Below are positions 1-64,000 of a stretch of DNA of 64,000 bases, piece by piece. The position numbers and the translations under genes are program-made. Position 1 is the stretch's first letter. The number at the start of each line of letters is the position of its first letter. Location: NCBI GenBank assembly GCA_900321105.1, contig OOHL01000003.1, forward strand, positions 143,516 to 207,515, in the 5' to 3' direction. Under the pieces are notes generated by a model. The model searched no databases and was not told where the DNA came from. It saw only the letters and a program-made list of their open reading frames with translations. The DNA comes from an uncultured Pseudomonadota bacterium. GTDB taxonomy: Bacteria > Pseudomonadota > Alphaproteobacteria > Rs-D84.

Positions 1-1128
1 TTTTCTTGGGATGAAAAAAACAATAAATGTGTTGCAACACAAAAATCATCGGTTCATCAAGAATGTGACCCAAATCATCCGGAATTATGTAATCAAAACG
101 ATCGTGTCGCACAATTGGGTGAACCTTGTGCCGGTCGAAAAGAAAAAGACAGATGTTATGCATTGCCATCACATGCAACATTGGGGCGTTGCAGAAATTT
201 AAGTGCAACCACCGGTGGTCAAACACAAATGACATGTTCCGCGGTTAAGTGTGAACCAAATCATTATCTGTGGTTGGATAAAAATGGAAATTCAATGGGC
301 ACATGTCATTCAATTGATTATATGGAAAAAATGTGTGCCAAAAATACATGCGGATGTGGCGATGGACAAGAATGCGTTCCAAATATTGTCGATATTCCAT
401 CTTCTATAACTATCAATGGTTATAATTTATCGGCATCAGAACGTAAAAATGGTGCATATCGTGAATGTCATTGTGTCGGAAAACAACAAACGGTCAGCAA
501 AGATTGCACATATACTTTCCGTGTAAAATGTCAAGATGGCACAGAAGTGACTGGTTTATCCGAATATGGTTATCCAATAACCGTTAACTATACCCAAGAT
601 TCCTTGAAAAACGTTCAGGACAGATATGGTTTAACAGATTCTGAAATAAGCCAATGTGTGAACAGTCGGGTTTTGGATGGTTCAAAATCTTTGTATGCCA
701 AGATGTGGAATACAGATAACACCGAATTTGCAGACAAATTAAAAACCGATATGACCTTGAATAAAAAGATATTGGATTTTTGTGCTTCTCATCGTGGTTA
801 TAATGGTGCAAATATTGGTGGTGGTTCGGTTCCTGATGTACCAAATTCAACTGAATTTGAAAATGCAAAAAAGACATTGGAGGCATTTACAGCCAACGCA
901 GCCAGCAAGGCAAGTGGCTGGAAAACAGCCGAAGGAAAATTTAACACAATGCGTTTGGCATCTGATTTAAGTGCCGGTGTGGTTCTTGGAACTGTCGGTG
1001 GTGTTGTTTCTGGTGTTGTTATCAAAAAGAAACAGGTTGAAAAAGGATTCGATGCATTGCATTGCACAGTTGGCGGTCAAACGATTGCTGATTGGGGTGA
1101 TGAATTCAGTGTCGGTCTGGCAAAATAA
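1..1128 (+). CDS. Cys-rich surface protein, 5' end outside the window
   Basis: The reading frame is open from base 1, so the gene starts upstream of the window; the first in-frame candidate, a TTG at 115, lies in the middle of continuous coding sequence and is not a convincing start. About 375 codons are visible. The first half has many cysteines, with short stretches such as CEPNHYLW and CGCGDGQEC that resemble small disulfide-bonded modules. Near the C-terminus a glycine/valine-rich hydrophobic segment (nt about 967-1023) is followed by three lysines, which looks like a membrane span with a positively charged tail, and the protein ends about 30 residues later. I do not recognise a named family. 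The cysteines and the likely membrane anchor suggest an exported envelope protein of the same general kind as others in this window. A terminator follows 6 bases after the stop. Confidence 0.7.
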   Translation, partial: FSWDEKNNKCVATQKSSVHQECDPNHPELCNQNDRVAQLGEPCAGRKEKDRCYALPSHATLGRCRNLSATTGGQTQMTCSAVKCEPNHYLWLDKNGNSMGTCHSIDYMEKMCAKNTCGCGDGQECVPNIVDIPSSITINGYNLSASERKNGAYRECHCVGKQQTVSKDCTYTFRVKCQDGTEVTGLSEYGYPITVNYTQDSLKNVQDRYGLTDSEISQCVNSRVLDGSKSLYAKMWNTDNTEFADKLKTDMTLNKKILDFCASHRGYNGANIGGGSVPDVPNSTEFENAKKTLEAFTANAASKASGWKTAEGKFNTMRLASDLSAGVVLGTVGGVVSGVVIKKKQVEKGFDALHCTVGGQTIADWGDEFSVGLAK

Positions 1129-1134
1129 TAACTT

Positions 1135-1159
1135 AAAACCGCCGTTTCGGCGGTTTTTT
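1135..1159 (+). terminator. Rho-independent terminator
   Basis: A perfect 10-bp stem (AAAACCGCCG / CGGCGGTTTT) with a TTT loop runs into a T-tract, 6 bases after the stop of the Cys-rich gene. Confidence 0.9.
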
Positions 1160-1160
1160 A

Positions 1161-1189
1161 TTGCAAATCCGCAAAATAGATACTATAAT
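1161..1189 (+). promoter_or_regulatory. Promoter for hisS-prfA (P1)
   Basis: TTGCAA (1161-1166), a 17-base spacer and TATAAT (1184-1189) form a near-consensus sigma70-type promoter just after the upstream terminator. A GC-rich hairpin, CACGCGGC / GCCGTGTG at 1238-1257, lies in the resulting leader. Confidence 0.6.
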
Positions 1190-1281
1190 TAACCTATAAT
1201 GATTACGAAATTTGTATCTTTGTCATTTCAATTACATCACGCGGCACGCGCCGTGTGTTTCTAGCATTTATATATTTTTTA

Positions 1282-1290
1282 TGGTATAAT
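1282..1290 (+). promoter_or_regulatory. Extended -10 element upstream of hisS (P2)
   Basis: TGGTATAAT is an extended -10 motif about 55 bases before the hisS start, with no clear -35. It could be a second, closer start point for hisS transcription. Confidence 0.4.
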
Positions 1291-1346
1291 GGCTGTTGAA
1301 ATAAACAGTATATTCTCGTTTGGTTTTTATAATAAAAGGATAAAAA

Positions 1347-2639
1347 ATGGATTTAAAACCAACAAAACCTTTAAGTGGATTTATTGAATTGTTACCCGTG
1401 CAACAACGTTGCTTTGATTATTGCACATCACGTATGATGGATGTTTTGCGTCGCAGTGGCTATAATCGTTTAGATTTGCCAGCAATCGAACGTGCCGAGG
1501 TTTTAACAGACAAAGATAATTGGGACGAAATTGAAACACAAATGTTTTTGTTCCAAAAGGGCGATACAAAAATGGGACTTCGTTATGATGGAACGGTTGG
1601 GCTGTCGCGTTATGTCGCCGGTCATCTGAATGATTTGACTTTCCCTTTATATACATACCAATTTGCGCGTAATTATCGTGGCGAACGTCCGCAACGTGGG
1701 CGTTATCGTGAATTCTGGCAAATGGATATAGATATTTTAGGTTTGCAGTCGTTGTCAACAAATTATGATGCTGAAATTGTTGCAACATTATCAAAAATGT
1801 ATGAATCAATATCTGATATTGTTGGCAATGTTATAATAAAAATTGGAAATCGTAAATTCTGGAATGCAATGTTTGAATATCTGGGGTTGTCCGAAGACCA
1901 GTCTCGCGAAGCCTTTGTATTGATTGATAAACGCGACAAAATAAGTGGTTTTGTGGATGCGCTTACAGATGTTGTGGGTGCCCAAAAGGCAAATGAAATA
2001 GAATCTGTGTTCCAAAACGGGTATCGTTCGTTTTTAAACAAGACAGAATCTTTGGATTCTTCTATATCTGAAATGGATGAATTTATAAATTTGCTTAATT
2101 CTATGGGAATCAAAAATGCAGAAATAGATGTGTCTATTATGCGTGGACATTCTTATTATACAGGCATAGTTTACGAATTCTTTTCTGTCAATTACCCGGA
2201 ATTGCCAGCCGTTGGTGGCGGCGGTCGCTATGAAAATCTGGCATCAAAGTTTTCTAAAACTAAAATAGTCGGGGTTGGGGCATCTGTTGGTGTATCAAGA
2301 TTATTGGTTGCATTGATGGAAATGGCGAAAATCGATTTGTCACGATTTGAAAACCCTGTAGATGTTGCTGTTTTAGTTATGGGTGACAACAATGTTGCAT
2401 ATGCAATGAATATCGTATCGCAATTGCGTGATGCAGGGATTGTGGCGATTCCTTATCTTGATACCGATAAAAAGTTCAAGAACCAAATTGAATACGCTGA
2501 TAAAATTGGTGCACGATTTGCGGCTATTATCGGCGATGATGAAGTGTCAAAGAATCAGGTTGCTTTGAAAAATATGGAAAACGGAAATCAGGAAACTTTA
2601 TCTGTGGCAGATGCAATAAAAACTATAAAGGTGAAATAA
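1347..2639 (+). CDS. hisS: Histidyl-tRNA synthetase
   Basis: Charges tRNA-His with histidine in the cytoplasm. Class II motifs are visible: LRYDGT (about 79-84), motif 2 [12 protein letters not shown] (112-123), the histidine-binding RGHSYYTG (266-273), GGGGRYEN (about 290-297), and a motif 3 region rich in glycine and valine. A C-terminal anticodon-binding domain (about 335-430) is present, which favours HisRS over its paralogue HisZ. The LRYD and [14 protein letters not shown] signatures resemble the eukaryotic/archaeal form rather than the usual bacterial LRPEGT form. An AAGGA Shine-Dalgarno precedes the ATG at 1347. The stop is one base from the prfA start, so the two are probably translationally coupled. 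Confidence 0.9.
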
Positions 2640-2640
2640 T

Positions 2641-3705
2641 ATGATTATCGAACAGAAATTATTGGATATTAAATCGCGCGCCAAAGATATTGAATCCAAA
2701 ATGAATTCTGGGGAAATATCTGGCGATGAATTGACCAAATTGTCCAAAGAATATTCGCAGTTAAATGAAGTTTTGCCTTTGATTGATAAATACCTGCAAA
2801 CGCAAAGCGGTATCAAAGATGCCAATGAAATGCTGAATGACCCGGAATTAAAGGAAATCGCGGCGGCTCAACTGGATGAATTAAATCATCAATTGCCGGA
2901 CATTGAACGCGATTTACAGATTGCATTGTTGCCACGTGATGCCGCGGATGATAACAGTGTTATCATGGAAATTCGTGCCGGTGTTGGCGGGGAAGAATCT
3001 GCACTTTTTGCAGGCGATTTGTTTAATCAATATAAATCCTATGCAATGCGCAAAGGCTGGAAAATCGAAATTATCGAAGAAAATGCAACATCGCTTCATG
3101 GATACAAAGAAGTTATTTTCAAAATCGATGGGGTTGGTGCGTATGCGCGTATGAAATTTGAATCTGGAATTCACCGCGTGCAACGTGTTCCTGAAACCGA
3201 GGCAGGCGGCCGAATCCACACATCTGCGGCATCCGTCGCCGTTATGCCAGAGGCAAAAGATATCGACGTAGTCATCGACGACAAAGATATTCGAATTGAT
3301 ATTTTCCGCGCATCCGGGGCAGGTGGCCAGCATGTTAATAAAACAGATTCTGCGATTCGTATTACGCACTTTCCAACAGGCATCGTTGTGACATGCCAAA
3401 ATGAACGTTCGCAATTACAGAACAAGGCGACAGCTATGGCGGTTTTGCGTTCCCGTTTGTACGAAAAACAGCGCAACGAACAAATGAACGCGTCGAACGC
3501 TTCGCGTCGCAGTATGGTTGGCTCAGGTGACCGCAGTGAAAAAATCAGAACTTATAATTTCCCAGAACAACGCGTGACCGATCATCGTATCAAATTAACA
3601 CTTTATAAATTGGACGATATTTTGGCAGGTGGCGAAGGTCTGGACGAAATGATTGATGCACTTATCAGCGCGGATCAATTGGAACGCTTGGCGGCAATGG
3701 ATTGA
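2641..3705 (+). CDS. prfA: Peptide chain release factor 1
   Basis: Terminates translation at UAA and UAG by releasing the peptide from the ribosomal P-site tRNA. The 354-residue length is typical. The catalytic GGQ is at 228-230 in the context [14 protein letters not shown]. The codon-reading tripeptide is PET (184-186) in [14 protein letters not shown], the PxT form of RF1 rather than the SPF form of RF2. The N-terminal third is a predicted coiled coil, as in the family. It starts one base after the hisS stop with no separate promoter visible, so it is read as the second gene of a hisS-prfA operon, which ends at a shared terminator. Confidence 0.95.
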
Positions 3706-3724
3706 AATATTTTTGAATTGATTT

Positions 3725-3753
3725 AAAAAAACCGACCAAATGGTCGGTTTTTT
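3725..3753. terminator. Bidirectional terminator between prfA and the barrel protein gene
   Basis: A stem AAAAACCGACCA / TGGTCGGTTTTT with A and T runs on either side lies between two convergent genes and can serve both. Confidence 0.9.
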
Positions 3754-4761
3754 CTAAAACGCATATTTTACATTTATATTTGTTGACCATCCGTCCATAT
3801 CACCAATTTGTTTATGAACACGCGCGCCAAATATAAATTGTTTGAAATTATGTTCTACATCGATGCCTATATCGGTATGGCTGTCCAGGTAAAGTCCTTG
3901 AATTTTGTCATTGCCGATTTCTATATCGTTTTTGCCACCAAAATGTGCGATGTATTTTGCAGATAATGCGCCATACCATTTTGGTGAAATTTCTTTGATA
4001 AATGCCAGACCCGGCGCTACATTAAAGAAATTATAGTCTTTGGATGATATTGTATTTCCGTTCAAATATAAATCATCAGATGATACAAAAGTGTATGCCA
4101 CATATACCGCCGGTTTTACAAAGAAAGTATCATCTATTTTAAATATCGCACTGGCATCAGTCGCCAAATTTACCCACGAATTATTGTAATCTGTGCCACT
4201 GGCATTATTATTCAAAGATCCAACATTTGTCAGTGTTGTCGCACCAAAATTCTTGTATTTATAGTGTGTAAAGATTCCAACAACATCGCCATTTGAACGC
4301 ATATCTGGAATCTTGGAATTTATATAGGCCGCAAATCCGCCAAATGATAAATTACCATATTTTAAATCAATTGCGCGCGTTGTTGCGCCGACTGTCGCCA
4401 AATTGAATCTTGCATGACGTGCAACCCCATCGCCATAGTGCATATCTGCATTTATATGGTTGGCATTTCCCCAAACATTATCAAAAATATAATTATCGTG
4501 CTTAGCTGAATTAAAAGAGCGTTCAATTGTTGAACCATCATCACCATATTCGTCCAGTCTGTCCATCGAACCATATACCACCTGATGTTTGAACAAATCA
4601 GACATCTTTTCGCCGTAATTTGTATATGACATAAATGTATCAGTCAGCATATTTATATTTAATGCCGTGATATTATTATCATAAACGCTGACCGCGCTTG
4701 CGGAATTTGTCGCTAAAAGCAGGGCGCCCGTCAATGCAAATAAATTAAAGTTTTGTTTCAT
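3754..4761 (-). CDS. Outer-membrane beta-barrel protein (autotransporter-barrel-like)
   Basis: A 335-residue protein with a clear Sec signal peptide (about 1-23, ending in SASA). The rest alternates polar and hydrophobic residues in the pattern of amphipathic beta-strands, with aromatic residues at strand ends, and the protein finishes in VKYAF. A terminal aromatic residue on a final strand is the usual signal for insertion by the BAM complex. The strand pattern of the last 250 residues resembles autotransporter barrel domains, but there is no large passenger: only about 80 residues separate the signal peptide from the first obvious strand. It may be a porin-like or orphan barrel protein. The stop abuts the terminator shared with prfA. 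Barrel topology is inferred from residue pattern only. Confidence 0.65.
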   Translation of the reverse strand: MKQNFNLFALTGALLLATNSASAVSVYDNNITALNINMLTDTFMSYTNYGEKMSDLFKHQVVYGSMDRLDEYGDDGSTIERSFNSAKHDNYIFDNVWGNANHINADMHYGDGVARHARFNLATVGATTRAIDLKYGNLSFGGFAAYINSKIPDMRSNGDVVGIFTHYKYKNFGATTLTNVGSLNNNASGTDYNNSWVNLATDASAIFKIDDTFFVKPAVYVAYTFVSSDDLYLNGNTISSKDYNFFNVAPGLAFIKEISPKWYGALSAKYIAHFGGKNDIEIGNDKIQGLYLDSHTDIGIDVEHNFKQFIFGARVHKQIGDMDGWSTNINVKYAF

Positions 4762-4862
4762 GGTTTTCTCTCTCTTAGATTTTATATCTATATTGTATCA
4801 TACTTTTTTATATTTTGAAATTTTTATTGTCTTATTTTTTGTTTTTATATAAAATGAAAGGC

Positions 4863-5435
4863 ATGAGAAACAAAAAACAAATACAATTAACCAAACCAGT
4901 TGTAATGGTTGGTCTTATGGGGGCGGGTAAAACCAGTGTGGGACGTGCGTTGGCGCGCAATCTGGGAATCCCATTTGTTGATTCTGACAAAGAAATTGAA
5001 AAAGCCGCCGGTTGCAGTGTCGTTGATATCTTTTCAATGTATGGTGAACAAGAATTCAGACGTGTTGAACAAAAAGTTATCGAAAGGATAATCGAAACGC
5101 CGCCTTTGGTAAAGGTAATTTCCACAGGCGAAGGCGCTTTTATAACACCTGCGGTGCGGCAAACCGTTCTGGAAAAAGCGTTAACAATTTGGTTGAAAGC
5201 CGATTTAGAACTGCTTGTAAAAAGGACAAATTTTCGTCACACCCGTCCGCAATTATTAAATACAGATTCACGTCAAATATTGGCTCAATTGATAAATGAA
5301 CGTTATGATACGTATGCGATGGCTGACATTATGGTTGAAACACGCGATGAAAATATTCATAAGACACTTAACAAGGTCTTAAATGCAATCGAAAAACATA
5401 ACAACAAAGGAGAACAAAATGAAACTTTTAAATGA
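4863..5435 (+). CDS. aroK: Shikimate kinase (AroK family), atypical active-site loop
   Basis: Phosphorylates the 3-hydroxyl of shikimate with ATP in aromatic amino acid synthesis. Walker A is GLMGAGKTSVG at 17-27 of the 191-residue form. DSDKEIEK and EFRRVE match the shikimate-binding Asp and Arg regions, and NFRHTRPQL the lid. The loop that is normally GGG reads GEG (89-91; STGEGAF), placing a glutamate next to the shikimate site. Upstream in-frame starts exist at 4815 and 4854; I chose 4863 because the preceding residues are hydrophobic and not family-like, but no ribosome site decides it. The 3' end overlaps the mscL start by 17 bases, so the two are coupled. No aroB follows, unlike the common arrangement. 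Confidence 0.8.
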   Translation: MRNKKQIQLTKPVVMVGLMGAGKTSVGRALARNLGIPFVDSDKEIEKAAGCSVVDIFSMYGEQEFRRVEQKVIERIIETPPLVKVISTGEGAFITPAVRQTVLEKALTIWLKADLELLVKRTNFRHTRPQLLNTDSRQILAQLINERYDTYAMADIMVETRDENIHKTLNKVLNAIEKHNNKGEQNETFK

Positions 5436-5970
5436 ATTTAAAGCGTTTATTAACAAAGGCAGCGCAATCGACATGGCTGTTGGTATTATCGTCGGGTCTG
5501 TCATGACCAGCGTCGTTAATTCCTTGGTAAAAGATGTTATTATGCCACCGGTTGGGATGTTGGTTGGCGGAATTGATTTTTCGCAATGGTTTTTTGTATT
5601 GGGTGGCGGCGAACCTGGCGTTCATTATGCCACAATGGAGGCAGCAACTGCGGCCGGCGCAACAACTTTGAATTTGGGAACATTCTTGAATACGGTAATC
5701 AGCTTCTTGATAACAATGTTTGCCGTATTTATTATTGTAAAGGTTGCTAATTCTGCACGTGCCAAGGCCCCAGTCACAACGCGTTCATGCCCATATTGTC
5801 AGCAATCAATCAGCAAATTGGCAACAAAATGCCCATATTGCTGCAGTGCATTAAAGGCAGAAAAGATTGGTCCAGCCGAAGAAGCTGAATTGGCCAAGGG
5901 TTTGAAATCTTTGAAAGCAAAGGTTGGCAATGTTGCAAAAGTTGCTAAAAAAGCAGCTAAAATCAAATAA
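5419..5970 (+). CDS. mscL: Large-conductance mechanosensitive channel with C-terminal Cys4 motif
   Basis: Inner-membrane channel that opens under membrane tension to release solutes on osmotic downshock. Residues 1-105 are classic MscL: the amphipathic start KLLNEFKAFINKGSAIDMAV, TM1 (about 14-45) and TM2 (about 78-103). It then carries C124-x2-C127-x10-C138-x2-C141, a zinc-ribbon-like motif, and a lysine/alanine-rich tail. The chosen ATG at 5419 follows a strong AAAGGAGA site and gives the standard N-terminus; a longer reading from 5383 does not. The gene overlaps the aroK 3' end. Zinc binding is inferred from spacing only. Confidence 0.9.
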   Translation: MKLLNEFKAFINKGSAIDMAVGIIVGSVMTSVVNSLVKDVIMPPVGMLVGGIDFSQWFFVLGGGEPGVHYATMEAATAAGATTLNLGTFLNTVISFLITMFAVFIIVKVANSARAKAPVTTRSCPYCQQSISKLATKCPYCCSALKAEKIGPAEEAELAKGLKSLKAKVGNVAKVAKKAAKIK

Positions 5971-6004
5971 TTAGCAATTATTGACTTGATTTAGTATAAA
6001 AACG

Positions 6005-6029
6005 AAAACCGCCGGAAAGGGCGGTTTTC
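6005..6029 (+). terminator. Rho-independent terminator after mscL
   Basis: AAAACCGCC / GGCGGTTTT with a GGAAAG loop, 35 bases past the mscL stop. Confidence 0.85.
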
Positions 6030-6793
6030 TGCGCATTAGGGGACGATGGACATAAATTTTAAAATAACAAATATAAAAACATGAAAAATATGATTTGTTT
6101 ATAAAAAACAGAAAATAATATAAATATATTGTCCATATAGGGAATAAATTCCGATAATTATTATAAAAATTATAGTAATAAAGGCGTGCCTTTGCTGAAA
6201 CCGCAGAAAACCGCGGGGGACACCTGAAAATAACAATATTACAAAGGCGCATAATGTATATTATGTATAGTTTAATATATGGATGCTTGCGCATCCGCTA
6301 TTAAACATATACATAATATAAAATCATTAAATTCAGGTTTTTTTATCGTATAATCATATTATTTTTTATAATTTTTTTCAGAAAATATTTTTTCCTAAAT
6401 TATTTTATTACAAAAAATTTTTAATCTTTTGTTTTTACTGTAAAAATAATTTTGATGGATTTTTTAGAAAAATATTATTTTAATGCCGATTTTTTATAAA
6501 ATACGCCCTTTTACATCGTCCAAATTTTATTTAATCATATATTTATACGTTCGCATCGCTCTAAACCGATTTGTTGATTTTTCGATTTTGATTAATTTTT
6601 ATGCTGTTTTTTACCTAAATTTCATCAAAAACCGCAGAAATCTTGGATTTTTTGTGGTTTTTGTGGCCAAAAAATGTCCCAAAAAGGCGTTTTTTGGCTA
6701 AAAATGGTCATTTTTGACATAATTTAATATATCGGCATTTAGAAACAGGTATAAATTGATGGATTTTTAATTATATGCAAACTATACATAATA
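6030..6793. other. AT-rich intergenic stretch with many inverted repeats
   Basis: No convincing gene is seen in this 764-base gap; short frames here have no ribosome site or recognisable protein. It holds several inverted repeats: GGAATAAATTCC, a near-perfect ATTATTATAA/TTATAGTAAT hairpin at about 6159-6182, a CCGC/GCGG hairpin near 6201, the large hairpin at 6257-6320, AAAAACCGCA/TGTGGTTTTT near 6627-6660, and CCAAAAAA/TTTTTTGG around 6667-6697. The word AAACCGCAGAAA occurs twice, near 6200 and 6628. I saw no DnaA boxes, so I do not call an origin. It may encode a structured RNA or be decaying DNA. Confidence 0.5.
6257..6320. repeat. Large near-perfect hairpin
   Basis: The arms TATATTATGTATAGTTTAATA and its complement pair over 21 bp with one bulged A. 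Inside, GGATGC / GCATCC adds a 6-bp stem around a TTGC loop. No T-run follows on either strand, so it is not an ordinary terminator. Confidence 0.8.
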
Positions 6794-7528
6794 TTATTGC
6801 GGACAAATGGTATCGTCGCACACATAATAAATTGTGTCGCCTTGTTTTATTTTCAAATATTGTTCGGTTGAATTATTTATGGTTGTCGGAATCGTTGTCA
6901 TATTTGCATAAAATATATCATTATCTATCTTTATATTTAATGAAGGTGTTGTTTGTTTTGTAGATTTTAAATATATATTGTTATTGTTGATATGTAATAT
7001 ATGCGGATAACAAACCGCGGAACCAGTTGGTGCAAAATATCCGTTTTCACATTGTTCAATACCCTGGGTCAATGTTTCATTAAAGGTATATGTTCCACCA
7101 ACACAATAACTGTTTTTGGGACATATCGTGCATTCATCCATATTCGCCGGTAAATAATAACCGGTGTTGCAAGTGTGAACGTTGGGTGTCATAACCGCAA
7201 CGAAATCATATGGTGCATTTGTGGAACAAAGGTTTGTCAGGTTATTATTGATATAACCACTTTGTTTAATTGCCCCCTGGAATATATCATTATTAAAATC
7301 ATATGTCCCGCCACTACATATATAACCATCCGGGCATGTTTTGCACCCCAAAGTATAAGCCGGTAAAAATTCCCCCGCCGGACACGTGTATTGATTTATT
7401 TCAAATACAGCGATTAATTCATGATTTATTATATTGTTACATCCGTTTATTATGTTTTCTGTGTGATATGCAAAAGCATAAGAGTAATATAAAATATAAT
7501 ATAAAAAAATAGTAAATATATTTTTCAT
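6794..7528 (-). CDS. Small secreted Cys-rich protein sharing the giant protein's C-terminal domain
   Basis: A 244-residue exported protein. The ATG at 7528 gives a typical signal peptide (KNIFTIFLYYILYYSYAFA) and lies 4 bases after the upstream gene's stop; a longer frame runs into that gene and is rejected. Two Cys modules follow (TCPAGEFLPA...CPDGYICSGGTY and TCNTGYYLPANMDECTICP), the same type as CDPGWFLPK and CDPGTYLPAN in the 5,087-residue protein at 48611-63874. The last 65 residues align with the end of that giant: LHI, then a (I/M)xxKS-like segment, a proline, FY/YY, M, and L(K/R)(I/V)...Y...D. I infer a common surface-protein family with a shared C-terminal targeting or anchoring domain. 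Function is unknown. Confidence 0.75.
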   Translation of the reverse strand: MKNIFTIFLYYILYYSYAFAYHTENIINGCNNIINHELIAVFEINQYTCPAGEFLPAYTLGCKTCPDGYICSGGTYDFNNDIFQGAIKQSGYINNNLTNLCSTNAPYDFVAVMTPNVHTCNTGYYLPANMDECTICPKNSYCVGGTYTFNETLTQGIEQCENGYFAPTGSAVCYPHILHINNNNIYLKSTKQTTPSLNIKIDNDIFYANMTTIPTTINNSTEQYLKIKQGDTIYYVCDDTICPQ

Positions 7529-7532
7529 TTTA

Positions 7533-8249
7533 TTACTCATCAATAATTGGACCCGCGATAATAGAACCATTTGGATAATAAAATTTCCCTTGAATTCGTT
7601 CATACATACATGCTTTCCCTGATGAATCTAAGGCGGGAACAAAATCACGAATTTTTATATCATTTTCATATATTTGGAATAAATATAATTTATATGTAGT
7701 AGAGTTTATATTTATTCCTATTGTGCTTTGTCCGTTAATATCAATATTTTTTTTACTTCCGGTTAAAACGGAGTCTGTTTCATAGTTTTTTATGTACATT
7801 GGGCCCATTTCAAGGTCATAAATGGTATCTGGACTAAAAGGTATAATTACGTCTCCGGATGCCCGGAAATATATTGCGTTTGAATATATAAAACTCGAAT
7901 ATGTTTGATTATTATTTATTGAGCCAAATATCTTGTCTGCGGTGCTAGTGCTAAATTTAACTCTAAACTTCATGTTATAGTTAGCGGTTAAGCCTGTGTT
8001 GAAATAAAGAGCATACGGATAAGATGGATCCTTTTGTAAATATTCAAGTTGTTTTGTTCTTCGTTTCCAACCCTGAAATGTATAACCATATTTATATGGG
8101 GTTTGGGGCAATATTATATCACCGCCAGATTCGCAAGTTGTTGTTGCATAGGCTGCCCCATTTTCTGCATACCAATGAATTGTTTCTGTTTCGGCGTGCA
8201 CAGTTGCGCACGTAAATATTGCGGTTAATGTTAATATTATTTTTCGCAT
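7533..8249 (-). CDS. Secreted protein with one InlB-type repeat and a LamG-like region
   Basis: A 238-residue protein with a signal peptide (1-19, cleavage after VHA). Residues about 25-65 resemble one InlB/Flg_new repeat: a Gly-Gly, a run ending ILPQTPYKYGYTFQGW, which is the signature found dozens of times in the giant protein. The remainder (about 70-238) looks like a concanavalin/LamG-type beta-sandwich; the closing DFVPALDSSGKACMYERI followed by FYYPNG is the usual end of such domains in phage and surface proteins. An AGGGGG ribosome site lies 9 bases before the ATG. It is the first gene of a two-gene unit with 6794-7528. A carbohydrate- or matrix-binding role is inference. Confidence 0.7.
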   Translation of the reverse strand: MRKIILTLTAIFTCATVHAETETIHWYAENGAAYATTTCESGGDIILPQTPYKYGYTFQGWKRRTKQLEYLQKDPSYPYALYFNTGLTANYNMKFRVKFSTSTADKIFGSINNNQTYSSFIYSNAIYFRASGDVIIPFSPDTIYDLEMGPMYIKNYETDSVLTGSKKNIDINGQSTIGININSTTYKLYLFQIYENDIKIRDFVPALDSSGKACMYERIQGKFYYPNGSIIAGPIIDE

Positions 8250-8274
8250 GATTACCCCCTGCCTTTTTCGATAA

Positions 8275-8306
8275 CAAAAAACCGCATTTGAAAATCAAAG
8301 GCGGTT
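8275..8306 (-). terminator. Terminator of the structured RNA
   Basis: Minus-strand AACCGC / GCGGTT outer stem, an inner TTTGA/TCAAA stem, then TTTTTTGTT. It lies about 25 bases upstream of the 8249 start codon, so it ends a short RNA or attenuates the secreted-protein operon. Confidence 0.75.
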
Positions 8307-8460
8307 GGAGGCTACAAAACAATTCGATATGAAATTGCGTGCTTATTCAATATATTCGCAACCCTCCAACCAGTGTTGGAGGCATTTTACGTCCGCTATG
8401 ACGCATATCGAAATGGGTTTGTAGTCCCATCAGAAAAACTCTTTCTGACACACCTATTCT
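8275..8460 (-). ncRNA. Structured non-coding RNA candidate with its own terminator
   Basis: Read on the minus strand, this stretch forms a hairpin TCAGAAA/TTTCTGA (8430-8448), then a long-range stem in which CTACAAA and TTCGATATG (8404-8424) pair with CATATCGAA and TTTGTAG (8312-8331). That stem encloses a perfect 8-bp hairpin CCTCCAAC/GTTGGAGG (8363-8382). It ends in a terminator (8275-8306). The paired segments are complementary over 7, 8, 9 and 7 bases, hard to explain by chance. It sits between the divergent leuS and secreted-protein genes. The SD-like TTGGAGG and anti-SD-like CCTCCAAC recall C4-type antisense RNAs, and the rod shape recalls 6S RNA, but I cannot assign a family. Confidence 0.6.
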
Positions 8461-8497
8461 ACCAGAATATTGACTGTTTTATCAAGTCTATTTTTGC

Positions 8498-8526
8498 TTG
8501 AATTTTCGCCAGGTTAAATATAGAAT
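8498..8526 (+). promoter_or_regulatory. leuS promoter
   Basis: TTGAAT (8498-8503), a 17-base spacer and TAGAAT (8521-8526), 24 bases before the first possible leuS start. Confidence 0.5.
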
Positions 8527-8550
8527 TATCTGGTAAATTAATATACAGAT

Positions 8551-10965
8551 ATGGTGGATAAAATGGCTGATGATGTAAAACATATAATTGAACGCGAATC
8601 TAAATGGCAAAAACGTTGGCATGATGCGCGTGCGTTCGTGCCGAAAAACGACGGTTCGAAACCAAAATATTATAATTTGATTGAATTCCCTTTCCCATCC
8701 GGTTCGGGATTGCATGTTGGTCATATGTTGCCTTATACAGGTATGGACGTTATGGCGCGTTATAAACGCATGCGTGGTTTTGATGTTTTATATCCAATTG
8801 GCTATGATTCTATGGGGATTTCATCTGAAAAATATGCCACCAAGATTGGGAAGCATCCCAGTGAATCTGTGGCAGAATTGATAAAGATTTTTGAAAACGA
8901 TATTTCAATAATGGGTTTGTCTTTTAATCCAGAATCGAAATTGGCGACATCTGATCCTGAATTTGTGAAATGGACACAATGGATGTTTATTCAATTTTTC
9001 AAGGCAGGCCTGGCATATAAATCTGAATTGCCAATGAATTGGTGCCCAAATTGCAAAACCAACCTGACCAATGAAGAATTGGAAGATGGCAAATGTGAAC
9101 GTTGTCATGGACCTGTCGAAAAGAAAATGAAATTGCAATGGAATTTGGCAATTACTAAATACGCAGACCGCCTTATTGATGATTTGGCATTGGTTGATTA
9201 TCCTGAACAAGTCAAAACACAACAAATAAACTGGATTGGTCGTTCACATGGTGCCGAAGTTGATTTTCGTGTAAATGATGATGTGATGACTGTTTATACA
9301 ACGCGCGTTGATACTATATTCGGTGTGACTTTTTGCGTATTGGCACCAGAACATAAATTAGTTCAAAAATGGATAGACGAAGGCAAAATAACAAACGTTG
9401 ACGAAGTCAAGGCATATATTGCTGCCGCGCGTGCAAAATCTGAAATTGAAAGAACCGATGTCACAAAAGAAAAGACAGGTGTCGAATTAAAGGGAATAAA
9501 GGCAATAAACCCATTTAATAATACCGAAACGCCAATATTTATATCTGATTATGTGTTGGCTGATTATGGATTCGGTGCGATTATGGCTGTGCCGGCACAT
9601 GATGGACGCGATTGGGCTTTTGCAAAGAAATTTGGTTTGCCAATAATCCCTGTGCTGGCTGGCGGCGATGTTGAAAATGAAGCCTGGGAAATGGATGGTG
9701 AACACATCAATTCCGAATTCCTTAACGGTATGGGGAAACAGGAAGCAATCGCTGCGGCGATTAAATATGGAACCGAAAAGGGTTTCGTTCGTGCCACCAC
9801 AAAATATAAATTAAAGGATTGGGGGTTTTCGCGTCAGATGTATTGGGGCGAACCTATTCCATTGGTTTATTGTGAAAAATGTGGGTGGCAACCTGTACCG
9901 GAAGATGCCCTGCCCGTGTTGCAACCATATATGACAGATTATAAGCCAACCGAAGACGGTGAAAGTCCGCTGGCGCGTGCAACTGATTGGGTAAATACAA
10001 CATGTCCTTGCTGTGGCGGACCTGCAAAACGTGAAACAGATACTATGCCACAATGGGCCGGATCATCATGGTATTTCTTGCGTTATCTGGATTCCAAGAA
10101 TGATAAAGAATTTTGTTCGCGCGAACAAATGGATACTTGGATGCCAGTAGATCACTATAACGGTGGTATGGAACATACAACACGACATCTGCTTTATTCG
10201 CGTTTCTGGTATAAAGTTTTGTACGATTTAGGTTTTGTTCCAGGTGTTGAACCTTATAAAAAAAGAACCAGCAACGGTTTGATTATGGCGGCAGATGGCA
10301 CAAAAATGTCTAAATCGCGTGGAAATACGGTTCCGTCTTCTGATGTTGTAAATCGTACAGGTGCTGATGCGTGCCGCATGGCGATTTTGTATTTGGGACC
10401 ATGGGAACAAAGTGCTAATTGGTCCGAAGATACATTGCGTGGCGTACAAAGATTCTTAGCGCGTGTTGAAAATATGGCAAACAATCTTACAAACGATGAT
10501 TTGACACCACATCAGGAAAGATTGGTTCATAAATTGATTGCAGATATGACAGAACGCATTGAAACCATGCATTTCAATACCGCAATTTCTGCGATGATGG
10601 AATTCATCAACGAATTTCCAGGCGGCAAAATGCCACACGCGGCTTATGAAGTTTTGATTCAAATGTTGAATCCATTTGCACCACATTTAACCGAAGAAAT
10701 GTGGGAAAAATTGGGACACAAAGATATGTTGGTCTTTGAACCGTGGCCGACATTTGATGCGTCTAAATTGGTTGAAAACGAAATGACGATTGTTGTTTCG
10801 GTGAACGGAAAACGTGTCAAAGATTTTGTTGTGCCGGTTGATATCGCTGAAAGCGATTTGATTGAAGCTGCAAAACAAAATGCGACCAAACAACTTGACG
10901 GCGCAACGATAATCAAAACAATCGTTGTTCCAAAGAAATTGGTAAATTTCGTTGTAAAGAAATAA
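8551..10965 (+). CDS. leuS: Leucyl-tRNA synthetase
   Basis: Class I synthetase that charges tRNA-Leu, with proofreading. HVGH (55-58) is the HIGH motif and KMSKS is at 585-589. Between them are a zinc-type WCPNCKTN...CERCH, an editing domain with TTRVDTIFGV, and a second Cys cluster CEKCGW...CPCCGG. The C-terminal anticodon-binding region follows. At 804 residues it is somewhat shorter than the common 850-870. The ATG at 8551 has little ribosome-site support; an in-frame ATG at 8563 has GGTGGA just upstream and is an equally good start. A terminator shared with rpiB lies just after the stop. Confidence 0.95.
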   Translation: MVDKMADDVKHIIERESKWQKRWHDARAFVPKNDGSKPKYYNLIEFPFPSGSGLHVGHMLPYTGMDVMARYKRMRGFDVLYPIGYDSMGISSEKYATKIGKHPSESVAELIKIFENDISIMGLSFNPESKLATSDPEFVKWTQWMFIQFFKAGLAYKSELPMNWCPNCKTNLTNEELEDGKCERCHGPVEKKMKLQWNLAITKYADRLIDDLALVDYPEQVKTQQINWIGRSHGAEVDFRVNDDVMTVYTTRVDTIFGVTFCVLAPEHKLVQKWIDEGKITNVDEVKAYIAAARAKSEIERTDVTKEKTGVELKGIKAINPFNNTETPIFISDYVLADYGFGAIMAVPAHDGRDWAFAKKFGLPIIPVLAGGDVENEAWEMDGEHINSEFLNGMGKQEAIAAAIKYGTEKGFVRATTKYKLKDWGFSRQMYWGEPIPLVYCEKCGWQPVPEDALPVLQPYMTDYKPTEDGESPLARATDWVNTTCPCCGGPAKRETDTMPQWAGSSWYFLRYLDSKNDKEFCSREQMDTWMPVDHYNGGMEHTTRHLLYSRFWYKVLYDLGFVPGVEPYKKRTSNGLIMAADGTKMSKSRGNTVPSSDVVNRTGADACRMAILYLGPWEQSANWSEDTLRGVQRFLARVENMANNLTNDDLTPHQERLVHKLIADMTERIETMHFNTAISAMMEFINEFPGGKMPHAAYEVLIQMLNPFAPHLTEEMWEKLGHKDMLVFEPWPTFDASKLVENEMTIVVSVNGKRVKDFVVPVDIAESDLIEAAKQNATKQLDGATIIKTIVVPKKLVNFVVKK

Positions 10966-10967
10966 TG

Positions 10968-10996
10968 AAACCGCCAAAATGGCGGTTTTAATTTTT
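10968..10996. terminator. Bidirectional terminator between leuS and rpiB
   Basis: AAACCGCCA / TGGCGGTTT with an AAA loop between convergent genes. Confidence 0.85.
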
Positions 10997-11444
10997 AAGA
11001 TATTTTTTGAATTCTGCGAACGCGTTTTTCACAATTATCAAACGGACTTTCCAAAAATGTTTGCGCACAAAGGAAAGCTTGTTCAATATCTATATCATCC
11101 GCGGCCAACGCCAAAACATTTATGTCGTCGTGAAAACGGTCGTCGCGTGCCTGTTCAGGTCTTTCACAGCGGGATGCGCGAATATGGCGATGACGATTTG
11201 CGGCTATTTCCATACCTGCCCCGGTGCCACAGATTAATATGCCACGTGATTGTGGATCATCTAACATAGCTTCGGCCAACTTGTTCGCGATATCTGGAAA
11301 ATCAACAGGCGTATTTAAATCATCTGTTCCAAGGTTTACGACAGTGTATCCGTCCGCCATCAACATTTCATAAAGGTACAATTTCAGCCCCACCCCACGA
11401 TGATCGCCGGCAATATAAACATGTGAAATATCTGATTTATTCAT
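10995..11444 (-). CDS. rpiB: Ribose-5-phosphate isomerase B
   Basis: Interconverts ribose 5-phosphate and ribulose 5-phosphate in the pentose phosphate pathway. The 149-residue protein shows YIAGDHRGVGLK near the start and GILICGTGAGMEIAANR in the middle, whose cysteine is the catalytic base in the family; DDINVLAL follows. It is the last gene of a minus-strand operon (methyltransferase, LytM peptidase, bactofilin, rpiB). Its start overlaps the bactofilin 3' end by 8 bases, so translation is coupled. The sugar-binding His/Arg region looks normal. Members of the RpiB/LacAB family can act on other sugars, but with no lac genes nearby RpiB is the natural reading. Confidence 0.85.
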   Translation of the reverse strand: MNKSDISHVYIAGDHRGVGLKLYLYEMLMADGYTVVNLGTDDLNTPVDFPDIANKLAEAMLDDPQSRGILICGTGAGMEIAANRHRHIRASRCERPEQARDDRFHDDINVLALAADDIDIEQAFLCAQTFLESPFDNCEKRVRRIQKIS

Positions 11445-11790
11445 CTTTTTTGTCCTTTCTTTTTTCCAATTTGCATTCCAATCCAGTATTTCCGGTTATG
11501 TTCAATGTTTTATAGCGCAATATTCCAGACATTTGAGCATTTGAAAAAACATTGGCAATTTTTACAGTCGCGTTCCCATTAAGCGTGCCATGTAAAAACA
11601 AAGTATTTGCACTCACATCCCCAATAACTTTGCCGCCGCGTCCGATAATAAGAGTTTCTGCAACAATATTACCGTTAACAACACCGTGAATTTGGACAGT
11701 ATGATCGGTATTGATATTGCCCTTTAAATTGCAGCCAGCCCCAACGATAGTTGGTGATTTTTTTTCATCTGCGTTTGTAAATGCTAACAT
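11437..11790 (-). CDS. Bactofilin
   Basis: A 117-residue protein matching the bactofilin (PF04519) pattern: a short N-terminal tail, then a right-handed beta-helix core of repeating short hydrophobic strands with glycine turns (IVGAGCNLKGNI, VQIHGVVNGNI, IIGRGGKVIGDV, LFLHGTLNGNA), and a charged lysine-rich tail. Bactofilins polymerise into non-nucleotide filaments at the inner membrane and position cell-wall enzymes. The neighbouring LytM-type peptidase, 12 bases upstream, is the classic partner, as in the Helicobacter CcmA-Csd system, so the pair probably acts in cell shape. Confidence 0.85.
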   Translation of the reverse strand: MLAFTNADEKKSPTIVGAGCNLKGNINTDHTVQIHGVVNGNIVAETLIIGRGGKVIGDVSANTLFLHGTLNGNATVKIANVFSNAQMSGILRYKTLNITGNTGLECKLEKRKDKKDE

Positions 11791-11802
11791 TTTGTCCTTC
11801 CT

Positions 11803-13080
11803 TTAATCTTTTACAAAATTAGTTGGGTTAAACGGTGTGCCCTTGTATCTTATTTCATAGTGTAAATGTGGTCCGGTCGAACGCCCGGAAGACCCACCAA
11901 GCCCGACAACCGTTCCAGGCCTTATCCAGTCGCCGCGTGAAACCATAATTTTTGACAAGTGCGCATACAATGTTGTGAACCCAAGTCCGTGGTCAATTTC
12001 AACGGTTGTCCCATACCCAGATCTTTCACCCGCAGAAACCACTCGCCCCGGTGCAACGGCATATAATTCAGTTCCGATTTTTCCGGCGAAATCAATGCCC
12101 TTGTGCTGCTTTTTGTTCTTTGTAAACGGATCCTGTCTTATGCCAAATGGCGAAGTGATTGTTTTTTTAGACACAGGTGCACCCAGCGGTAAAATCTTGG
12201 TTAATCTGTCCAGACCGTGCCATTTTTCGATGTCTTGTGCGATTTTCTTGTATTTTTCATCGGCATTTTTATTTATGTTCAATGGCACGAATTTAGAACC
12301 TATAAATTGATTTGAATAATTGTTTGCTTGTTCTATCAGTTTGTTTTCATTTAACCCAAGTTTTGCAACACTGTTATTTATTCTTTTTAAATTATTGTGG
12401 ATTTCATCAATATTGTCTTTTGTTAATTTAGAAACAGCGTCAACAATTTGTTGGTCGGCATCAGATATTTCATTAACAGATTCAATAATTTGCTGATTTT
12501 TTTGTTTTAATATATCATTTTCATTACGCACCAATTCAAATTCAACCGAAAATTCGGACATTTTATCAAATTCAGGTGTATAGTTTTCATCGCCCATCAT
12601 TTCTGCAATTCGTGTTTGCAAGAAATCCAGTTCACCGGTAATCTTAGATTTTGTATTTAACAGGGCTTCTTTTTCTGTATCAGATAATTTGTTTGCCTTT
12701 AATATTTTATCGTCTGTTATATTTAATTCGCGCGTCAAATCGTTGTATTTTTTCAAGTAAATCTTTAAATCAGACATTTGACGGTTGTGTTGATTCCTGC
12801 TTTGTTCTAATTGTTGTGTTCTTTTTTGCAGTAATGGACGATGATATACATAAACATATGTTGACCATGCTGCCCATATGGTCATAGTCACCATCGCACA
12901 AAATTTAGTAAAACGCCAAAAACTGCTTTGTTGATATGTGTGAACTTCGCCATCGCTTGTGTCCATAACAGTGCAATCGCGTGGCGGAAACAATCTTGCA
13001 ATCCCGCGCCAAAGCAACCTAAATGGCGCAGTTATCAATTCCCAAAGGGATGAAAAATATCTTGCGATAAAACTTATCAT
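11803..13080 (-). CDS. M23 (LytM) family peptidase, membrane-anchored
   Basis: A 425-residue envelope protein. The N-terminal 55 residues are cytoplasmic, a single membrane span lies at about 60-80, a long coiled coil occupies about 85-260, and the LytM domain about 310-420. The zinc ligands of M23 enzymes are visible: HKGIDFAG (HxxxD) and PHLHYEIR (HxH), plus a YAHLS motif. Such enzymes cut peptidoglycan cross-bridges. Layout (span, coiled coil, LytM) matches shape-determining endopeptidases that pair with bactofilin, which is the next gene. Its start shares an ATGA overlap with the upstream methyltransferase stop. Confidence 0.9.
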   Translation of the reverse strand: MISFIARYFSSLWELITAPFRLLWRGIARLFPPRDCTVMDTSDGEVHTYQQSSFWRFTKFCAMVTMTIWAAWSTYVYVYHRPLLQKRTQQLEQSRNQHNRQMSDLKIYLKKYNDLTRELNITDDKILKANKLSDTEKEALLNTKSKITGELDFLQTRIAEMMGDENYTPEFDKMSEFSVEFELVRNENDILKQKNQQIIESVNEISDADQQIVDAVSKLTKDNIDEIHNNLKRINNSVAKLGLNENKLIEQANNYSNQFIGSKFVPLNINKNADEKYKKIAQDIEKWHGLDRLTKILPLGAPVSKKTITSPFGIRQDPFTKNKKQHKGIDFAGKIGTELYAVAPGRVVSAGERSGYGTTVEIDHGLGFTTLYAHLSKIMVSRGDWIRPGTVVGLGGSSGRSTGPHLHYEIRYKGTPFNPTNFVKD

Positions 13081-13769
13081 AATGTTCCTAGTGTAGAAAA
13101 TAAAGTATCAATAGTCAAGCCATCACGTAAAACAGCATCATTATTCATGGACGTGCCATGATAAATTGTGCAGCCCGTTTTTGAACCTTGACGTGCGCGT
13201 ATTAAAACACGTTCTGCGGTCTCTTTTGCGCCAAATAAAGGAAAAATTTGTATGTCACCAAATTTTTTGACATAAAGACAACTTAAAACCTTATCAACAC
13301 AAAGCGCATCAACGATTATACAAAAACATCCCTTGGCATCGACACGCGCAGTAGCCCTTTTTACCCAAGAATATATATCTATATTATGGTGAGCCTGGGC
13401 ATTGTGTTTAGGTGGTGTTCCCCAAAAATAAGGCGGATTGGTTATAACCAAATCAAACCTATCCATGGTTGACCATTTAAAAATATCTTGGTTAAAGATG
13501 TTGATATTTCTGTTGTTTAGTTCGGCGTTTGTGTGGCAAATCTCTAACATTTCATCAGAAATATCAATTCCGGTAATTTTTAATTCTGGATTGTGAGCCA
13601 ACAAACAAAGTGATACACCCCCTGTTCCAATTCCAACATCCAAGACGGTTTTTGAGTTTGCCGGTGCGAAAGCCGCCAACCAGACTGCATCACTGGTAGG
13701 ATTATATATGCTGCGCGCCATTGTGACGCGACCATTTAATAATGTAAATTTTTCTTGTTTTTCTGGCAT
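13077..13769 (-). CDS. SAM-dependent methyltransferase, TrmN6-like
   Basis: A 230-residue class I methyltransferase. The SAM-binding glycine loop is VLDVGIGTGGVSL (about 60-72), and NPPY (about 130) is the motif of N6-adenine and related methylases. The opening segment with YNPTSDAVWLAAF resembles the family that makes m6A37 in tRNA1-Val (TrmN6/YfiC). It heads the minus-strand operon with the LytM peptidase, bactofilin and rpiB, and its stop overlaps the next start by 4 bases. The exact RNA target cannot be set from sequence; an N5-glutamine or rRNA methylase is a less likely alternative. Confidence 0.75.
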   Translation of the reverse strand: MPEKQEKFTLLNGRVTMARSIYNPTSDAVWLAAFAPANSKTVLDVGIGTGGVSLCLLAHNPELKITGIDISDEMLEICHTNAELNNRNINIFNQDIFKWSTMDRFDLVITNPPYFWGTPPKHNAQAHHNIDIYSWVKRATARVDAKGCFCIIVDALCVDKVLSCLYVKKFGDIQIFPLFGAKETAERVLIRARQGSKTGCTIYHGTSMNNDAVLRDGLTIDTLFSTLGTL

Positions 13770-13807
13770 GGCTATATCATAATCTATAAAAATAAAAAGG
13801 CAAGTTA

Positions 13808-14800
13808 ATGTTTAATGAATTATCAATAGTGTCAACCGCAATCAGTTCGTTCAATAATGCTGCACTTTTCAGTCCATATTTCTTTGTGATTGGGTTTTTA
13901 AGCATACCAATATTTTATGCAACATATATATATGGCACAGACATATTGGCTCGATTGAATTGGAAAAATAATATTGATTCTAAAATCGGTTTTTGGTCTG
14001 TACTGTTTTTAGTTGTTTGGTTGGTGTTATTTGGTGGAAACTATGCGGTAATGCGTGACGGTATATCATTGCTTCCTATGCTGATAGCAATTGTTTTGTT
14101 CGTGTCTATAATATATTTGGTAAAGTGTGCAAAAGAATTGAATTATTTAACATTTTTAAAAGATAAAAAATCAAGATTTATTACACTGGCTGTATTATTG
14201 ATATTGGGTGTTTTTTCGGCAAAACCAGATTTGTTTGGAATTTTATTGCAATTAAGCGCGATTATATGCGGTGTAATTGTTGGTTCCAGATTTTACAAGA
14301 ATTTTTCGGATGTTACCGCATCCACACTGATTTTTGTTGCGATGTCCATTTTAATTTTAATGCAGCCTGAATATTTTAGATTTGGGCAACTGGGAAATTT
14401 AACACTGATTCATTTGTTAGGTGTTTTATTGGTTGGTTTCTTAGGGACAACTGCGTTGGTCTTAAAATATACGAACGCGCGTTCCAAGATTTATGAAAGC
14501 GCATATATAAAGTTAAAATGGTTGTTCAGAATTTTATTGGCTTTGGCATTGGTGCTTTTTGCGCTGACGGAATCTGTGCCGGTGTTTATTGGTTTGTTGA
14601 CGATGTTAGGAATGGATGAAGCCTTGACAATTTATCATTCTAAACAAAAAAGTGAATCTTTGTTCAAGCAATCTTGGGCATGGATGTTAATATGTTTTGG
14701 AATAATAATAATCTGCCCTGTTATCAGTTGCTTGGGGCTGATTTATCTGGCAAAGAATTCATCAAATGCGAAAATCAAAGATTTTACAGACCTGTTATAA
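13808..14800 (+). CDS. Polytopic membrane protein of unknown function
   Basis: A 330-residue protein made almost entirely of hydrophobic spans; I count about nine (starting near residues 20, 62, 88, 123, 145, 172, 200, 238 and 292). I recognise no transporter or enzyme motif. An AAGGCAAG ribosome site precedes the ATG. It is divergent from the methyltransferase gene and followed, after 89 bases, by lpxA, so it may be in the same direction of transcription as the lipid A genes, but nothing ties it to them. Confidence 0.6.
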   Translation: MFNELSIVSTAISSFNNAALFSPYFFVIGFLSIPIFYATYIYGTDILARLNWKNNIDSKIGFWSVLFLVVWLVLFGGNYAVMRDGISLLPMLIAIVLFVSIIYLVKCAKELNYLTFLKDKKSRFITLAVLLILGVFSAKPDLFGILLQLSAIICGVIVGSRFYKNFSDVTASTLIFVAMSILILMQPEYFRFGQLGNLTLIHLLGVLLVGFLGTTALVLKYTNARSKIYESAYIKLKWLFRILLALALVLFALTESVPVFIGLLTMLGMDEALTIYHSKQKSESLFKQSWAWMLICFGIIIICPVISCLGLIYLAKNSSNAKIKDFTDLL

Positions 14801-14889
14801 TTGGTTATATTTATTGAATACAATATTTTTACGCTTTAATGTAAAATTGATTCAGAAATTAACCTTTAAAAATAACAGGAATATAAATT

Positions 14890-15696
14890 ATGGCTAGTAT
14901 TATTGATCCCAGTGCGGTTATTAAACCTGGTGCAGTTATCGGAAACGATTGCAAGATAGGTCCTTTTTGTATTATTGGATCAAACGTTGTTTTAGGTGAT
15001 CGTGTTGAATTAGTATCAAATGTTGTTATTGATGGAAAAACATCAATTGGTGATGATTCTATCGTTTATCCATTTGCTGTTTTGGGTGTTATGAGCCAGG
15101 ATTTGAAATGGCAAGACGAATCCGCTATGACCGGATTACGTATCGGCAAACGTTGCAAAATTCGCGAATATGTGACAATCCATTCGGGTACACCTGCATC
15201 GGACGGAACAGAAATTGGTGACGATTGTCAGATTATGGTTAATGCACACGTTGGACATGATTGCAAAATTGGGAACAGTGTTGTTATGTCAAATTTGGTT
15301 CAAGTCGCGGGTCATGTGGAAGTGGAAGACTTCGCGATTTTGTCTGGTGGTGTTATGGTTTTGCAATTTGCACGTATTGGACGCAATGCCTTTATCGGCG
15401 GGATGAGTGGTGTTGGAAATGATGTATTGCCTTATGCGATTTATGATGGTGTGCGCGCTGTATATCGTACAATCAATCGTGTTGGATTAATGCGTCATGG
15501 CTTTTCAAACGAAGATTTACATGCAATTCATTCTGTGTATTCAGCGGTTTTTGGCAGTGATGAAGGAACTGTGTCAGACAGGCTTAATAAAATCCGCAAA
15601 GAAGTTAAAAATAATAAATATGCTATGGATGCCATAGATTTTATTGAAAATCGTTCAAAACGCGGTATTGGAACTGCAAAAAATGAAACCCATTAA
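14890..15696 (+). CDS. lpxA: UDP-N-acetylglucosamine acyltransferase
   Basis: First step of lipid A synthesis: transfers a 3-hydroxyacyl chain from ACP to UDP-GlcNAc in the cytoplasm. The 268 residues begin with left-handed beta-helix hexapeptides (IDPSAVIKPGAVIGNDCKIG and onward), and NAHVGHDC holds the catalytic base (H123, the counterpart of E. coli H125). The helical C-terminal domain (about 195-268) is present. CAGGAA precedes the ATG by 10 bases. The 3' end overlaps lpxB by 14 bases. The fabZ/lpxD genes that often precede it and lpxI, often found between lpxA and lpxB in alphaproteobacteria, are not here. Confidence 0.95.
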   Translation: MASIIDPSAVIKPGAVIGNDCKIGPFCIIGSNVVLGDRVELVSNVVIDGKTSIGDDSIVYPFAVLGVMSQDLKWQDESAMTGLRIGKRCKIREYVTIHSGTPASDGTEIGDDCQIMVNAHVGHDCKIGNSVVMSNLVQVAGHVEVEDFAILSGGVMVLQFARIGRNAFIGGMSGVGNDVLPYAIYDGVRAVYRTINRVGLMRHGFSNEDLHAIHSVYSAVFGSDEGTVSDRLNKIRKEVKNNKYAMDAIDFIENRSKRGIGTAKNETH

Positions 15697-16807
15697 GCAG
15701 AAGATAAAAATTTTTATAATAGCTGGCGAAGTTTCTGGTGATGTCTTGGGTGCCAAGATAATGCGTGAAATGCCAGGTGTGAATTTCGTCGGAATCGGCG
15801 GACAAAATATGACAGCCCAAGGATTAAAATCTATTTTTCCCATGGCCGATTTATCTGTTATGGGAATTGTAGAAGTTTTGGCGCGTGCAAAAACATTAAC
15901 AACCCGCATCAAAGAAACAATAAATGCAATTATATCTGAAAAACCAGATGTTGTTTTAACAATAGATTCTCCTGGGTTTGCAAAATCTGTGGTAAGCGGT
16001 GTGCGCAAAACAGGTGTTTTGAAACATACAAAATATTTTCATGTTGTTGCCCCCCAGGTTTGGGCGTGGCGACCAGGACGCGCAAAAAAATACGCAAAAA
16101 TATTTGATAAATTATATTCGTTTTTTGATTTTGAAATACCATATTTTACGAAATATGGATTAGAAACAGTTGCTGTTGGTCACCCTATTTCAGATGGTCT
16201 TGATGAGTATAAATCTGATAATTCAAAAGAAAAAATAATTACACTTGTTCCAGGCAGTCGTATAAGTGAAGTAAAAAAACTGTTGCCAGTATTTAAAAAA
16301 ACGGTAGATATGCTGGTTAAGTCAGGATATCGTGATTATAAATTTGTTATACCAACAGTTGAAACGACTGAAGATTATGTTCGAAAACATATTAAAGATT
16401 GGCCGGTTAAACCAAGATTAATACCGTCTAATCAGCGTTATCAATTATATGCAAATACCTATATTGCAATTGTGGCCAGCGGTACCGTGTCGGCAGAATT
16501 GGCAATAATGCATATTCCAACGATAGTTGTTTACAGGATGAATGCATTGACTGTATTATTGGCGCATATATTGTTGCGTGTTAAATGGGCATCCTTGGTA
16601 AACATTTTGATGAATAAAACAATTTATCCTGAATTATTGGGTAAATCTGCGAATCCTTGTGCTGTTGTCGATTGTTTACAACAATTAACATTGCCAAATG
16701 TTCGCAAACAAATGATTCAAGAATTAAAGGCTGCTGATAAGAAATGGAACAAATCCGGTAAAAAACCATCTGCTGTGATTGCCAAAGATATATTGGCTTG
16801 TATTTAA
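15683..16807 (+). CDS. lpxB: Lipid-A-disaccharide synthase
   Basis: Family 19 glycosyltransferase that joins lipid X to UDP-diacylglucosamine to give the lipid A disaccharide. Typical landmarks are IIAGEVSGDVLGAK near the start, FVGIGGQNM, the IDSPGFA segment, VVAPQVWAWRPGRAK and LVPGSRISEV. The ATG at 15683 gives the family N-terminus; a longer frame from 15644 lies inside lpxA and is not used. It overlaps lpxA by 14 bases, so translation is probably coupled. Length (374 residues) is normal. Together with lpxA it shows that the cell makes lipid A. Confidence 0.93.
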   Translation: MKPIKQKIKIFIIAGEVSGDVLGAKIMREMPGVNFVGIGGQNMTAQGLKSIFPMADLSVMGIVEVLARAKTLTTRIKETINAIISEKPDVVLTIDSPGFAKSVVSGVRKTGVLKHTKYFHVVAPQVWAWRPGRAKKYAKIFDKLYSFFDFEIPYFTKYGLETVAVGHPISDGLDEYKSDNSKEKIITLVPGSRISEVKKLLPVFKKTVDMLVKSGYRDYKFVIPTVETTEDYVRKHIKDWPVKPRLIPSNQRYQLYANTYIAIVASGTVSAELAIMHIPTIVVYRMNALTVLLAHILLRVKWASLVNILMNKTIYPELLGKSANPCAVVDCLQQLTLPNVRKQMIQELKAADKKWNKSGKKPSAVIAKDILACI

Positions 16808-16811
16808 AATA

Positions 16812-19397
16812 TTATTGATTGCTTTTATGTGTTGGTACCAATTCTTCAACCACTGATATGGCGCTGCCATCTGGATAGGCACATTTGGTTACCTTTTCGC
16901 CATTGTTGGCCTCTATTGTTACCATAGACATCGTAGGACATAATTGACCAGATGAAGATACAACTGATTGCTGACACCAGTATTTTGCGGCAATGCTGAA
17001 GCGAGGTTGTTGGCAAAGACTTGCTGAACTATCGGTGTTGGTGTCGCATAAAATAGATTCCTTGCATGTAACGTCGTCTTCCAGATCGTATGAATCAGAT
17101 TGATTAACAGCAGGAATAACAGGTCTGCATGTGGCGGTTGTCCCATTTTTGCTGCGATATCCCCCGTTTTCCCAACAAGAACACATACCCCAAGAATGAG
17201 TGTCGACTGTTGAATCATAATTAGCAGGACACATATTTTCTTCTTTATGAAAATGATACCAATATACTAATGTTTGTGGGCCGTTCATGTCTGGGTCTAT
17301 ATAGAATTTACCAGAATTTGTCGAATCTATAAGGCATAAATTACTGGCTTTATAGCCATATTTTGTGGCATTTTTAAACTCTACAAAATATCCGCCCAGT
17401 CCACTGCAGTGATTTGACAGGTTGTCTAAAATTTTATAATAAACTTCTGTCGCAACACCATTGGTTCGAATTGAGCGTTCTTTATCTGTTGCGCTTGCGA
17501 TTGAATACACTGTTGAGTTATCGGTCGTGTATTTGTCAAAACCGCCGAATATATCTGCCAATGTAAATTCTTCGTTGTTGCCACATTCAGATATTTCTGC
17601 AATTTGTTTCGCACAAGGTGACACCAGTTCTGGTTCTTGGTTTTCTGTAAGGACGAGGTTTCCATCACCGTCTTTTTTGTAAAGCGAAAACCAATCAAGT
17701 GCTTCTCCTGAAGCAAAAAGACCGCTTTGTGGGGAATAAAAATTGTTGTACCCTGTACCCCCAAAAGTATCAAAACATTTTTGTGCAATTGTGCGACAAG
17801 AATTCAAAGAATCTGCTTTATCTTTGGAAGCGATATATTCTTGAATAATATTATCAGGAAACATTCCATTGCAAGATTCAATATAATCATTGCACATTTT
17901 GGTTGTCAAAGAAATTGCTGTTGGTTTTAATAACAAGCTTGAATCCCCAGTCAAATTAGCCATTGCATTAGCAATAGATGTGCTTTGATTGTCGTAACAT
18001 TTTGCAACCAAATCAAAACAACTTTGTTTAATTTCTTTGACCTTGGATTTTTGTGCATAGTATATATCTAACAGCGCCCGATCCAAATATTGTTGCCAAA
18101 CATAATCTGCATCTTCGCTGCATTTATCAAGGGCATCTTTGGCAAATTTCTTTGTCTTGTTTTCAAAAAATTGGACAAACGAAAGATTGTTTTGAATTGT
18201 TGATAATTTTTGATCTTTTAAATCGACGTCTGCTTTAAATGTCAATAATGTTTCAAGTTTATAAAAATCTGTCACGCCGGTCAAAGGGGCGCCTGTTGTT
18301 ACATCAATAAATTGACCTGTGTCCAAACACTTATGGTAATTTGCACCGCAAACTTCTTCGCTTTTTACAGCAGTTTCAACATTAGCCAGACATGTTGCAA
18401 CATCATCAGAATTATGGTTTCTGCGGTTTTCGACACGTGCCAAATCCAACATGGCACTGCTTTGGTGCGTTGATGCTTTAAGATTTTTCTGTTGTGCGGC
18501 TAATGCTGATTCAACTGAATTGCAATCTTGTTCTATCGCCATCAAATATGCATTAACAGCGCGTTGAAGGGATGCTTTGTTACAATCTTCCTGGACTGTG
18601 TTTCTGCATTTTGGGTAAACGGCTTTGTACAATGTTGCGCCATTATACGATGCGATAATTTGTCCGGAATCATCCATGCCAAATGCGTTAGACATATCGG
18701 AAGATATTGTCACGCTGTTCAGGTCTTTGTATTTGCCACCAACAGTTGTATCGCCACCGCTGATAGAATTCATTATAGCTTGTAATAATTGTTTTGATGC
18801 GGATTTGTCTTCGGTCAGTGCATCTTCTCCTTCGGATGCTGTTTTCATTGCCAATGCTTGTTCGCGTGTCATACCGACAACATCCAAATCCTCAGAAAAT
18901 TCGGTCAGTTTTTCATTTGCTTTCTGATATGTTTTGGCAATGTCCTGAAATTCATAAACCCTGTCATTACAAGAGCATCTTCTGTAATTATCATTCTTTA
19001 ATTGACAAAACTGATCCATACATGTAAAGAAAGCACTTTTACATTGTTCGTATTCTGTGCCTGTTCTGGTTTCAGTAGCGGCAACCTGGGTTGTAGCGGC
19101 TGCGCGTGATGTTACGCTTTTTGTGTTTGTCTTTGTTGTACGTGATGTCGGTGTTCTTGTCGCAATATTTTTTGTGGTTGCAGCGCGTGGTGTTAAAATG
19201 GAAACATTTTTTGCGCCACGTGCAGAAACAGTCGTTTTTACAGCATTTCTGGATGTTGTTGATCGTGCAGTTTGGGTGTTTGTTGTTGTGACATTTGTAT
19301 TTTTGCCACGAGATACCGTATTTCCGGCACGTGTTGCAGATTCCGCATTGCATATGCAGACCGCACAAATCAAGGTAAAATACAGAATTTTCTTCAT
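16812..19397 (-). CDS. Large secreted Cys-rich protein of unknown function
   Basis: Start chosen at 19397, where an AAGAG site precedes MKKILYFTLICAVCICNAES, a good signal peptide; the longer frame runs into the tRNA-Leu gene and is rejected. After the signal, residues about 20-105 are a low-complexity Thr/Ser/Arg/Ala segment. The remaining 750 residues have many cysteines, often spaced as in CKSAFFTCMDQFC, CSCNDRVY and CSCWENGGY, plus long helical stretches. The pattern suggests a disulfide-bonded exported protein with a flexible N-terminal linker. No known family is recognised. It converges with lpxB, only 4 bases away, and no separate terminator is visible. Confidence 0.7.
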   Translation of the reverse strand: MKKILYFTLICAVCICNAESATRAGNTVSRGKNTNVTTTNTQTARSTTSRNAVKTTVSARGAKNVSILTPRAATTKNIATRTPTSRTTKTNTKSVTSRAAATTQVAATETRTGTEYEQCKSAFFTCMDQFCQLKNDNYRRCSCNDRVYEFQDIAKTYQKANEKLTEFSEDLDVVGMTREQALAMKTASEGEDALTEDKSASKQLLQAIMNSISGGDTTVGGKYKDLNSVTISSDMSNAFGMDDSGQIIASYNGATLYKAVYPKCRNTVQEDCNKASLQRAVNAYLMAIEQDCNSVESALAAQQKNLKASTHQSSAMLDLARVENRRNHNSDDVATCLANVETAVKSEEVCGANYHKCLDTGQFIDVTTGAPLTGVTDFYKLETLLTFKADVDLKDQKLSTIQNNLSFVQFFENKTKKFAKDALDKCSEDADYVWQQYLDRALLDIYYAQKSKVKEIKQSCFDLVAKCYDNQSTSIANAMANLTGDSSLLLKPTAISLTTKMCNDYIESCNGMFPDNIIQEYIASKDKADSLNSCRTIAQKCFDTFGGTGYNNFYSPQSGLFASGEALDWFSLYKKDGDGNLVLTENQEPELVSPCAKQIAEISECGNNEEFTLADIFGGFDKYTTDNSTVYSIASATDKERSIRTNGVATEVYYKILDNLSNHCSGLGGYFVEFKNATKYGYKASNLCLIDSTNSGKFYIDPDMNGPQTLVYWYHFHKEENMCPANYDSTVDTHSWGMCSCWENGGYRSKNGTTATCRPVIPAVNQSDSYDLEDDVTCKESILCDTNTDSSASLCQQPRFSIAAKYWCQQSVVSSSGQLCPTMSMVTIEANNGEKVTKCAYPDGSAISVVEELVPTHKSNQ

Positions 19398-19491
19398 CTC
19401 TTGGTTGATTTTAGCAAATTTATGAAATCCAGAGCAAGTAAAAACACACAAATTTGTATAAAAAATTAACAAAATTTTTTCATTTTTCTTG

Positions 19492-19520
19492 TTGCAAAAC
19501 TTAATGATATAGGTTATTAT
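19492..19520 (+). promoter_or_regulatory. Promoter of the tRNA cluster
   Basis: TTGCAA (19492-19497), 17 bases, TATTAT (19515-19520); the predicted start lies about 10 bases before the first tRNA. Confidence 0.6.
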
Positions 19521-19536
19521 TTGTCGTGCTTTGAAC

Positions 19537-19623
19537 GGGCATATGGCGGAATTGGTAGACGCGCTAGTTTCAGGTACTAGTGGTAGCGATACCTTGGAAG
19601 TTCGAGTCTTCTTATGCCCACCA
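19537..19623 (+). tRNA. tRNA-Leu (CAG)
   Basis: Acceptor GGGCATA pairs with TATGCCC, CCA is encoded, the anticodon loop is TTCAGGT (anticodon CAG), and a long variable arm as expected of tRNA-Leu is present. Confidence 0.95.
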
Positions 19624-19640
19624 TATGAAAAAGAGTTCAT

Positions 19641-19716
19641 GGGGTTGTAGCTCAGTTGGTAGAGCGCTGCGTTCGCAATGCAGAGGTCGTGAGTTCGAAT
19701 CTCATCAGCTCCACCA
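19641..19716 (+). tRNA. tRNA-Ala (CGC)
   Basis: Anticodon loop TTCGCAA gives CGC. Acceptor GGGGTTG/CAGCTCC includes the G3-U70 wobble that identifies tRNA-Ala. CCA is encoded. Confidence 0.95.
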
Positions 19717-19738
19717 TGAAATTCAAAGCAAAAGTCCT

Positions 19739-19825
19739 GGGGATATGGCGGAATGGTAGACGCTGAGGACTTAAAATCCTTTGATCATTGCGATCGTGTG
19801 GGTTCAAGTCCCACTATCCCCACCA
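19739..19825 (+). tRNA. tRNA-Leu (TAA)
   Basis: Acceptor GGGGATA/TATCCCC, anticodon TAA in loop CTTAAAA, long variable arm, encoded CCA. Confidence 0.95.
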
Positions 19826-19831
19826 AAAACT

Positions 19832-19860
19832 TGATGTCCGCGTGATGCGGATTTTTATTT
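19832..19860 (+). terminator. Terminator inside the tRNA cluster
   Basis: TCCGC / GCGGA around GTGAT followed by TTTTTATTT, just after tRNA-Leu (TAA). Confidence 0.65.
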
Positions 19861-19867
19861 AAGTTTT

Positions 19868-19944
19868 GGATGTGTGGCTCAGTTGGTTAGAGCACTACGT
19901 TCACATCGTAGGGGTCGGCGGTTCGAGTCCGCCCACATCCACCA
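19868..19944 (+). tRNA. tRNA-Val (CAC)
   Basis: Acceptor GGATGTG/CACATCC, anticodon loop TTCACAT (CAC), encoded CCA. It lies after a terminator-like hairpin, so it may depend on read-through or its own promoter. Confidence 0.95.
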
Positions 19945-19954
19945 AAATAAAAAC

Positions 19955-19981
19955 GGGCGCGTTTTGCGCCCTATTTTTATT
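19955..19981. terminator. Terminator after tRNA-Val
   Basis: GGGCGC / GCGCCC with a GTTTT loop then TATTTTTATTTTT; it also touches the 3' end of the convergent gene. Confidence 0.85.
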
Positions 19982-22289
19982 TTTGGATTGTTGTCGCTTT
20001 TCCTATGATTTGAGACAAAATCTTTTCAGTTTCAGCCAGTTCTGGTAAAAACTTTTGAATTTTTTCTTTTTTCTGTATTGCTGTACGCACCAAGGCCAAA
20101 CCTTCAAGTTGTTTTGTCGAATTTGGTTCGTTCAGAATTGTAATCATACGTTCATTTGTAATTTTGTTTATCAGATTTATAACAGCTTCTATTTGTGCCT
20201 GGGCTGTGATAATATCAGATAAATCTTTCGGACTTTCTATTGCCATAATTTGTTCCTTTTGTGGTTGTGGTTCAACAGCTGTTTGAACAGGTGTTTTTTC
20301 TTGTTTTGGTGTATCAACAGGCGCAACAATTTTTTCTTTTTTTGTTCTTACAGGACCATGTGAACTGCAAACAAGTACTGCTTCAGTATGCGCTGTTTTG
20401 ATTCTTTTACGAGAACGTGTTGCCGATGCAGATTCCGATACAGGACTTTTTGCTGGCACCGTATCTTTCACCGCTTCTTCTTTTGGCTCTGTGTTAGTTT
20501 GTAATTCTGTTGTCAATTGTTGTGTGTATCCTGACAAATCATCAACATCGAAATATTTTTCGTGCAAAATCTTGTGCAAGGTTATATCTTCGCCTTTTGC
20601 ATTTTTGCAATCAGATGCCAACATACGAATTTTCTTGTAATGGTTTTTACTTTTTGTGTTTGTATGTTCTGCATAAACACATGTACAAACAAGAACATGA
20701 TCTTCTGGCAAATAAGACCATACGATGCGTTTGTTGTCTCTGAACCAACAATCAGAAATGCTTTGAATGACACAGTTAATAAACTCTTTTTTCATATAAG
20801 AAGAAATTGTTCTTATACCTGTTTTTGGGTCTATAATTTGCAGATTGTTTGACGAGACCGTATCTGCTATATCTGTATTCACAGAATTTATAGTATCCAA
20901 AACAGATTTTATGACAATTGGATCTTTGCCACACATCTTGCAGATGTCTTTCCAAAGCGCCCTTGGAATATATTTTTTTATCTGTAAAATTTCAGCTTTC
21001 TTTTTTGTTTTGGGCATTTCTGTCTGTTTTGGTGTTTCTACTACTTTTTTTGTTGTTTTTTGGACTGCCTTTTTCGCAGTTGTTTTTTTAACTGGTTTGT
21101 GACTGCCGTATACCAATTTTTCTATAAATTCTGGCAAACATGAACGCAAAATACAAGATGTTGCAGATTGTGTTTCTGGGTCAACACGCAATTGCACCCC
21201 GAAAGCCACCATATTTTTGCGGATTTCTTTGGCTAACAAATCTTTTGACACTTTCAAAGATTTAATTTGAGGCTCGTTAAGAATATCTTTGACATTAACA
21301 AAATCTTCTGTCTTGACACGTGTTTCTTGTATCGTCGCAACAAGCTCGGACAAAGGTTGTTTTACAATATCTGCAGATGTTGTTTGTGCAACAGGTTGTT
21401 TGCCTTGTTTTTGTGCAATCTTTTGTTTTAATGTTTTCAGCAACATAGATGCATCTTGTTTGGTAATACACATAACAATTCTGTTTGTTTCTGGATTTTT
21501 AAGTTCTTTGAGGTCAAATTTAGCCATCAATCTGCGAATTTCACGTTCCAGTGTAGAATCCAGCATTTTGATTTTTTGTTTTTTCAAATCGGCTTTCATT
21601 ATATCGAAAATATCTTTTGCATCACAGAATTCGTCTGTTTTTAACGGTTTTTCTGGCTGTGGTGCGGAAACAGATTCGCTTAACGGTAATTCTGGTAATT
21701 CAGATACTTCTTCTTTTACTTCAATCACAACTGGGCCGGTTGCCAAGATTTCTGACAATGTTATTCCTTTTTTGTCACCAACAATTTCCAGCGCAGGAAA
21801 CTTTTCTTGGAATTTTTTAGCACTGGCAAATTTTTCAATATCAGCCGGGATGTTTGCCAACAAAGAATCAGCAACGATGATTCTTTTTACTGTGCTTGGA
21901 ATATTAAAGAATACAGATAAATCAGATACTGAATGAGAACAGTCAATTTCTGTAATTCCATCTGGAAAAACAAAGTTTTCGTCAAAAACATTTGTTTTGA
22001 TTTTTGTTTCTAAATTACGCATTTGCGGATTAGAACGACATATAAAAGGTCCGTCAACATGTTTAGGTAATATGACAAGAACCTTTTGTTTGGAAATATC
22101 AAGTCCCCCAATGATGCGGACATTGGTTAAATCTGTGGTTCTGTTGTTTTCAGTCAGAACAACCGGTCCCTGTACAATCAGTGGGTTTTCTGCGTTAAAA
22201 TCAGCATATGGCAAATCAAACAAGTCAACAAGCATTGATTTGCCGTTAATTTGTGCAGAATATCTGTTTTTCGATGTAGCCCAAGCCAT
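19977..22289 (-). CDS. Large cytoplasmic repeat protein of unknown function
   Basis: A 770-residue protein with no signal peptide or membrane span. The first 175 residues have a leucine/isoleucine pattern with SDLSVFFNIPSTVKRI that recalls surface leucine-rich repeats but is weak. Then come three diverged copies of a roughly 70-residue helical unit (about 217-292, 327-395 and 435-512), sharing a (K/R)DI start, an L..(E/D)IR.(L/N)M-type helix and a DPET/NPET/DPKT turn. Lys/Ala/Thr/Pro-rich linkers separate them (about 397-430 and 590-680), and a helical tail ends it. The strong promoter at 22320-22348 serves it alone. I do not recognise a family; DNA or RNA binding by the basic linkers is only a possibility. 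Confidence 0.7.
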   Translation of the reverse strand: MAWATSKNRYSAQINGKSMLVDLFDLPYADFNAENPLIVQGPVVLTENNRTTDLTNVRIIGGLDISKQKVLVILPKHVDGPFICRSNPQMRNLETKIKTNVFDENFVFPDGITEIDCSHSVSDLSVFFNIPSTVKRIIVADSLLANIPADIEKFASAKKFQEKFPALEIVGDKKGITLSEILATGPVVIEVKEEVSELPELPLSESVSAPQPEKPLKTDEFCDAKDIFDIMKADLKKQKIKMLDSTLEREIRRLMAKFDLKELKNPETNRIVMCITKQDASMLLKTLKQKIAQKQGKQPVAQTTSADIVKQPLSELVATIQETRVKTEDFVNVKDILNEPQIKSLKVSKDLLAKEIRKNMVAFGVQLRVDPETQSATSCILRSCLPEFIEKLVYGSHKPVKKTTAKKAVQKTTKKVVETPKQTEMPKTKKKAEILQIKKYIPRALWKDICKMCGKDPIVIKSVLDTINSVNTDIADTVSSNNLQIIDPKTGIRTISSYMKKEFINCVIQSISDCWFRDNKRIVWSYLPEDHVLVCTCVYAEHTNTKSKNHYKKIRMLASDCKNAKGEDITLHKILHEKYFDVDDLSGYTQQLTTELQTNTEPKEEAVKDTVPAKSPVSESASATRSRKRIKTAHTEAVLVCSSHGPVRTKKEKIVAPVDTPKQEKTPVQTAVEPQPQKEQIMAIESPKDLSDIITAQAQIEAVINLINKITNERMITILNEPNSTKQLEGLALVRTAIQKKEKIQKFLPELAETEKILSQIIGKATTIQK

Positions 22290-22319
22290 GTTTTTATCCT
22301 TTTATTCAATTCTGGGTAA

Positions 22320-22348
22320 AATATAATACAAAAATATTGTTTTGTCAA
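22320..22348 (-). promoter_or_regulatory. Promoter of the 770-residue protein gene
   Basis: On the minus strand TTGACA, 17 bases, TATATT: the best promoter match in the window. AAAAGGAT precedes the start codon. Confidence 0.7.
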
Positions 22349-22357
22349 TAAAAATAA

Positions 22358-22388
22358 TCAAAAAAAATAACCATCTGTATTGATGGTG
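22358..22388 (-). terminator. Terminator of the 105-residue secreted protein gene
   Basis: Minus-strand ACCATC / GATGGT around AATACA, followed by TATTTTTTTTG. Confidence 0.75.
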
Positions 22389-22393
22389 TATTT

Positions 22394-22711
22394 TTATCTT
22401 AAACCCTTTTTCTTACAGCATGCACTGGCGGCAGCCTTCCAATCGGAATAAGTAGCATTTGTATCACGTAAATCGCGCCATGGTTGCCATGAATTGCAAA
22501 GGGATTTTTTATCTTTGCCGGTGCATTTTACATATCGGCGCAATGAACATATTTCTTCTGACGTTTTGCCGGTATTAGTGGTGCATTTGACGATAACATT
22601 TTGATTTTTTGCATCGTCTTTGCCGAATTCCTTGGTTGACAAGACCTGATAAGCAGACGCGTTAACAACGACAGAACAAATTGCAATCAAAGAAAACAAT
22701 ATTTTTTTCAT
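22394..22711 (-). CDS. Small secreted Cys-rich protein
   Basis: A 105-residue protein with a signal peptide (about 1-20, ending NASA) and a mature part of about 85 residues. The mature part has several cysteines (at IVKCT, EEICSL, VKCTG, LCNSW and a CC pair near the end), enough for two or three disulfides. A GGGGAA site precedes the ATG. It lies downstream of the 831-residue secreted protein and ends in its own terminator, so it may be the last gene of the secreted cluster that begins with the prepilin peptidase. No family recognised. Confidence 0.75.
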   Translation of the reverse strand: MKKILFSLIAICSVVVNASAYQVLSTKEFGKDDAKNQNVIVKCTTNTGKTSEEICSLRRYVKCTGKDKKSLCNSWQPWRDLRDTNATYSDWKAAASACCKKKGLR

Positions 22712-22771
22712 ATCTTTCCCCTGCTTTCATACATATTATAAATGTTTTCTTAAAAAAACACAACAGGGTTT

Positions 22772-25267
22772 TTATTCATCATCACTTTCGTCTATATCTT
22801 CGTCATCGTCTTCATCATTATCCGATGTTTCTTTGCGCGGTTTATATTTGTTGTTTGGATCTTGTTGTTCAAGTGATGATTGTGTTCTTTCCCAATCTTC
22901 TATATCTGGAACCTGGTCGCCGAATTGTTCGGCGGTAGACCATGGAATTTCGTTCATAAATAAATAGAACAATTCGCCGCTAGGATCATCAACATTTGTT
23001 TCGTCCAGGCGTATTATCGGGCGAACAACATAAATATCAACATTGCAATTTGCGCCATGTTCGTCTTGGAATTCATCCAATTGATAATAAAATTTAGATG
23101 CAAAATCCATGGCCTGTAAATATGCGGCATCATCATTAGATATGTCTGTTGAATCACCGACCCACATTAACCACATACCATAATTTACAACATTTTCTTG
23201 ACCTTCCAAATCGTCCGCAGACAACAAGCAAAGTGGCTTAAATTCAATACCGTTTGAAAATTCTTTGGATGTTGTTGATGTTTTGTCATACATATCACCC
23301 AATATTTGTGCAACCGTAACAAAACCATAAAGTTTACCAAGTTTGCTTTCAAATTGCGCTAATCTTGCACCGTGTTTTAATGTTGCATCGGTCAAATATT
23401 GCCCTATTTTTGCAGAACGCGTTGACATACCTGCACGTGCTACCTTGCCGGCTTTGGCAAGGGTTTTTGCGCCATTGTTTGCTGCATGGATGCTTTTTAT
23501 TGTTGGTATAATCTTTTTTAAATTACGCGTGACAATATTACCAGTTTGTGGACGACGAAAAGCGTTTAATTTTTTATGGTATACCAAGATTTCTTCCAGT
23601 TGTTTTGTCGAATCTTGGTATTTTTCTATGCTTTGTAAATCATCCAGTTCTTGTTTAGCCTTGGCATAATCACTTAACAATGGATCCTTTTCCATTTCTG
23701 CCAAAGAATTTTGCAATTCTTTGATACGTTTTTGATTTTGTTCATATTGTTCTATGGCTTTGGCTTTTTTTCCTGGGTCCTTGATACGACTGATAGATAT
23801 CATACTTTTTTGATTGTCTTCCAAAGCTTCTAGTTCTTTTAGCGATTTGTTATATTTTTTTATATCTTCTGAATTTGCCGCTTTTTGTGCCTGTTTCAAA
23901 ATAGTTTTTTGTTTTTTGATATCGTCAGAAACATCGGTAAGTTCTTTTATTGTTTTTTCTGCTTGTTTTATTTCTTCCTGTATTTTATCTGCATCTAATA
24001 CTGGTGAGGTCCCTTTTTGGTTTAAGATTTTATTTCGAGCATATTTTTGATCGGTAATTTTTGTTCTTAACTCTTTGGCTTTTGAAGGGTTTTTACCATG
24101 TAAGTCTGCGATTTGTTTTTCGTATCTTGCAATATTTTTGTCTATGTCGGCCAAAGCTTTTGTTTGTGCTTGTGTTAATTCTAATGCATTTTCAGTTATT
24201 TTTGGGTCTATTCTTCTTATTGCTGTCAATACTTCGTCGGCTTCTTTTTCGTATTTTGCAACATCTTTACCTGTTTTTCTTGCGGTTTCCAGGTTTTTCA
24301 GAACTTTTTCATAATCTTTAAGAAGTTCGATTTTTCTTGAAGTGTTTACGTACTTTTCAACACGAGCGAAACGCTTTAATTTATTTACATTTTGAAACAA
24401 ACGTATGCCAGTTTTTGTTGCACGTAACCCTTTTACATAGCCACTTACAAAAGTTCCACCGCCAGCAGTTGCGACGGTTAAAAGAGCATCAGCGGCGATT
24501 TCGGCATACATAACCCATTCCAGATTTGCATCACCTGCGACATAATAATCATTTGTATCGTCGTCTACTTTTACAACTTCATGAACAACTTGGTTAATTG
24601 TATCAGTGTCATTTGCCCATGCAGATTTGCTGGTGCAATAATAACCGCGTGGATATATTGAATCAATATGGTCGTTTATATATTCGACGGACAAAGTATT
24701 ATTTTTACCCGCACCAACAAAATCACGCAGTGAATCGTGTTGCACAACCATAATTGCATACCATGCCGGTTCTGTATTCAGATATTTTGAACCATCCGAA
24801 ATATCTGTTAAATCCGGGGACGCATTGCCGTTGGGCAAACTGCGTTTGTTTGCCAATATTAATTTTTGTTTTAATACTTTTGGTTGTGTGCTGTAATTGA
24901 TAGTAAGTGTTCGACCACCTGGAAATTTATATTCAACAGGTGAAAAGATTATTGTCGTATCATCAGCGATAGTTTTTATTTCTGGACAATTTAACAATGC
25001 CTTTAACACATCGGCATCACCGGTCATGGTTTCCTTGGCCCATGCGCGAACTTTGGATTCAGGTTCGCTTTCATCAATTTCGTCGGCATGTTGAATCAAA
25101 GCATTTGAAAAAATTTGGGCGGCACAATTGGTTGTATTTTCAGCATGTGCCATCGCGAGAATTTCTTCGGTGGTGCGGAAATCCGAAGAATTACTTAAAT
25201 TCTGTGCCGACACAGGCAACGCAAAACATGATAATAAAACCGATAATAATAATTTTTTTATATGCAT
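22772..25267 (-). CDS. Large secreted coiled-coil protein
   Basis: An 831-residue protein with a clear signal peptide (about 1-21, cleaved near VSAQ). Residues about 30-270 form a globular part with a few cysteines. A glycine/alanine-rich hydrophobic patch near 255-280 could touch a membrane. Residues about 300-560 are a long Lys/Glu/Gln-rich helical coiled coil, followed by a mixed domain (560-790) and a tail of almost pure Asp/Glu. I recognise no family. It is 44 bases downstream of the 544-residue secreted protein and in the same direction, so the two probably belong to one unit. The acidic tail suggests calcium or surface-charge interaction, but that is a guess. Confidence 0.7.
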   Translation of the reverse strand: MHIKKLLLSVLLSCFALPVSAQNLSNSSDFRTTEEILAMAHAENTTNCAAQIFSNALIQHADEIDESEPESKVRAWAKETMTGDADVLKALLNCPEIKTIADDTTIIFSPVEYKFPGGRTLTINYSTQPKVLKQKLILANKRSLPNGNASPDLTDISDGSKYLNTEPAWYAIMVVQHDSLRDFVGAGKNNTLSVEYINDHIDSIYPRGYYCTSKSAWANDTDTINQVVHEVVKVDDDTNDYYVAGDANLEWVMYAEIAADALLTVATAGGGTFVSGYVKGLRATKTGIRLFQNVNKLKRFARVEKYVNTSRKIELLKDYEKVLKNLETARKTGKDVAKYEKEADEVLTAIRRIDPKITENALELTQAQTKALADIDKNIARYEKQIADLHGKNPSKAKELRTKITDQKYARNKILNQKGTSPVLDADKIQEEIKQAEKTIKELTDVSDDIKKQKTILKQAQKAANSEDIKKYNKSLKELEALEDNQKSMISISRIKDPGKKAKAIEQYEQNQKRIKELQNSLAEMEKDPLLSDYAKAKQELDDLQSIEKYQDSTKQLEEILVYHKKLNAFRRPQTGNIVTRNLKKIIPTIKSIHAANNGAKTLAKAGKVARAGMSTRSAKIGQYLTDATLKHGARLAQFESKLGKLYGFVTVAQILGDMYDKTSTTSKEFSNGIEFKPLCLLSADDLEGQENVVNYGMWLMWVGDSTDISNDDAAYLQAMDFASKFYYQLDEFQDEHGANCNVDIYVVRPIIRLDETNVDDPSGELFYLFMNEIPWSTAEQFGDQVPDIEDWERTQSSLEQQDPNNKYKPRKETSDNDEDDDEDIDESDDE

Positions 25268-25311
25268 TTTTTTCTCATGTTTGCAACGCCACTTTTATAA
25301 AACATAAAGCA

Positions 25312-26946
25312 TTATTTTATAAGATTAGTTTCAAAGAAACATTCTTGATTATGATCATAACAGAGTTTGATTTTAAGTTTCCTTTTTACAACAGAAATAT
25401 TAAAGATACCTAAATCACATCCATACAGAACATTTTGGGATAAATGATTAAGCGCAGCCGAGACTGTACCGGATTGTGACATAGGAAGACTAACTTTTTC
25501 GATAGGGTTATCGAAGTAGTATATAGGAGCAGGAGTCTTTCCTTCATGTGCACAAACTTTTTTATTTTCAGGCAAAACACCAGCAGTGTGTAACACTGAA
25601 TTCAGACCGTCCGATTTAATTGCATCATCACAACGACTAAAACAAAAACCTTTTTCAAATTTCGGAGCAAGAATAGCGATATTTTGTTTATACCAGTCCC
25701 ACCAACCATCTATACTGTCATCGTAAGACAATTCCATATGAAAACTTATTTCTTTGCATGATTTTTTGTCATCGGATAAAAACCAATCTTTTTCACATCC
25801 TGTAATCAAACATTCGCCATTCGCATCAACTTCGCCTGTTGTTGCATGCGGATCCATTTGTTTTGCCGCTGCGTTGCATTCGTATCCAACTTCAACTTCA
25901 CATTCTGTTTTGTCTGTGGATGGTTTCCATCCGCTTTCGCATTTTTTAATTTTACAGTTCCCTTCTGAATCTATGGATGCGCTTACAACATGTTCAACGC
26001 CAGCCAGTGTACAAGGCGTCCCTTCGTTCAAAATACATGCATTGGCTTTTGAATTTGGAACCCAGCCTGCATCACATTGATTAACCTGGCAAACACTGTG
26101 ATCTGCATTATATTTGGCGCGAACCAGGTGATCAACCTTGCCCTTCAAAGTTTTCGTACAATCATTATAGGCGACACATTCTGGTGAACTGGCATGATTG
26201 CCGTCGGCACACCATTCAGATACGCGCTTGAAATCCGGAACCACATATGCGGTTGCATCTTTATATGGTTCATATCCTTCGGTTTTTACGGCAATGCGTT
26301 CACTGAAAGACAAATCTTCGAATGTTGTAGGAAACGCATTTGCGGACAGATGTTCACTGCCCGCACCATTTTGTCGTTGTAAACTTTGTAATTCGTCACT
26401 TCGCTCTTTTATATCCTGTTGCCATTTGGGTGTGACCTTTTTATACGGATTTTTTATTTCAATACTGTTATTGTTATTATTCAGATTTGGATTTGCCGTT
26501 GTCCCGGTTGGAAATGTCACCGCGCGATTCGGCAGGCTGTTCCCATATTGTGTAACATATTGTTCAAATACGTAATCTATGTATCCGGCACACGCTGACA
26601 CATAATTATTGCCTGGCAAATTAGATAATTGAACCATTACTGTTGGACGGATTTCAGCCAAAGTCGTATTTTTGCAATTGTCGCGTGCCATACACTGAAC
26701 AGATACCAATGATTGCACAACCTTGAAACAATCTTCGTCATTTAAGTCAGCACCCTGAACATAAACAGGTTGCGGCAAACGTTGATTATATGGCGAACTT
26801 GGTGTCCAAAAAGGATTTGTGGAATAATTTTGCACGTTTTGAATTTGACCATAATCAGAAAACAAAGATGAAGCAGCGGTCGCGCTAAGTGCATAAAAAC
26901 CGCCCATCACAGCCAATAACAAAGATTTTAAAAATCCCTTTTTCAT
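25312..26946 (-). CDS. Secreted protein with three short Cys repeats
   Basis: Start set at 26946, where AGGAAAGG lies just upstream and the product begins MKKGFLKSLLLAVMGGFYAL, a signal peptide; the longer frame overlaps the prepilin peptidase gene. The 544 residues include a low-complexity Asn stretch near 160 and then three related Cys units (about 325-440): CQVNQCDAGWVPN, CKIKKCESGWKPS and CLITGCEKDWFLS, each closed by a further cysteine. A C-terminal domain (about 440-544) with more cysteines follows. The unit resembles the C-x-GY/GW modules of the giant protein. It starts 17 bases after the prepilin peptidase and is probably co-transcribed with it. Function unknown. Confidence 0.7.
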   Translation of the reverse strand: MKKGFLKSLLLAVMGGFYALSATAASSLFSDYGQIQNVQNYSTNPFWTPSSPYNQRLPQPVYVQGADLNDEDCFKVVQSLVSVQCMARDNCKNTTLAEIRPTVMVQLSNLPGNNYVSACAGYIDYVFEQYVTQYGNSLPNRAVTFPTGTTANPNLNNNNNSIEIKNPYKKVTPKWQQDIKERSDELQSLQRQNGAGSEHLSANAFPTTFEDLSFSERIAVKTEGYEPYKDATAYVVPDFKRVSEWCADGNHASSPECVAYNDCTKTLKGKVDHLVRAKYNADHSVCQVNQCDAGWVPNSKANACILNEGTPCTLAGVEHVVSASIDSEGNCKIKKCESGWKPSTDKTECEVEVGYECNAAAKQMDPHATTGEVDANGECLITGCEKDWFLSDDKKSCKEISFHMELSYDDSIDGWWDWYKQNIAILAPKFEKGFCFSRCDDAIKSDGLNSVLHTAGVLPENKKVCAHEGKTPAPIYYFDNPIEKVSLPMSQSGTVSAALNHLSQNVLYGCDLGIFNISVVKRKLKIKLCYDHNQECFFETNLIK

Positions 26947-26963
26947 CCTTTCCTGTTCATTAA

Positions 26964-27425
26964 TTATAACAAAAATTGAATTATAATCAAAGACAAAAAT
27001 CCACCAATCAAAAAGAACGGTGCAAACGGAATATATTTGTCTTTCTTTTTCCAATTCCAAATGTATGCCAAAACGCACGATATTATCATCGCAATTGATA
27101 AACCCAGCGTTCCAAACCATATACCACCTGCCCCCAACAACTTTATGTCGCCCATGCCGATTGGTGGGTATTTTTGGTTTGGTTTTATCTTTTCAAATAT
27201 AAATCCAACAACCAATCCCAAACAGTATCCCATTGCACCACCGATAACAGAATCTGAAATTGTCACCGGCCATGGAAAAAATGTGGTGGTTAACAATCCC
27301 GCAAAAAGAAACGGGAATAAATACACGTCTGGGATAATTCTGCGCCGAAAATCAGCGGTTGCCATACGATATGCACAAAAAATTGCACCAATCAAAACAA
27401 ATGAAAAAAATATATAATAAATCAT
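26964..27425 (-). CDS. Type IV prepilin peptidase (A24 family, CpaA/TadV-like)
   Basis: Inner-membrane aspartic protease that removes the leader of type IV prepilin-like proteins. The 153-residue form has about six hydrophobic spans. Both catalytic aspartates are visible: one in ATADFRRRIIPD near residue 25 and one in the GMGDIK motif. It lacks the N-terminal methylase domain of PilD, so it is of the short CpaA/TadV type. The start at 27425 gives a normal N-terminus; 13 extra residues from 27464 are not needed. It heads a run of secreted-protein genes with no pilin visible in this window, and diverges from gcrA. Confidence 0.85.
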   Translation of the reverse strand: MIYYIFFSFVLIGAIFCAYRMATADFRRRIIPDVYLFPFLFAGLLTTTFFPWPVTISDSVIGGAMGYCLGLVVGFIFEKIKPNQKYPPIGMGDIKLLGAGGIWFGTLGLSIAMIISCVLAYIWNWKKKDKYIPFAPFFLIGGFLSLIIIQFLL

Positions 27426-27435
27426 GTTTTCTCTC

Positions 27436-27465
27436 TTGCCTTTCGATTCGTTTTTATGATACAAT
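27436..27465 (+). promoter_or_regulatory. gcrA promoter with a GANTC site
   Basis: TTGCCT (27436-27441), 18 bases, TACAAT (27460-27465). The spacer holds GATTC, a GANTC motif that CcrM methylates in alphaproteobacteria and that GcrA reads. Confidence 0.45.
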
Positions 27466-27498
27466 TATATCAGATATAAAAACAAGGGATTTTTTAAG

Positions 27499-28140
27499 AT
27501 GGCTACAGGTTGGGACAGCAATATGCTGAAAAAATTAAAAGCGTTGGTTGGCAAGGGCTTGTCAACTGCGGAAATGGGTAAAAAATTGGGTATGTCTAAA
27601 AATGCGGTTGTTGGCAAATTAAACCGTTTGGGTTGGAATGCCAAGGCAACAGAGGCAACACCAAAAAAATCATCAAAATCAGAACCTGCTAAAAAAAGTG
27701 CAACAAAAAAGGCTGATACAAAAACAGTCTCTAAAAAGCCTGTTAAAAAAGTGGCCCCTGTAAAACCGGCTGCAAAAAAAGCAGTGGCAAAGAAACCAGT
27801 CAAGGCAACAAAGGTTGCACCAAAAACCGCTAAGCCTGCTAAATCTGAGCCAAAGGCTGTTGTCAAAGAAACTAAAAAAGCCTCAAATGCCGAAGAAGCA
27901 GCAAAACCGGTCGTAAAAACTGCATCAAAGAAAACTAAAAAAGATTTGGCTTTGCATGAATTGTTAATTCAACATGCGTTGCAAATGGCGAGTTTAAAAA
28001 CAAATCAATGCAGATGGCCAATCGGTGATCCAGATTCTGACAATTTCCATTTCTGTGGCGAACCTGTCTTTACTGGCAAGCCGTATTGTTATGAACATTG
28101 TCGTCAGGCCTATCAGTTTGCTGCGCCAAAAAAGAAATAA
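27499..28140 (+). CDS. gcrA: GcrA cell-cycle regulator
   Basis: Sigma70-associated transcription factor that activates promoters carrying methylated GANTC sites. The N-terminal helix-turn-helix (about 1-45) shows the family pattern W....L..L...G.S...MG..LG.SKNAVVGK..RLG. The C-terminus has CRWPIGDP, FHFCGE and PYCYEHC, the zinc-like sigma-contacting end. Between them is an enlarged Lys/Ala/Pro-rich linker of about 100 residues, much of it KK/AK/VK/PV repeats. This is the best lineage marker in the window. AAGGG lies 13 bases before the ATG. Confidence 0.95.
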   Translation: MATGWDSNMLKKLKALVGKGLSTAEMGKKLGMSKNAVVGKLNRLGWNAKATEATPKKSSKSEPAKKSATKKADTKTVSKKPVKKVAPVKPAAKKAVAKKPVKATKVAPKTAKPAKSEPKAVVKETKKASNAEEAAKPVVKTASKKTKKDLALHELLIQHALQMASLKTNQCRWPIGDPDSDNFHFCGEPVFTGKPYCYEHCRQAYQFAAPKKK

Positions 28141-28161
28141 AAATTACGGGGGAACAACACC

Positions 28162-29976
28162 ATGATCGGAGAGAGAGAAAGCAATCAAACAAATTATGGC
28201 AAATTGATTATGCGTGCCTTTGATATTAATGGAAATAATATCAATGCGTTCTATGATGCCGGCGATAACTTGATTTTTGTTCTTGATAATACAGTCAATG
28301 CGCAAAAACCAAATGTTTTATTGGTGATAAACCCTGATGGCAATAAAAAATGGGATGAAATTTTATCGTCAGATTACAATGTTGATTTGGAAACAATTCG
28401 TCCAAAGGTCGATAATAAATATCAAAAACTGGATATTGAATATTCCGGGTTAAATGTTTATGAAAATTTGATAACCGCGTATAATGCCGGGGATTCTTTG
28501 GATGATTATTTAAATGATTTGGCAATATTGCGTGATTCTGCTGCGCGTCACAGTGCGATGATGCGTCTTAATATGGCAAATGAAATAATTGCAAAAACAA
28601 ATGCCACAATTGTTAAAACCAAAGAATCTATTGTTCAATTGGAAGCGCGCATAAAAACTTTGCGTTCTAAATTAAGTGCTGCCAAGAAAGAAATTGGCAA
28701 GGTAAACACAAAACAATCTGCATCTAAAATTCTGAAACTGGAATCACAGATAGAAGCAGCCCAAGAAAAATTAAAGCGCGCAAAAAAGCGTCTGGAATCT
28801 GCACACAAAAGATTGGAATCTGCAACTGTGGATGCCGAATTGGCAAGTGATTTGTTAAATCAACCATCGACAGAAATTAAACAAACGCCAAAAAACAAAC
28901 CAATTGCGGTTGCGCCTGAATATCCAGTGCAAACTGTGCCGGCGTTTGATGAAGAAGTCGAAGACGATGATGATGACGAAGATATCGAAGAAATTGACAC
29001 AAGTTCTATTAAACCTTTGTTTAATGAAGATCCACAAATACTAAATGATGATATTGCTTTTAAGCCGATATCTTTCAATGCGCCAACATTTGATGAAGTT
29101 GAAGAAACTGTTAACGAAGCACCGGCATTGAATCAAGAGATGTTTGTCCAACACAATGAATCTGAAAACAAGCCTGTCTTGGAATCTTTGGCACCGGTTG
29201 AGCCAGTATTTGCGCCAGAACCCGTGATGGAAGAAAAAACAGAAATTATCGAAGAAAAACCAGTCTTGGAAACGATGAAACCAGTGGAAGAAGTACCTGA
29301 AACAATTGTTCAACCTGCCCCTGTTGCACCAATGGCTCCGATTGTTAATAATTTCCAAGCACCAATTGAAACAAAGTCTGAAAATTCAAAACCAGGATTT
29401 ATATATTATGTCCTGTTGTTCGTTTTGATTTTATTGTCTGTGTTCACTTTGTGGTTGTATCAAAAGAATATGTCAACGGATGTGTCCCCTGTTTTGACGG
29501 CAAAGACATCAGAATCACCGGTTGTTGAATCAAAGCCTGTTGAATCAAAGCCTGTTGAAACCGAGCCTGTTGCAGTTGTTGAAGAAGAAACATCTGTATT
29601 CTTGGATGAAGAACCTGTTGTGGCGGAACCTGTATCTGTTGAACCTGTTGCGGAACCAGTTGTTGAAAAAGAAATTGAAGAAGAAGCCGATGAAGAACCA
29701 ATCGCAGAACCAGAACCGGTTATCGAACCAGAGCCTGTCATTGAAGAAGCGCCGGTTGTTATGGATGTTGTTCCTGCACAATTAAATACATCTGGAATTG
29801 ACGTGGAAGATAACGCGCTTGCATCCGAAGAAGAAATCTTGGCTCAAAAACCAATTTATGAACCGGGATCCAGATATGATGAAATGTTTGTTGATGAACA
29901 AAATGTAATATATTACGATGATGGCGATGAATTATTTGATGCCGAAGAAGCCGAATATAAAAACGAAACCTATTAA
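28162..29976 (+). CDS. Coiled-coil membrane protein with acidic proline-rich repeats
   Basis: A 604-residue protein 21 bases after gcrA and in the same direction, so probably co-transcribed. Residues 1-125 look globular, 135-230 form a coiled coil, and 250-410 are acidic with a DDDDDED cluster. One membrane span lies at about 412-432 (YYVLLFVLILLSVFTLWLY). After it, residues about 450-545 are mostly repeats of PV(V/E)E and EPV(I/A)EPEP, followed by an acidic tail. GGGGGA precedes the ATG by 8 bases. No family is recognised. The layout (cytoplasmic coiled coil, one span, extended proline/glutamate stalk) resembles periplasm-spanning linkers such as TonB/TolA or divisome proteins, but this is inference. 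Confidence 0.65.
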   Translation: MIGERESNQTNYGKLIMRAFDINGNNINAFYDAGDNLIFVLDNTVNAQKPNVLLVINPDGNKKWDEILSSDYNVDLETIRPKVDNKYQKLDIEYSGLNVYENLITAYNAGDSLDDYLNDLAILRDSAARHSAMMRLNMANEIIAKTNATIVKTKESIVQLEARIKTLRSKLSAAKKEIGKVNTKQSASKILKLESQIEAAQEKLKRAKKRLESAHKRLESATVDAELASDLLNQPSTEIKQTPKNKPIAVAPEYPVQTVPAFDEEVEDDDDDEDIEEIDTSSIKPLFNEDPQILNDDIAFKPISFNAPTFDEVEETVNEAPALNQEMFVQHNESENKPVLESLAPVEPVFAPEPVMEEKTEIIEEKPVLETMKPVEEVPETIVQPAPVAPMAPIVNNFQAPIETKSENSKPGFIYYVLLFVLILLSVFTLWLYQKNMSTDVSPVLTAKTSESPVVESKPVESKPVETEPVAVVEEETSVFLDEEPVVAEPVSVEPVAEPVVEKEIEEEADEEPIAEPEPVIEPEPVIEEAPVVMDVVPAQLNTSGIDVEDNALASEEEILAQKPIYEPGSRYDEMFVDEQNVIYYDDGDELFDAEEAEYKNETY

Positions 29977-30005
29977 AAAAATCCGTCATTATGACGGATT
30001 TTTAT
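29975..30005. terminator. Bidirectional terminator before acpS
   Basis: ATCCGTCA / TGACGGAT with a TTA loop and T/A runs, between convergent genes. Confidence 0.8.
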
Positions 30006-30018
30006 TTGTTTCAATTTT

Positions 30019-30393
30019 TTATTTTTCAATTACAACAACCGCGGCAGAATAATCATCCTGGTCCGTTATGGACAAGAGTATATTTGCATTTGCACCCGCC
30101 AATTCTTTCAATGCTGTTTTTGCGCCACCTGCGATAACTAATTCAGGACGACCGTTGTCATCGTGTGATACGGATATGTCAGAAAAAGCAATATCGTCAC
30201 CAAATCCTGTGCCTAATGCTTTTAATGCGGCTTCGCGTGCAGCCCAGAAATTAGCCAGGTGTTTTTCACTGCGTGCGTTGTCGTTATCGGCATATTCCAA
30301 TTCTTTTTTTGTGAAGATGCGTTGTTTTTTAAAGGCAGACCAGTCCAAGAATCTGTCGCTTTCAACCAAGTCAATTCCAATTCCGACTATCAT
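30019..30393 (-). CDS. acpS: Holo-[acyl-carrier-protein] synthase
   Basis: Transfers the 4-phosphopantetheine group from CoA to acyl carrier protein. The 124-residue protein begins IVGIGIDLVESDRF, with the metal-binding Asp, and has FWAAREAALKALGTGF, the counterpart of the usual FAAKEA.xKALGTG. In that motif the normal Lys is an Arg (AREA), a conservative change. AAGGAAGG sits 6 bases before the ATG. It stands alone between gcrA-linked genes and corA. Confidence 0.9.
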   Translation of the reverse strand: MIVGIGIDLVESDRFLDWSAFKKQRIFTKKELEYADNDNARSEKHLANFWAAREAALKALGTGFGDDIAFSDISVSHDDNGRPELVIAGGAKTALKELAGANANILLSITDQDDYSAAVVVIEK

Positions 30394-30516
30394 TTAATCC
30401 TTCCTTTGGTTATGAATCTTTATGCGCATACTAATAATATTTAATAATCGGTGCAAGCAAAAAATGCATAATATATTTTTTAATTAAAAAAATGCAATTT
30501 TATGTTTTGAAAAAAG

Positions 30517-30544
30517 TTGATTTTTTATCGTGCTGTGATAAAAT
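30517..30544 (+). promoter_or_regulatory. corA promoter
   Basis: TTGATT (30517-30522), 16 bases, TAAAAT (30539-30544), 43 bases before the corA start. Confidence 0.4.
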
Positions 30545-30587
30545 TCTTGTGAATTAAAGATAACTAAAAATCAAAGGAGAATGTGTC

Positions 30588-31472
30588 ATGTTCGATACAA
30601 AAAAATTAAAAACATTCTCTTGGGTTAATGTTGGTAACCCAGATCACGAAGATTTTGAACGTTTGTTAACCGAATATAAAATCGATGAAGATACTATATC
30701 GGACATTTTGGATCCTGATGAACAACCACGTCTTGAATTGGAAGACGATTACAAGGTTATAATTGTGCGTTTCCCTATTGCTAACCGCGAAATGGATACC
30801 ACATGGCACACCGAACCTTTGTCTATAATTTATTCAAATAAACACGTTATTACGGTTTGTCGTAAAAGATGCGATTTGTTGGATAAAATCAAAGACGATG
30901 AAATGAACACGCGTGAAACATTTATATTGAATATAATTTATTATATTGCTGAATCTTATCTGCGCGCATTAAAAGAATTAAATAAAAAGGTCGTTAATTC
31001 CAAAAAAACATTACAAGAAAACATCCGCAAACAAGAACTGATGCAGTTATTGGAAGTTGAAAATGCTTATACATTATACATGGCTTCTCTTAAAGGCAAT
31101 ATTGCGGTCATGGATAAAATTGATAAATTGCGTGGATTTGTCAAAGACGAAGATAACCAAGAATTATCCGAAGATGCTCGCATTGAATTCAATCAGGCTA
31201 TCGAAGTCGTGACCAGTTACAGCAAGATGTTGAAATCAATCAAAGAAACATTTGAAAGCGTTATTAACATCGATTCAAACACTTACATTAACCGTTTGAC
31301 AATCTGGAATATCGTTTTAATGGTGCCAAGTGTGGTTGTTGGATATTATGGTATGAATATGGAATTGCCATACGTGCATCATTCCCATCTGGCATTGGTG
31401 ATATTTATTTCTATTATGGTATTACTGACTGGATATGGTTTATATACAATCGCCCGCCGAAGAGTGTTTTAA
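30588..31472 (+). CDS. corA: CorA-type magnesium/cobalt transporter
   Basis: Inner-membrane channel for Mg2+ uptake. A large cytoplasmic domain (1-230) of alpha/beta and long helices precedes two C-terminal spans. The signature YYGMNMELP (GMN at 255-257) lies between them, with the second span ending in basic residues. 294 residues is slightly short for CorA (about 316). AAAGGAG is 9 bases before the ATG. It stands alone, with a promoter upstream and a terminator shared with adk. Confidence 0.92.
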   Translation: MFDTKKLKTFSWVNVGNPDHEDFERLLTEYKIDEDTISDILDPDEQPRLELEDDYKVIIVRFPIANREMDTTWHTEPLSIIYSNKHVITVCRKRCDLLDKIKDDEMNTRETFILNIIYYIAESYLRALKELNKKVVNSKKTLQENIRKQELMQLLEVENAYTLYMASLKGNIAVMDKIDKLRGFVKDEDNQELSEDARIEFNQAIEVVTSYSKMLKSIKETFESVINIDSNTYINRLTIWNIVLMVPSVVVGYYGMNMELPYVHHSHLALVIFISIMVLLTGYGLYTIARRRVF

Positions 31473-31498
31473 AAAAACGCCTAAATGGCGTTTTTTTA
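31469..31498. terminator. Bidirectional terminator between corA and adk
   Basis: AAAAAAACGCC / GGCGTTTTTTT around TAAAT, between convergent genes. Confidence 0.85.
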
Positions 31499-32050
31499 TT
31501 TCATCTTTTCCAATATATAATTGAAATTTGTGTCTATATCGTCGCTTGGTAAATGCACATCGATAAATTGTACCCGGTTTTCATTTTTTAATAATTCGAT
31601 CGCCGGCATAGTAATTGTTTTAAAAGATTCAATGCGCTTATGAACTGCGTTTTCATCGGCGTCGTCGGCACGATTGCCGCCTTCGGCGATGCGCTTTTTT
31701 ATATGTGCAATCATTTTTTCTTCGGATATATTCAAGAATACAACCTTGATTTCAAATTTATCAGAAAAATTATCAATTAACCATTTTGCCTGGCCGATGG
31801 TTCGTGGATATCCGTCCAAAATAATATTTTTATTGGTTGTAATATATTCAGATATTATAGGAAATAATTCTTCGTCTTTGGCTAATTCGCCACCCATAAT
31901 TTTTTTGCGTAATTCACTTGTTTCTGGTAATTGTCGCAATATAGCGCCCATTTCTATATAATTATAATCATTTTTTTCTAGTAATTTATGTGCAAAGGTC
32001 CCCTTGCCTGAACCCTGGCCGCCCATAAAAACAAGCATTATTGGTTTCAT
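31496..32050 (-). CDS. adk: Adenylate kinase, short type
   Basis: Catalyses AMP + ATP to 2 ADP. Walker A is GGQGSGKGT (about 10-18), DGYPRT is the AMP/ATP-binding motif, and KKRIAEGGNRADD carries the lid-side arginines. At 184 residues it lacks the 30-residue lid insert of the long form and has no zinc cysteines. AAAAGGAA precedes the start. It follows rpsA in the same direction but after a terminator, so it is probably a separate unit. Confidence 0.85.
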   Translation of the reverse strand: MKPIMLVFMGGQGSGKGTFAHKLLEKNDYNYIEMGAILRQLPETSELRKKIMGGELAKDEELFPIISEYITTNKNIILDGYPRTIGQAKWLIDNFSDKFEIKVVFLNISEEKMIAHIKKRIAEGGNRADDADENAVHKRIESFKTITMPAIELLKNENRVQFIDVHLPSDDIDTNFNYILEKMK

Positions 32051-32107
32051 TTAAATTCCTTTTATTACGGTGAATATTATATTGCTTTTATATTATAAAA
32101 ATCAAAT

Positions 32108-32136
32108 AAAAAGTCCCGACAAAATCGGGACTTTTT
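32108..32136 (-). terminator. Terminator of rpsA
   Basis: A perfect 12-bp stem AAAAAGTCCCGA / TCGGGACTTTTT with a CAAAA loop, 21 bases after the rpsA stop. Confidence 0.9.
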
Positions 32137-32156
32137 CATAATAATTTAATAACAAA

Positions 32157-33836
32157 TTATTTTTTGCTGTTTTCAATCGCAGCACCCAAAATGTCACCCA
32201 AAACAGAGCCAGAATCTGCTTCGTTTGCAAATTCTTTAACGGCTTGTTTTTCCAGTGTCACTTGTAATGCACGAACAGACAATTTTACATTGTTGCCATC
32301 AACAGAAACAACAGATGCTTCTACTGAATCACCAACATTGTATTTAGATGTGTCTTGTTCTGCTTTTTCACGGGACAAATCTGTTTTGCGGATTGTTCCA
32401 CGGACATCGCCAGGTAACGCCAAGATTAATTCATCTGGTGTGATTTCAGAAACTGTTCCACATACGACGGCACCTTTCTTGATAGTTGTGCTGTTATTTT
32501 CAGCGCCTTCTGTCAATTGTTTGATGCCCAATGTGATACGTTCTTTTTCTGGGTTGATGTCCAAGATTTTTGCTGTGACTTCTTGACCACGGACAAATTT
32601 TTTCAATTCTTCTTCGTCTAATTTGTTCCAAGACAAATCAGAGATGTGAATCATACCGTCCAAATCAGGTGTCAATGCGACAAACAAACCGAATTCGGTT
32701 GTGTTTTTGATTGGGCCAGTGATGACATCACCAACTTTGTGGTTTTCAGCAAATTCTTTCCATGGATTTGGTTGCAATTGTTTATAGCCCAAAGAAATAC
32801 GACGTTTGTCTTGGTCTATGCCCAAAACAACAACATTGATTTCTTGGCCATTTTGCAAAACTTTGCTTGGGTGAATATTTTTGTTTGTCCACGATAATTC
32901 AGACATATGGACCAAACCTTCGATATTGTTGCCCAAATCAATAAATGCACCATAATCTGTTAACGAAGAAACTTTTCCAGTCACTGTATCGCCAACATTG
33001 AACGCTTTGGAAGCTGTTTCCCAAGGGTCTTCTTCCAATTGTTTTGCACCCAATGAAATACGATGGGATTCTGGGTCAAATTGAATAACTTTGACTTTGA
33101 TTTTTTCGCCAACATGAACCAATTCACGTGGATGATTGATACGTTTCCAAGACAAATCTGTGACGTGTAACAAACCGTCAATACCACCCAAATCTACGAA
33201 TACACCGTAATCTGTGATGTTTTTAACTGTACCTTCGACAACTGCACCCAAAGAAATGTTTTTCATTGCTTCGGCTTGTTGTGCTGCGATAGTGTCAGCC
33301 TGGATAGCGCGACGTGATACAATTGCGTTTGTACGCAAAGCATCCATTTTTAAAACACGGAATTTGTCTTTCAAACCGATTAAAGATTTTGCATCGCGTA
33401 CTGGTTTGTGATCGACTTGTGAAGATGGCATAAATGCAAATACACCATTGATGTCGACAGTATAACCACCACGAACAACATCGATAATAGTTCCTTCTGG
33501 ATCGATACCTTCGGCAACGGTCTTTTCCAAATCTTTCCATGCTTTTTCAGCACGTGCTTTTGTATAAGACAACACAGCTGTTCCTTCGCGGGATTCGTAT
33601 CTTTCAACGAAAACGTCAATAATATCACCAACGGATGGAACAGATGCACCGAATTCTTTTAATGGAATACGACCTTCTGATTTCAAACCAACATCAACCA
33701 TAGCAAAATCGCCACGGATGTCTTTAACTGTACCTTTTGTTGCATAACCCTGCAAAGTTTCTTGTGTGCCATAGTTTTTATCAAACATCTGGACGAAATC
33801 TTCGCCGGATAATGGATTACCGCGAAAATCAGACAC
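32157..33836 (-). CDS. rpsA: 30S ribosomal protein S1
   Basis: Binds mRNA on the small subunit and helps initiation on structured messages. Six S1 (OB-fold) repeats are visible, with units like GAVVEGTVKNITDYGVFVDLGGIDGL and matching DYGAFIDLG and EFGLFVAL segments. I set the start at the GTG at 33836, giving MSDFRGNPLSGEDF, which matches the NP.REDF beginning of alphaproteobacterial S1. The TTG at 33875 lies in the upstream terminator. A promoter (33837-33865) sits directly on this start, so the true start may instead be the ATG at 33788; the ribosome site does not settle it. Confidence 0.9.
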   Translation of the reverse strand: MSDFRGNPLSGEDFVQMFDKNYGTQETLQGYATKGTVKDIRGDFAMVDVGLKSEGRIPLKEFGASVPSVGDIIDVFVERYESREGTAVLSYTKARAEKAWKDLEKTVAEGIDPEGTIIDVVRGGYTVDINGVFAFMPSSQVDHKPVRDAKSLIGLKDKFRVLKMDALRTNAIVSRRAIQADTIAAQQAEAMKNISLGAVVEGTVKNITDYGVFVDLGGIDGLLHVTDLSWKRINHPRELVHVGEKIKVKVIQFDPESHRISLGAKQLEEDPWETASKAFNVGDTVTGKVSSLTDYGAFIDLGNNIEGLVHMSELSWTNKNIHPSKVLQNGQEINVVVLGIDQDKRRISLGYKQLQPNPWKEFAENHKVGDVITGPIKNTTEFGLFVALTPDLDGMIHISDLSWNKLDEEELKKFVRGQEVTAKILDINPEKERITLGIKQLTEGAENNSTTIKKGAVVCGTVSEITPDELILALPGDVRGTIRKTDLSREKAEQDTSKYNVGDSVEASVVSVDGNNVKLSVRALQVTLEKQAVKEFANEADSGSVLGDILGAAIENSKK

Positions 33837-33865
33837 ATTATATAGATAAAATTTCAGAAAATCAA
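33837..33865 (-). promoter_or_regulatory. Promoter at the rpsA start
   Basis: Minus-strand TTGATT, 17 bases, TATAAT, with the rpsA GTG touching the -10 box. The predicted start point (about 33830) lies inside the reading frame. Confidence 0.5.
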
Positions 33866-33874
33866 GGGAAATCA

Positions 33875-33903
33875 AATAAAAAACCGCCCTGTTTCGGGCG
33901 GTG
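33875..33903 (-). terminator. Terminator upstream of rpsA
   Basis: Minus-strand CCGCCC / GGGCGG with a GAAACA loop followed by TTTTTTATTT; it ends the 33907-34911 gene. Confidence 0.85.
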
Positions 33904-33906
33904 TGT

Positions 33907-34911
33907 TTATCGTGTATATGCTTGTAATGATCTGGACAAATTCTCTTGGATTATTTCATTTACAATTTTAAATTGTTCTTTTGTGTTTATAGATGGAACA
34001 TCATATGTGTTCGGCTTTTTTAATATACGTTTAATTGATTTTGATTTGGCAATACGTTCTGGTTTTTGTTTTGTATTTAGCGATTGTAAATACATATTAT
34101 GCTTCATTTGTTTTTGTGCGTTTCTTTTTGCTTTATATGTTTGTAAAACGATGTCTTGTTGATTGTGTTCTTTCATATATTCATCAAAAATAGCAGTATG
34201 CTTTTGTGATACGGCATACGGAAATGTAATTTTTGATATTTGTTCGAATATATCGTGTAATTCTTTAACCGCGTTTAGTTGTTCGCTGCTTACACGATAC
34301 GAAGAATCGTATATATGTGGCGTTTCAAATATTTTCAGCCCACCGATATCCATATCTGGTATTGGTTCGTGATAAACAACAGGTATTAATGTTCTTGCGC
34401 GTGTCAACAGATGTTCAATATCGCTTTTCTGGGATTTTTTAATGGCAATTTGCATATCGTTTTCATAATTATTTAAAACATAAGTATTTGTATACTTATT
34501 TATGGTGAATAATTGACGATATTTGCGTGGTAATTTTTTATAGTCCGCGATAGAGATTTTTTGTCTGTCTGATTTATGTTCAAACTGTTCTTTTGAAAGG
34601 TAATAACTATCAAAAGGCGCATTTGTATATTTCATATACATATCAAACAAGGCTTTATATATAATCCCATGCCAAAGAACCATTGTTTGGGGATTTTGTT
34701 GTGTGTATTCTGTATGACGAAATATTTGTTCGGTAAAAGGTTGTTTTAAAAATGATTTTGTAAAAACGTTGCTTCCATCCAAAAAAACGGTGCGCGGTTT
34801 TTTGGTTTTTGAAAAATAATGAACCATATCATGATAAATTGTATAAGGTTTGATTTCTGCAAGTTTTTTTGCATTATTGCGTTCCTTAACGAACCAAATA
34901 ATTTTTGACAT
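33907..34911 (-). CDS. Conserved-looking protein of unknown function
   Basis: A 334-residue, basic, tyrosine- and lysine-rich protein with no signal peptide or membrane span. It opens MSKIIWFVKERNNAKKL and has VFLDGSNVF near 42-50, and a charged helical C-terminal third with many Lys/Gln. I recognise no catalytic motif. It has a good promoter (34939-34966) and its own terminator, so it is a single-gene unit. Tyr/Lys-rich composition resembles the paralogue pair at 37835-39301, but I see no clear alignment with them. Confidence 0.55.
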   Translation of the reverse strand: MSKIIWFVKERNNAKKLAEIKPYTIYHDMVHYFSKTKKPRTVFLDGSNVFTKSFLKQPFTEQIFRHTEYTQQNPQTMVLWHGIIYKALFDMYMKYTNAPFDSYYLSKEQFEHKSDRQKISIADYKKLPRKYRQLFTINKYTNTYVLNNYENDMQIAIKKSQKSDIEHLLTRARTLIPVVYHEPIPDMDIGGLKIFETPHIYDSSYRVSSEQLNAVKELHDIFEQISKITFPYAVSQKHTAIFDEYMKEHNQQDIVLQTYKAKRNAQKQMKHNMYLQSLNTKQKPERIAKSKSIKRILKKPNTYDVPSINTKEQFKIVNEIIQENLSRSLQAYTR

Positions 34912-34938
34912 GTTTAACTCTTTATATTATACGGTGGT

Positions 34939-34966
34939 ATTATAGACAAAATATAATAACAGTCAA
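34939..34966 (-). promoter_or_regulatory. Promoter of the 334-residue protein gene
   Basis: Minus-strand TTGACT, 16 bases, TATAAT, about 28 bases before the ATG. Confidence 0.6.
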
Positions 34967-34974
34967 TGATTTTG

Positions 34975-35002
34975 TTAAAAATCCGCCAAGATTTGGCGGA
35001 TT
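34975..35002 (-). terminator. Terminator of tig
   Basis: AATCCGCCAA / TTGGCGGATT around a 3-base loop, followed on the minus strand by TTTTTAAC. Confidence 0.8.
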
Positions 35003-35028
35003 CGTTTGTTTTGTTCGTAAATTAATTA

Positions 35029-36327
35029 TCAACGAACGGATGCTTGTTTAAACAATTCTTCGGCGGGAACCGATTTTTCTTTTTGTTTAACATGTGTCAA
35101 CATTGCATCCAAAGCCTTTCTTTCAAAAACCATACCGCGCAACATTGCAACAGCATTTTGGTTTTTGTTATAAAATTCAAAGATCTGTTTTGGATCAGGA
35201 TAACGGGATGCTTCCGCCCAGATAGCCTGTTGTAAATCATCGCGTGTCACTTCGACTTTGTTTTGGGTACCCCATTCTGCCAAGATAAGACCCAATTTAA
35301 CGCGACGTTCTGCATCTTTCTTTTCTTTCTTTTCATCCCATTTGTGATCGTGACCGTGTTCGGCATTGTGATGGTCGTGTTCTTGTTTTGCCATTTCCAA
35401 TTCTTGTGAAACCAAAGTTTCTGGCAAATCAAGTTTAACTTTGTCAGCCAAAACATCTAACAATTCGTTACGCATTTCTTGTTGCGCGGCAGATGCATAT
35501 TGATCTGTTATGATATTGCGAATATGTTCTTTTAATTTTTCTACGGATTCTTGACCAACTTCTTTTGCCAATTCATCGTTCATTTCTGGCAAAATGTGTT
35601 TGCGAACTTCATGAACTTTTACTTCAAAACGGGCTTTTTTACCGGCCAAGTTTTCCGCATGATATTCTTTTGGGAATGTGACATTTACATCGAATTCATC
35701 ACCTGCTTTGTGACCAATAACTTGATCTTCAAAGCCTGGAATAAACGAACCAGAACCCAAAATCAAATGATGTTTTTCGGCTGCGCCACCTTCAAAGGCT
35801 TCTTTGCCTATAAATCCTTTGAAATCAATAACCGCTACATCACCATCGGCTGCTTTGTATTTTTCGTCTTGTTTTTCGGCAACACTGCGTGATTTGCGAA
35901 TATTTTGCAATGCAGTATCAACTTCTTTTTCGTCCAATTTTGCAACTTTCTTGGTTAATGTGATTTTGTCCAAATCAATCGCTGGCAATGTTGGCAAAAT
36001 ATCAAATTCCAAAGAATATTCGACATCTTTGCCGATTTCAAAGCCGTCCATATCAACTTTTGGTTGTGCGGCCAGACGGATTTTCTTTTCTTCTAAATAC
36101 TTTTGCAAGTCATTGTTCAAAGCTTTATCAATGGCTTCGCCCCATGCGGATGCGTTATATTTTTGACGCAAAACAGACAATGGAATATGGCCTGTTCTGA
36201 ATCCTGGCATCTTGGCAGTTTTGCCAAATTCGGTTAAAACTTCATCAGCGACTTTTTGTAATTCATCGGCAGAAATTTTGCCAGATACAGAATAATGTAA
36301 ATCTTTATTTTTTTCTTTTGTAAACAT
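35029..36327 (-). CDS. tig: Trigger factor (ribosome-associated chaperone)
   Basis: Peptidyl-prolyl isomerase and chaperone that meets nascent chains at the ribosome exit. The start at 36327 has AAGGAT just upstream and gives a normal N-terminus (FTKEKNKDLHYSV); 20 extra upstream residues are dropped. The ribosome-binding signature is GFRTGHIP (usual GFRxGxxP). The FKBP-type domain (about 150-245) holds DGDVAVIDFKGFIG and LGSGSFIPGFEDQVIGH. Within the C-terminal chaperone arm there is a His-rich insert (HDHHNAEHGHDHKW) not typical of the family. The protein is a single-gene unit ending in its own terminator. Confidence 0.92.
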   Translation of the reverse strand: MFTKEKNKDLHYSVSGKISADELQKVADEVLTEFGKTAKMPGFRTGHIPLSVLRQKYNASAWGEAIDKALNNDLQKYLEEKKIRLAAQPKVDMDGFEIGKDVEYSLEFDILPTLPAIDLDKITLTKKVAKLDEKEVDTALQNIRKSRSVAEKQDEKYKAADGDVAVIDFKGFIGKEAFEGGAAEKHHLILGSGSFIPGFEDQVIGHKAGDEFDVNVTFPKEYHAENLAGKKARFEVKVHEVRKHILPEMNDELAKEVGQESVEKLKEHIRNIITDQYASAAQQEMRNELLDVLADKVKLDLPETLVSQELEMAKQEHDHHNAEHGHDHKWDEKKEKKDAERRVKLGLILAEWGTQNKVEVTRDDLQQAIWAEASRYPDPKQIFEFYNKNQNAVAMLRGMVFERKALDAMLTHVKQKEKSVPAEELFKQASVR

Positions 36328-36398
36328 AATATATCCTTTGGATGTTAAACTGTGGCTGATTATACATATATTTTTAGAAGATTTCAACTAAAAATACC

Positions 36399-36427
36399 TT
36401 GACAATGTGCATATATTAGAAGATTAT
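36399..36427 (+). promoter_or_regulatory. Promoter of the 66-residue protein gene
   Basis: TTGACA (36399-36404), 17 bases, GATTAT (36422-36427), 26 bases before the start. Confidence 0.4.
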
Positions 36428-36453
36428 TTCTGTATAAAATACAGAGGTAAAAA

Positions 36454-36654
36454 ATGGCAAACAAAAAATCAGATACAAGAAAGTTTTTGGAAACATCATG
36501 GATAATGTTTAAATATGATATGCTGCCGTGGATTGTTGGGGCGGGATTATTTGCATTGTTTATTGTCGAATTACAAGATTTAAAAGAAAAAAACGTTTTC
36601 GATAAGTCAAAAATTGAATGGTTTTTTAAAACAAATACAGAACACCAAAAATAA
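36454..36654 (+). CDS. Small single-span membrane protein
   Basis: A 66-residue protein: a basic N-terminus (ANKKSDTRKF), a hydrophobic span at about 22-41 (MLPWIVGAGLFALFIVEL), and a charged tail. ATG with AGAGG 6 bases upstream; a promoter lies just before it and a terminator just after. It is probably real because it has promoter, ribosome site and terminator in order. No family recognised. Confidence 0.6.
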   Translation: MANKKSDTRKFLETSWIMFKYDMLPWIVGAGLFALFIVELQDLKEKNVFDKSKIEWFFKTNTEHQK

Positions 36655-36672
36655 ATAATTTTTCATAAATAT

Positions 36673-36702
36673 AAAAAACCGCCGATTTGGCGGTTTTTGT
36701 TT
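36673..36702. terminator. Bidirectional terminator before rpsI
   Basis: AAAAAACCGCC / GGCGGTTTTT around GATTT between convergent genes. Confidence 0.85.
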
Positions 36703-36722
36703 TGCAATTCGCAAATCGTGAA

Positions 36723-37271
36723 TTAACGTTTGCTGAACTGAGTTGAACGACGTGCCTTGTGGAAACCATAGTGTTTACGTTCAACAACACGGCTGTCGCG
36801 TGTAAGAAATCCAGCAACTTTCAATGCTTTGCGCAAATCTGGTTCTGCTTTTTCCAATGCTTTGGAAATACCGTGTTTAACAGCGCCAGCCTGACCGGAT
36901 AAACCACCGCCGATAACTTTCGCAACAACATCATATGCGCCGTCGCGTTTTGTTACATCAAATGGTTGTACCAAAATCATTTGCAACACTGGGCGTTTGA
37001 AATATTCTTTCATTGCAACGCCATTAACAGTGATATTGCCCTTGCCTGGCATCAAATATACGCGTGCAATTGAATCTTTTCTTTTGCCTGTTGCATAAAT
37101 TGCACCAGATAATTTTGCAGATGCAACTGGTGCTGCTTTTGCAGCAGTTGTTTTTGTTGCAGTTTTAACAGCTGCCTTTGGTGCAGCGGCTTTTTTTGCA
37201 GGGGTTGCTTTTTTTGCTGTTTCTTTCTTAGCAGCTGTTTTTGTTGCTGCTGTTTTCTTTGTTTCTGCCAT
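36723..37271 (-). CDS. rpsI: 30S ribosomal protein S9 with Lys/Ala-rich N-terminal extension
   Basis: Small-subunit protein whose C-terminal tail reaches the P-site tRNA. The conserved domain starts near residue 55 ([15 protein letters not shown]) and ends with RRSTQFSKR, the normal tail. In front is an extra segment of about 52 residues made almost only of Ala, Lys, Thr and Pro. Standard S9 is about 130 residues; this is 182. The start overlaps the rplM stop by one base (TAATG), so the two form the usual L13-S9 operon. Confidence 0.93.
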
Positions 37272-37744
37272 TATTCACCCCTTTTGTTTTTACGGTTCAA
37301 ACTTGCAAAATCGATAACGATCGGATTTTGTGCAGCGTGTTTGTGTTCTGCGCCTGCATAAACATGCAATTTAGTTAAACGTTTGTTTGCCAATGCAACA
37401 GCGGTACGACGACCCATCATGCGTTTAACAGCATTTGTAACCAATTTTTCAGGTTTTTCAGAACGCATTTGACCCAATGTTCTTTCCTTGGTGCTGCCTG
37501 TCCAAAGTGAATGCCAAAAGAATTTTGTTTTTTCGTCTTTGTGGCCAGATAATGCAACCTTGTCAGCGTTGATAATGATAACATGATCACCGCAATCCAT
37601 ATTTGGTGTCCATGTTGGTTTGTTTTTGCCACGCAGGATATTTGCAGTATATGCCGCCAAACGTCCCAATGTGCAATTTGTTGCGTCAATCAGATACCAT
37701 TTGGCTTCCAATTCGCATTTTTTCAATGATTTTGTTTGTGCCAT
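37271..37744 (-). CDS. rplM: 50S ribosomal protein L13
   Basis: Early-assembly large-subunit protein. The 157-residue product has the family segments [15 protein letters not shown] near the start, [20 protein letters not shown], and MMGRRT, and ends basic. It is the first gene of the rplM-rpsI pair, coupled by a TAATG overlap. Confidence 0.95.
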
Positions 37745-37834
37745 TGTTTTTACCTTTTAGTGTTAGTTTAAAATAGCGGGTATATTATGTCCCTAACCCG
37801 CATAAAAGTCAAGAAAAATCTATATGGTATTATA

Positions 37835-38599
37835 TTACCGTGTGTTTTGTTGTTTTGCAAGATTTTGTTTGATTTCTTTATAGTGTTCAATATCATGTTT
37901 AATTTCGCCAAACATAAATTGTTTCTTTTCTTTTATTTGTCGTATAATCTTTTGTCTGTTGTGTCCATATCTTATAAGGTTAGATGAATATACGAATAAA
38001 AATTGATTGCTTAAAACACTAATCATTTCTTGTGCCAATGTAAGAGAACCGCGTTGTTTATAAAAGAAAACGGCTTTTCCCAACAGTTGTTTTAAAATAT
38101 CGTAAAGATGTTCTGCCCATTCTGTTGGTATTTCTATTTCTTTTCTTTTGTAATATTTTAAATCTTGGTCGTATTTGTAAGCAAATGTCATGAAGATATT
38201 TTGCAATATGCGAACGTCTTCTTTTTTTATTCCTTGTTTGTTTTTAGTTACCAAACCATGGTATTTTTTGAAATGGCGATTGTTTCCGTTTTTATCAAAC
38301 ACGCCGTTGAATAATTTTATAGGCTTATGGCGTTTTAATATTGCAGATTCTTTTCTTTTTCTTATGAAATCATAAAAATAAAAACTGCCTTTTTCTTCAT
38401 CATATTGTATTAAAGGTTTAACGTTTAAATAATCCCAAAGTTCTTCGGATATAAAATAATAGCATTTTATTATGTTTTCATAAGTGCCGTAAGTCTCAGG
38501 ATTGTTAACAACATTACTAATAAACCTAGCATTTGCTATAAAATGACTAAAAGGGATTTGTTTAAATAATTCAATATGTTTATATGCGTATCTGTACAA
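37835..38599 (-). CDS. Protein of unknown function, paralogue of its neighbour
   Basis: A 254-residue soluble protein with no signal peptide. It aligns along its length with 38615-39301: KHIELFKQIP near the start, a YY.I.EE.(W/M)D segment, (L/Y)NGV.D, A.F.Y.(Q/R).GS..LAQEM..V..N(Q/H) and (Q/L)(F/L)MFGE near the end. The start is a TTG at 38599, supported by GAGGG 4 bases upstream and by the shared N-terminus; no early ATG exists. It lies 15 bases after its paralogue and is probably the third gene of an argS-led unit. Function unknown. Confidence 0.65.
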   Translation of the reverse strand: MYRYAYKHIELFKQIPFSHFIANARFISNVVNNPETYGTYENIIKCYYFISEELWDYLNVKPLIQYDEEKGSFYFYDFIRKRKESAILKRHKPIKLFNGVFDKNGNNRHFKKYHGLVTKNKQGIKKEDVRILQNIFMTFAYKYDQDLKYYKRKEIEIPTEWAEHLYDILKQLLGKAVFFYKQRGSLTLAQEMISVLSNQFLFVYSSNLIRYGHNRQKIIRQIKEKKQFMFGEIKHDIEHYKEIKQNLAKQQNTR

Positions 38600-38614
38600 T
38601 TTACCCTCTTTTGG

Positions 38615-39301
38615 TTATCGTTGCAGTTCCCCGAACATTAACAGTTTATGTTGTTTAACATATTCAACACCATAAGGAGTATGTTGATTATCCTTGATAA
38701 TATCATGGTTTACCATAACATTAGCCATTTCTTGTGCTAAAATAATAGAACCCGCTTGTTCGTAATGAAAATCTGCTTTGTCACATAAAGCTTTCAAGGA
38801 ATTATAAAGTTGGTCTAATTCTTCGTTGTTGATACAATATCTGCGTTCATTGGTAAATATATCGCGTCTGAAATGTCGACCTTTAAAGCATAAAGAATAA
38901 AATCTAAAGTCTTCAATCAAAGAATATATTTTTTTATTTTTGTCTTTTGGTGTTGGTACCAGTCCGTAACGTCTGCCATTTTTAGGAGTACGATTATAAT
39001 AAATATCAAGAACGCCATTATATAATTTTGCATCTTTGAATTCATGGTTTACAAAAATATGTTCTCCTGTTGCAGGATCATGACAATCATATTTATCATA
39101 TGGTGTATTATTTCGTCTAACTATAAATCGGCTTGAATCTACATCATCCATCATTTCTTCTGCTATGTAATAGTATGCCAGTACAATATCATCAAAAGTA
39201 ATATCTTGGATTTTTTTCTTTTTAAACCCGTCAAAGAACAGCTTTGTCATTCCAAAGTTCCCGCATGGAATTTGCTTAAACAGTTCAATATGTTTGTTCA
39301 T
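38615..39301 (-). CDS. Protein of unknown function, paralogue of its neighbour
   Basis: A 228-residue soluble protein. It starts MNKHIELFKQIP, three bases after the argS stop, so it is almost certainly translated from the argS message. It shares the blocks listed for 37835-38599, with the two copies well diverged, so the duplication is old. Tyr- and Lys-rich, no recognised motif. A role linked to argS is suggested only by position. Confidence 0.65.
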   Translation of the reverse strand: MNKHIELFKQIPCGNFGMTKLFFDGFKKKKIQDITFDDIVLAYYYIAEEMMDDVDSSRFIVRRNNTPYDKYDCHDPATGEHIFVNHEFKDAKLYNGVLDIYYNRTPKNGRRYGLVPTPKDKNKKIYSLIEDFRFYSLCFKGRHFRRDIFTNERRYCINNEELDQLYNSLKALCDKADFHYEQAGSIILAQEMANVMVNHDIIKDNQHTPYGVEYVKQHKLLMFGELQR

Positions 39302-39304
39302 GTT

Positions 39305-41014
39305 CTACATCTCGTCTGGTATCTTTAATCCCATTAAATCAATTGCTGTTGCCAGTGTGTCAAACGCTAATTTTGCGATATATAAACGCCCTGCTTTTAT
39401 ATTCTCTGGAATATCATCACGCAAAATAGGACAATTATGATAGAAATTATTGGTTAATTGGCACAAATCATAAGCATAATTTGCAATCATATCGGTCGCG
39501 CGATTTTCGTATGCAGATAATATTGTTCTTTCGAAATCCATAATTTCAATCAACAAATTGCGTTCTTCGGTGGATAATTCAAACTGTTCTGGTTTTGAAA
39601 TTTGTGCACCTGCGCGTTTCAATACAGAATTTAAACGAACCGCTGTGTATAAAATATATGGCCCGGTTTTACCTTCAAAACTGGTGATTGAAGACGGATC
39701 AAATATGTAATCAGATTTAACATCGTGCAGTAAATCGTTGAATTTAACCGCTGCCAAAGCGATAGTTTTTATCGTTTCTGAATCCAGTTTTTTACCGGAT
39801 TCTGCGACGCGTGCTGAAACGGCCTCGTTTGCGATATCGATTATGTCATCTAATCCTGCGGCGTTGCCGTCACGTGTTTTAAATGGCTTTCCGTCTTTGC
39901 CGTTTATTGTTCCATATCCAATATGTTCAAATTTATCATACGGATATATGCCCGCCATATCTGCGGCACGAAATAATTGTTCAAAGTGCAAAGATTGGCG
40001 CAAATCTGTGAAATAAATAATTGTGTCAGGATTGTCTTTTAATTTGCGACAATAAACAGCCGCCAAATCCGTAGAATCATATGTGTCTGCACCACGCGAA
40101 TCACGCCACATATATGGTGGAATTGGTGCATTATCGGTGTCGCGTTTAACATTGATTATTTGTGCGCCATCATCTTCAACAATCATATTTTTTTCACGCA
40201 AAATCTTTTCGACAGGTTCCAAATATTTTGCCGCATTTCTTTCGCCCAAATCGTAATCAAATGGCAAAATATTCAATCTTTTCACAGTGTTATTCATCGT
40301 ACGCAAAGATATTGCCAAGAACTTTTCATATAATGCGAAATAACCAGGGTGTCCAGCCTGAAATTTAGCCTTGATTTCTTGAGCTCTGGCCTGAAAGACA
40401 GAGTCTGTTTTAGACAAAGCTGACGCTTGTGGATAATAATTATTTAATTCTTTTTCATCTATTTCATAATCAACGGGCTTTGATGGGTCAAAATCATTTT
40501 GGAAATATGGTAATTCTGGATGCAGGCGTTCAATCCATGCAATAATCAATCCCATTGGTTTTCCCCAATCACCAATATGATTCCAAGAAAATGTTTTATG
40601 TCCTAAAAATTTAGTAATACGATTAAAAGTGTCGCCAACGATAGATGTGCGCAAATGTCCGATATGTAAAGATTTTGCAACATTATATGCACCGTAATCC
40701 ATATCAATAGTCAAAGGTTTTTCGGAAACCATTTGTTTTGGTGCAGTCGCATTTTGTAAAATAAAATCGTCTTTGATTTTAATGTTTATGAAGCCTGGAC
40801 CCGCAATTGAAACATCGGCAACAAAATCAAGTTCTTTTAATAATGGTAAATATTCGTTTGCTAACTCACGTGGGTTTTTACCGGCGTTTTTTGCACCGAC
40901 CATGGCGGCGTTAGTAGAAAAATCGCCAAAATCACGATTTTTTGGCACGTCTAATTTTGCTTCAAATCCTAATTTGTTATTTATCGCTTCTGATACATAT
41001 TTATATAAATTCAT
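39305..41014 (-). CDS. argS: Arginyl-tRNA synthetase
   Basis: Class I synthetase that charges tRNA-Arg. An N-terminal additional domain comes first, then GPGFINIKI, then the HIGH-type HIGHLRTSIVGD, WNHIGDWGKPMGL and a C-terminal DALR-type helical domain. ArgRS often lacks a clear KMSKS and this one does too. The ATG at 41014 gives a normal start (MNLYKYVSEAI); the longer TTG form adds two residues. The histidine kinase stop lies 14 bases upstream, and two paralogous orphans follow immediately, so argS seems embedded in a mixed operon. Confidence 0.93.
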   Translation of the reverse strand: MNLYKYVSEAINNKLGFEAKLDVPKNRDFGDFSTNAAMVGAKNAGKNPRELANEYLPLLKELDFVADVSIAGPGFINIKIKDDFILQNATAPKQMVSEKPLTIDMDYGAYNVAKSLHIGHLRTSIVGDTFNRITKFLGHKTFSWNHIGDWGKPMGLIIAWIERLHPELPYFQNDFDPSKPVDYEIDEKELNNYYPQASALSKTDSVFQARAQEIKAKFQAGHPGYFALYEKFLAISLRTMNNTVKRLNILPFDYDLGERNAAKYLEPVEKILREKNMIVEDDGAQIINVKRDTDNAPIPPYMWRDSRGADTYDSTDLAAVYCRKLKDNPDTIIYFTDLRQSLHFEQLFRAADMAGIYPYDKFEHIGYGTINGKDGKPFKTRDGNAAGLDDIIDIANEAVSARVAESGKKLDSETIKTIALAAVKFNDLLHDVKSDYIFDPSSITSFEGKTGPYILYTAVRLNSVLKRAGAQISKPEQFELSTEERNLLIEIMDFERTILSAYENRATDMIANYAYDLCQLTNNFYHNCPILRDDIPENIKAGRLYIAKLAFDTLATAIDLMGLKIPDEM

Positions 41015-41028
41015 AATCAATCCGTTAT

Positions 41029-42309
41029 TTATAAAGGTAATACAACACGAACTTTTAATCCGCCTAAATCACTGTTTTCAAGGAATATTTGACCGCCATG
41101 GTTTTCAATTGCTGTCTTTGCAATTGACAATCCCAGACCTGTGCCGCCGGTAGATTCGCTGCGCGATTCATCCAAACGAACAAAAGGTTGTAAGGCTTTT
41201 TCTTTTTTATCATCTGGGATACCAATACCGTCATCTTCTATTGTGACAACAACAAAATCTTCAGTATCTGTTTCGGTGATTTTTAATGTCTTTTTTGTGA
41301 AACGTGCTGCATTTTCAATTATATTCGTAAATGCACTGGTCAAGGCATTTGGACGTGCATAAAATTGAACCGGGTTTTCTGGAAAGTCCAGAATAATATT
41401 TTTCTTTGGTGCAGCATCACGCGCAATACGTGTTAACATCGCAGGCAATTCAACCGCTTGTTCAATTTCTGGCATTTCACCACGAGCAAAAGCTAAATAT
41501 CCGTTAACCATTTCACTCATACGATCAATGTCGCGTAATAAATCTTCTTTTTGTGCGGAATTCGTTTCTACAGCCAATCTCATCCGTGTAAGTGGTGTTT
41601 TCAAATCGTGTCCAACCGCATTTAACATGTCGGTTCTCGTTTTGTTATAACGATTAAGGCGTTCTTTCATGGTAATCATAGCGGCAGCAGCTTCGCGGAT
41701 TTCTGATGAACCGCTTGGTTGAAATCCAGGAACATCCATCCCACGTCCAAATTTATTGGCGGCTTTTGCAATACGGCGTATGCTGCGCGTATGGAATATA
41801 ACGAATGGGGTTGCCAATATGGAAACAATTAAAATTGCCGCAACAACCCATAACAGAAAGACTTCTGCACTGGTTGAATAGATACGGTGCATACTGGTTG
41901 CAAAGGTAGCAATTTTTTCGTCTTTCATTGGAATGTCTATGAATAGCAAGCGTTTTCCGCGTTCAATATATATGTTTGCAGGCTGTTTCAAATTTGTTTG
42001 CAAATATTTTGCCAGTGGCCCTGCTTCCATGGATTCGTTATCGTTTTTTGCGGGTCTGTTTAATTTATCATGCAAAGAAACATTTATACCAATGTCATGC
42101 GCCAACATCTTTACTGCATCATTGTCGCCGGCGTCCATAAAATGCACCATGGTTGTCACTTCGCCAGCCAAAGTACGTGCCAATGTTTCGTGGACTTTTT
42201 TCCAGTGGTTTCCAAAAAACGAATTTGCAACAATTAATAATGCCAACATTAACGGCACTAATACCATCAGTATTGTGCGCCCCAGAAAGCTGCGTGGAAT
42301 CAGTCTCAT
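41029..42309 (-). CDS. Sensor histidine kinase, EnvZ-type
   Basis: Inner-membrane sensor of a two-component system. Two spans (about 11-32 and 150-172) flank a periplasmic domain of about 115 residues, followed by a HAMP region (about 173-228). The phosphorylated His is H234 in AVGHDLKTPLTRMR. The ATPase has N-box IENAAR, G1 DDGIGIPD and G2 GGTGLGLSIA. The regulator gene is 12 bases upstream, so the two form one unit. Envelope stress or osmotic signals are typical for this class, but the input cannot be read from sequence. Confidence 0.9.
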   Translation of the reverse strand: MRLIPRSFLGRTILMVLVPLMLALLIVANSFFGNHWKKVHETLARTLAGEVTTMVHFMDAGDNDAVKMLAHDIGINVSLHDKLNRPAKNDNESMEAGPLAKYLQTNLKQPANIYIERGKRLLFIDIPMKDEKIATFATSMHRIYSTSAEVFLLWVVAAILIVSILATPFVIFHTRSIRRIAKAANKFGRGMDVPGFQPSGSSEIREAAAAMITMKERLNRYNKTRTDMLNAVGHDLKTPLTRMRLAVETNSAQKEDLLRDIDRMSEMVNGYLAFARGEMPEIEQAVELPAMLTRIARDAAPKKNIILDFPENPVQFYARPNALTSAFTNIIENAARFTKKTLKITETDTEDFVVVTIEDDGIGIPDDKKEKALQPFVRLDESRSESTGGTGLGLSIAKTAIENHGGQIFLENSDLGGLKVRVVLPL

Positions 42310-42321
42310 CTTTGCGTCCTT

Positions 42322-42963
42322 TTAATTATTGTTCTTTATTATTTTATAACCCACACCACGAACGGTTATAATATCTATATCTGATAATACACCATTTATT
42401 TTATTGCGCAAGCGTTTTGCGACCATTGGTGTGGCAGCAACGATGTTACCAATCGGGCTTGTCAAATTTTGCAACAATTTCTTTTCTTCGCTGGATAATG
42501 ATAATATTTTGTTTTGACCATCTTGTTTTATAAAAAATTCGTCGTCCACAAAAATCAGACCAAACGAACCAGAAGTCTTGTTAGGTGTTTTTGGTGCAGA
42601 TTTTATAAGATTATTCAATCTTAGTATCAATTCTTGTAATTGGAACGGTTTGGACATGTAATCATTTGCACCCCCAGACAATCCGTCAATAGTGTTTTCG
42701 GAACCAGACATTGCAGTTAACATAATTACTGGTGTGTTATTCCCGTTTAACCGCATTTGTTTGAGAAATGTTAACCCATCCATGCCGCCCATCATACGGT
42801 CCAACACAATAGCATCAACGGATATTTTTGACAGAATTTGTGTGGCAAATTCTGCTGATTCTGCGGTAATAATATCAAAGCCAGCATTGCGCAATCCGGC
42901 GGCTAAACTGGTTCTTAATATTTTATCATCGTCAATAACAAGTATATTCTTGGTCATCTGCAA
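42322..42963 (-). CDS. Response regulator, OmpR-type
   Basis: Partner of the kinase downstream. Receiver domain 1-115 with acidic pocket DDD (11-13), phosphorylated D55 in VLDRMMGGMDG, T83 and K105. A short winged-helix output domain (about 130-210) ends in ITVRGVGYKI, the usual last strand of OmpR-type regulators. 213 residues is slightly short for the class. The tight spacing to the kinase suggests co-transcription. Confidence 0.88.
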   Translation of the reverse strand: MQMTKNILVIDDDKILRTSLAAGLRNAGFDIITAESAEFATQILSKISVDAIVLDRMMGGMDGLTFLKQMRLNGNNTPVIMLTAMSGSENTIDGLSGGANDYMSKPFQLQELILRLNNLIKSAPKTPNKTSGSFGLIFVDDEFFIKQDGQNKILSLSSEEKKLLQNLTSPIGNIVAATPMVAKRLRNKINGVLSDIDIITVRGVGYKIIKNNN

Positions 42964-43012
42964 AAAATCGTATTTATGTTTATTATGACAAGCATCAGAC
43001 CAATAAAATTAT

Positions 43013-43957
43013 TTATTTGTCTAATGCTTCAACAGCATATTCCCCTGGTTGTATGCCATGTCCTGGGTTGTCAAGGTTTTCGCCATTTTTATATGTTGAT
43101 GCGCGGAATTTTGCACCATTTGTTGTAAATTCTGTTTTAAACACCAAATATCCGTTTGCGCCACCAGATGCAGGTCCTTGCATGCCAATCGAATAATAAG
43201 CACCTATTAAACCATAATCTAAATCGATATAATCAACACTTAACAACAATGATATATTAGACATACCGTCGCTGGTTAAATTGCAAGAAAATTCGCGATT
43301 TGTCAATGTGGCCTGGGAATTGTTTGGTACGGATATATCCATAATTGTTGGTTCGCAATTACGTTGTATCCCGTTTACCAAGAATTCATAAGTCATAGTT
43401 GTTGTCGCACGCGACAAGCCTGTGGATAAATTAACCTGAGAAATTGTGGCCTTTGGTATTTTTATCAGCGCATTTGCAATACCAGAACGAACCGGGAATG
43501 AGATACCGGATTGCAAGCAGCTGCGCGAGAAAGGATCTGCTTCGCAAATATATAAACGTGAATGTGCGTTTGTCATAAACATATTTGCCAAGCTGTTAAA
43601 CAAGAAAGTACGCGTAATACGATTGTTCAAACGTGTACAATTAAAGTCACGACAGATAACAGTTGGTCTTTCCGTGAATTGAACGCCCGGATGTGAATCA
43701 TATTCTTCACTGCGTGTTTGATAAATAACTTCGTCATAATCTACGCTGTCGTCCATGTCCATAAATTCTGTTTCTGGAATAAAATTAGGATCATCAGGAT
43801 ATGCATAATATGATTGTACAGGAACTTCGGTGTACACTGTCTGGAATTCTTCGACAGTATAATTATCATACATGTCATAGTTATCATAATATTGCGCGGC
43901 ACAGACATTACCTGTTATCGCGGTTAAAATAGTTGATAATAAAGCAAATTTTTTCAT
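43013..43957 (-). CDS. Secreted protein of unknown function
   Basis: A 314-residue protein with a signal peptide (about 1-20, ending VCAA). Residues 22-95 are rich in Tyr, Asp, Glu and Pro with low complexity; the C-terminal 220 residues look like beta-sandwich with six cysteines (CRDFNC, CEADPFSRSC, CEP, FSCN). No family recognised. It lies upstream of the two-component pair on the same strand, with 49 bases between, so it may share their transcript. Confidence 0.65.
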   Translation of the reverse strand: MKKFALLSTILTAITGNVCAAQYYDNYDMYDNYTVEEFQTVYTEVPVQSYYAYPDDPNFIPETEFMDMDDSVDYDEVIYQTRSEEYDSHPGVQFTERPTVICRDFNCTRLNNRITRTFLFNSLANMFMTNAHSRLYICEADPFSRSCLQSGISFPVRSGIANALIKIPKATISQVNLSTGLSRATTTMTYEFLVNGIQRNCEPTIMDISVPNNSQATLTNREFSCNLTSDGMSNISLLLSVDYIDLDYGLIGAYYSIGMQGPASGGANGYLVFKTEFTTNGAKFRASTYKNGENLDNPGHGIQPGEYAVEALDK

Positions 43958-44069
43958 CGCCTTAGCCTTTCTCTCGTATACTTCTTATGAAATGATAGAA
44001 TATTTTAATGGTCTATGTCAAAACAAAAATATTTTTATTGAAAATAATGAACAAATTGTTTTATAAATG

Positions 44070-44078
44070 TGGTATAAT
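44070..44078 (+). promoter_or_regulatory. Extended -10 promoter element
   Basis: TGGTATAAT with no clear -35, about 28 bases before the 44107 start. It is the likely start of the hydrolase-ruvB-tol transcript. Confidence 0.45.
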
Positions 44079-44106
44079 GTGAAAAGAAAAAAGACAAGGT
44101 GAAGAA

Positions 44107-44766
44107 ATGGTAGATGTTATTATTACCGGTGAAGCAGGCAAATTACATGCTGTATATCATAAATCAGAACTGGAAGCGGCGCCTTTGGCGGTTGTATTGT
44201 CGGGCAGTCCGCGCCAGAAATATCATATGAACGACCGTGTGTCCTATGCGATGTTTCGTGCGTTTATGGATATCGGTTTTTCAGTTGTTCGTTTTAATTA
44301 CCGTGGCGTTAACGATTCCGAAGGTTCAATTGGAACAACTGCGGAAAATATGTTGGATATCGCGACTGTAATTGATTGGATTCAAAATAAAAACGAAGAC
44401 AGTGATAAAATTTGGTTGGCGGGTCATCAATTGGGTGCTTGGTATGTTTTACAGGCAATGATGCGTCGTCCAGAAGTTTCTGGCTTTGCGCTGGTGTCGC
44501 CAGATCCATCAGTTTCTGATTTTGGCTTTTTGTCACCGCGTCCAAATCGTGGCCTGTTATTGCAAGGAATGAACGAAGGTGACGAAGCGTCTGCTTTTGG
44601 CGTTCATTTAACACAAATATTGAAAAAGCAAGCCCAGATAGATTTGGAAACAATTCGTGTTAAAAATGCAGATGCTAATTATTCGGCTGCACCTGACTTG
44701 CGACAGATGTATAATGATTTAAAAGCGTATGTCGGACGTGAAAATTCTGATAACAAGTTGTTGTAA
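44107..44766 (+). CDS. Alpha/beta-hydrolase-fold protein lacking the nucleophile
   Basis: A 219-residue protein of the COG2945-like alpha/beta hydrolase group found in alphaproteobacteria. Fold landmarks are seen: LAVVLSGSP after the first strand, [16 protein letters not shown], and the nucleophile elbow region. There the family motif AG(F/H)S(F/x)GA reads AGHQLGAW, with Gln108 in place of the catalytic serine. The protein is otherwise well conserved, so it may be a non-enzymatic relative. It starts the unit with ruvB, whose start lies 2 bases after its stop. AAGGTGAAG precedes the ATG. Confidence 0.75.
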
Positions 44767-44768
44767 TC

Positions 44769-45761
44769 ATGATGAACGAAAACAAAAGATTTTTAGATCC
44801 AAGTATCCCAGACGAAATGGCGAATACAATTCGTCCAAAGACTTTGGGTGATTTTATTGGTCACGAAGCTTTGAAACAGAATTTATCTGTTTTTATATCT
44901 GCGGCACGTGGTCGCAGTGAAGCAATGGACCATGTTTTACTTTATGGACCTCCGGGACTCGGAAAAACAACATTGGCACATATTATTGCAAATGAATTGG
45001 GAACGAATTTTCGTGCGACTTCCGCGCCTATGCTTACCAAGCAAGGTGATTTGGCGGCGATTTTAACTGCATTGGAACCAATGGATGTGTTATTTATTGA
45101 TGAAATACATCGTTTGCCAACCGCAATTGAAGAAGTTTTATATTCTGCAATGGAAGATTATAAACTTGATATCATGTTGGGCGAAGGTCCAACGGCAAAG
45201 TCTGTTCGTATTGATTTGCCGCCGTTTACATTGGTTGGCGCAACAACGCGTACGGGATTGCTTTCTAATCCGTTGCGTGACAGATTTGGTATTGATTTAA
45301 GACTGTCTTTCTATTCTGTTGATGATTTAGCAAAAATAATAATGAGGTCTGCCGGAATTCTGGGAACTAATATTGATTTAAGTGGTGCGACATTATTGGC
45401 GCAATCTTCACGCGGAACACCGCGTATAGCCAACCGTTTGTTAAAGCGTGCACGTGATTTTGCGGCGGCTGCAGGCAAAGATTATATTGATGGTGACACA
45501 ATAAAAACAACATTATATCAATTGCATATTGACGACAAAGGTTTAGATGAAATTGATCGTGAATATATTGGTGCGATTATAAGAAATTATGCTGGTGGGC
45601 CTGTTGGAATTGATAATTTGGCGGCTGCATTGTCCGAACCATCTGATACTATCGAAGATGTTATTGAACCATATTTGATGCAACTTGGTTTTGTTCAGCG
45701 TACCCCACGTGGTCGTGTTGTGACCGAAGCTGGCTATAAACATCTTGGTTTTGAAAAATAA
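44769..45761 (+). CDS. ruvB: Holliday junction DNA helicase RuvB
   Basis: AAA+ motor of the RuvABC branch-migration complex. Walker [10 protein letters not shown] (about 60-68), Walker B with DEIHRL, sensor GATTRTG, and the C-terminal winged helix (about 250-330) ending [11 protein letters not shown]. Standard length (330). In E. coli ruvB is preceded by ruvA; here neither ruvA nor ruvC is adjacent. ybgC follows 14 bases later. Confidence 0.95.
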
Positions 45762-45778
45762 TTTTATGGATTTAAGTG

Positions 45779-46156
45779 ATGAAACACACACATGTATTTA
45801 ATTTTGCGGTTGCGTATGCCGATACTGATGCCGAAGGCATAATGTATCATGGTCGTTATGTTGAAATTGCCGAACGCGCGCGTTCTAATTGGTCGCACGG
45901 TGTAAGAATTCCAGATGGGGACACTGGATTTGTGGTGCGCGAATTAAATATAAAATATATGCGCCCTCTTTTGTTAAATGATGAATTTGTTGTTCAAACA
46001 CAGCCTGTTAAAATTGGTGCGGCATCAATGACAATTGAACAAAAGTTCGTGAAAGGCGATGAAATTTGTGCTATAATAAACATAACAATCGCTTATCTGG
46101 GTTCTGATATGCGCCCCAAGGCAATACCGGAATCAATCTTAAAAGCTTTTGAATAA
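45779..46156 (+). CDS. ybgC: Acyl-CoA thioesterase, YbgC/4HBT family
   Basis: A 125-residue hotdog-fold thioesterase. YADTDAEGIMYHGRYVEIAERAR holds the family DxxGxxY-type active site, with the catalytic Asp in ADTDAEG. The ATG at 45779 is used; a GTG 3 bases earlier is an alternative. It sits between ruvB and tolQ, its usual place in proteobacteria, supporting the ybgC-tol identification. Confidence 0.88.
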   Translation: MKHTHVFNFAVAYADTDAEGIMYHGRYVEIAERARSNWSHGVRIPDGDTGFVVRELNIKYMRPLLLNDEFVVQTQPVKIGAASMTIEQKFVKGDEICAIINITIAYLGSDMRPKAIPESILKAFE

Positions 46157-46177
46157 TTTATAAAAAAGGAAGGGAAA

Positions 46178-46669
46178 ATGGAGAACAGTTTTTCGTTATT
46201 ATCGTTGTTCAGCGGACGCGATTTGATGACATTGTTTGTGTCGCTGATATTGGTTGGTGCCAGCATTTTGTCATGGGCGGTTATTATTGAAAAAATCCGT
46301 CTTTGGCATTTTCAAAAGAAAAATCCAGTATCTGTAAAACACGGTGACAATCTGGAAACAATAGTTGATAAATTAATTCGTCCGTTTGATAAAAATTTAT
46401 GGTTTTTGTCGATGGTTTCGTATGTTGCACCATTTATAGGTTTGTTTGGAACCGTTTGGGGTGTTATGGATTCTTTTGCATCAATCGGCGTAAATCAATC
46501 GGTCAGTATTGGTGTTATCGCGCCGGGTTTGGCGGTTGCACTTGGAACGACAGCCTTGGGTTTGATTGCAGCGGTTCCTGCGGCAATTGCGTATAATGTT
46601 TTTTCCAAAAAATCAGATGATTTATATGATGTTTTGGATGATCAAGTCAAAGAATTAAAACATAAATAA
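46178..46669 (+). CDS. tolQ: TolQ-type proton-channel protein, short cytoplasmic loop
   Basis: Part of the Tol-Pal motor that uses proton flow to draw the outer membrane in during division. Three spans are seen (about 16-38, 76-100 and 108-140), with the conserved APFIGLFGTVWGVM and VAPGLAVALGTTALGL. The cytoplasmic loop between spans 1 and 2 is only about 35 residues, while the usual TolQ has about 100, making the protein 163 residues rather than about 230. The frame is intact with no sign of frameshift. AAGGAAGGG lies 5 bases before the ATG. Confidence 0.88.
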   Translation: MENSFSLLSLFSGRDLMTLFVSLILVGASILSWAVIIEKIRLWHFQKKNPVSVKHGDNLETIVDKLIRPFDKNLWFLSMVSYVAPFIGLFGTVWGVMDSFASIGVNQSVSIGVIAPGLAVALGTTALGLIAAVPAAIAYNVFSKKSDDLYDVLDDQVKELKHK

Positions 46670-46681
46670 ACGGGAAAAGAT

Positions 46682-47086
46682 ATGTCCAGAAGACGCTCCG
46701 GTGTAAGTGACGCGAATATGTCATTGACACCAATGATAGATATTATGACCACATTATTGGCGGTGTTTATGGTGACAACACCAATGATGACAACAGGGAT
46801 AGATATTGAATTGCCGCGCGCGGGAACTTCTGCGATGACAGGCAATGATCATGCTATTCAAATCAGTGTTGATGCCAATGGTAATTATTATTTGTTGGAA
46901 CAAAAATTACCGCGTGATGAAATTGTAAAACGCGCAATCGCAATGCGTGGGGAAAATCCAAATTTGGCAATAACTTTAAGTGGCGATACACATGCTGATT
47001 ATGGTGCGGTTATGTCAATGATGGGCAAATTAAAAGATGTTGGTTTTCAACGTGTTGGATTGCGCACACAACTTGATAACAAATGA
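46682..47086 (+). CDS. tolR: TolR
   Basis: Tol-Pal motor component with one membrane span (about 20-40) carrying the essential Asp in TPMIDIM, followed by a periplasmic domain (45-134). It starts 12 bases after tolQ and overlaps the tolA start by 4 bases. Confidence 0.92.
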   Translation: MSRRRSGVSDANMSLTPMIDIMTTLLAVFMVTTPMMTTGIDIELPRAGTSAMTGNDHAIQISVDANGNYYLLEQKLPRDEIVKRAIAMRGENPNLAITLSGDTHADYGAVMSMMGKLKDVGFQRVGLRTQLDNK

Positions 47087-47832
47087 TGAACAAAGAAAAA
47101 CAATTTCAAAGTGAAAATTTTTTGATGTCTGTATTGGGACATCTTGTTTTAATTTTCGTAATGATGATATCTTTTTCTGTGGTTGTTGAACGTGCAAAAT
47201 TGGTGACACCAAATCGTATTCAAATTGTCGAAATTGATTTAAAAAATGTAAAAATAACTGGTGACGAAACAAGGCTTTATAATACCAATCCGATACAGCC
47301 AGAAAAGGATGAAAAAATTGATAAAAAAACCCGGGAAGACAAAAATACAGAAATTAAAAAAATTGACTTGAAACAACCAACTATGATTGAAAGCGAAAGT
47401 AAAGATTCAAACAAAGAAAAAACGGTAAAAAAAGACGAAAAAAAGGTCGAAGATAAACCTGTGCCACGTAAAAAAACAGTGGTTCGTGTGAACCGTGAAG
47501 TGTTATCTTTGGACAGGACAATGACAGTGTCTGTTATTGATGCATTACGGGTTGCTTTGACGCGTTGTTGGAACATTGATACAACCCGTCCAGGAATCGA
47601 AGATATTCGTCTTACCGCGCACATAAAATTTTTACCAACAGGTGTTGTTGACAGGTTGTGGTTTGAATCTGAATCGCGTGCAGAAACAGATGCTGATTTT
47701 GCATATGTTTTGGACACTGCTAAATCTGCAATCAAAACATGCTCGCCGTTTTCTATGTTACCGCGCAATGAATACGAAAAATGGCGCGATACAACGGTGA
47801 CATTTTATCCAACACAAGGCAAAGTTATGTAA
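47083..47832 (+). CDS. tolA: TolA-like protein
   Basis: Links the TolQR motor to the outer membrane. One N-terminal span (about 15-36), then a charged Lys/Glu/Asp-rich helical linker (about 60-130), then a globular C-terminal domain (about 140-249). That domain has the usual pair of cysteines (in LTRCWN and IKTCSP) and the CSPFSMLP motif. The linker is much shorter than in E. coli TolA. It starts in an ATGATG overlapping the tolR stop. tolB and pal, which usually follow, are not present; rnpB is next instead. Confidence 0.85.
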   Translation: MMNKEKQFQSENFLMSVLGHLVLIFVMMISFSVVVERAKLVTPNRIQIVEIDLKNVKITGDETRLYNTNPIQPEKDEKIDKKTREDKNTEIKKIDLKQPTMIESESKDSNKEKTVKKDEKKVEDKPVPRKKTVVRVNREVLSLDRTMTVSVIDALRVALTRCWNIDTTRPGIEDIRLTAHIKFLPTGVVDRLWFESESRAETDADFAYVLDTAKSAIKTCSPFSMLPRNEYEKWRDTTVTFYPTQGKVM

Positions 47833-47834
47833 AT

Positions 47835-47862
47835 AAAAAATCGCCGCGATGGCGATTTTTTT
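47835..47862. terminator. Bidirectional terminator between tolA and rnpB
   Basis: AAAATCGCC / GGCGATTTT around a GCGAT loop with T and A runs on either side. Confidence 0.85.
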
Positions 47863-48197
47863 ATCAGGTGTTCAGTAAGCCGGATTCTGTACAGCCAAAA
47901 ACCAGTCCGAAAACAAGTTAAAGGTTGCAAGCATAATTAATCTGCAAATTGCGTTACCGCAAAATGTCAAGCCCTCTACCCGATTCCGTTAGCAGCTGGG
48001 ACGACCTTGGAATCCTGTTTGAGGTTGCTGCACATAGAGATTGCCCGTTTCACCGTGACTTAACACGCTCGTCTCTGCTGCTCTAATCATCGGGTTACCC
48101 CGTGTGGCTGTTAGCCACTATGTTGTCCCAATGCAGTCCGGACTTTCCTCTTTGCCGTGATCAAAGACGACAAAGCTATGCTTTTTCGCACCTGATG
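47863..48197 (-). ncRNA. rnpB: RNase P RNA (bacterial type A)
   Basis: Catalytic RNA that trims the 5' ends of tRNA precursors. The minus strand contains GAGGAAAGTCCGGACT (P4 region), GGGTAACCCGATG, CGGTGAAACGG and, near the 3' end, ACAGAATCCGGCTTAC, all class markers. The ends pair as P1 through ATCAGGTG (48189-48196) and CACCTGAT (47863-47870), which sets the limits. Its own promoter is at 48204-48231. Confidence 0.97.
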
Positions 48198-48203
48198 CGT
48201 TCA

Positions 48204-48231
48204 ATGATATCATTGAAAAACTCAAATTCAA
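48204..48231 (-). promoter_or_regulatory. rnpB promoter
   Basis: Minus-strand TTGAAT (48226-48231), 16 bases, TATCAT (48204-48209), with the RNA start 7 bases further on. The -10 lies in an 18-bp perfect palindrome at 48200-48217. Confidence 0.6.
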
Positions 48232-48253
48232 CTTTTTTGTGTTGAAAACGGCA

Positions 48254-48463
48254 CTATTCACCCATACTTTTCGCATTACGCAGGGTTTTTGTTAATATTT
48301 CATTGGCAATCGCCTGAATTTTCTGGGAAAGTGGTCTGACATTCATGGCTTCGGCCACGGCGGCACCAAAATCACGAGCGATAGCATCGATTTGTGCGGG
48401 GGCGATAACAAAAACATCACTGGAAATCTCGCTGGTTTTCAGCATTTGAAAATTTTCTTTCAT
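48254..48463 (-). CDS. Small protein of unknown function
   Basis: A 69-residue, mostly helical protein (MKENFQMLKTSEISSDVF at the start). The ATG at 48463 has a very strong GGGAGGGG ribosome site 6 bases before it; the longer frame from 48481 is not needed. It ends 57 bases before rnpB on the same strand. No family recognised, but the ribosome site makes a real gene likely. Confidence 0.65.
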   Translation of the reverse strand: MKENFQMLKTSEISSDVFVIAPAQIDAIARDFGAAVAEAMNVRPLSQKIQAIANEILTKTLRNAKSMGE

Positions 48464-48610
48464 GCGCCCCTCCCTGACCATGTTTTTTTTGTTATTTGCA
48501 TGATATCACAAAAATCCTAAAATAAAAAACGAAATTTTGTATTTTTTACTAGACGAAACCCATCAAATTTTTCTACACTTTTTATTAAATAAAGGAAGGT
48601 ATTTTCAAAA

Positions 48611-51600
48611 ATGGCGGTTTTCCGCAATTTTAAGCGAATTTTAATCAGCGCATTTTTTGCGTTATTTGCCTTGTTTGTTTCAACCGGTGCAAATGCAGCT
48701 ATCGACACTTGTCTTGGTCAGACTAACGAGGGGTTCTATTGTCGCCTTACTATTCGTCATAATTGTGTGCCGGGATGTTATTGTCCCGGGACTCCGTATA
48801 TGAATTCCAGTGCCACGAATGATGATGGTATTATATCATGTTGTGCGGCAACTAGTGGTGAATATTCCCCGGAAAACTTTGAAAATCAAAACTGCGGTGG
48901 CGGTGCTTTGAAGTGTCCTGCAAAATATCCAAATTCTGAATCTGGTGCGATAAAAACGGATTGTTATGTGGAATTAGAAGCCGGAAAATGTGTTGTTACA
49001 AAAGGCGAAGGACTTGTCACTTGCCCTGCTGGTTATGAATGTTTCAATACAAGTGGAAAAATATACTTTGACACGAGCAAAAACTATGTAAGTGGTCATT
49101 ATACAACAGGTGGTTGTTATAAATGTCAAAAAGGATATTACAGTCAACCCGGACAGACAGATTGTACGAAATGCCCCGCTGGAACAACAACCGCATCTAA
49201 CGCAACGGCATACGCGGGCAGTGTTGATGAAACGTGTCAAACATGTTCAAATGCCGATGGTGTTGAAGAATGGGATGACGAAGACGAGGATGGTTCTTCG
49301 CCATGCATAATTAAAACTTGCAAATATGGGTATAGTCTCTCGAATTCAGAGTGTGTAGGCATTGCTAAAACTGTCACTCTTAATAGTAATGGTGGTTCTG
49401 GTGGAACATCAAGTGTTTATGCTAGATATGGTTCTGCAATGCCTTCGATAAGCAGACCTTCACGTCCGGGATTTGTTTTTTCTGGATATTATGATGCTGT
49501 AAATGGTGGAACACAGTATTATACTGCATCTGGCGAATCCGCGCGTAATTGGGATAAGACAGAAAGTGGAATAATTTTGTATGCGCATTGGACGGAATGT
49601 GCGGCTGGATATTATTGTCCTGGTGATAATACATCAACCAAATGTGCAATTGGTTCATTCAGTGCAGCAGGAGCTATGGAGTGTCTGACGTGTTTAGATG
49701 GAAAAACAACATCTACAACAGGGGCAACAAGTTGTGACACTAATTGCCCAAATTATGAAGAAACATACTCGTACGGTTCTTATTATTATTATTGGAAAAT
49801 TCCGCAATGGCATAATAATGTTGTGACAGATCTTTGTGAATATACGCCGTGTGATACAGGGTATTATGCTAAAAAATATTATCTGGCAAGTATAATTGAT
49901 ACCAGTGCGTCTATGTCAGGAGAAGCACAGATCACAAACGATTACACCATACGCAGCGGTTCGCCAAGTGATTATGGTATATCGGACAGAAATTCTTTTG
50001 CTTTAAAATATAACGACAACCTTGGTGTGATTACCGGACACGCCAGATGCAGTCAACAAGGAGGCACAGGAATAACAAGTAGATATACCGATCCTGATAG
50101 TGTATCCAAGACTGATAATTTGACCGAAGATTTTAGGAATGGACAATATTGTTGGTGTCAGATAGATGGTTATATTCCGTATGGAAAGTCACGACAATAC
50201 GTACCTGCTCCTTGGGTTTTTTTGGCAGATTATGGCAGTGGATCTGCTTGTTCGAATAGTTGTCTTTCACAATGTGTAGGTTATTTGCGGGCTACTTCGG
50301 GTGAGATGTTTCTGCTTAAACGTGAATCCATAATTCGGTCGGCTGTTCGGTCACCTATATATGGTGTTTGTGAAATAGAAACATACTCTATACATTTTGA
50401 TAAAAACGCAGATGATGCTGTTGCTGGTACAACATATGTGAGTGGTATCACATATAATTCCACGTTGCCTTCAGATATAACTGTGCCAACACGTGATGGG
50501 TATGTTTTTGTTGGTTATTATGATACCAAAAATTCAACAGGTGGTGTAAAGTATTATGATAATACCGGAAATCCTTTACGTAATTGGGACAAAAGTTATA
50601 CTGGTTGGTTGTATGCACGGTGGGAACCACTTCAATACACAGTGTCGTTTAATGCAAATGGTGGAACCGGTGGTCAATCCCAAGATGTAATCGCGACATC
50701 TGGTTCTCCTATGCCGGCAATATCAACAACCGCCCCAACCCGTCAATATTATTTATTCGGTGGTTGGTATGATACGTCTGATTCAACAGGTGGAACACAA
50801 TACTATACTGCATCTGGTGAATCTGCGCGTAATTTTGACAAGGCATCAGATACAACATTATATGCGCGCTGGATTCAAAGGATATACACAATTACGTATA
50901 AAGACGGTTCAACAACGATGACAGGTTTGACACCAACATCGTATGATATTGAAGGTGATGCAATTACGTTGCCAACGCCGACAAAAACCGGATATACCTT
51001 TTATGGATGGTGTGATGATGAAAATTTAACACAAAATTGTGCAACAGAACGTACAATTCCATCCGGATCAACGGGTGATAAAACATTTTATGCAAAATTT
51101 AAAGCTAATACTTATTTGATAGTTTTAAACGGCAGTGTAAATGGTTGTGATACTTATTGTGGTTCTACAAGTATTTCTGAAGTATATAATACTAAGTGGC
51201 TTAGTTTTAACGGTCAACAAACTATAACGACTTCACCGCTTAATCCAAATAAAAATAATGCTACATTTACTGGTTGGTATGATTCTGTTACTGGTGGAAA
51301 CTTCAAATTTGGTGCGACATTACCCGAACCAAATATGTTTGTTGAAGATACAACTTTATATGCACATTTTGAATGTAATACAGATTATGTTTTAAACAAT
51401 GAAACAGGTAGGTGTATTTTAGAAAACCAAAACATTATATACAATATGAATGGTGGAACGAATTATAATGGTGCGCCAACAACATATAAATACGGTATTG
51501 GTGCTATAATAGATGGCACACCAACCAAGGATAATTATACATTTGCCGGATGGTGCACGGATTCTGGATTAACAAATTGTGCCGCAACACAAACAATATC

Positions 51601-54600
51601 AACCACAGATTATGGCGATAAAACATTCTGGGCAAAATGGATTGGAAACGCATACACGGTCACGCTGGACAAAAATGCGGATGATGCGGTTGCCGGCACA
51701 ACGTCCGTGAGGGCGACTTATGGTTCTGCGATGCCAACGCCAATAACATTGCCAACTCGCGACAGGTACGTTTTTATTGGTTATTATGATACAGCAGAAT
51801 CAACAGGTGGAACACAATATTATGATGCCTCTGGTTTGTCTGTGCGTGTTTGGAATAAAGCGGCAGATACAACATTATATGCACGCTGGGAGCATAGTAC
51901 TTATACAATAACATTGTCGCGAAATGGGGTTACCCGAAACATAAAAGAAGTGTATAGCGAAAAATGGACGGATTCAGATGGTAACACTATAACTTTAGCA
52001 CCTTCTGATAGTGAATATTCTTATTCTCAAAAAGTATTTTTAGGATATTTTGACAATAATGGATCGTCCGGTGGAACGAAGTATATAGATGAATACTTAA
52101 CACTGCCTGCGAATACAACGTTTACTTCTGATACGACACTTTATGCCCGGTGGCAGGATTGTACCTGTTCCAATGGAATACATTCTGAGTGTATTCTAGG
52201 ATATTCCGCCCATGAAGAGAATGTATGTAGATATAGCTATGCTTGTCGGACTGGTTATAGTAATAATGGTTTAAAATCTGGCAATCTTGTTGGTCCTTAT
52301 GGGGTTGCAAATGTCAGTGCGTCAGATTGTTTGACTCCGGATACATATACAATTACATTGGATGATACAACGAATGGTGGTTCGGGTGGCTCGGGAACCG
52401 TTAAAGAGGTGTATGGCGAAAAATGGACGGATTCAGATGGTAACACCATAACAAGTGTTGCGACGCCTACAAAGACGAATAGTGTATTTACAGGGTATTT
52501 TGGTTCATCATCTGGTGGTACAAAGTATATAAGTACAGATATGTTGTTGCCTTCAACTACGGCTTTTTCTGCATCTGCGACCGTATATGCACAATTTGGA
52601 CAGTGTACATGTTATTTTAGATATAATAAAGCTAATGTTTCTAGCTGTGCGGTAGATGGTGTAAACAATCAAAATCAATGTGTGTATTCGTATACATGTT
52701 TTGATAATTATAATACGGACGGTAATAACGATAATAAAACTGGTACATTTATAGGTGACAATGGCATATATGATAACACAGTGCCAAACTGTCTGCCAAA
52801 TACATACATAATAACATTGGATGATGCGACAAATGGTGGTTCTGGGGGTGTGGGAACAATTAAATTAGTATATGCCACCGGATATACAGATATGGACGGA
52901 AACACAATAACATCTGTCACCGCGCCAAATAAAACAGGTGGAATCTTCTATGGATATTACAATGGGGGCAGTAAACAAATTGATGCGGATGGGACAATTA
53001 CTGTGGGTAATACAGGTTTTACATCCGATACAACATTGTATGCAAGATTTGGTAATTGTGCTTGTACGGCGGGAACCGGTGTTGAATCTTGTGAATCTAT
53101 TAAATCATCGGATCCAACGCGTTGCAATTATCGATATACATGTAAAAATGCATATACCACGGACGGCACCAATACATCCGATACATTTATGGGGGGTGTA
53201 AACGTCAGAACTTCTACATCGCCAGATTGTATACCAAACGAATACACAATTACATTGGACAACGCAAATGCCACAACGAATGGAACAAGTACACTTTATA
53301 CTAAATATAATACGGGTCTTTATCTGGATTCCGATCGAACAAAATCAATGTCATATAATTCTAATGCGATTACAAAGCCATCACGGACAGGAGCGACCGT
53401 TTCTTATAACGGAAATGGTGGAACAGTTGGAAGTTTGAATAGTAATCATACGAGTGCACGTGATTACTCATTTCTTGGGTATTACAGTGAACCCGGGGAT
53501 ATACAATATGTATATGGTTCCGATGGCGTAACCACCATAACCCCGCCGGGAACACAATATATAACAGATGGCGGTTATAGAACGTCAGATGGTTATTATG
53601 CTGCGAAATCCTATACATCAAATGATAATGTTTGGCATGCACGTTGGAAACCAGGCAGAGTTATTTTGCCAACTTCTACCTATATTACCCGCACAGGTTA
53701 TACTTTTACAGGTTGGTATGATGCCCCAAATGGTGGTGTATGTATAGGACGCGGCTTATCCGGTACCGTATGTGGTAATACCACTCAGTATTATTACCCT
53801 TCTTCAAATACGACATTGTATGCACACTGGTTGCCATACACATATAAAATTACATTGGATAATTCAAATGCCACAACAAATGGAACGGCGGAGTTATGGT
53901 ATCAATATGAACAAACGGAACCCTGCACGTATTACAGCGCCGATTCGTCCGTGGAAGAAAACAGAATCACTGCAAATTGTTTGCCAACCATAACAATACC
54001 ACAAAGAACCGGATATAATTTTGCTGGATATACTTATGGTGGTACACAATATATAGATGGCTCTGGTAGATATACTTATGGTGGTACACAATATATAGAT
54101 GGCTCTGGTAATTTTGTTAATAATTTGTATAAAACAACAGGCAATAAAACATTGTATGCCAATTGGTCGGTGATTAATTATCCAATCACATATTATATAG
54201 ATGGCGTCGAAGATGACAGTTTTGCCGGCTATACAACCTATACAATAGCAACTTTTACAACATTGCCAAGTCCAACAAAAACAGGATACACTTTCAGTGG
54301 TTGGCATACGGAACCAGATTACAGTGATGATGTTGTGACACAAATACCGGCGGGTTCTACCGGTCCAAAAACATTTTATGCCGAATGGACACCAATTGAT
54401 TATACAATAAAATATTTTGAAAGGTATAGCACCGAAATATCTGGTCTGACACCAACATCATATAATGTTGAAACCGAAACTTTCGATTTACCAACCTATT
54501 CTAAGCCGGGCTTTGAATTCGGCGGATGGTATGATGATAGCTCTTTAAGTGGTGATCCAATAACGCAAATCGAAAAGGGTTCGCGCACTGGTAATTTAAA

Positions 54601-57600
54601 TCTTTATGTGAAATGGTTGCAATTAACATGTGAACCTGGATATTATTTGCGGGCAAATGATAATTATTGTTCAGAGTGTGACAGCGAAGGATATTGTCCG
54701 GGTATTGGCCCAGTTGCACCAAGCAATGAAGATCAAGGTTTGAAACTTTGTTCCGCCCTTACCGATAATTCAAAAGAAGGCGCATTTGGCTTAGAAGCTG
54801 AAAATCAGCCAGGTTTTGTCGGCAAGGAAGTTGCGGACAGCCCTGAAACATGTATGGCAAATTTGCTTTACGGAACAGAAACCGGCATGTCTTTCTTTAG
54901 TGGTGGACAAGAACCTATGCCGAATTATAACCCGAATTTACCGGTTAATACAAACAACACCTTTTTGTACCAAACGTGTCTTTATAACACGACAACACAC
55001 GCATATACCGATTGTTTACCGTTGCTTAAAGCTAGCGGCGGCGTTTATTGTAAAAACGGTTATATCGTTCCACAAAGTTATATTGATAACGTCCAAACAA
55101 TACAACAAAATGTATCAAATATTGGTGACGATCCGGAACAATTTGCGGCATTTGTCAGACAGATTGTTGGCGAACCATTTGTTTGTTCACCTGCGGGATA
55201 TAATTGGTACACAAACATGTATGATGCAATTGTAGACAACGCTGAATCTGATCCTTATGGATATATGAGTTTTTTTGCTAACAATGTTGGTATGATTTTT
55301 GAGGGTGGAGAAATTCGACACATAACAGAAAATGCAACGTTATCTGATGTATATAAACAATGCCCTGTTTCGTTCCCGCATACCGCGACGAATACATCAT
55401 GGAAAAAGGCACAATGTTTTGCAAACGTTCATTTTGACACCAATGGTGGAAACGCAGTTGACGATATAGAAATGCATCATCAGGGTTCTGATTCCGGTTA
55501 TAAAATGTGCAACATGTTGATAAATGTTGTTGACTTAACGGCTTCACCAGAATCTGCCGCGATAAAACGCCAAGATGGCACAACATGTACCGCCGTTGAT
55601 TTGTCCGCTGATAGCTCTAATACTATAGAAGATTGTAATGACCCTGTCTTTACAGATATGTCGGCTGGGGATTGGAAACTTGGTTTTTCATATGGAACGG
55701 TTTCTGGAAAAACTTTGTGCAGTGCGACGACAGCTGCGAATCAGTTTGATATTGGTGCGCCAAATACGGAATCTGGCGGTAATTGTTGGTGTAAAGTGTC
55801 CGCGTTCACAGACACAAATAATGCAACAACAGACATCACAGATGGACAGTGGGTGTTTATGGATGCTTTTTCAACTGATACAGCCGTTGCAGATTGTCAA
55901 TCACGTTGTGCAGAAATTTGTCCAAGCCAAATAGTATATGGCAGCGCAAATGTGGTTTCAAAATTGTATTCAAATATTTGTTTGTCAGACAGTGCAACAA
56001 CACCAATACGTGACGGTTATACATTTGCCGGATGGTATACAGAAACAAATGATAAAGTTGATAAAGATACCATATTATCTGGCGATCAAACATTATATGC
56101 AAAATGGAATATGGCATGCGATGCATGTTCTGCTGGTTCTGGGGTTCAAAATTGTGTTATGAATGCAACAGAAAATTCGTGTTCGTATTCTGCAACATGT
56201 GCGGATGGATATTCAAGAAATGGTGGTTCAGATACGAATACAGAGGCCATTTGTACCGGTTCAACATGTTCATGTAATCCACGCACATATATAATTACAT
56301 ATAAAGATGGTTCGACAACACTGACCGGTTTAACACCAACAACATATACATATGGAATCGGTGCAACAATTGATGGCACGCCAAGCAAGGACGGTTATAC
56401 ATTTGCCGGATGGTGCACGGATTCTGAATTAACCAATTGTGATACAACACAAACAATATCAACGACTGATATTGGTGATAAAACATATTGGGCAAAGTGG
56501 GACGCAAACACATATACAATTACATATAAAGATGGTTCGACGATATTGACCGGTTTAACACCAACATCATATACATACGGTGTCGGTGCAACGATTGATG
56601 GCACGCTGACCAAGGATAATTATACATTTATCGGATGGTGCACAGATGAAACATTGCAAGATTGTGCCGCAACACAAACAATATCTGCAACCGATATTGG
56701 CGATAAAACATATTGGGCAAAATATGATGCAGACACATATACAATTACATATAAAGATGGTTCAACAACACTGACCGGTTTAACACCAACAACATATGCA
56801 TACGGAACCGGTGCAACAATTGATGGCATACCGACCAAGCCTGGATATGTATTTGCCGGATGGTGCACAGATTCTGAATTAACAGATTGTGCCGCAACAC
56901 AAACAATATCTGCAACAGATGTTGGCGATAAAGAATATTGGGTACAATGGGATATTGAATGTCCTGACGGATTCAAAGACGGAACCGGGGTCAAGGATCT
57001 GAATATGTGTTACAGAAACGGGACGACGACTTGTACCGAATACTTGTCATTTACTAATGCCCAGGTTTCTTATGCTGTATCAAATGCAAGTTTGCCATGT
57101 AAACAATATTATGGATCTGATACATGTGTGCCTGATAATGTTGGTGCGTGTGATGTGACAGATTATACTTGTGGTGATAATTATGATGATACACCATGGA
57201 ATATTGATTCTTCTGTGATGCCGAATGCGTTTGCTATCATAAGAACACAAAATGCGACATGTTACAGAATAGATGCGGATAATAATGTCACGGAAGATTG
57301 TGCTGATTCTGCATTTAATGATATAGAACCTGGCGATTGGAAATGGGAATATGCAGATAAAACAATTTATGGTGTCGGCAGATGCAGTGATACTGTCGGA
57401 ACAAATTTTGTGGTTGGAAATCCTGATTTTACAAATACCGGGGAATATTGTTGGTGCCGTATAGAAAAGATAAATAACGAAACAGCGGTTTCTGCATGGG
57501 TAAATGTCCAGGTTCCTCAATGTGATGCTAATTGTGTCAATATATGTGGGTTCGCGCCTTTCTTCTCGTCAGAATATGTTGATATAATAACCAATACCCT

Positions 57601-60600
57601 AACAAAACAATGTGTCGCAAAGACATACAATATTGCATACAACATGGGTGGTGGAACAAATTATAATGGTGCCCCAACAACATATACATACGGCACCGGT
57701 GCAACAATCGATGGCACACCAACCAAGGATAATTATACATTTGTCGGATGGTGCACAGATTCTGAATTAACGAATTGTGCGGTAACCCAAACAATATCAA
57801 CAACAGACAGTGGCGATAAAACATTCTGGGCAAAATGGATTGGAAACGCATACACGGTCACGCTGGACAAAAATGCGGATGATGCAACGGCTGGAACGAC
57901 ATCTGTGACGGCGATATATGATGCCGATATGCCAGAAATAACATTACCAACAAGAACCGGATATACTTTTGATGGATTCTATGATGCACAAACCGGCGGC
58001 ACACAATATTATGGAAAAACACTTTGTGGTACTGGTAATAATGTTAATATATGCGGTGCTTGTTATACATCCGAACATGTGTGGGATAAAACACAAAACA
58101 CAACATTATATGCACATTGGACACCAAGGACGACTTCTAAATCCCTTGACCACAATGGTGGCACAAATACGATAAGCACATTATATGCTAAATACGACAC
58201 TGGTATTTCCACAAGTTCAGATTATACGAACATAATGACGACCAGTGCCAATCCAATGCCGATACCAACACGCAATGGATATGTATTTGATGGGTATTAT
58301 CCTGCTTCTATAACGCACGTTGGTTCAAGAGGTGACGACGACGGGACAGATCTCGTATACAACTTTACTGATACGCAAATAATAGACGCAAATGGATATA
58401 TAACATCGGATGGTATATCGTATTTTAACGATGAAATGACAGTTTGTTCTGCGGTCGCTAGCTTGCACGTCATTGCTGCCAAATGGACACCGGCCACATA
58501 TACTATTACATATAACCTTAACGGCGGAACAAATTACAGTGGCGCTCCAACAACATATATGTACGGCACGGGTGCAACAATTGATGGCACCCCAACCAAG
58601 GACGGCTATACATTTGTCGGGTGGTGCACAGACGAAACATTGCAAGATTGTGCCGCAACCCAAACAATATCCACGACAGATATTGGTGATAAAACATATT
58701 GGGCAAAATGGGAAGCAAACACATACACCATTACATATAAAGATGGTTCAACAACACTGACCGGTTTAACACCAACGACATACACATACGGAATCGGTGC
58801 AACAATTGATGGCACGCCAACCAAGGACGGTTATACATTTGCCGGATGGTGCACAGATTCTGAATTAACAAATTGTGACATAACACAAACAATATCAACG
58901 ACTGATATTGGCGATAAAGAATACTGGGCAAAATGGAATGTAATAACATATGACATAACATATCATTCTAATGGTGGCACTGAATACACAACTGGACATT
59001 ATACGATTGAAAGCGATGATATTACCCTGCCCGAACCGATAAAAGAAGGATATGGTTTTGCTGGTTGGTATGATAATTCTGAATTAACAGGAACTGCCAT
59101 AACAACAATACCGCATGGTTCAACTGGTAATCGCGAATATTGGGCTAAATGGGGTATAATGACATATACGATTACGTATGAAAATTTATATGATGGTGTG
59201 CTTCCAGATAATCCGCCAACAGAATTTACGGTTGAAAGTGATGATATCAGTATACCTGAACCAACACGTATTGGTTATACATTTATTGGATGGTGTGATG
59301 ATGAACTTTTAACACAAAATTGTGCAATGGGACGCACCGTTCCACATGGTTCGACTGGAAATAAAACTTTTTATGCCAATTGGCAAGAAAATACTTATTT
59401 GGTGCGCTTTGTTCCAAATTCACCGTATGTTGAAAATGCTTCTGCTATGACAAACTATTTGGTACAAGAATATGGCACAGAATATATGGAATGTTTATAC
59501 GACCATGAATGCACTTTGCCTAAAAATTTATATACCAACCCAGGTTTTGAATTTATGGGATGGAAAAAAGCTGATGATAATCATGTTTATGCAGATGAAT
59601 CGTTTATAATCAAACAAACAGAAGATGTCGTGCTTTTGGCACAATGGGACAATGCAACGATACATTGTGATCCTGGTTGGTTTTTGCCAAAACAAACATA
59701 TGATGATTGTGTAATATGTCCGCAAAAGTATTTCTGTTCAGGTGGTGATTTTGAGTTCAGTTTTTCTTTGCATCAAGGTATAGAATATTGTGGAACATAT
59801 ATGAATGAATCACTTGTCACTACAGATGGCGAAGGCGCAACTAATTTGTATGATTGTTATGTCTTGTGTGATTCAACCAAGGGTAATTATGTAATAGATC
59901 CTGAATACAATAAAATTACATATAGTCAAGATGCAGATTCTGTATGTAAATACAAGGCAGAAGTTGTTTATGGTGACGAAAATTGTGACACTTTAACATA
60001 TTACAGTACAAATACGACCATAGATTTATGTGTTCCGGATGCTAAACCTGGAAAAACATTTACAGGATGGATTGATAACAAAGGTAATCAATACAATGTG
60101 TCAGATAATCCAAACCTTACAAATATAACAATTGCTGATTCTGTGCCGACAAACGGTGTTGTCACAATGACACCAAATTGGATTGTTGAGCAATATATGA
60201 TAACCTATCAATGTGGCAATGAAAAAACAATACTTGCAGAAAACCTGGAATATGGTGACAATGTTGATTTGTTGAATTATGAACATTGTAACAATACAGG
60301 CTTTACATTGCAAAATTGGGAATGTAAAGATTCCAATAATCATAACGTTTTTGTTGATAATTACACAATGCCGGCCAGCGATGTTACGTGTGTTGCAAAT
60401 GCTGTAGCAAATTCATATGTTGTTAATTTTGATGTTAATGGTGGGGTTGGTGGTCAAAGTGAATCATTAACATTTGAATATGGTGATGTTTTAGAACCTT
60501 TGGGAACAACATCTGCCCCAACCCGTGAAGGTTATGATTTTGTTGGGTGGTTTGATGCAAATGGAATATTATATTATGATCCATATGGTGTTAATGTTTT

Positions 60601-63600
60601 ACAAAATTGGATTTTCACAAAAGATACTACTTTGTATGCAAACTGGTTACCAACCGAGTATACGATATCTTATACAATACCATATGGTATAACTGCATCC
60701 AATGTATCGTCATATACTATTGAAACCCCTACATTTACGTTAAATAATCCATCAAAATCGGGATACGAATTTATCGCATGGTGTGAAAATGAAGAGTTGA
60801 CTGAAAATTGTGAAACAACAAAAACAATAGAACAAGGAAGTTCTGGTGACAAAGAATTCTTTGCCGACATGAAAGAAATAATATATACCGTCACATACAA
60901 GTACACTGATACCAACGGTGAAGAACATGATATTTCATATTTGTTCGATGACAATTATACAAAGCGTACCTTAAAGCAAAGTATTACATATCCAACAAAT
61001 GTAAATATACCGGGGTATAAATTTATCAAATGGTATTCTAATTCTGCATTGTCTGGTTCGCCTGTCACGGGTGTTGCATCTTATGTAAAGTCTAATAAAG
61101 AAGTTTGGGCAAAAACAGAACCTTTGACATGTGATGTAAATCAATATATGACCGAATCCGGTGTTTGCAATGCTTGCCCTGACCATTCAACCAGCAATGG
61201 CGGCACAATAACAGAATGTGATTGTGATAATGGTTATGTTAAATCAGACGATGTGTGTGTTGCAAAAATATATAATATTGAATATGAATATAATGGTGCC
61301 TTGGCGGTTTCAAACCCGACACAATATACGGTTGAAACAGAACCAATAACACTGAACGAACCAAGTAAAGATAATTATATATTTACAGGATGGTATTTGT
61401 ATTCAGATTTATCTGGAAATCAGATAACAACAATATCTGGTGATTTAAGTGGTGATATCACATTATACGCAGGATGGGTATATGCGCCATGTCCTGTTAA
61501 TCACTACTTACAAGATGATTCTTGTTTGCCTTGTCCGCTACATTCAAGCAGCAATGGTGCATATGCAACATCTTGTGTTTGTGATAAATATTATGAATCT
61601 GATGAAAACAATGGTTGTGTTCTGCAAAATTACACGATTGATTATGTTTTGGATGGTGGCGTTTTGCAATCTGGTCAAACTAACCCAGGTCAATACAACA
61701 TAGATACAACAACTACACAATTATATAACCCAATAAAAGATGGCTATACTTTCGTAGAATGGCGACTTAACGGTATAAATGGTGATGTGCTTACAGATAT
61801 TTCTGGGGCTTTGGCAGATTATGGCGATATAACTTTGTATGCAAAATGGAATAAAGATCCAGATTCGTCAACCCTGACCTTCAAATGCAGTGATGATGAA
61901 AATATTGATATTAAAGATTATGTTGGTACAAGCGTATCTTTGCCAACAACATCAGATTGCAATATAAGTGTCGGTAAAATCACAAAATGGAAATGTGGAA
62001 CACAAACATATACTGTTCCAGGGACCATAAACATACCGGCCACAAATACAACGTGTACGCCAACCATATCTTATTCGGATGTCGTATATAATCTTGAATA
62101 CAAGGGTTATGATACAGACGGCAATGAAATAGACGTGTCTGATATCAATCCAAAAACCTATGTGTCGAAAAATGGTGTAACATTCCCAACCAGAACAACA
62201 GTCTCGGTTCCTGGTTATAATTTCAATGGCTGGTATTTGTCATATGAAAATTCCAGATTCTCTTCATCTATCACTGGGCTTGCGCGATATGCCACAGGAA
62301 ACAAAACTTTATATGGTAAATTTACCCCGGCAACATATAACTGTGATCCAGGCACATATTTGCCTGCTAATTCAACAGAATGTATACCTTGCGATGAAGC
62401 CAATGCGTATTGTCCTGGCGGCGATTTAATTTATTCTGATACCGATTCTGGCAAAAAGTATTGTGTTGATCCATATCCTTATTCTGATATAACCAATGAA
62501 GGCGTAGCATCACAAAATGATTGTTATAGATATTGTGAAGAACGCGACTATTATACAGTGATTGGATATAAATATTTTGATGGTTCTAATAATTGTGAAT
62601 ACACACCAATTACTTATTATATACATTATGATACAAACGGTGGAAACGCAATCATTCCGCAAGCATTTACTGTTGAAACAGGAACTATTATAAATTTACC
62701 AAGCCCTTATCGTTCAGATAAGTTGTTTGACGGATGGTTTGATGAAAATGGTAGGTATGTTGATTCGATTGATACATCATTTGGTCGTGATATTACGTTG
62801 TATGCGCAATGGACGGAAAAACCATGTGATGGAAATCAATATAAGTTAGATGGCGTGTGTGTTGCGTGTCCTGCACATTCGCATGGTGCAGCTGACGGTA
62901 TATCAGAATGTGAATGCGATACAGGTTATGAAAAAATAGCGGCATCTTGTGAGCCAATAGAATATAATATTACTTATATTGGTTTAGAAGGTGCATCAAA
63001 CATATTTAATCCTTTGAAATATACTGTTGAAAATGCTGGCGAAGCACTTGTTGCGCCATCAAATCGGATTGGTTATGAATTTGATGGCTGGACAAAAGAC
63101 GGTGTGGTATTTAATGCGATTCCATATGGGGTAACGGGTGATATAACATTGACTGCGAATTGGCATACGAAAACCGTCCATTGTGATCCTGGTGAATATT
63201 TGCCTGCAAACAGCGAGACATGCACACCTTGTACCGAAGAAAACGTTTATTGTCAGGGTGGCGATATAGAATATTCTGACAGTACGAACGGCAAAAAAAT
63301 GTGCCCGTCTGCTTACCCTTATTCTGTTGCCGGTGCAACCACCGTCAATCAATGTTATAAAACATGTGTTGATCCGAATGTTGATGGCGCAATCTATTCT
63401 GACGGTACAGACACATGCGATTATACTTATCCAATAGAATATGTATTAAATGGTGGTGAGTTTGTTGCTGATTATCCACAATCTTATGAACACGGAATTG
63501 GGGCACTGGTATTAGCAATTCCTCATAAATCTGGATATGTCTTTGGTGGATGGTATGATAATGCAGAAATGAGTGGTCTTGCAGTCAGAGATATAAGCAC

Positions 63601-63874
63601 GAATATATACGGCAAAATAACGTTGTATGCCAAATGGGAATTTGGTTGTGAAAGTGGTAAATGGTTGCATATTGGCTCTGATGACAAAATATGTATGTAT
63701 GAAAGCAAGCCTGAATTACCTGCCATGGTCATAGAAACCAAAAATGGTACATATTATATGATGTTGTCTGAAAATTCAGATACACCGATTCACGAGAATT
63801 CAAACAAAAAATTGCGTGTCGAAATAGATGGTCGCGTGTACAACGCACACGATGCGTCTGTTATTGTGGAATAA
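48611..63874 (+). CDS. Giant secreted InlB-repeat and Cys-rich module protein
   Basis: A single uninterrupted frame of 5,087 codons. A signal peptide (about 1-30, ending GANAA) is followed by a GCC2/GCC3-like Cys-rich region (to about 245). Then come about 39 beta-repeats of the InlB/Flg_new type, each roughly 70-90 residues and ending in a W-rich closing strand such as LYARW, YWAKW or TFYAEW. They are interleaved with Cys modules: CxPGxYLPA...C type, three CWC modules, and four C-x-C...Y(S/R)YTC modules. The last 65 residues match the end of the 6794-7528 protein. There is no LPXTG, autotransporter barrel or late membrane span, so export and anchoring are unclear. InlB repeats act in adhesion in other bacteria; an adhesin role here is inferred. 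AAGGAAGG lies 12 bases before the ATG. Confidence 0.9.
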   Translation: MAVFRNFKRILISAFFALFALFVSTGANAAIDTCLGQTNEGFYCRLTIRHNCVPGCYCPGTPYMNSSATNDDGIISCCAATSGEYSPENFENQNCGGGALKCPAKYPNSESGAIKTDCYVELEAGKCVVTKGEGLVTCPAGYECFNTSGKIYFDTSKNYVSGHYTTGGCYKCQKGYYSQPGQTDCTKCPAGTTTASNATAYAGSVDETCQTCSNADGVEEWDDEDEDGSSPCIIKTCKYGYSLSNSECVGIAKTVTLNSNGGSGGTSSVYARYGSAMPSISRPSRPGFVFSGYYDAVNGGTQYYTASGESARNWDKTESGIILYAHWTECAAGYYCPGDNTSTKCAIGSFSAAGAMECLTCLDGKTTSTTGATSCDTNCPNYEETYSYGSYYYYWKIPQWHNNVVTDLCEYTPCDTGYYAKKYYLASIIDTSASMSGEAQITNDYTIRSGSPSDYGISDRNSFALKYNDNLGVITGHARCSQQGGTGITSRYTDPDSVSKTDNLTEDFRNGQYCWCQIDGYIPYGKSRQYVPAPWVFLADYGSGSACSNSCLSQCVGYLRATSGEMFLLKRESIIRSAVRSPIYGVCEIETYSIHFDKNADDAVAGTTYVSGITYNSTLPSDITVPTRDGYVFVGYYDTKNSTGGVKYYDNTGNPLRNWDKSYTGWLYARWEPLQYTVSFNANGGTGGQSQDVIATSGSPMPAISTTAPTRQYYLFGGWYDTSDSTGGTQYYTASGESARNFDKASDTTLYARWIQRIYTITYKDGSTTMTGLTPTSYDIEGDAITLPTPTKTGYTFYGWCDDENLTQNCATERTIPSGSTGDKTFYAKFKANTYLIVLNGSVNGCDTYCGSTSISEVYNTKWLSFNGQQTITTSPLNPNKNNATFTGWYDSVTGGNFKFGATLPEPNMFVEDTTLYAHFECNTDYVLNNETGRCILENQNIIYNMNGGTNYNGAPTTYKYGIGAIIDGTPTKDNYTFAGWCTDSGLTNCAATQTISTTDYGDKTFWAKWIGNAYTVTLDKNADDAVAGTTSVRATYGSAMPTPITLPTRDRYVFIGYYDTAESTGGTQYYDASGLSVRVWNKAADTTLYARWEHSTYTITLSRNGVTRNIKEVYSEKWTDSDGNTITLAPSDSEYSYSQKVFLGYFDNNGSSGGTKYIDEYLTLPANTTFTSDTTLYARWQDCTCSNGIHSECILGYSAHEENVCRYSYACRTGYSNNGLKSGNLVGPYGVANVSASDCLTPDTYTITLDDTTNGGSGGSGTVKEVYGEKWTDSDGNTITSVATPTKTNSVFTGYFGSSSGGTKYISTDMLLPSTTAFSASATVYAQFGQCTCYFRYNKANVSSCAVDGVNNQNQCVYSYTCFDNYNTDGNNDNKTGTFIGDNGIYDNTVPNCLPNTYIITLDDATNGGSGGVGTIKLVYATGYTDMDGNTITSVTAPNKTGGIFYGYYNGGSKQIDADGTITVGNTGFTSDTTLYARFGNCACTAGTGVESCESIKSSDPTRCNYRYTCKNAYTTDGTNTSDTFMGGVNVRTSTSPDCIPNEYTITLDNANATTNGTSTLYTKYNTGLYLDSDRTKSMSYNSNAITKPSRTGATVSYNGNGGTVGSLNSNHTSARDYSFLGYYSEPGDIQYVYGSDGVTTITPPGTQYITDGGYRTSDGYYAAKSYTSNDNVWHARWKPGRVILPTSTYITRTGYTFTGWYDAPNGGVCIGRGLSGTVCGNTTQYYYPSSNTTLYAHWLPYTYKITLDNSNATTNGTAELWYQYEQTEPCTYYSADSSVEENRITANCLPTITIPQRTGYNFAGYTYGGTQYIDGSGRYTYGGTQYIDGSGNFVNNLYKTTGNKTLYANWSVINYPITYYIDGVEDDSFAGYTTYTIATFTTLPSPTKTGYTFSGWHTEPDYSDDVVTQIPAGSTGPKTFYAEWTPIDYTIKYFERYSTEISGLTPTSYNVETETFDLPTYSKPGFEFGGWYDDSSLSGDPITQIEKGSRTGNLNLYVKWLQLTCEPGYYLRANDNYCSECDSEGYCPGIGPVAPSNEDQGLKLCSALTDNSKEGAFGLEAENQPGFVGKEVADSPETCMANLLYGTETGMSFFSGGQEPMPNYNPNLPVNTNNTFLYQTCLYNTTTHAYTDCLPLLKASGGVYCKNGYIVPQSYIDNVQTIQQNVSNIGDDPEQFAAFVRQIVGEPFVCSPAGYNWYTNMYDAIVDNAESDPYGYMSFFANNVGMIFEGGEIRHITENATLSDVYKQCPVSFPHTATNTSWKKAQCFANVHFDTNGGNAVDDIEMHHQGSDSGYKMCNMLINVVDLTASPESAAIKRQDGTTCTAVDLSADSSNTIEDCNDPVFTDMSAGDWKLGFSYGTVSGKTLCSATTAANQFDIGAPNTESGGNCWCKVSAFTDTNNATTDITDGQWVFMDAFSTDTAVADCQSRCAEICPSQIVYGSANVVSKLYSNICLSDSATTPIRDGYTFAGWYTETNDKVDKDTILSGDQTLYAKWNMACDACSAGSGVQNCVMNATENSCSYSATCADGYSRNGGSDTNTEAICTGSTCSCNPRTYIITYKDGSTTLTGLTPTTYTYGIGATIDGTPSKDGYTFAGWCTDSELTNCDTTQTISTTDIGDKTYWAKWDANTYTITYKDGSTILTGLTPTSYTYGVGATIDGTLTKDNYTFIGWCTDETLQDCAATQTISATDIGDKTYWAKYDADTYTITYKDGSTTLTGLTPTTYAYGTGATIDGIPTKPGYVFAGWCTDSELTDCAATQTISATDVGDKEYWVQWDIECPDGFKDGTGVKDLNMCYRNGTTTCTEYLSFTNAQVSYAVSNASLPCKQYYGSDTCVPDNVGACDVTDYTCGDNYDDTPWNIDSSVMPNAFAIIRTQNATCYRIDADNNVTEDCADSAFNDIEPGDWKWEYADKTIYGVGRCSDTVGTNFVVGNPDFTNTGEYCWCRIEKINNETAVSAWVNVQVPQCDANCVNICGFAPFFSSEYVDIITNTLTKQCVAKTYNIAYNMGGGTNYNGAPTTYTYGTGATIDGTPTKDNYTFVGWCTDSELTNCAVTQTISTTDSGDKTFWAKWIGNAYTVTLDKNADDATAGTTSVTAIYDADMPEITLPTRTGYTFDGFYDAQTGGTQYYGKTLCGTGNNVNICGACYTSEHVWDKTQNTTLYAHWTPRTTSKSLDHNGGTNTISTLYAKYDTGISTSSDYTNIMTTSANPMPIPTRNGYVFDGYYPASITHVGSRGDDDGTDLVYNFTDTQIIDANGYITSDGISYFNDEMTVCSAVASLHVIAAKWTPATYTITYNLNGGTNYSGAPTTYMYGTGATIDGTPTKDGYTFVGWCTDETLQDCAATQTISTTDIGDKTYWAKWEANTYTITYKDGSTTLTGLTPTTYTYGIGATIDGTPTKDGYTFAGWCTDSELTNCDITQTISTTDIGDKEYWAKWNVITYDITYHSNGGTEYTTGHYTIESDDITLPEPIKEGYGFAGWYDNSELTGTAITTIPHGSTGNREYWAKWGIMTYTITYENLYDGVLPDNPPTEFTVESDDISIPEPTRIGYTFIGWCDDELLTQNCAMGRTVPHGSTGNKTFYANWQENTYLVRFVPNSPYVENASAMTNYLVQEYGTEYMECLYDHECTLPKNLYTNPGFEFMGWKKADDNHVYADESFIIKQTEDVVLLAQWDNATIHCDPGWFLPKQTYDDCVICPQKYFCSGGDFEFSFSLHQGIEYCGTYMNESLVTTDGEGATNLYDCYVLCDSTKGNYVIDPEYNKITYSQDADSVCKYKAEVVYGDENCDTLTYYSTNTTIDLCVPDAKPGKTFTGWIDNKGNQYNVSDNPNLTNITIADSVPTNGVVTMTPNWIVEQYMITYQCGNEKTILAENLEYGDNVDLLNYEHCNNTGFTLQNWECKDSNNHNVFVDNYTMPASDVTCVANAVANSYVVNFDVNGGVGGQSESLTFEYGDVLEPLGTTSAPTREGYDFVGWFDANGILYYDPYGVNVLQNWIFTKDTTLYANWLPTEYTISYTIPYGITASNVSSYTIETPTFTLNNPSKSGYEFIAWCENEELTENCETTKTIEQGSSGDKEFFADMKEIIYTVTYKYTDTNGEEHDISYLFDDNYTKRTLKQSITYPTNVNIPGYKFIKWYSNSALSGSPVTGVASYVKSNKEVWAKTEPLTCDVNQYMTESGVCNACPDHSTSNGGTITECDCDNGYVKSDDVCVAKIYNIEYEYNGALAVSNPTQYTVETEPITLNEPSKDNYIFTGWYLYSDLSGNQITTISGDLSGDITLYAGWVYAPCPVNHYLQDDSCLPCPLHSSSNGAYATSCVCDKYYESDENNGCVLQNYTIDYVLDGGVLQSGQTNPGQYNIDTTTTQLYNPIKDGYTFVEWRLNGINGDVLTDISGALADYGDITLYAKWNKDPDSSTLTFKCSDDENIDIKDYVGTSVSLPTTSDCNISVGKITKWKCGTQTYTVPGTINIPATNTTCTPTISYSDVVYNLEYKGYDTDGNEIDVSDINPKTYVSKNGVTFPTRTTVSVPGYNFNGWYLSYENSRFSSSITGLARYATGNKTLYGKFTPATYNCDPGTYLPANSTECIPCDEANAYCPGGDLIYSDTDSGKKYCVDPYPYSDITNEGVASQNDCYRYCEERDYYTVIGYKYFDGSNNCEYTPITYYIHYDTNGGNAIIPQAFTVETGTIINLPSPYRSDKLFDGWFDENGRYVDSIDTSFGRDITLYAQWTEKPCDGNQYKLDGVCVACPAHSHGAADGISECECDTGYEKIAASCEPIEYNITYIGLEGASNIFNPLKYTVENAGEALVAPSNRIGYEFDGWTKDGVVFNAIPYGVTGDITLTANWHTKTVHCDPGEYLPANSETCTPCTEENVYCQGGDIEYSDSTNGKKMCPSAYPYSVAGATTVNQCYKTCVDPNVDGAIYSDGTDTCDYTYPIEYVLNGGEFVADYPQSYEHGIGALVLAIPHKSGYVFGGWYDNAEMSGLAVRDISTNIYGKITLYAKWEFGCESGKWLHIGSDDKICMYESKPELPAMVIETKNGTYYMMLSENSDTPIHENSNKKLRVEIDGRVYNAHDASVIVE
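49357..49600 (+). repeat. InlB-type repeat 1 of the giant protein
   Basis: One unit from KTVTLNSNGGSGG to LYAHWTE, isolated from the others by a Cys-rich stretch. Confidence 0.75.
49870..50300 (+). repeat. CWC module, copy 1
   Basis: Holds GHARCS, QYCWCQI, W-V and a closing C...C...C; the same order recurs at 55546-55945 and 57225-57590. Confidence 0.6.
51613..51687 (+). repeat. 75-bp direct repeat, copy A
   Basis: Base-for-base identical to 57811-57885, 6.2 kb away in the same gene. Confidence 0.95.
54027..54110 (+). repeat. 42-bp perfect tandem duplication
   Basis: Two identical 42-base units (54027-54068 and 54069-54110) encode YTYGGTQYIDGSG twice, in frame. Confidence 0.97.
55546..55945 (+). 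repeat. CWC module, copy 2
   Basis: Contains AGDWK, GKTLCS, GNCWCKV, WVF and closing cysteines in the same order as the other copies. Confidence 0.7.
56281..56959 (+). repeat. InlB-type repeats 17-19, near-identical
   Basis: Three successive units open with YT/YIITYKDGST and close in DIGDK or DVGDK plus YW; the DNA is nearly the same, and a fourth close copy lies at about 58719-58940. Confidence 0.8.
57225..57590 (+). repeat. CWC module, copy 3
   Basis: Contains PGDWK, GVGRCS, EYCWCRI, WVN and C..NC..ICG, matching copies 1 and 2. Confidence 0.7.
57624..59655 (+). repeat. InlB-type repeats 20-27
   Basis: Eight successive beta-repeats, two of them (near 58497 and 58719) close copies of the 56281-56959 set. 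Confidence 0.75.
57811..57885 (+). repeat. 75-bp direct repeat, copy B
   Basis: Identical to 51613-51687. Confidence 0.95.
59957..63648 (+). repeat. InlB-type repeats 28-39 and Cys modules
   Basis: About 12 more diverged beta-repeats, with Cys modules of the CDPGxYLPAN type near 62340 and 63180 and short CPxHSxxNG modules near 61170, 61525 and 62870. Confidence 0.7.
63660..63874 (+). other. Shared C-terminal domain of the giant protein
   Basis: The last roughly 65-70 residues align with the end of the 6794-7528 protein (LHI start, proline, YY, M, then L(R/K)(V/I)...Y...D). Confidence 0.6.
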
Positions 63875-63937
63875 ATCCAATAATTCTGTTTGTATGAACT
63901 TGTTTTTAAAAAAATCTTTTCTATATAATAAAGTATC

Positions 63938-64000
63938 TTGACCCGGACGCCTAAAATTGCTATAAAAACATAAGCATTTAGGTGTTTCTGGGACGGTCAA
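63938..64000. repeat. Imperfect inverted repeat at the window's right edge
   Basis: TTGACC at 63938-63943 and GGTCAA at 63995-64000, with an inner CCTAAA/TTTAGG (63950-63955 and 63977-63982). It may continue outside the window, so its nature is open. Confidence 0.5.

Follow-up and report, generated by a model that had tools for sequence, protein, structure and literature searches.

C-terminal sorting domains and the present locus

LPXTG and PEP-CTERM signals are C-terminal tags common to many exported proteins of a genome. The tail domain described here, which is about 65 residues long, is similar in that it forms a C-terminal end common to many exported proteins of its genome. However, it has neither a hydrophobic helix nor a basic end and is predicted as a six-stranded beta domain, so that an LPXTG/sortase or PEP-CTERM tag was rejected. 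An autotransporter (type V) was also rejected, none being found among the Pfam matches of 40 full-length tail proteins and the tail having only about 65 residues, as was an RTX/type I substrate, given the signal-peptide-like starts of 87 of 95 tail proteins and the lack of any RTX family in the same 40.

The type IX CTD of Bacteroidota is a conserved folded C-terminal domain on signal-peptide proteins (PMC10202324, PMC4560394). The tail is similar in being a conserved folded C-terminus that, within one lineage, is found on many signal-peptide proteins differing in size and architecture; the combination of C-terminal position (116/128) and signal-peptide-like start (87/95, by a crude rule) is the type IX-like feature of these proteins. 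Unlike the type IX CTD, the tail does not match the CTD profile families (53 tails searched against Pfam and NCBIfam, E 0.1), and its host is alphaproteobacterial. SprA (PF14349) matched 0 of 21 genomes, but also 0 of 14 control genomes, so this zero cannot count as absence. The tail resembles known C-terminal sorting domains in layout, while failing the type IX CTD profile, LPXTG/PEP-CTERM, autotransporter and RTX tests. No description of the tail domain was found in the literature searched, most of which was covered at less than full-text depth.

A 2025 study assigned the host genus, Ca. Enterousia, to the order Rs-D84 and proposed that its members, whose genomes are reduced, live as symbionts or parasites (PMC12306168). 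In the same study, Ca. Enterousia and its relatives are common in the gut, their genomes measure less than about 1 Mb, a dependence on partner cells is proposed for them, and their surface proteins are described only as hypothetical (PMC12306168).

The tail gene and its partner

The window, i.e., the whole stretch of 64,000 nucleotides analysed, contains two small genes for which a sequence-only reading had given the correct coordinates. Both lie on the minus strand, with the InlB-repeat gene (8249-7533) first and the tail gene (7528-6794) second, 4 bases apart.

Translation, own-genome paralogs and predicted structure show the product of the tail gene (6794-7528, minus strand) to be a 244-aa protein composed of a signal-peptide-like start, two Cys-rich modules and the C-terminal tail domain. 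The N-terminus (MKNIFTIFLYYILYYSYAFA; 7469-7528, minus strand) is signal-peptide-like by sequence and by a predicted helix at residues 4-18. Cys-rich module 1 (CPAGEFLPA...CKTCPDGYICSGG; about residues 48-90; 7259-7387, minus strand), defined by sequence and BLASTP, gives a sub-threshold match to DUF7631 in a Pfam search. Module 2 (CNTGYYLPANMDECTICPKNSYCVGG; about residues 119-162; 7043-7174, minus strand), defined by sequence, BLASTP and VIA-align, has a TNFR/Eph-receptor-like Cys-rich layout, for which the VIA-align matches are weak but consistent (Z up to 3.6). The two CxxGxxLPA...C modules that had been noticed in the sequence are indeed present and match modules of the giant protein described below (best BLASTP E 8e-9). 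The modules before the tail resemble TNFR/Ephrin-receptor-like repeats (PF07699, PF23091), a distant likeness at low Z (up to 3.6) that concerns the passenger only. The tail domain itself, delimited by alignment, profile and predicted structure, spans residues 173-244 (6797-7012, minus strand) and is predicted to have six strands in three hairpins.

The partner gene (7533-8249, minus strand) encodes a 238-aa protein which, from its translation, Pfam matches and family alignment, lacks the tail domain and consists of a signal-peptide-like start, one InlB (Flg_new) repeat and a conserved C-terminal block. The InlB/Listeria-Bacteroides repeat, which the sequence-only reading had recognised, occupies residues 27-63 (8061-8171, minus strand) and scores 28.7 bits against PF09479, above the curated cut-off of 27. 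Such repeats occur in the partner gene and in the giant, whereas the tail itself is not this repeat. The block at about residues 69-234 (7548-8045, minus strand), defined by family alignment, reads EYLESTGTQ...FIPVLD.NGTPCMYD...FIAGP in relatives. It had been called LamG-like, but a Pfam profile search by sequence matched no LamG model to it; judged by its alignment, it is a conserved region of as yet unassigned fold.

The 244-aa protein has own-genome paralogs that also stand in two-gene units, with identities of 69% (L002/L103) and 44% (L003). The pair of an InlB-repeat gene and a tail gene was found at six loci, i.e., in the window, at two more places in the own genome, and in L048, L060 and L164, and in some of these pairs stop and start overlap by one base. 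L198, from the same genome, encodes a single chain in which the partner's conserved block (E 1e-13) is combined with a Cys module and a tail that is shortened, and the block is present in 11 of 132 tail proteins. The recurrent pairing and these single-chain fusions support a joint function of the pair, as read from gene order and domain content. A second type of partner, which ends in a half InlB repeat (GKTFKGWKF), precedes small tail genes in L059, L064, L066 and L069.

Homology and predicted fold of the two tails

The giant protein (48611-63874, plus strand) has 5,087 residues; it begins with a signal-peptide-like stretch and contains many InlB repeats and Cys-rich modules. Its C-terminal tail domain, residues 5016-5087 (63656-63871, plus strand), is of a giant-type subfamily and was identified by the independent profile described below and by predicted structure. 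The tails of the two proteins are strongly diverged, with about 21% identity, and BLASTP of the two tails alone gave a non-significant E of 8.5; aligned by MAFFT with two own-genome paralogs, they match over their whole length. So that the test would not be circular, the own genome and the giant-like members were excluded from a profile of 97 tails, all taken from other genomes. This profile found the 244-aa tail at iE 1.6e-24 and giant residues 5016-5084 at iE 3e-7, against a best value of 0.09 among 1,000 shuffled tails, so that both tails belong to the family by a profile made without the tested sequences and their close kin. On this profile evidence, the tails of the 244-aa and 5,087-aa proteins are homologous. 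The idea of a shared C-terminal domain, first raised from the sequence, is borne out by the profile and by the same predicted strands at both ends.

The consensus of the tail reads DCGRxLHxGxxxxYLRSxKKTTPSLNVxIxxxTFYGNMxT...LxI...TxYSVYDDS. AlphaFold models the giant's end with a mean pLDDT of 88 and strands at positions 10-14, 18-23, 31-36, 39-46, 61-65 and 68-73, and the tail of the 244-aa protein mostly at pLDDT 87-95 with strands at residues 176-180, 183-188, 196-201, 204-211, 225-229 and 232-237. Both models thus have six strands in three hairpins with closely matched strand lengths and spacing, the same predicted layout at both ends that had been put forward as a check on the relationship, although the two models have most alignment rows in common and are not fully independent. 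A shortened tail, ending after the second hairpin (...IYYGDMFPA), was seen in L085, L086, L088, L089, L090, L093 and L096; these proteins have about 190-270 residues and occur in several copies per genome.

No PDB entry matched the tail by sequence, and by fold the best Foldseek E was 1.7 and the highest VIA Z was 3.0, with only part of the domain covered, which does not imply a novel fold. Neither Pfam nor NCBIfam has a model for the tail at a meaningful level (53 tails, up to E 0.1), in agreement with the earlier impression that no named domain has this pattern. A search of PHROGs with the tail returned weak, scattered matches only, and scans of IMG/VR and INPHARED phages found no sequence relatives. 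Foldseek of the giant's tail against BFVD gave three phage proteins of similar predicted fold, one of 165, one of 257 and one of 713 aa, with probability 0.98-1.00, TM 0.50-0.61 and E 0.014-0.084. The likeness of these BFVD proteins (entries A0A8S5NPH6, A0A8S5SD73 and A0A8S5UTN0) to the giant's tail lies in predicted fold, at only 19-28% identity and E 0.01-0.08.

Position, signal-peptide-like start and passengers

Among 128 distinct proteins with a known end, the tail ends at most 25 residues from the stop in 116 (median 1), whereas random placement would give 10.2 of 128 and never gave more than 25 in 20,000 simulations. In several ORFs the stop comes right at the motif, with DDSM as the last residues in 27 of the 128. 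A signal-peptide-like start was found in 87 of 95 complete tail proteins vs. 172 of 507 control ORFs, a contrast that is indicative only, the rule being crude and the controls including non-genes. Complete tail proteins range from 152 to 5,087 aa, and their passengers are varied: among 40 full-length proteins, Ephrin_rec_like was matched in nine and Flg_new in six, most others having no Pfam domain, and a loose pattern places Cys-rich modules in 103 of 132 tail proteins.

Exceptions to the terminal position are of two kinds. In nine proteins (L058, L062, L076, L077, L139, L143, L146, L147 and L163), a constant additional Cys-rich module of about 130 aa comes after the tail. In three proteins of 244-350 aa, the tail lies near the N-terminus (L101:781-1833; L143:8444-9397; L119:15940-16674 (minus strand)). 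The giant, too, seems to contain internal stretches that resemble this additional module of about 130 residues.

In several same-genome pairs, the tail is more similar than the passenger, with identities of 98% vs. 55% in L089/L093, 93% vs. 76% in L049/L052 and 82% vs. 35% in L094/L100. In the own genome, L199 (948-2117) and L200 (1645-2595) have 46 of 48 tail residues identical beside strongly diverged passengers. Their DNA matches only over about the last 206 bases (86%); within the tail, five codon changes are synonymous and two non-synonymous, and the codons just upstream are strongly diverged. The near-identical tails beside diverged passengers point to the tail either having been exchanged between genes as a unit or being strongly constrained as one.

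Taxonomic distribution

With the profile of 53 tails, the domain was detected in 141 of 156 genus genomes (Ca. Enterousia; order Rs-D84 in GTDB), at 1-13 copies each, and eight further genera of the family contributed another 14 genomes with the domain. Among good-quality genomes of the genus, 97 of 103 carry a tail and about 6 of 103 have no detectable copy; the own genome (874 kb) has eight copies. The sequence-only reading had expected a profile to recur at the extreme C-terminus of signal-peptide proteins, and many further matches of this kind were found in the genus.

An earlier-stage profile of four tails matched 31 own-genus genomes among 59 searched. An even sample of 385 genomes of the class gave own-genus matches only, plus one weak fragment; this fragment, in G491, is the sole class-wide match outside the family, covers 42 residues with a stop, and was judged a chance match or a decayed fragment. 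A scan of 84,980 species genomes, built on 11 closer tails, gave 92 loci. Of these, 80 were kept; all are MAG-type records, most bear the title Alphaproteobacteria, and Ca. Enterousia is among them. Across these searches, the tail domain is restricted taxonomically to Ca. Enterousia and its family.

Giants without a tail and candidate export parts

Several giant surface proteins of the genus do not carry the tail; one ends in ...GYTMW and others in a half InlB repeat. Since these giants end differently, the tail is not a universal requirement for giant surface proteins or for export in the genus. L192 and L194 hold proteins that end in the half InlB repeat (GKTFKGWKF). A second kind of giant, of 2,200-3,100 aa and also without a tail, is found in L188, L189, L190, L193, L195 and L196 and ends in a conserved Cys-rich stretch, ...RKKCVRTCKEGYTMW; in L189, L190 and L196, a FAD-type ORF of about 385 aa adjoins it.

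The own genome encodes a secretin beside a TcpQ-type gene (L201:5236-7818) and a PilB/GspE-type ATPase, and the window contains a prepilin peptidase (26964-27464). These belong to a type IV pilus or a type II-like machine, which could export tail proteins. However, secretin and TolC-type proteins, both present in the genus, were rejected as specific partners, neither being tied to the tail, because secretin is also present in families without it. The window also encodes a secreted-looking, Cys-containing protein of 602 aa with a CPL1-like match (25312-27120, minus strand).

Function of the tail domain

The best reading of these data, to which we give about an even chance, is that the tail is a shared surface sorting or anchoring domain. 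Each tail protein would leave the cytoplasm via its N-terminal signal peptide, presumably by Sec, and the folded tail would then be bound by one common envelope component, which would place or hold the protein at the cell surface. The tail would thereby mark cargo as the type IX CTD does, with a different fold and by no known machinery. Within a pair, the Cys-rich protein with the tail would serve as the subunit that is attached, and through it the tail-less, co-translated InlB-repeat partner would be displayed; these roles are suggested because the gene order is conserved and single-chain fusions occur. The surface location of tail proteins is itself putative. Counted against sorting or anchoring are the giants that lack a tail, the three N-terminal tails, the roughly 6 of 103 genomes without a copy, the fact that no dedicated receptor or processing enzyme was found, and the phage proteins of similar predicted fold, which suit binding as well as sorting.

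These same phage proteins lead to a somewhat unlikely alternative, in which the tail is a binding head, i.e., a small adhesion domain at the distal end of a stalk formed by the remainder of the protein, where it would touch a partner cell, mucus or glycan. The three similar predicted folds from Foldseek and the ability of the tail to sit near the N-terminus in three proteins are consistent with such a head, and the relatives, thought to be obligate symbionts or parasites (PMC12306168), would need adhesins. However, the phage matches are weak in E-value and those proteins are uncharacterised, and one conserved core on very different passengers across the family fits a fixed cellular receptor better.

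We consider it unlikely that the tail serves as a structural cap or as an oligomerisation module, closing a flexible Cys-rich/InlB chain and protecting its C-terminus with no role in targeting. A compact predicted beta domain at the very end, found after repeat arrays, would suit this purpose, but the tail is also seen on short proteins (under 250 aa) that have few repeats, it is missing from some repeat giants, and the nine proteins with the module of about 130 aa behind the tail are incompatible with a terminal cap. That the tail has no function of its own, and was merely inherited by paralogs of one expanding secreted family, is improbable: the Cys-rich modules that many tail proteins have in common (103/132, loose pattern) and the existence of close paralogs would fit, but tails are conserved beyond their passengers in several pairs, and the L199/L200 DNA match does not extend beyond about the last 206 bases.

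Under the sorting or anchoring reading, a wider proposal can be made, which we put forward as tentative. The tail may mark the cargo of a surface-delivery or attachment route, so far undescribed, in an order of gut Alphaproteobacteria with reduced genomes. As a folded C-terminal signal it would work in the manner of the type IX CTD, without being related to it and outside Bacteroidota, and the route would present both giant and small proteins to partner cells. Should the tail prove to be a sorting signal, it would be one so far absent from Pfam and NCBIfam. The tail provides a sequence handle for listing surface proteins of Ca. Enterousia and its relatives in any genome, and a search for the receptor or export machine can use it as a concrete target.
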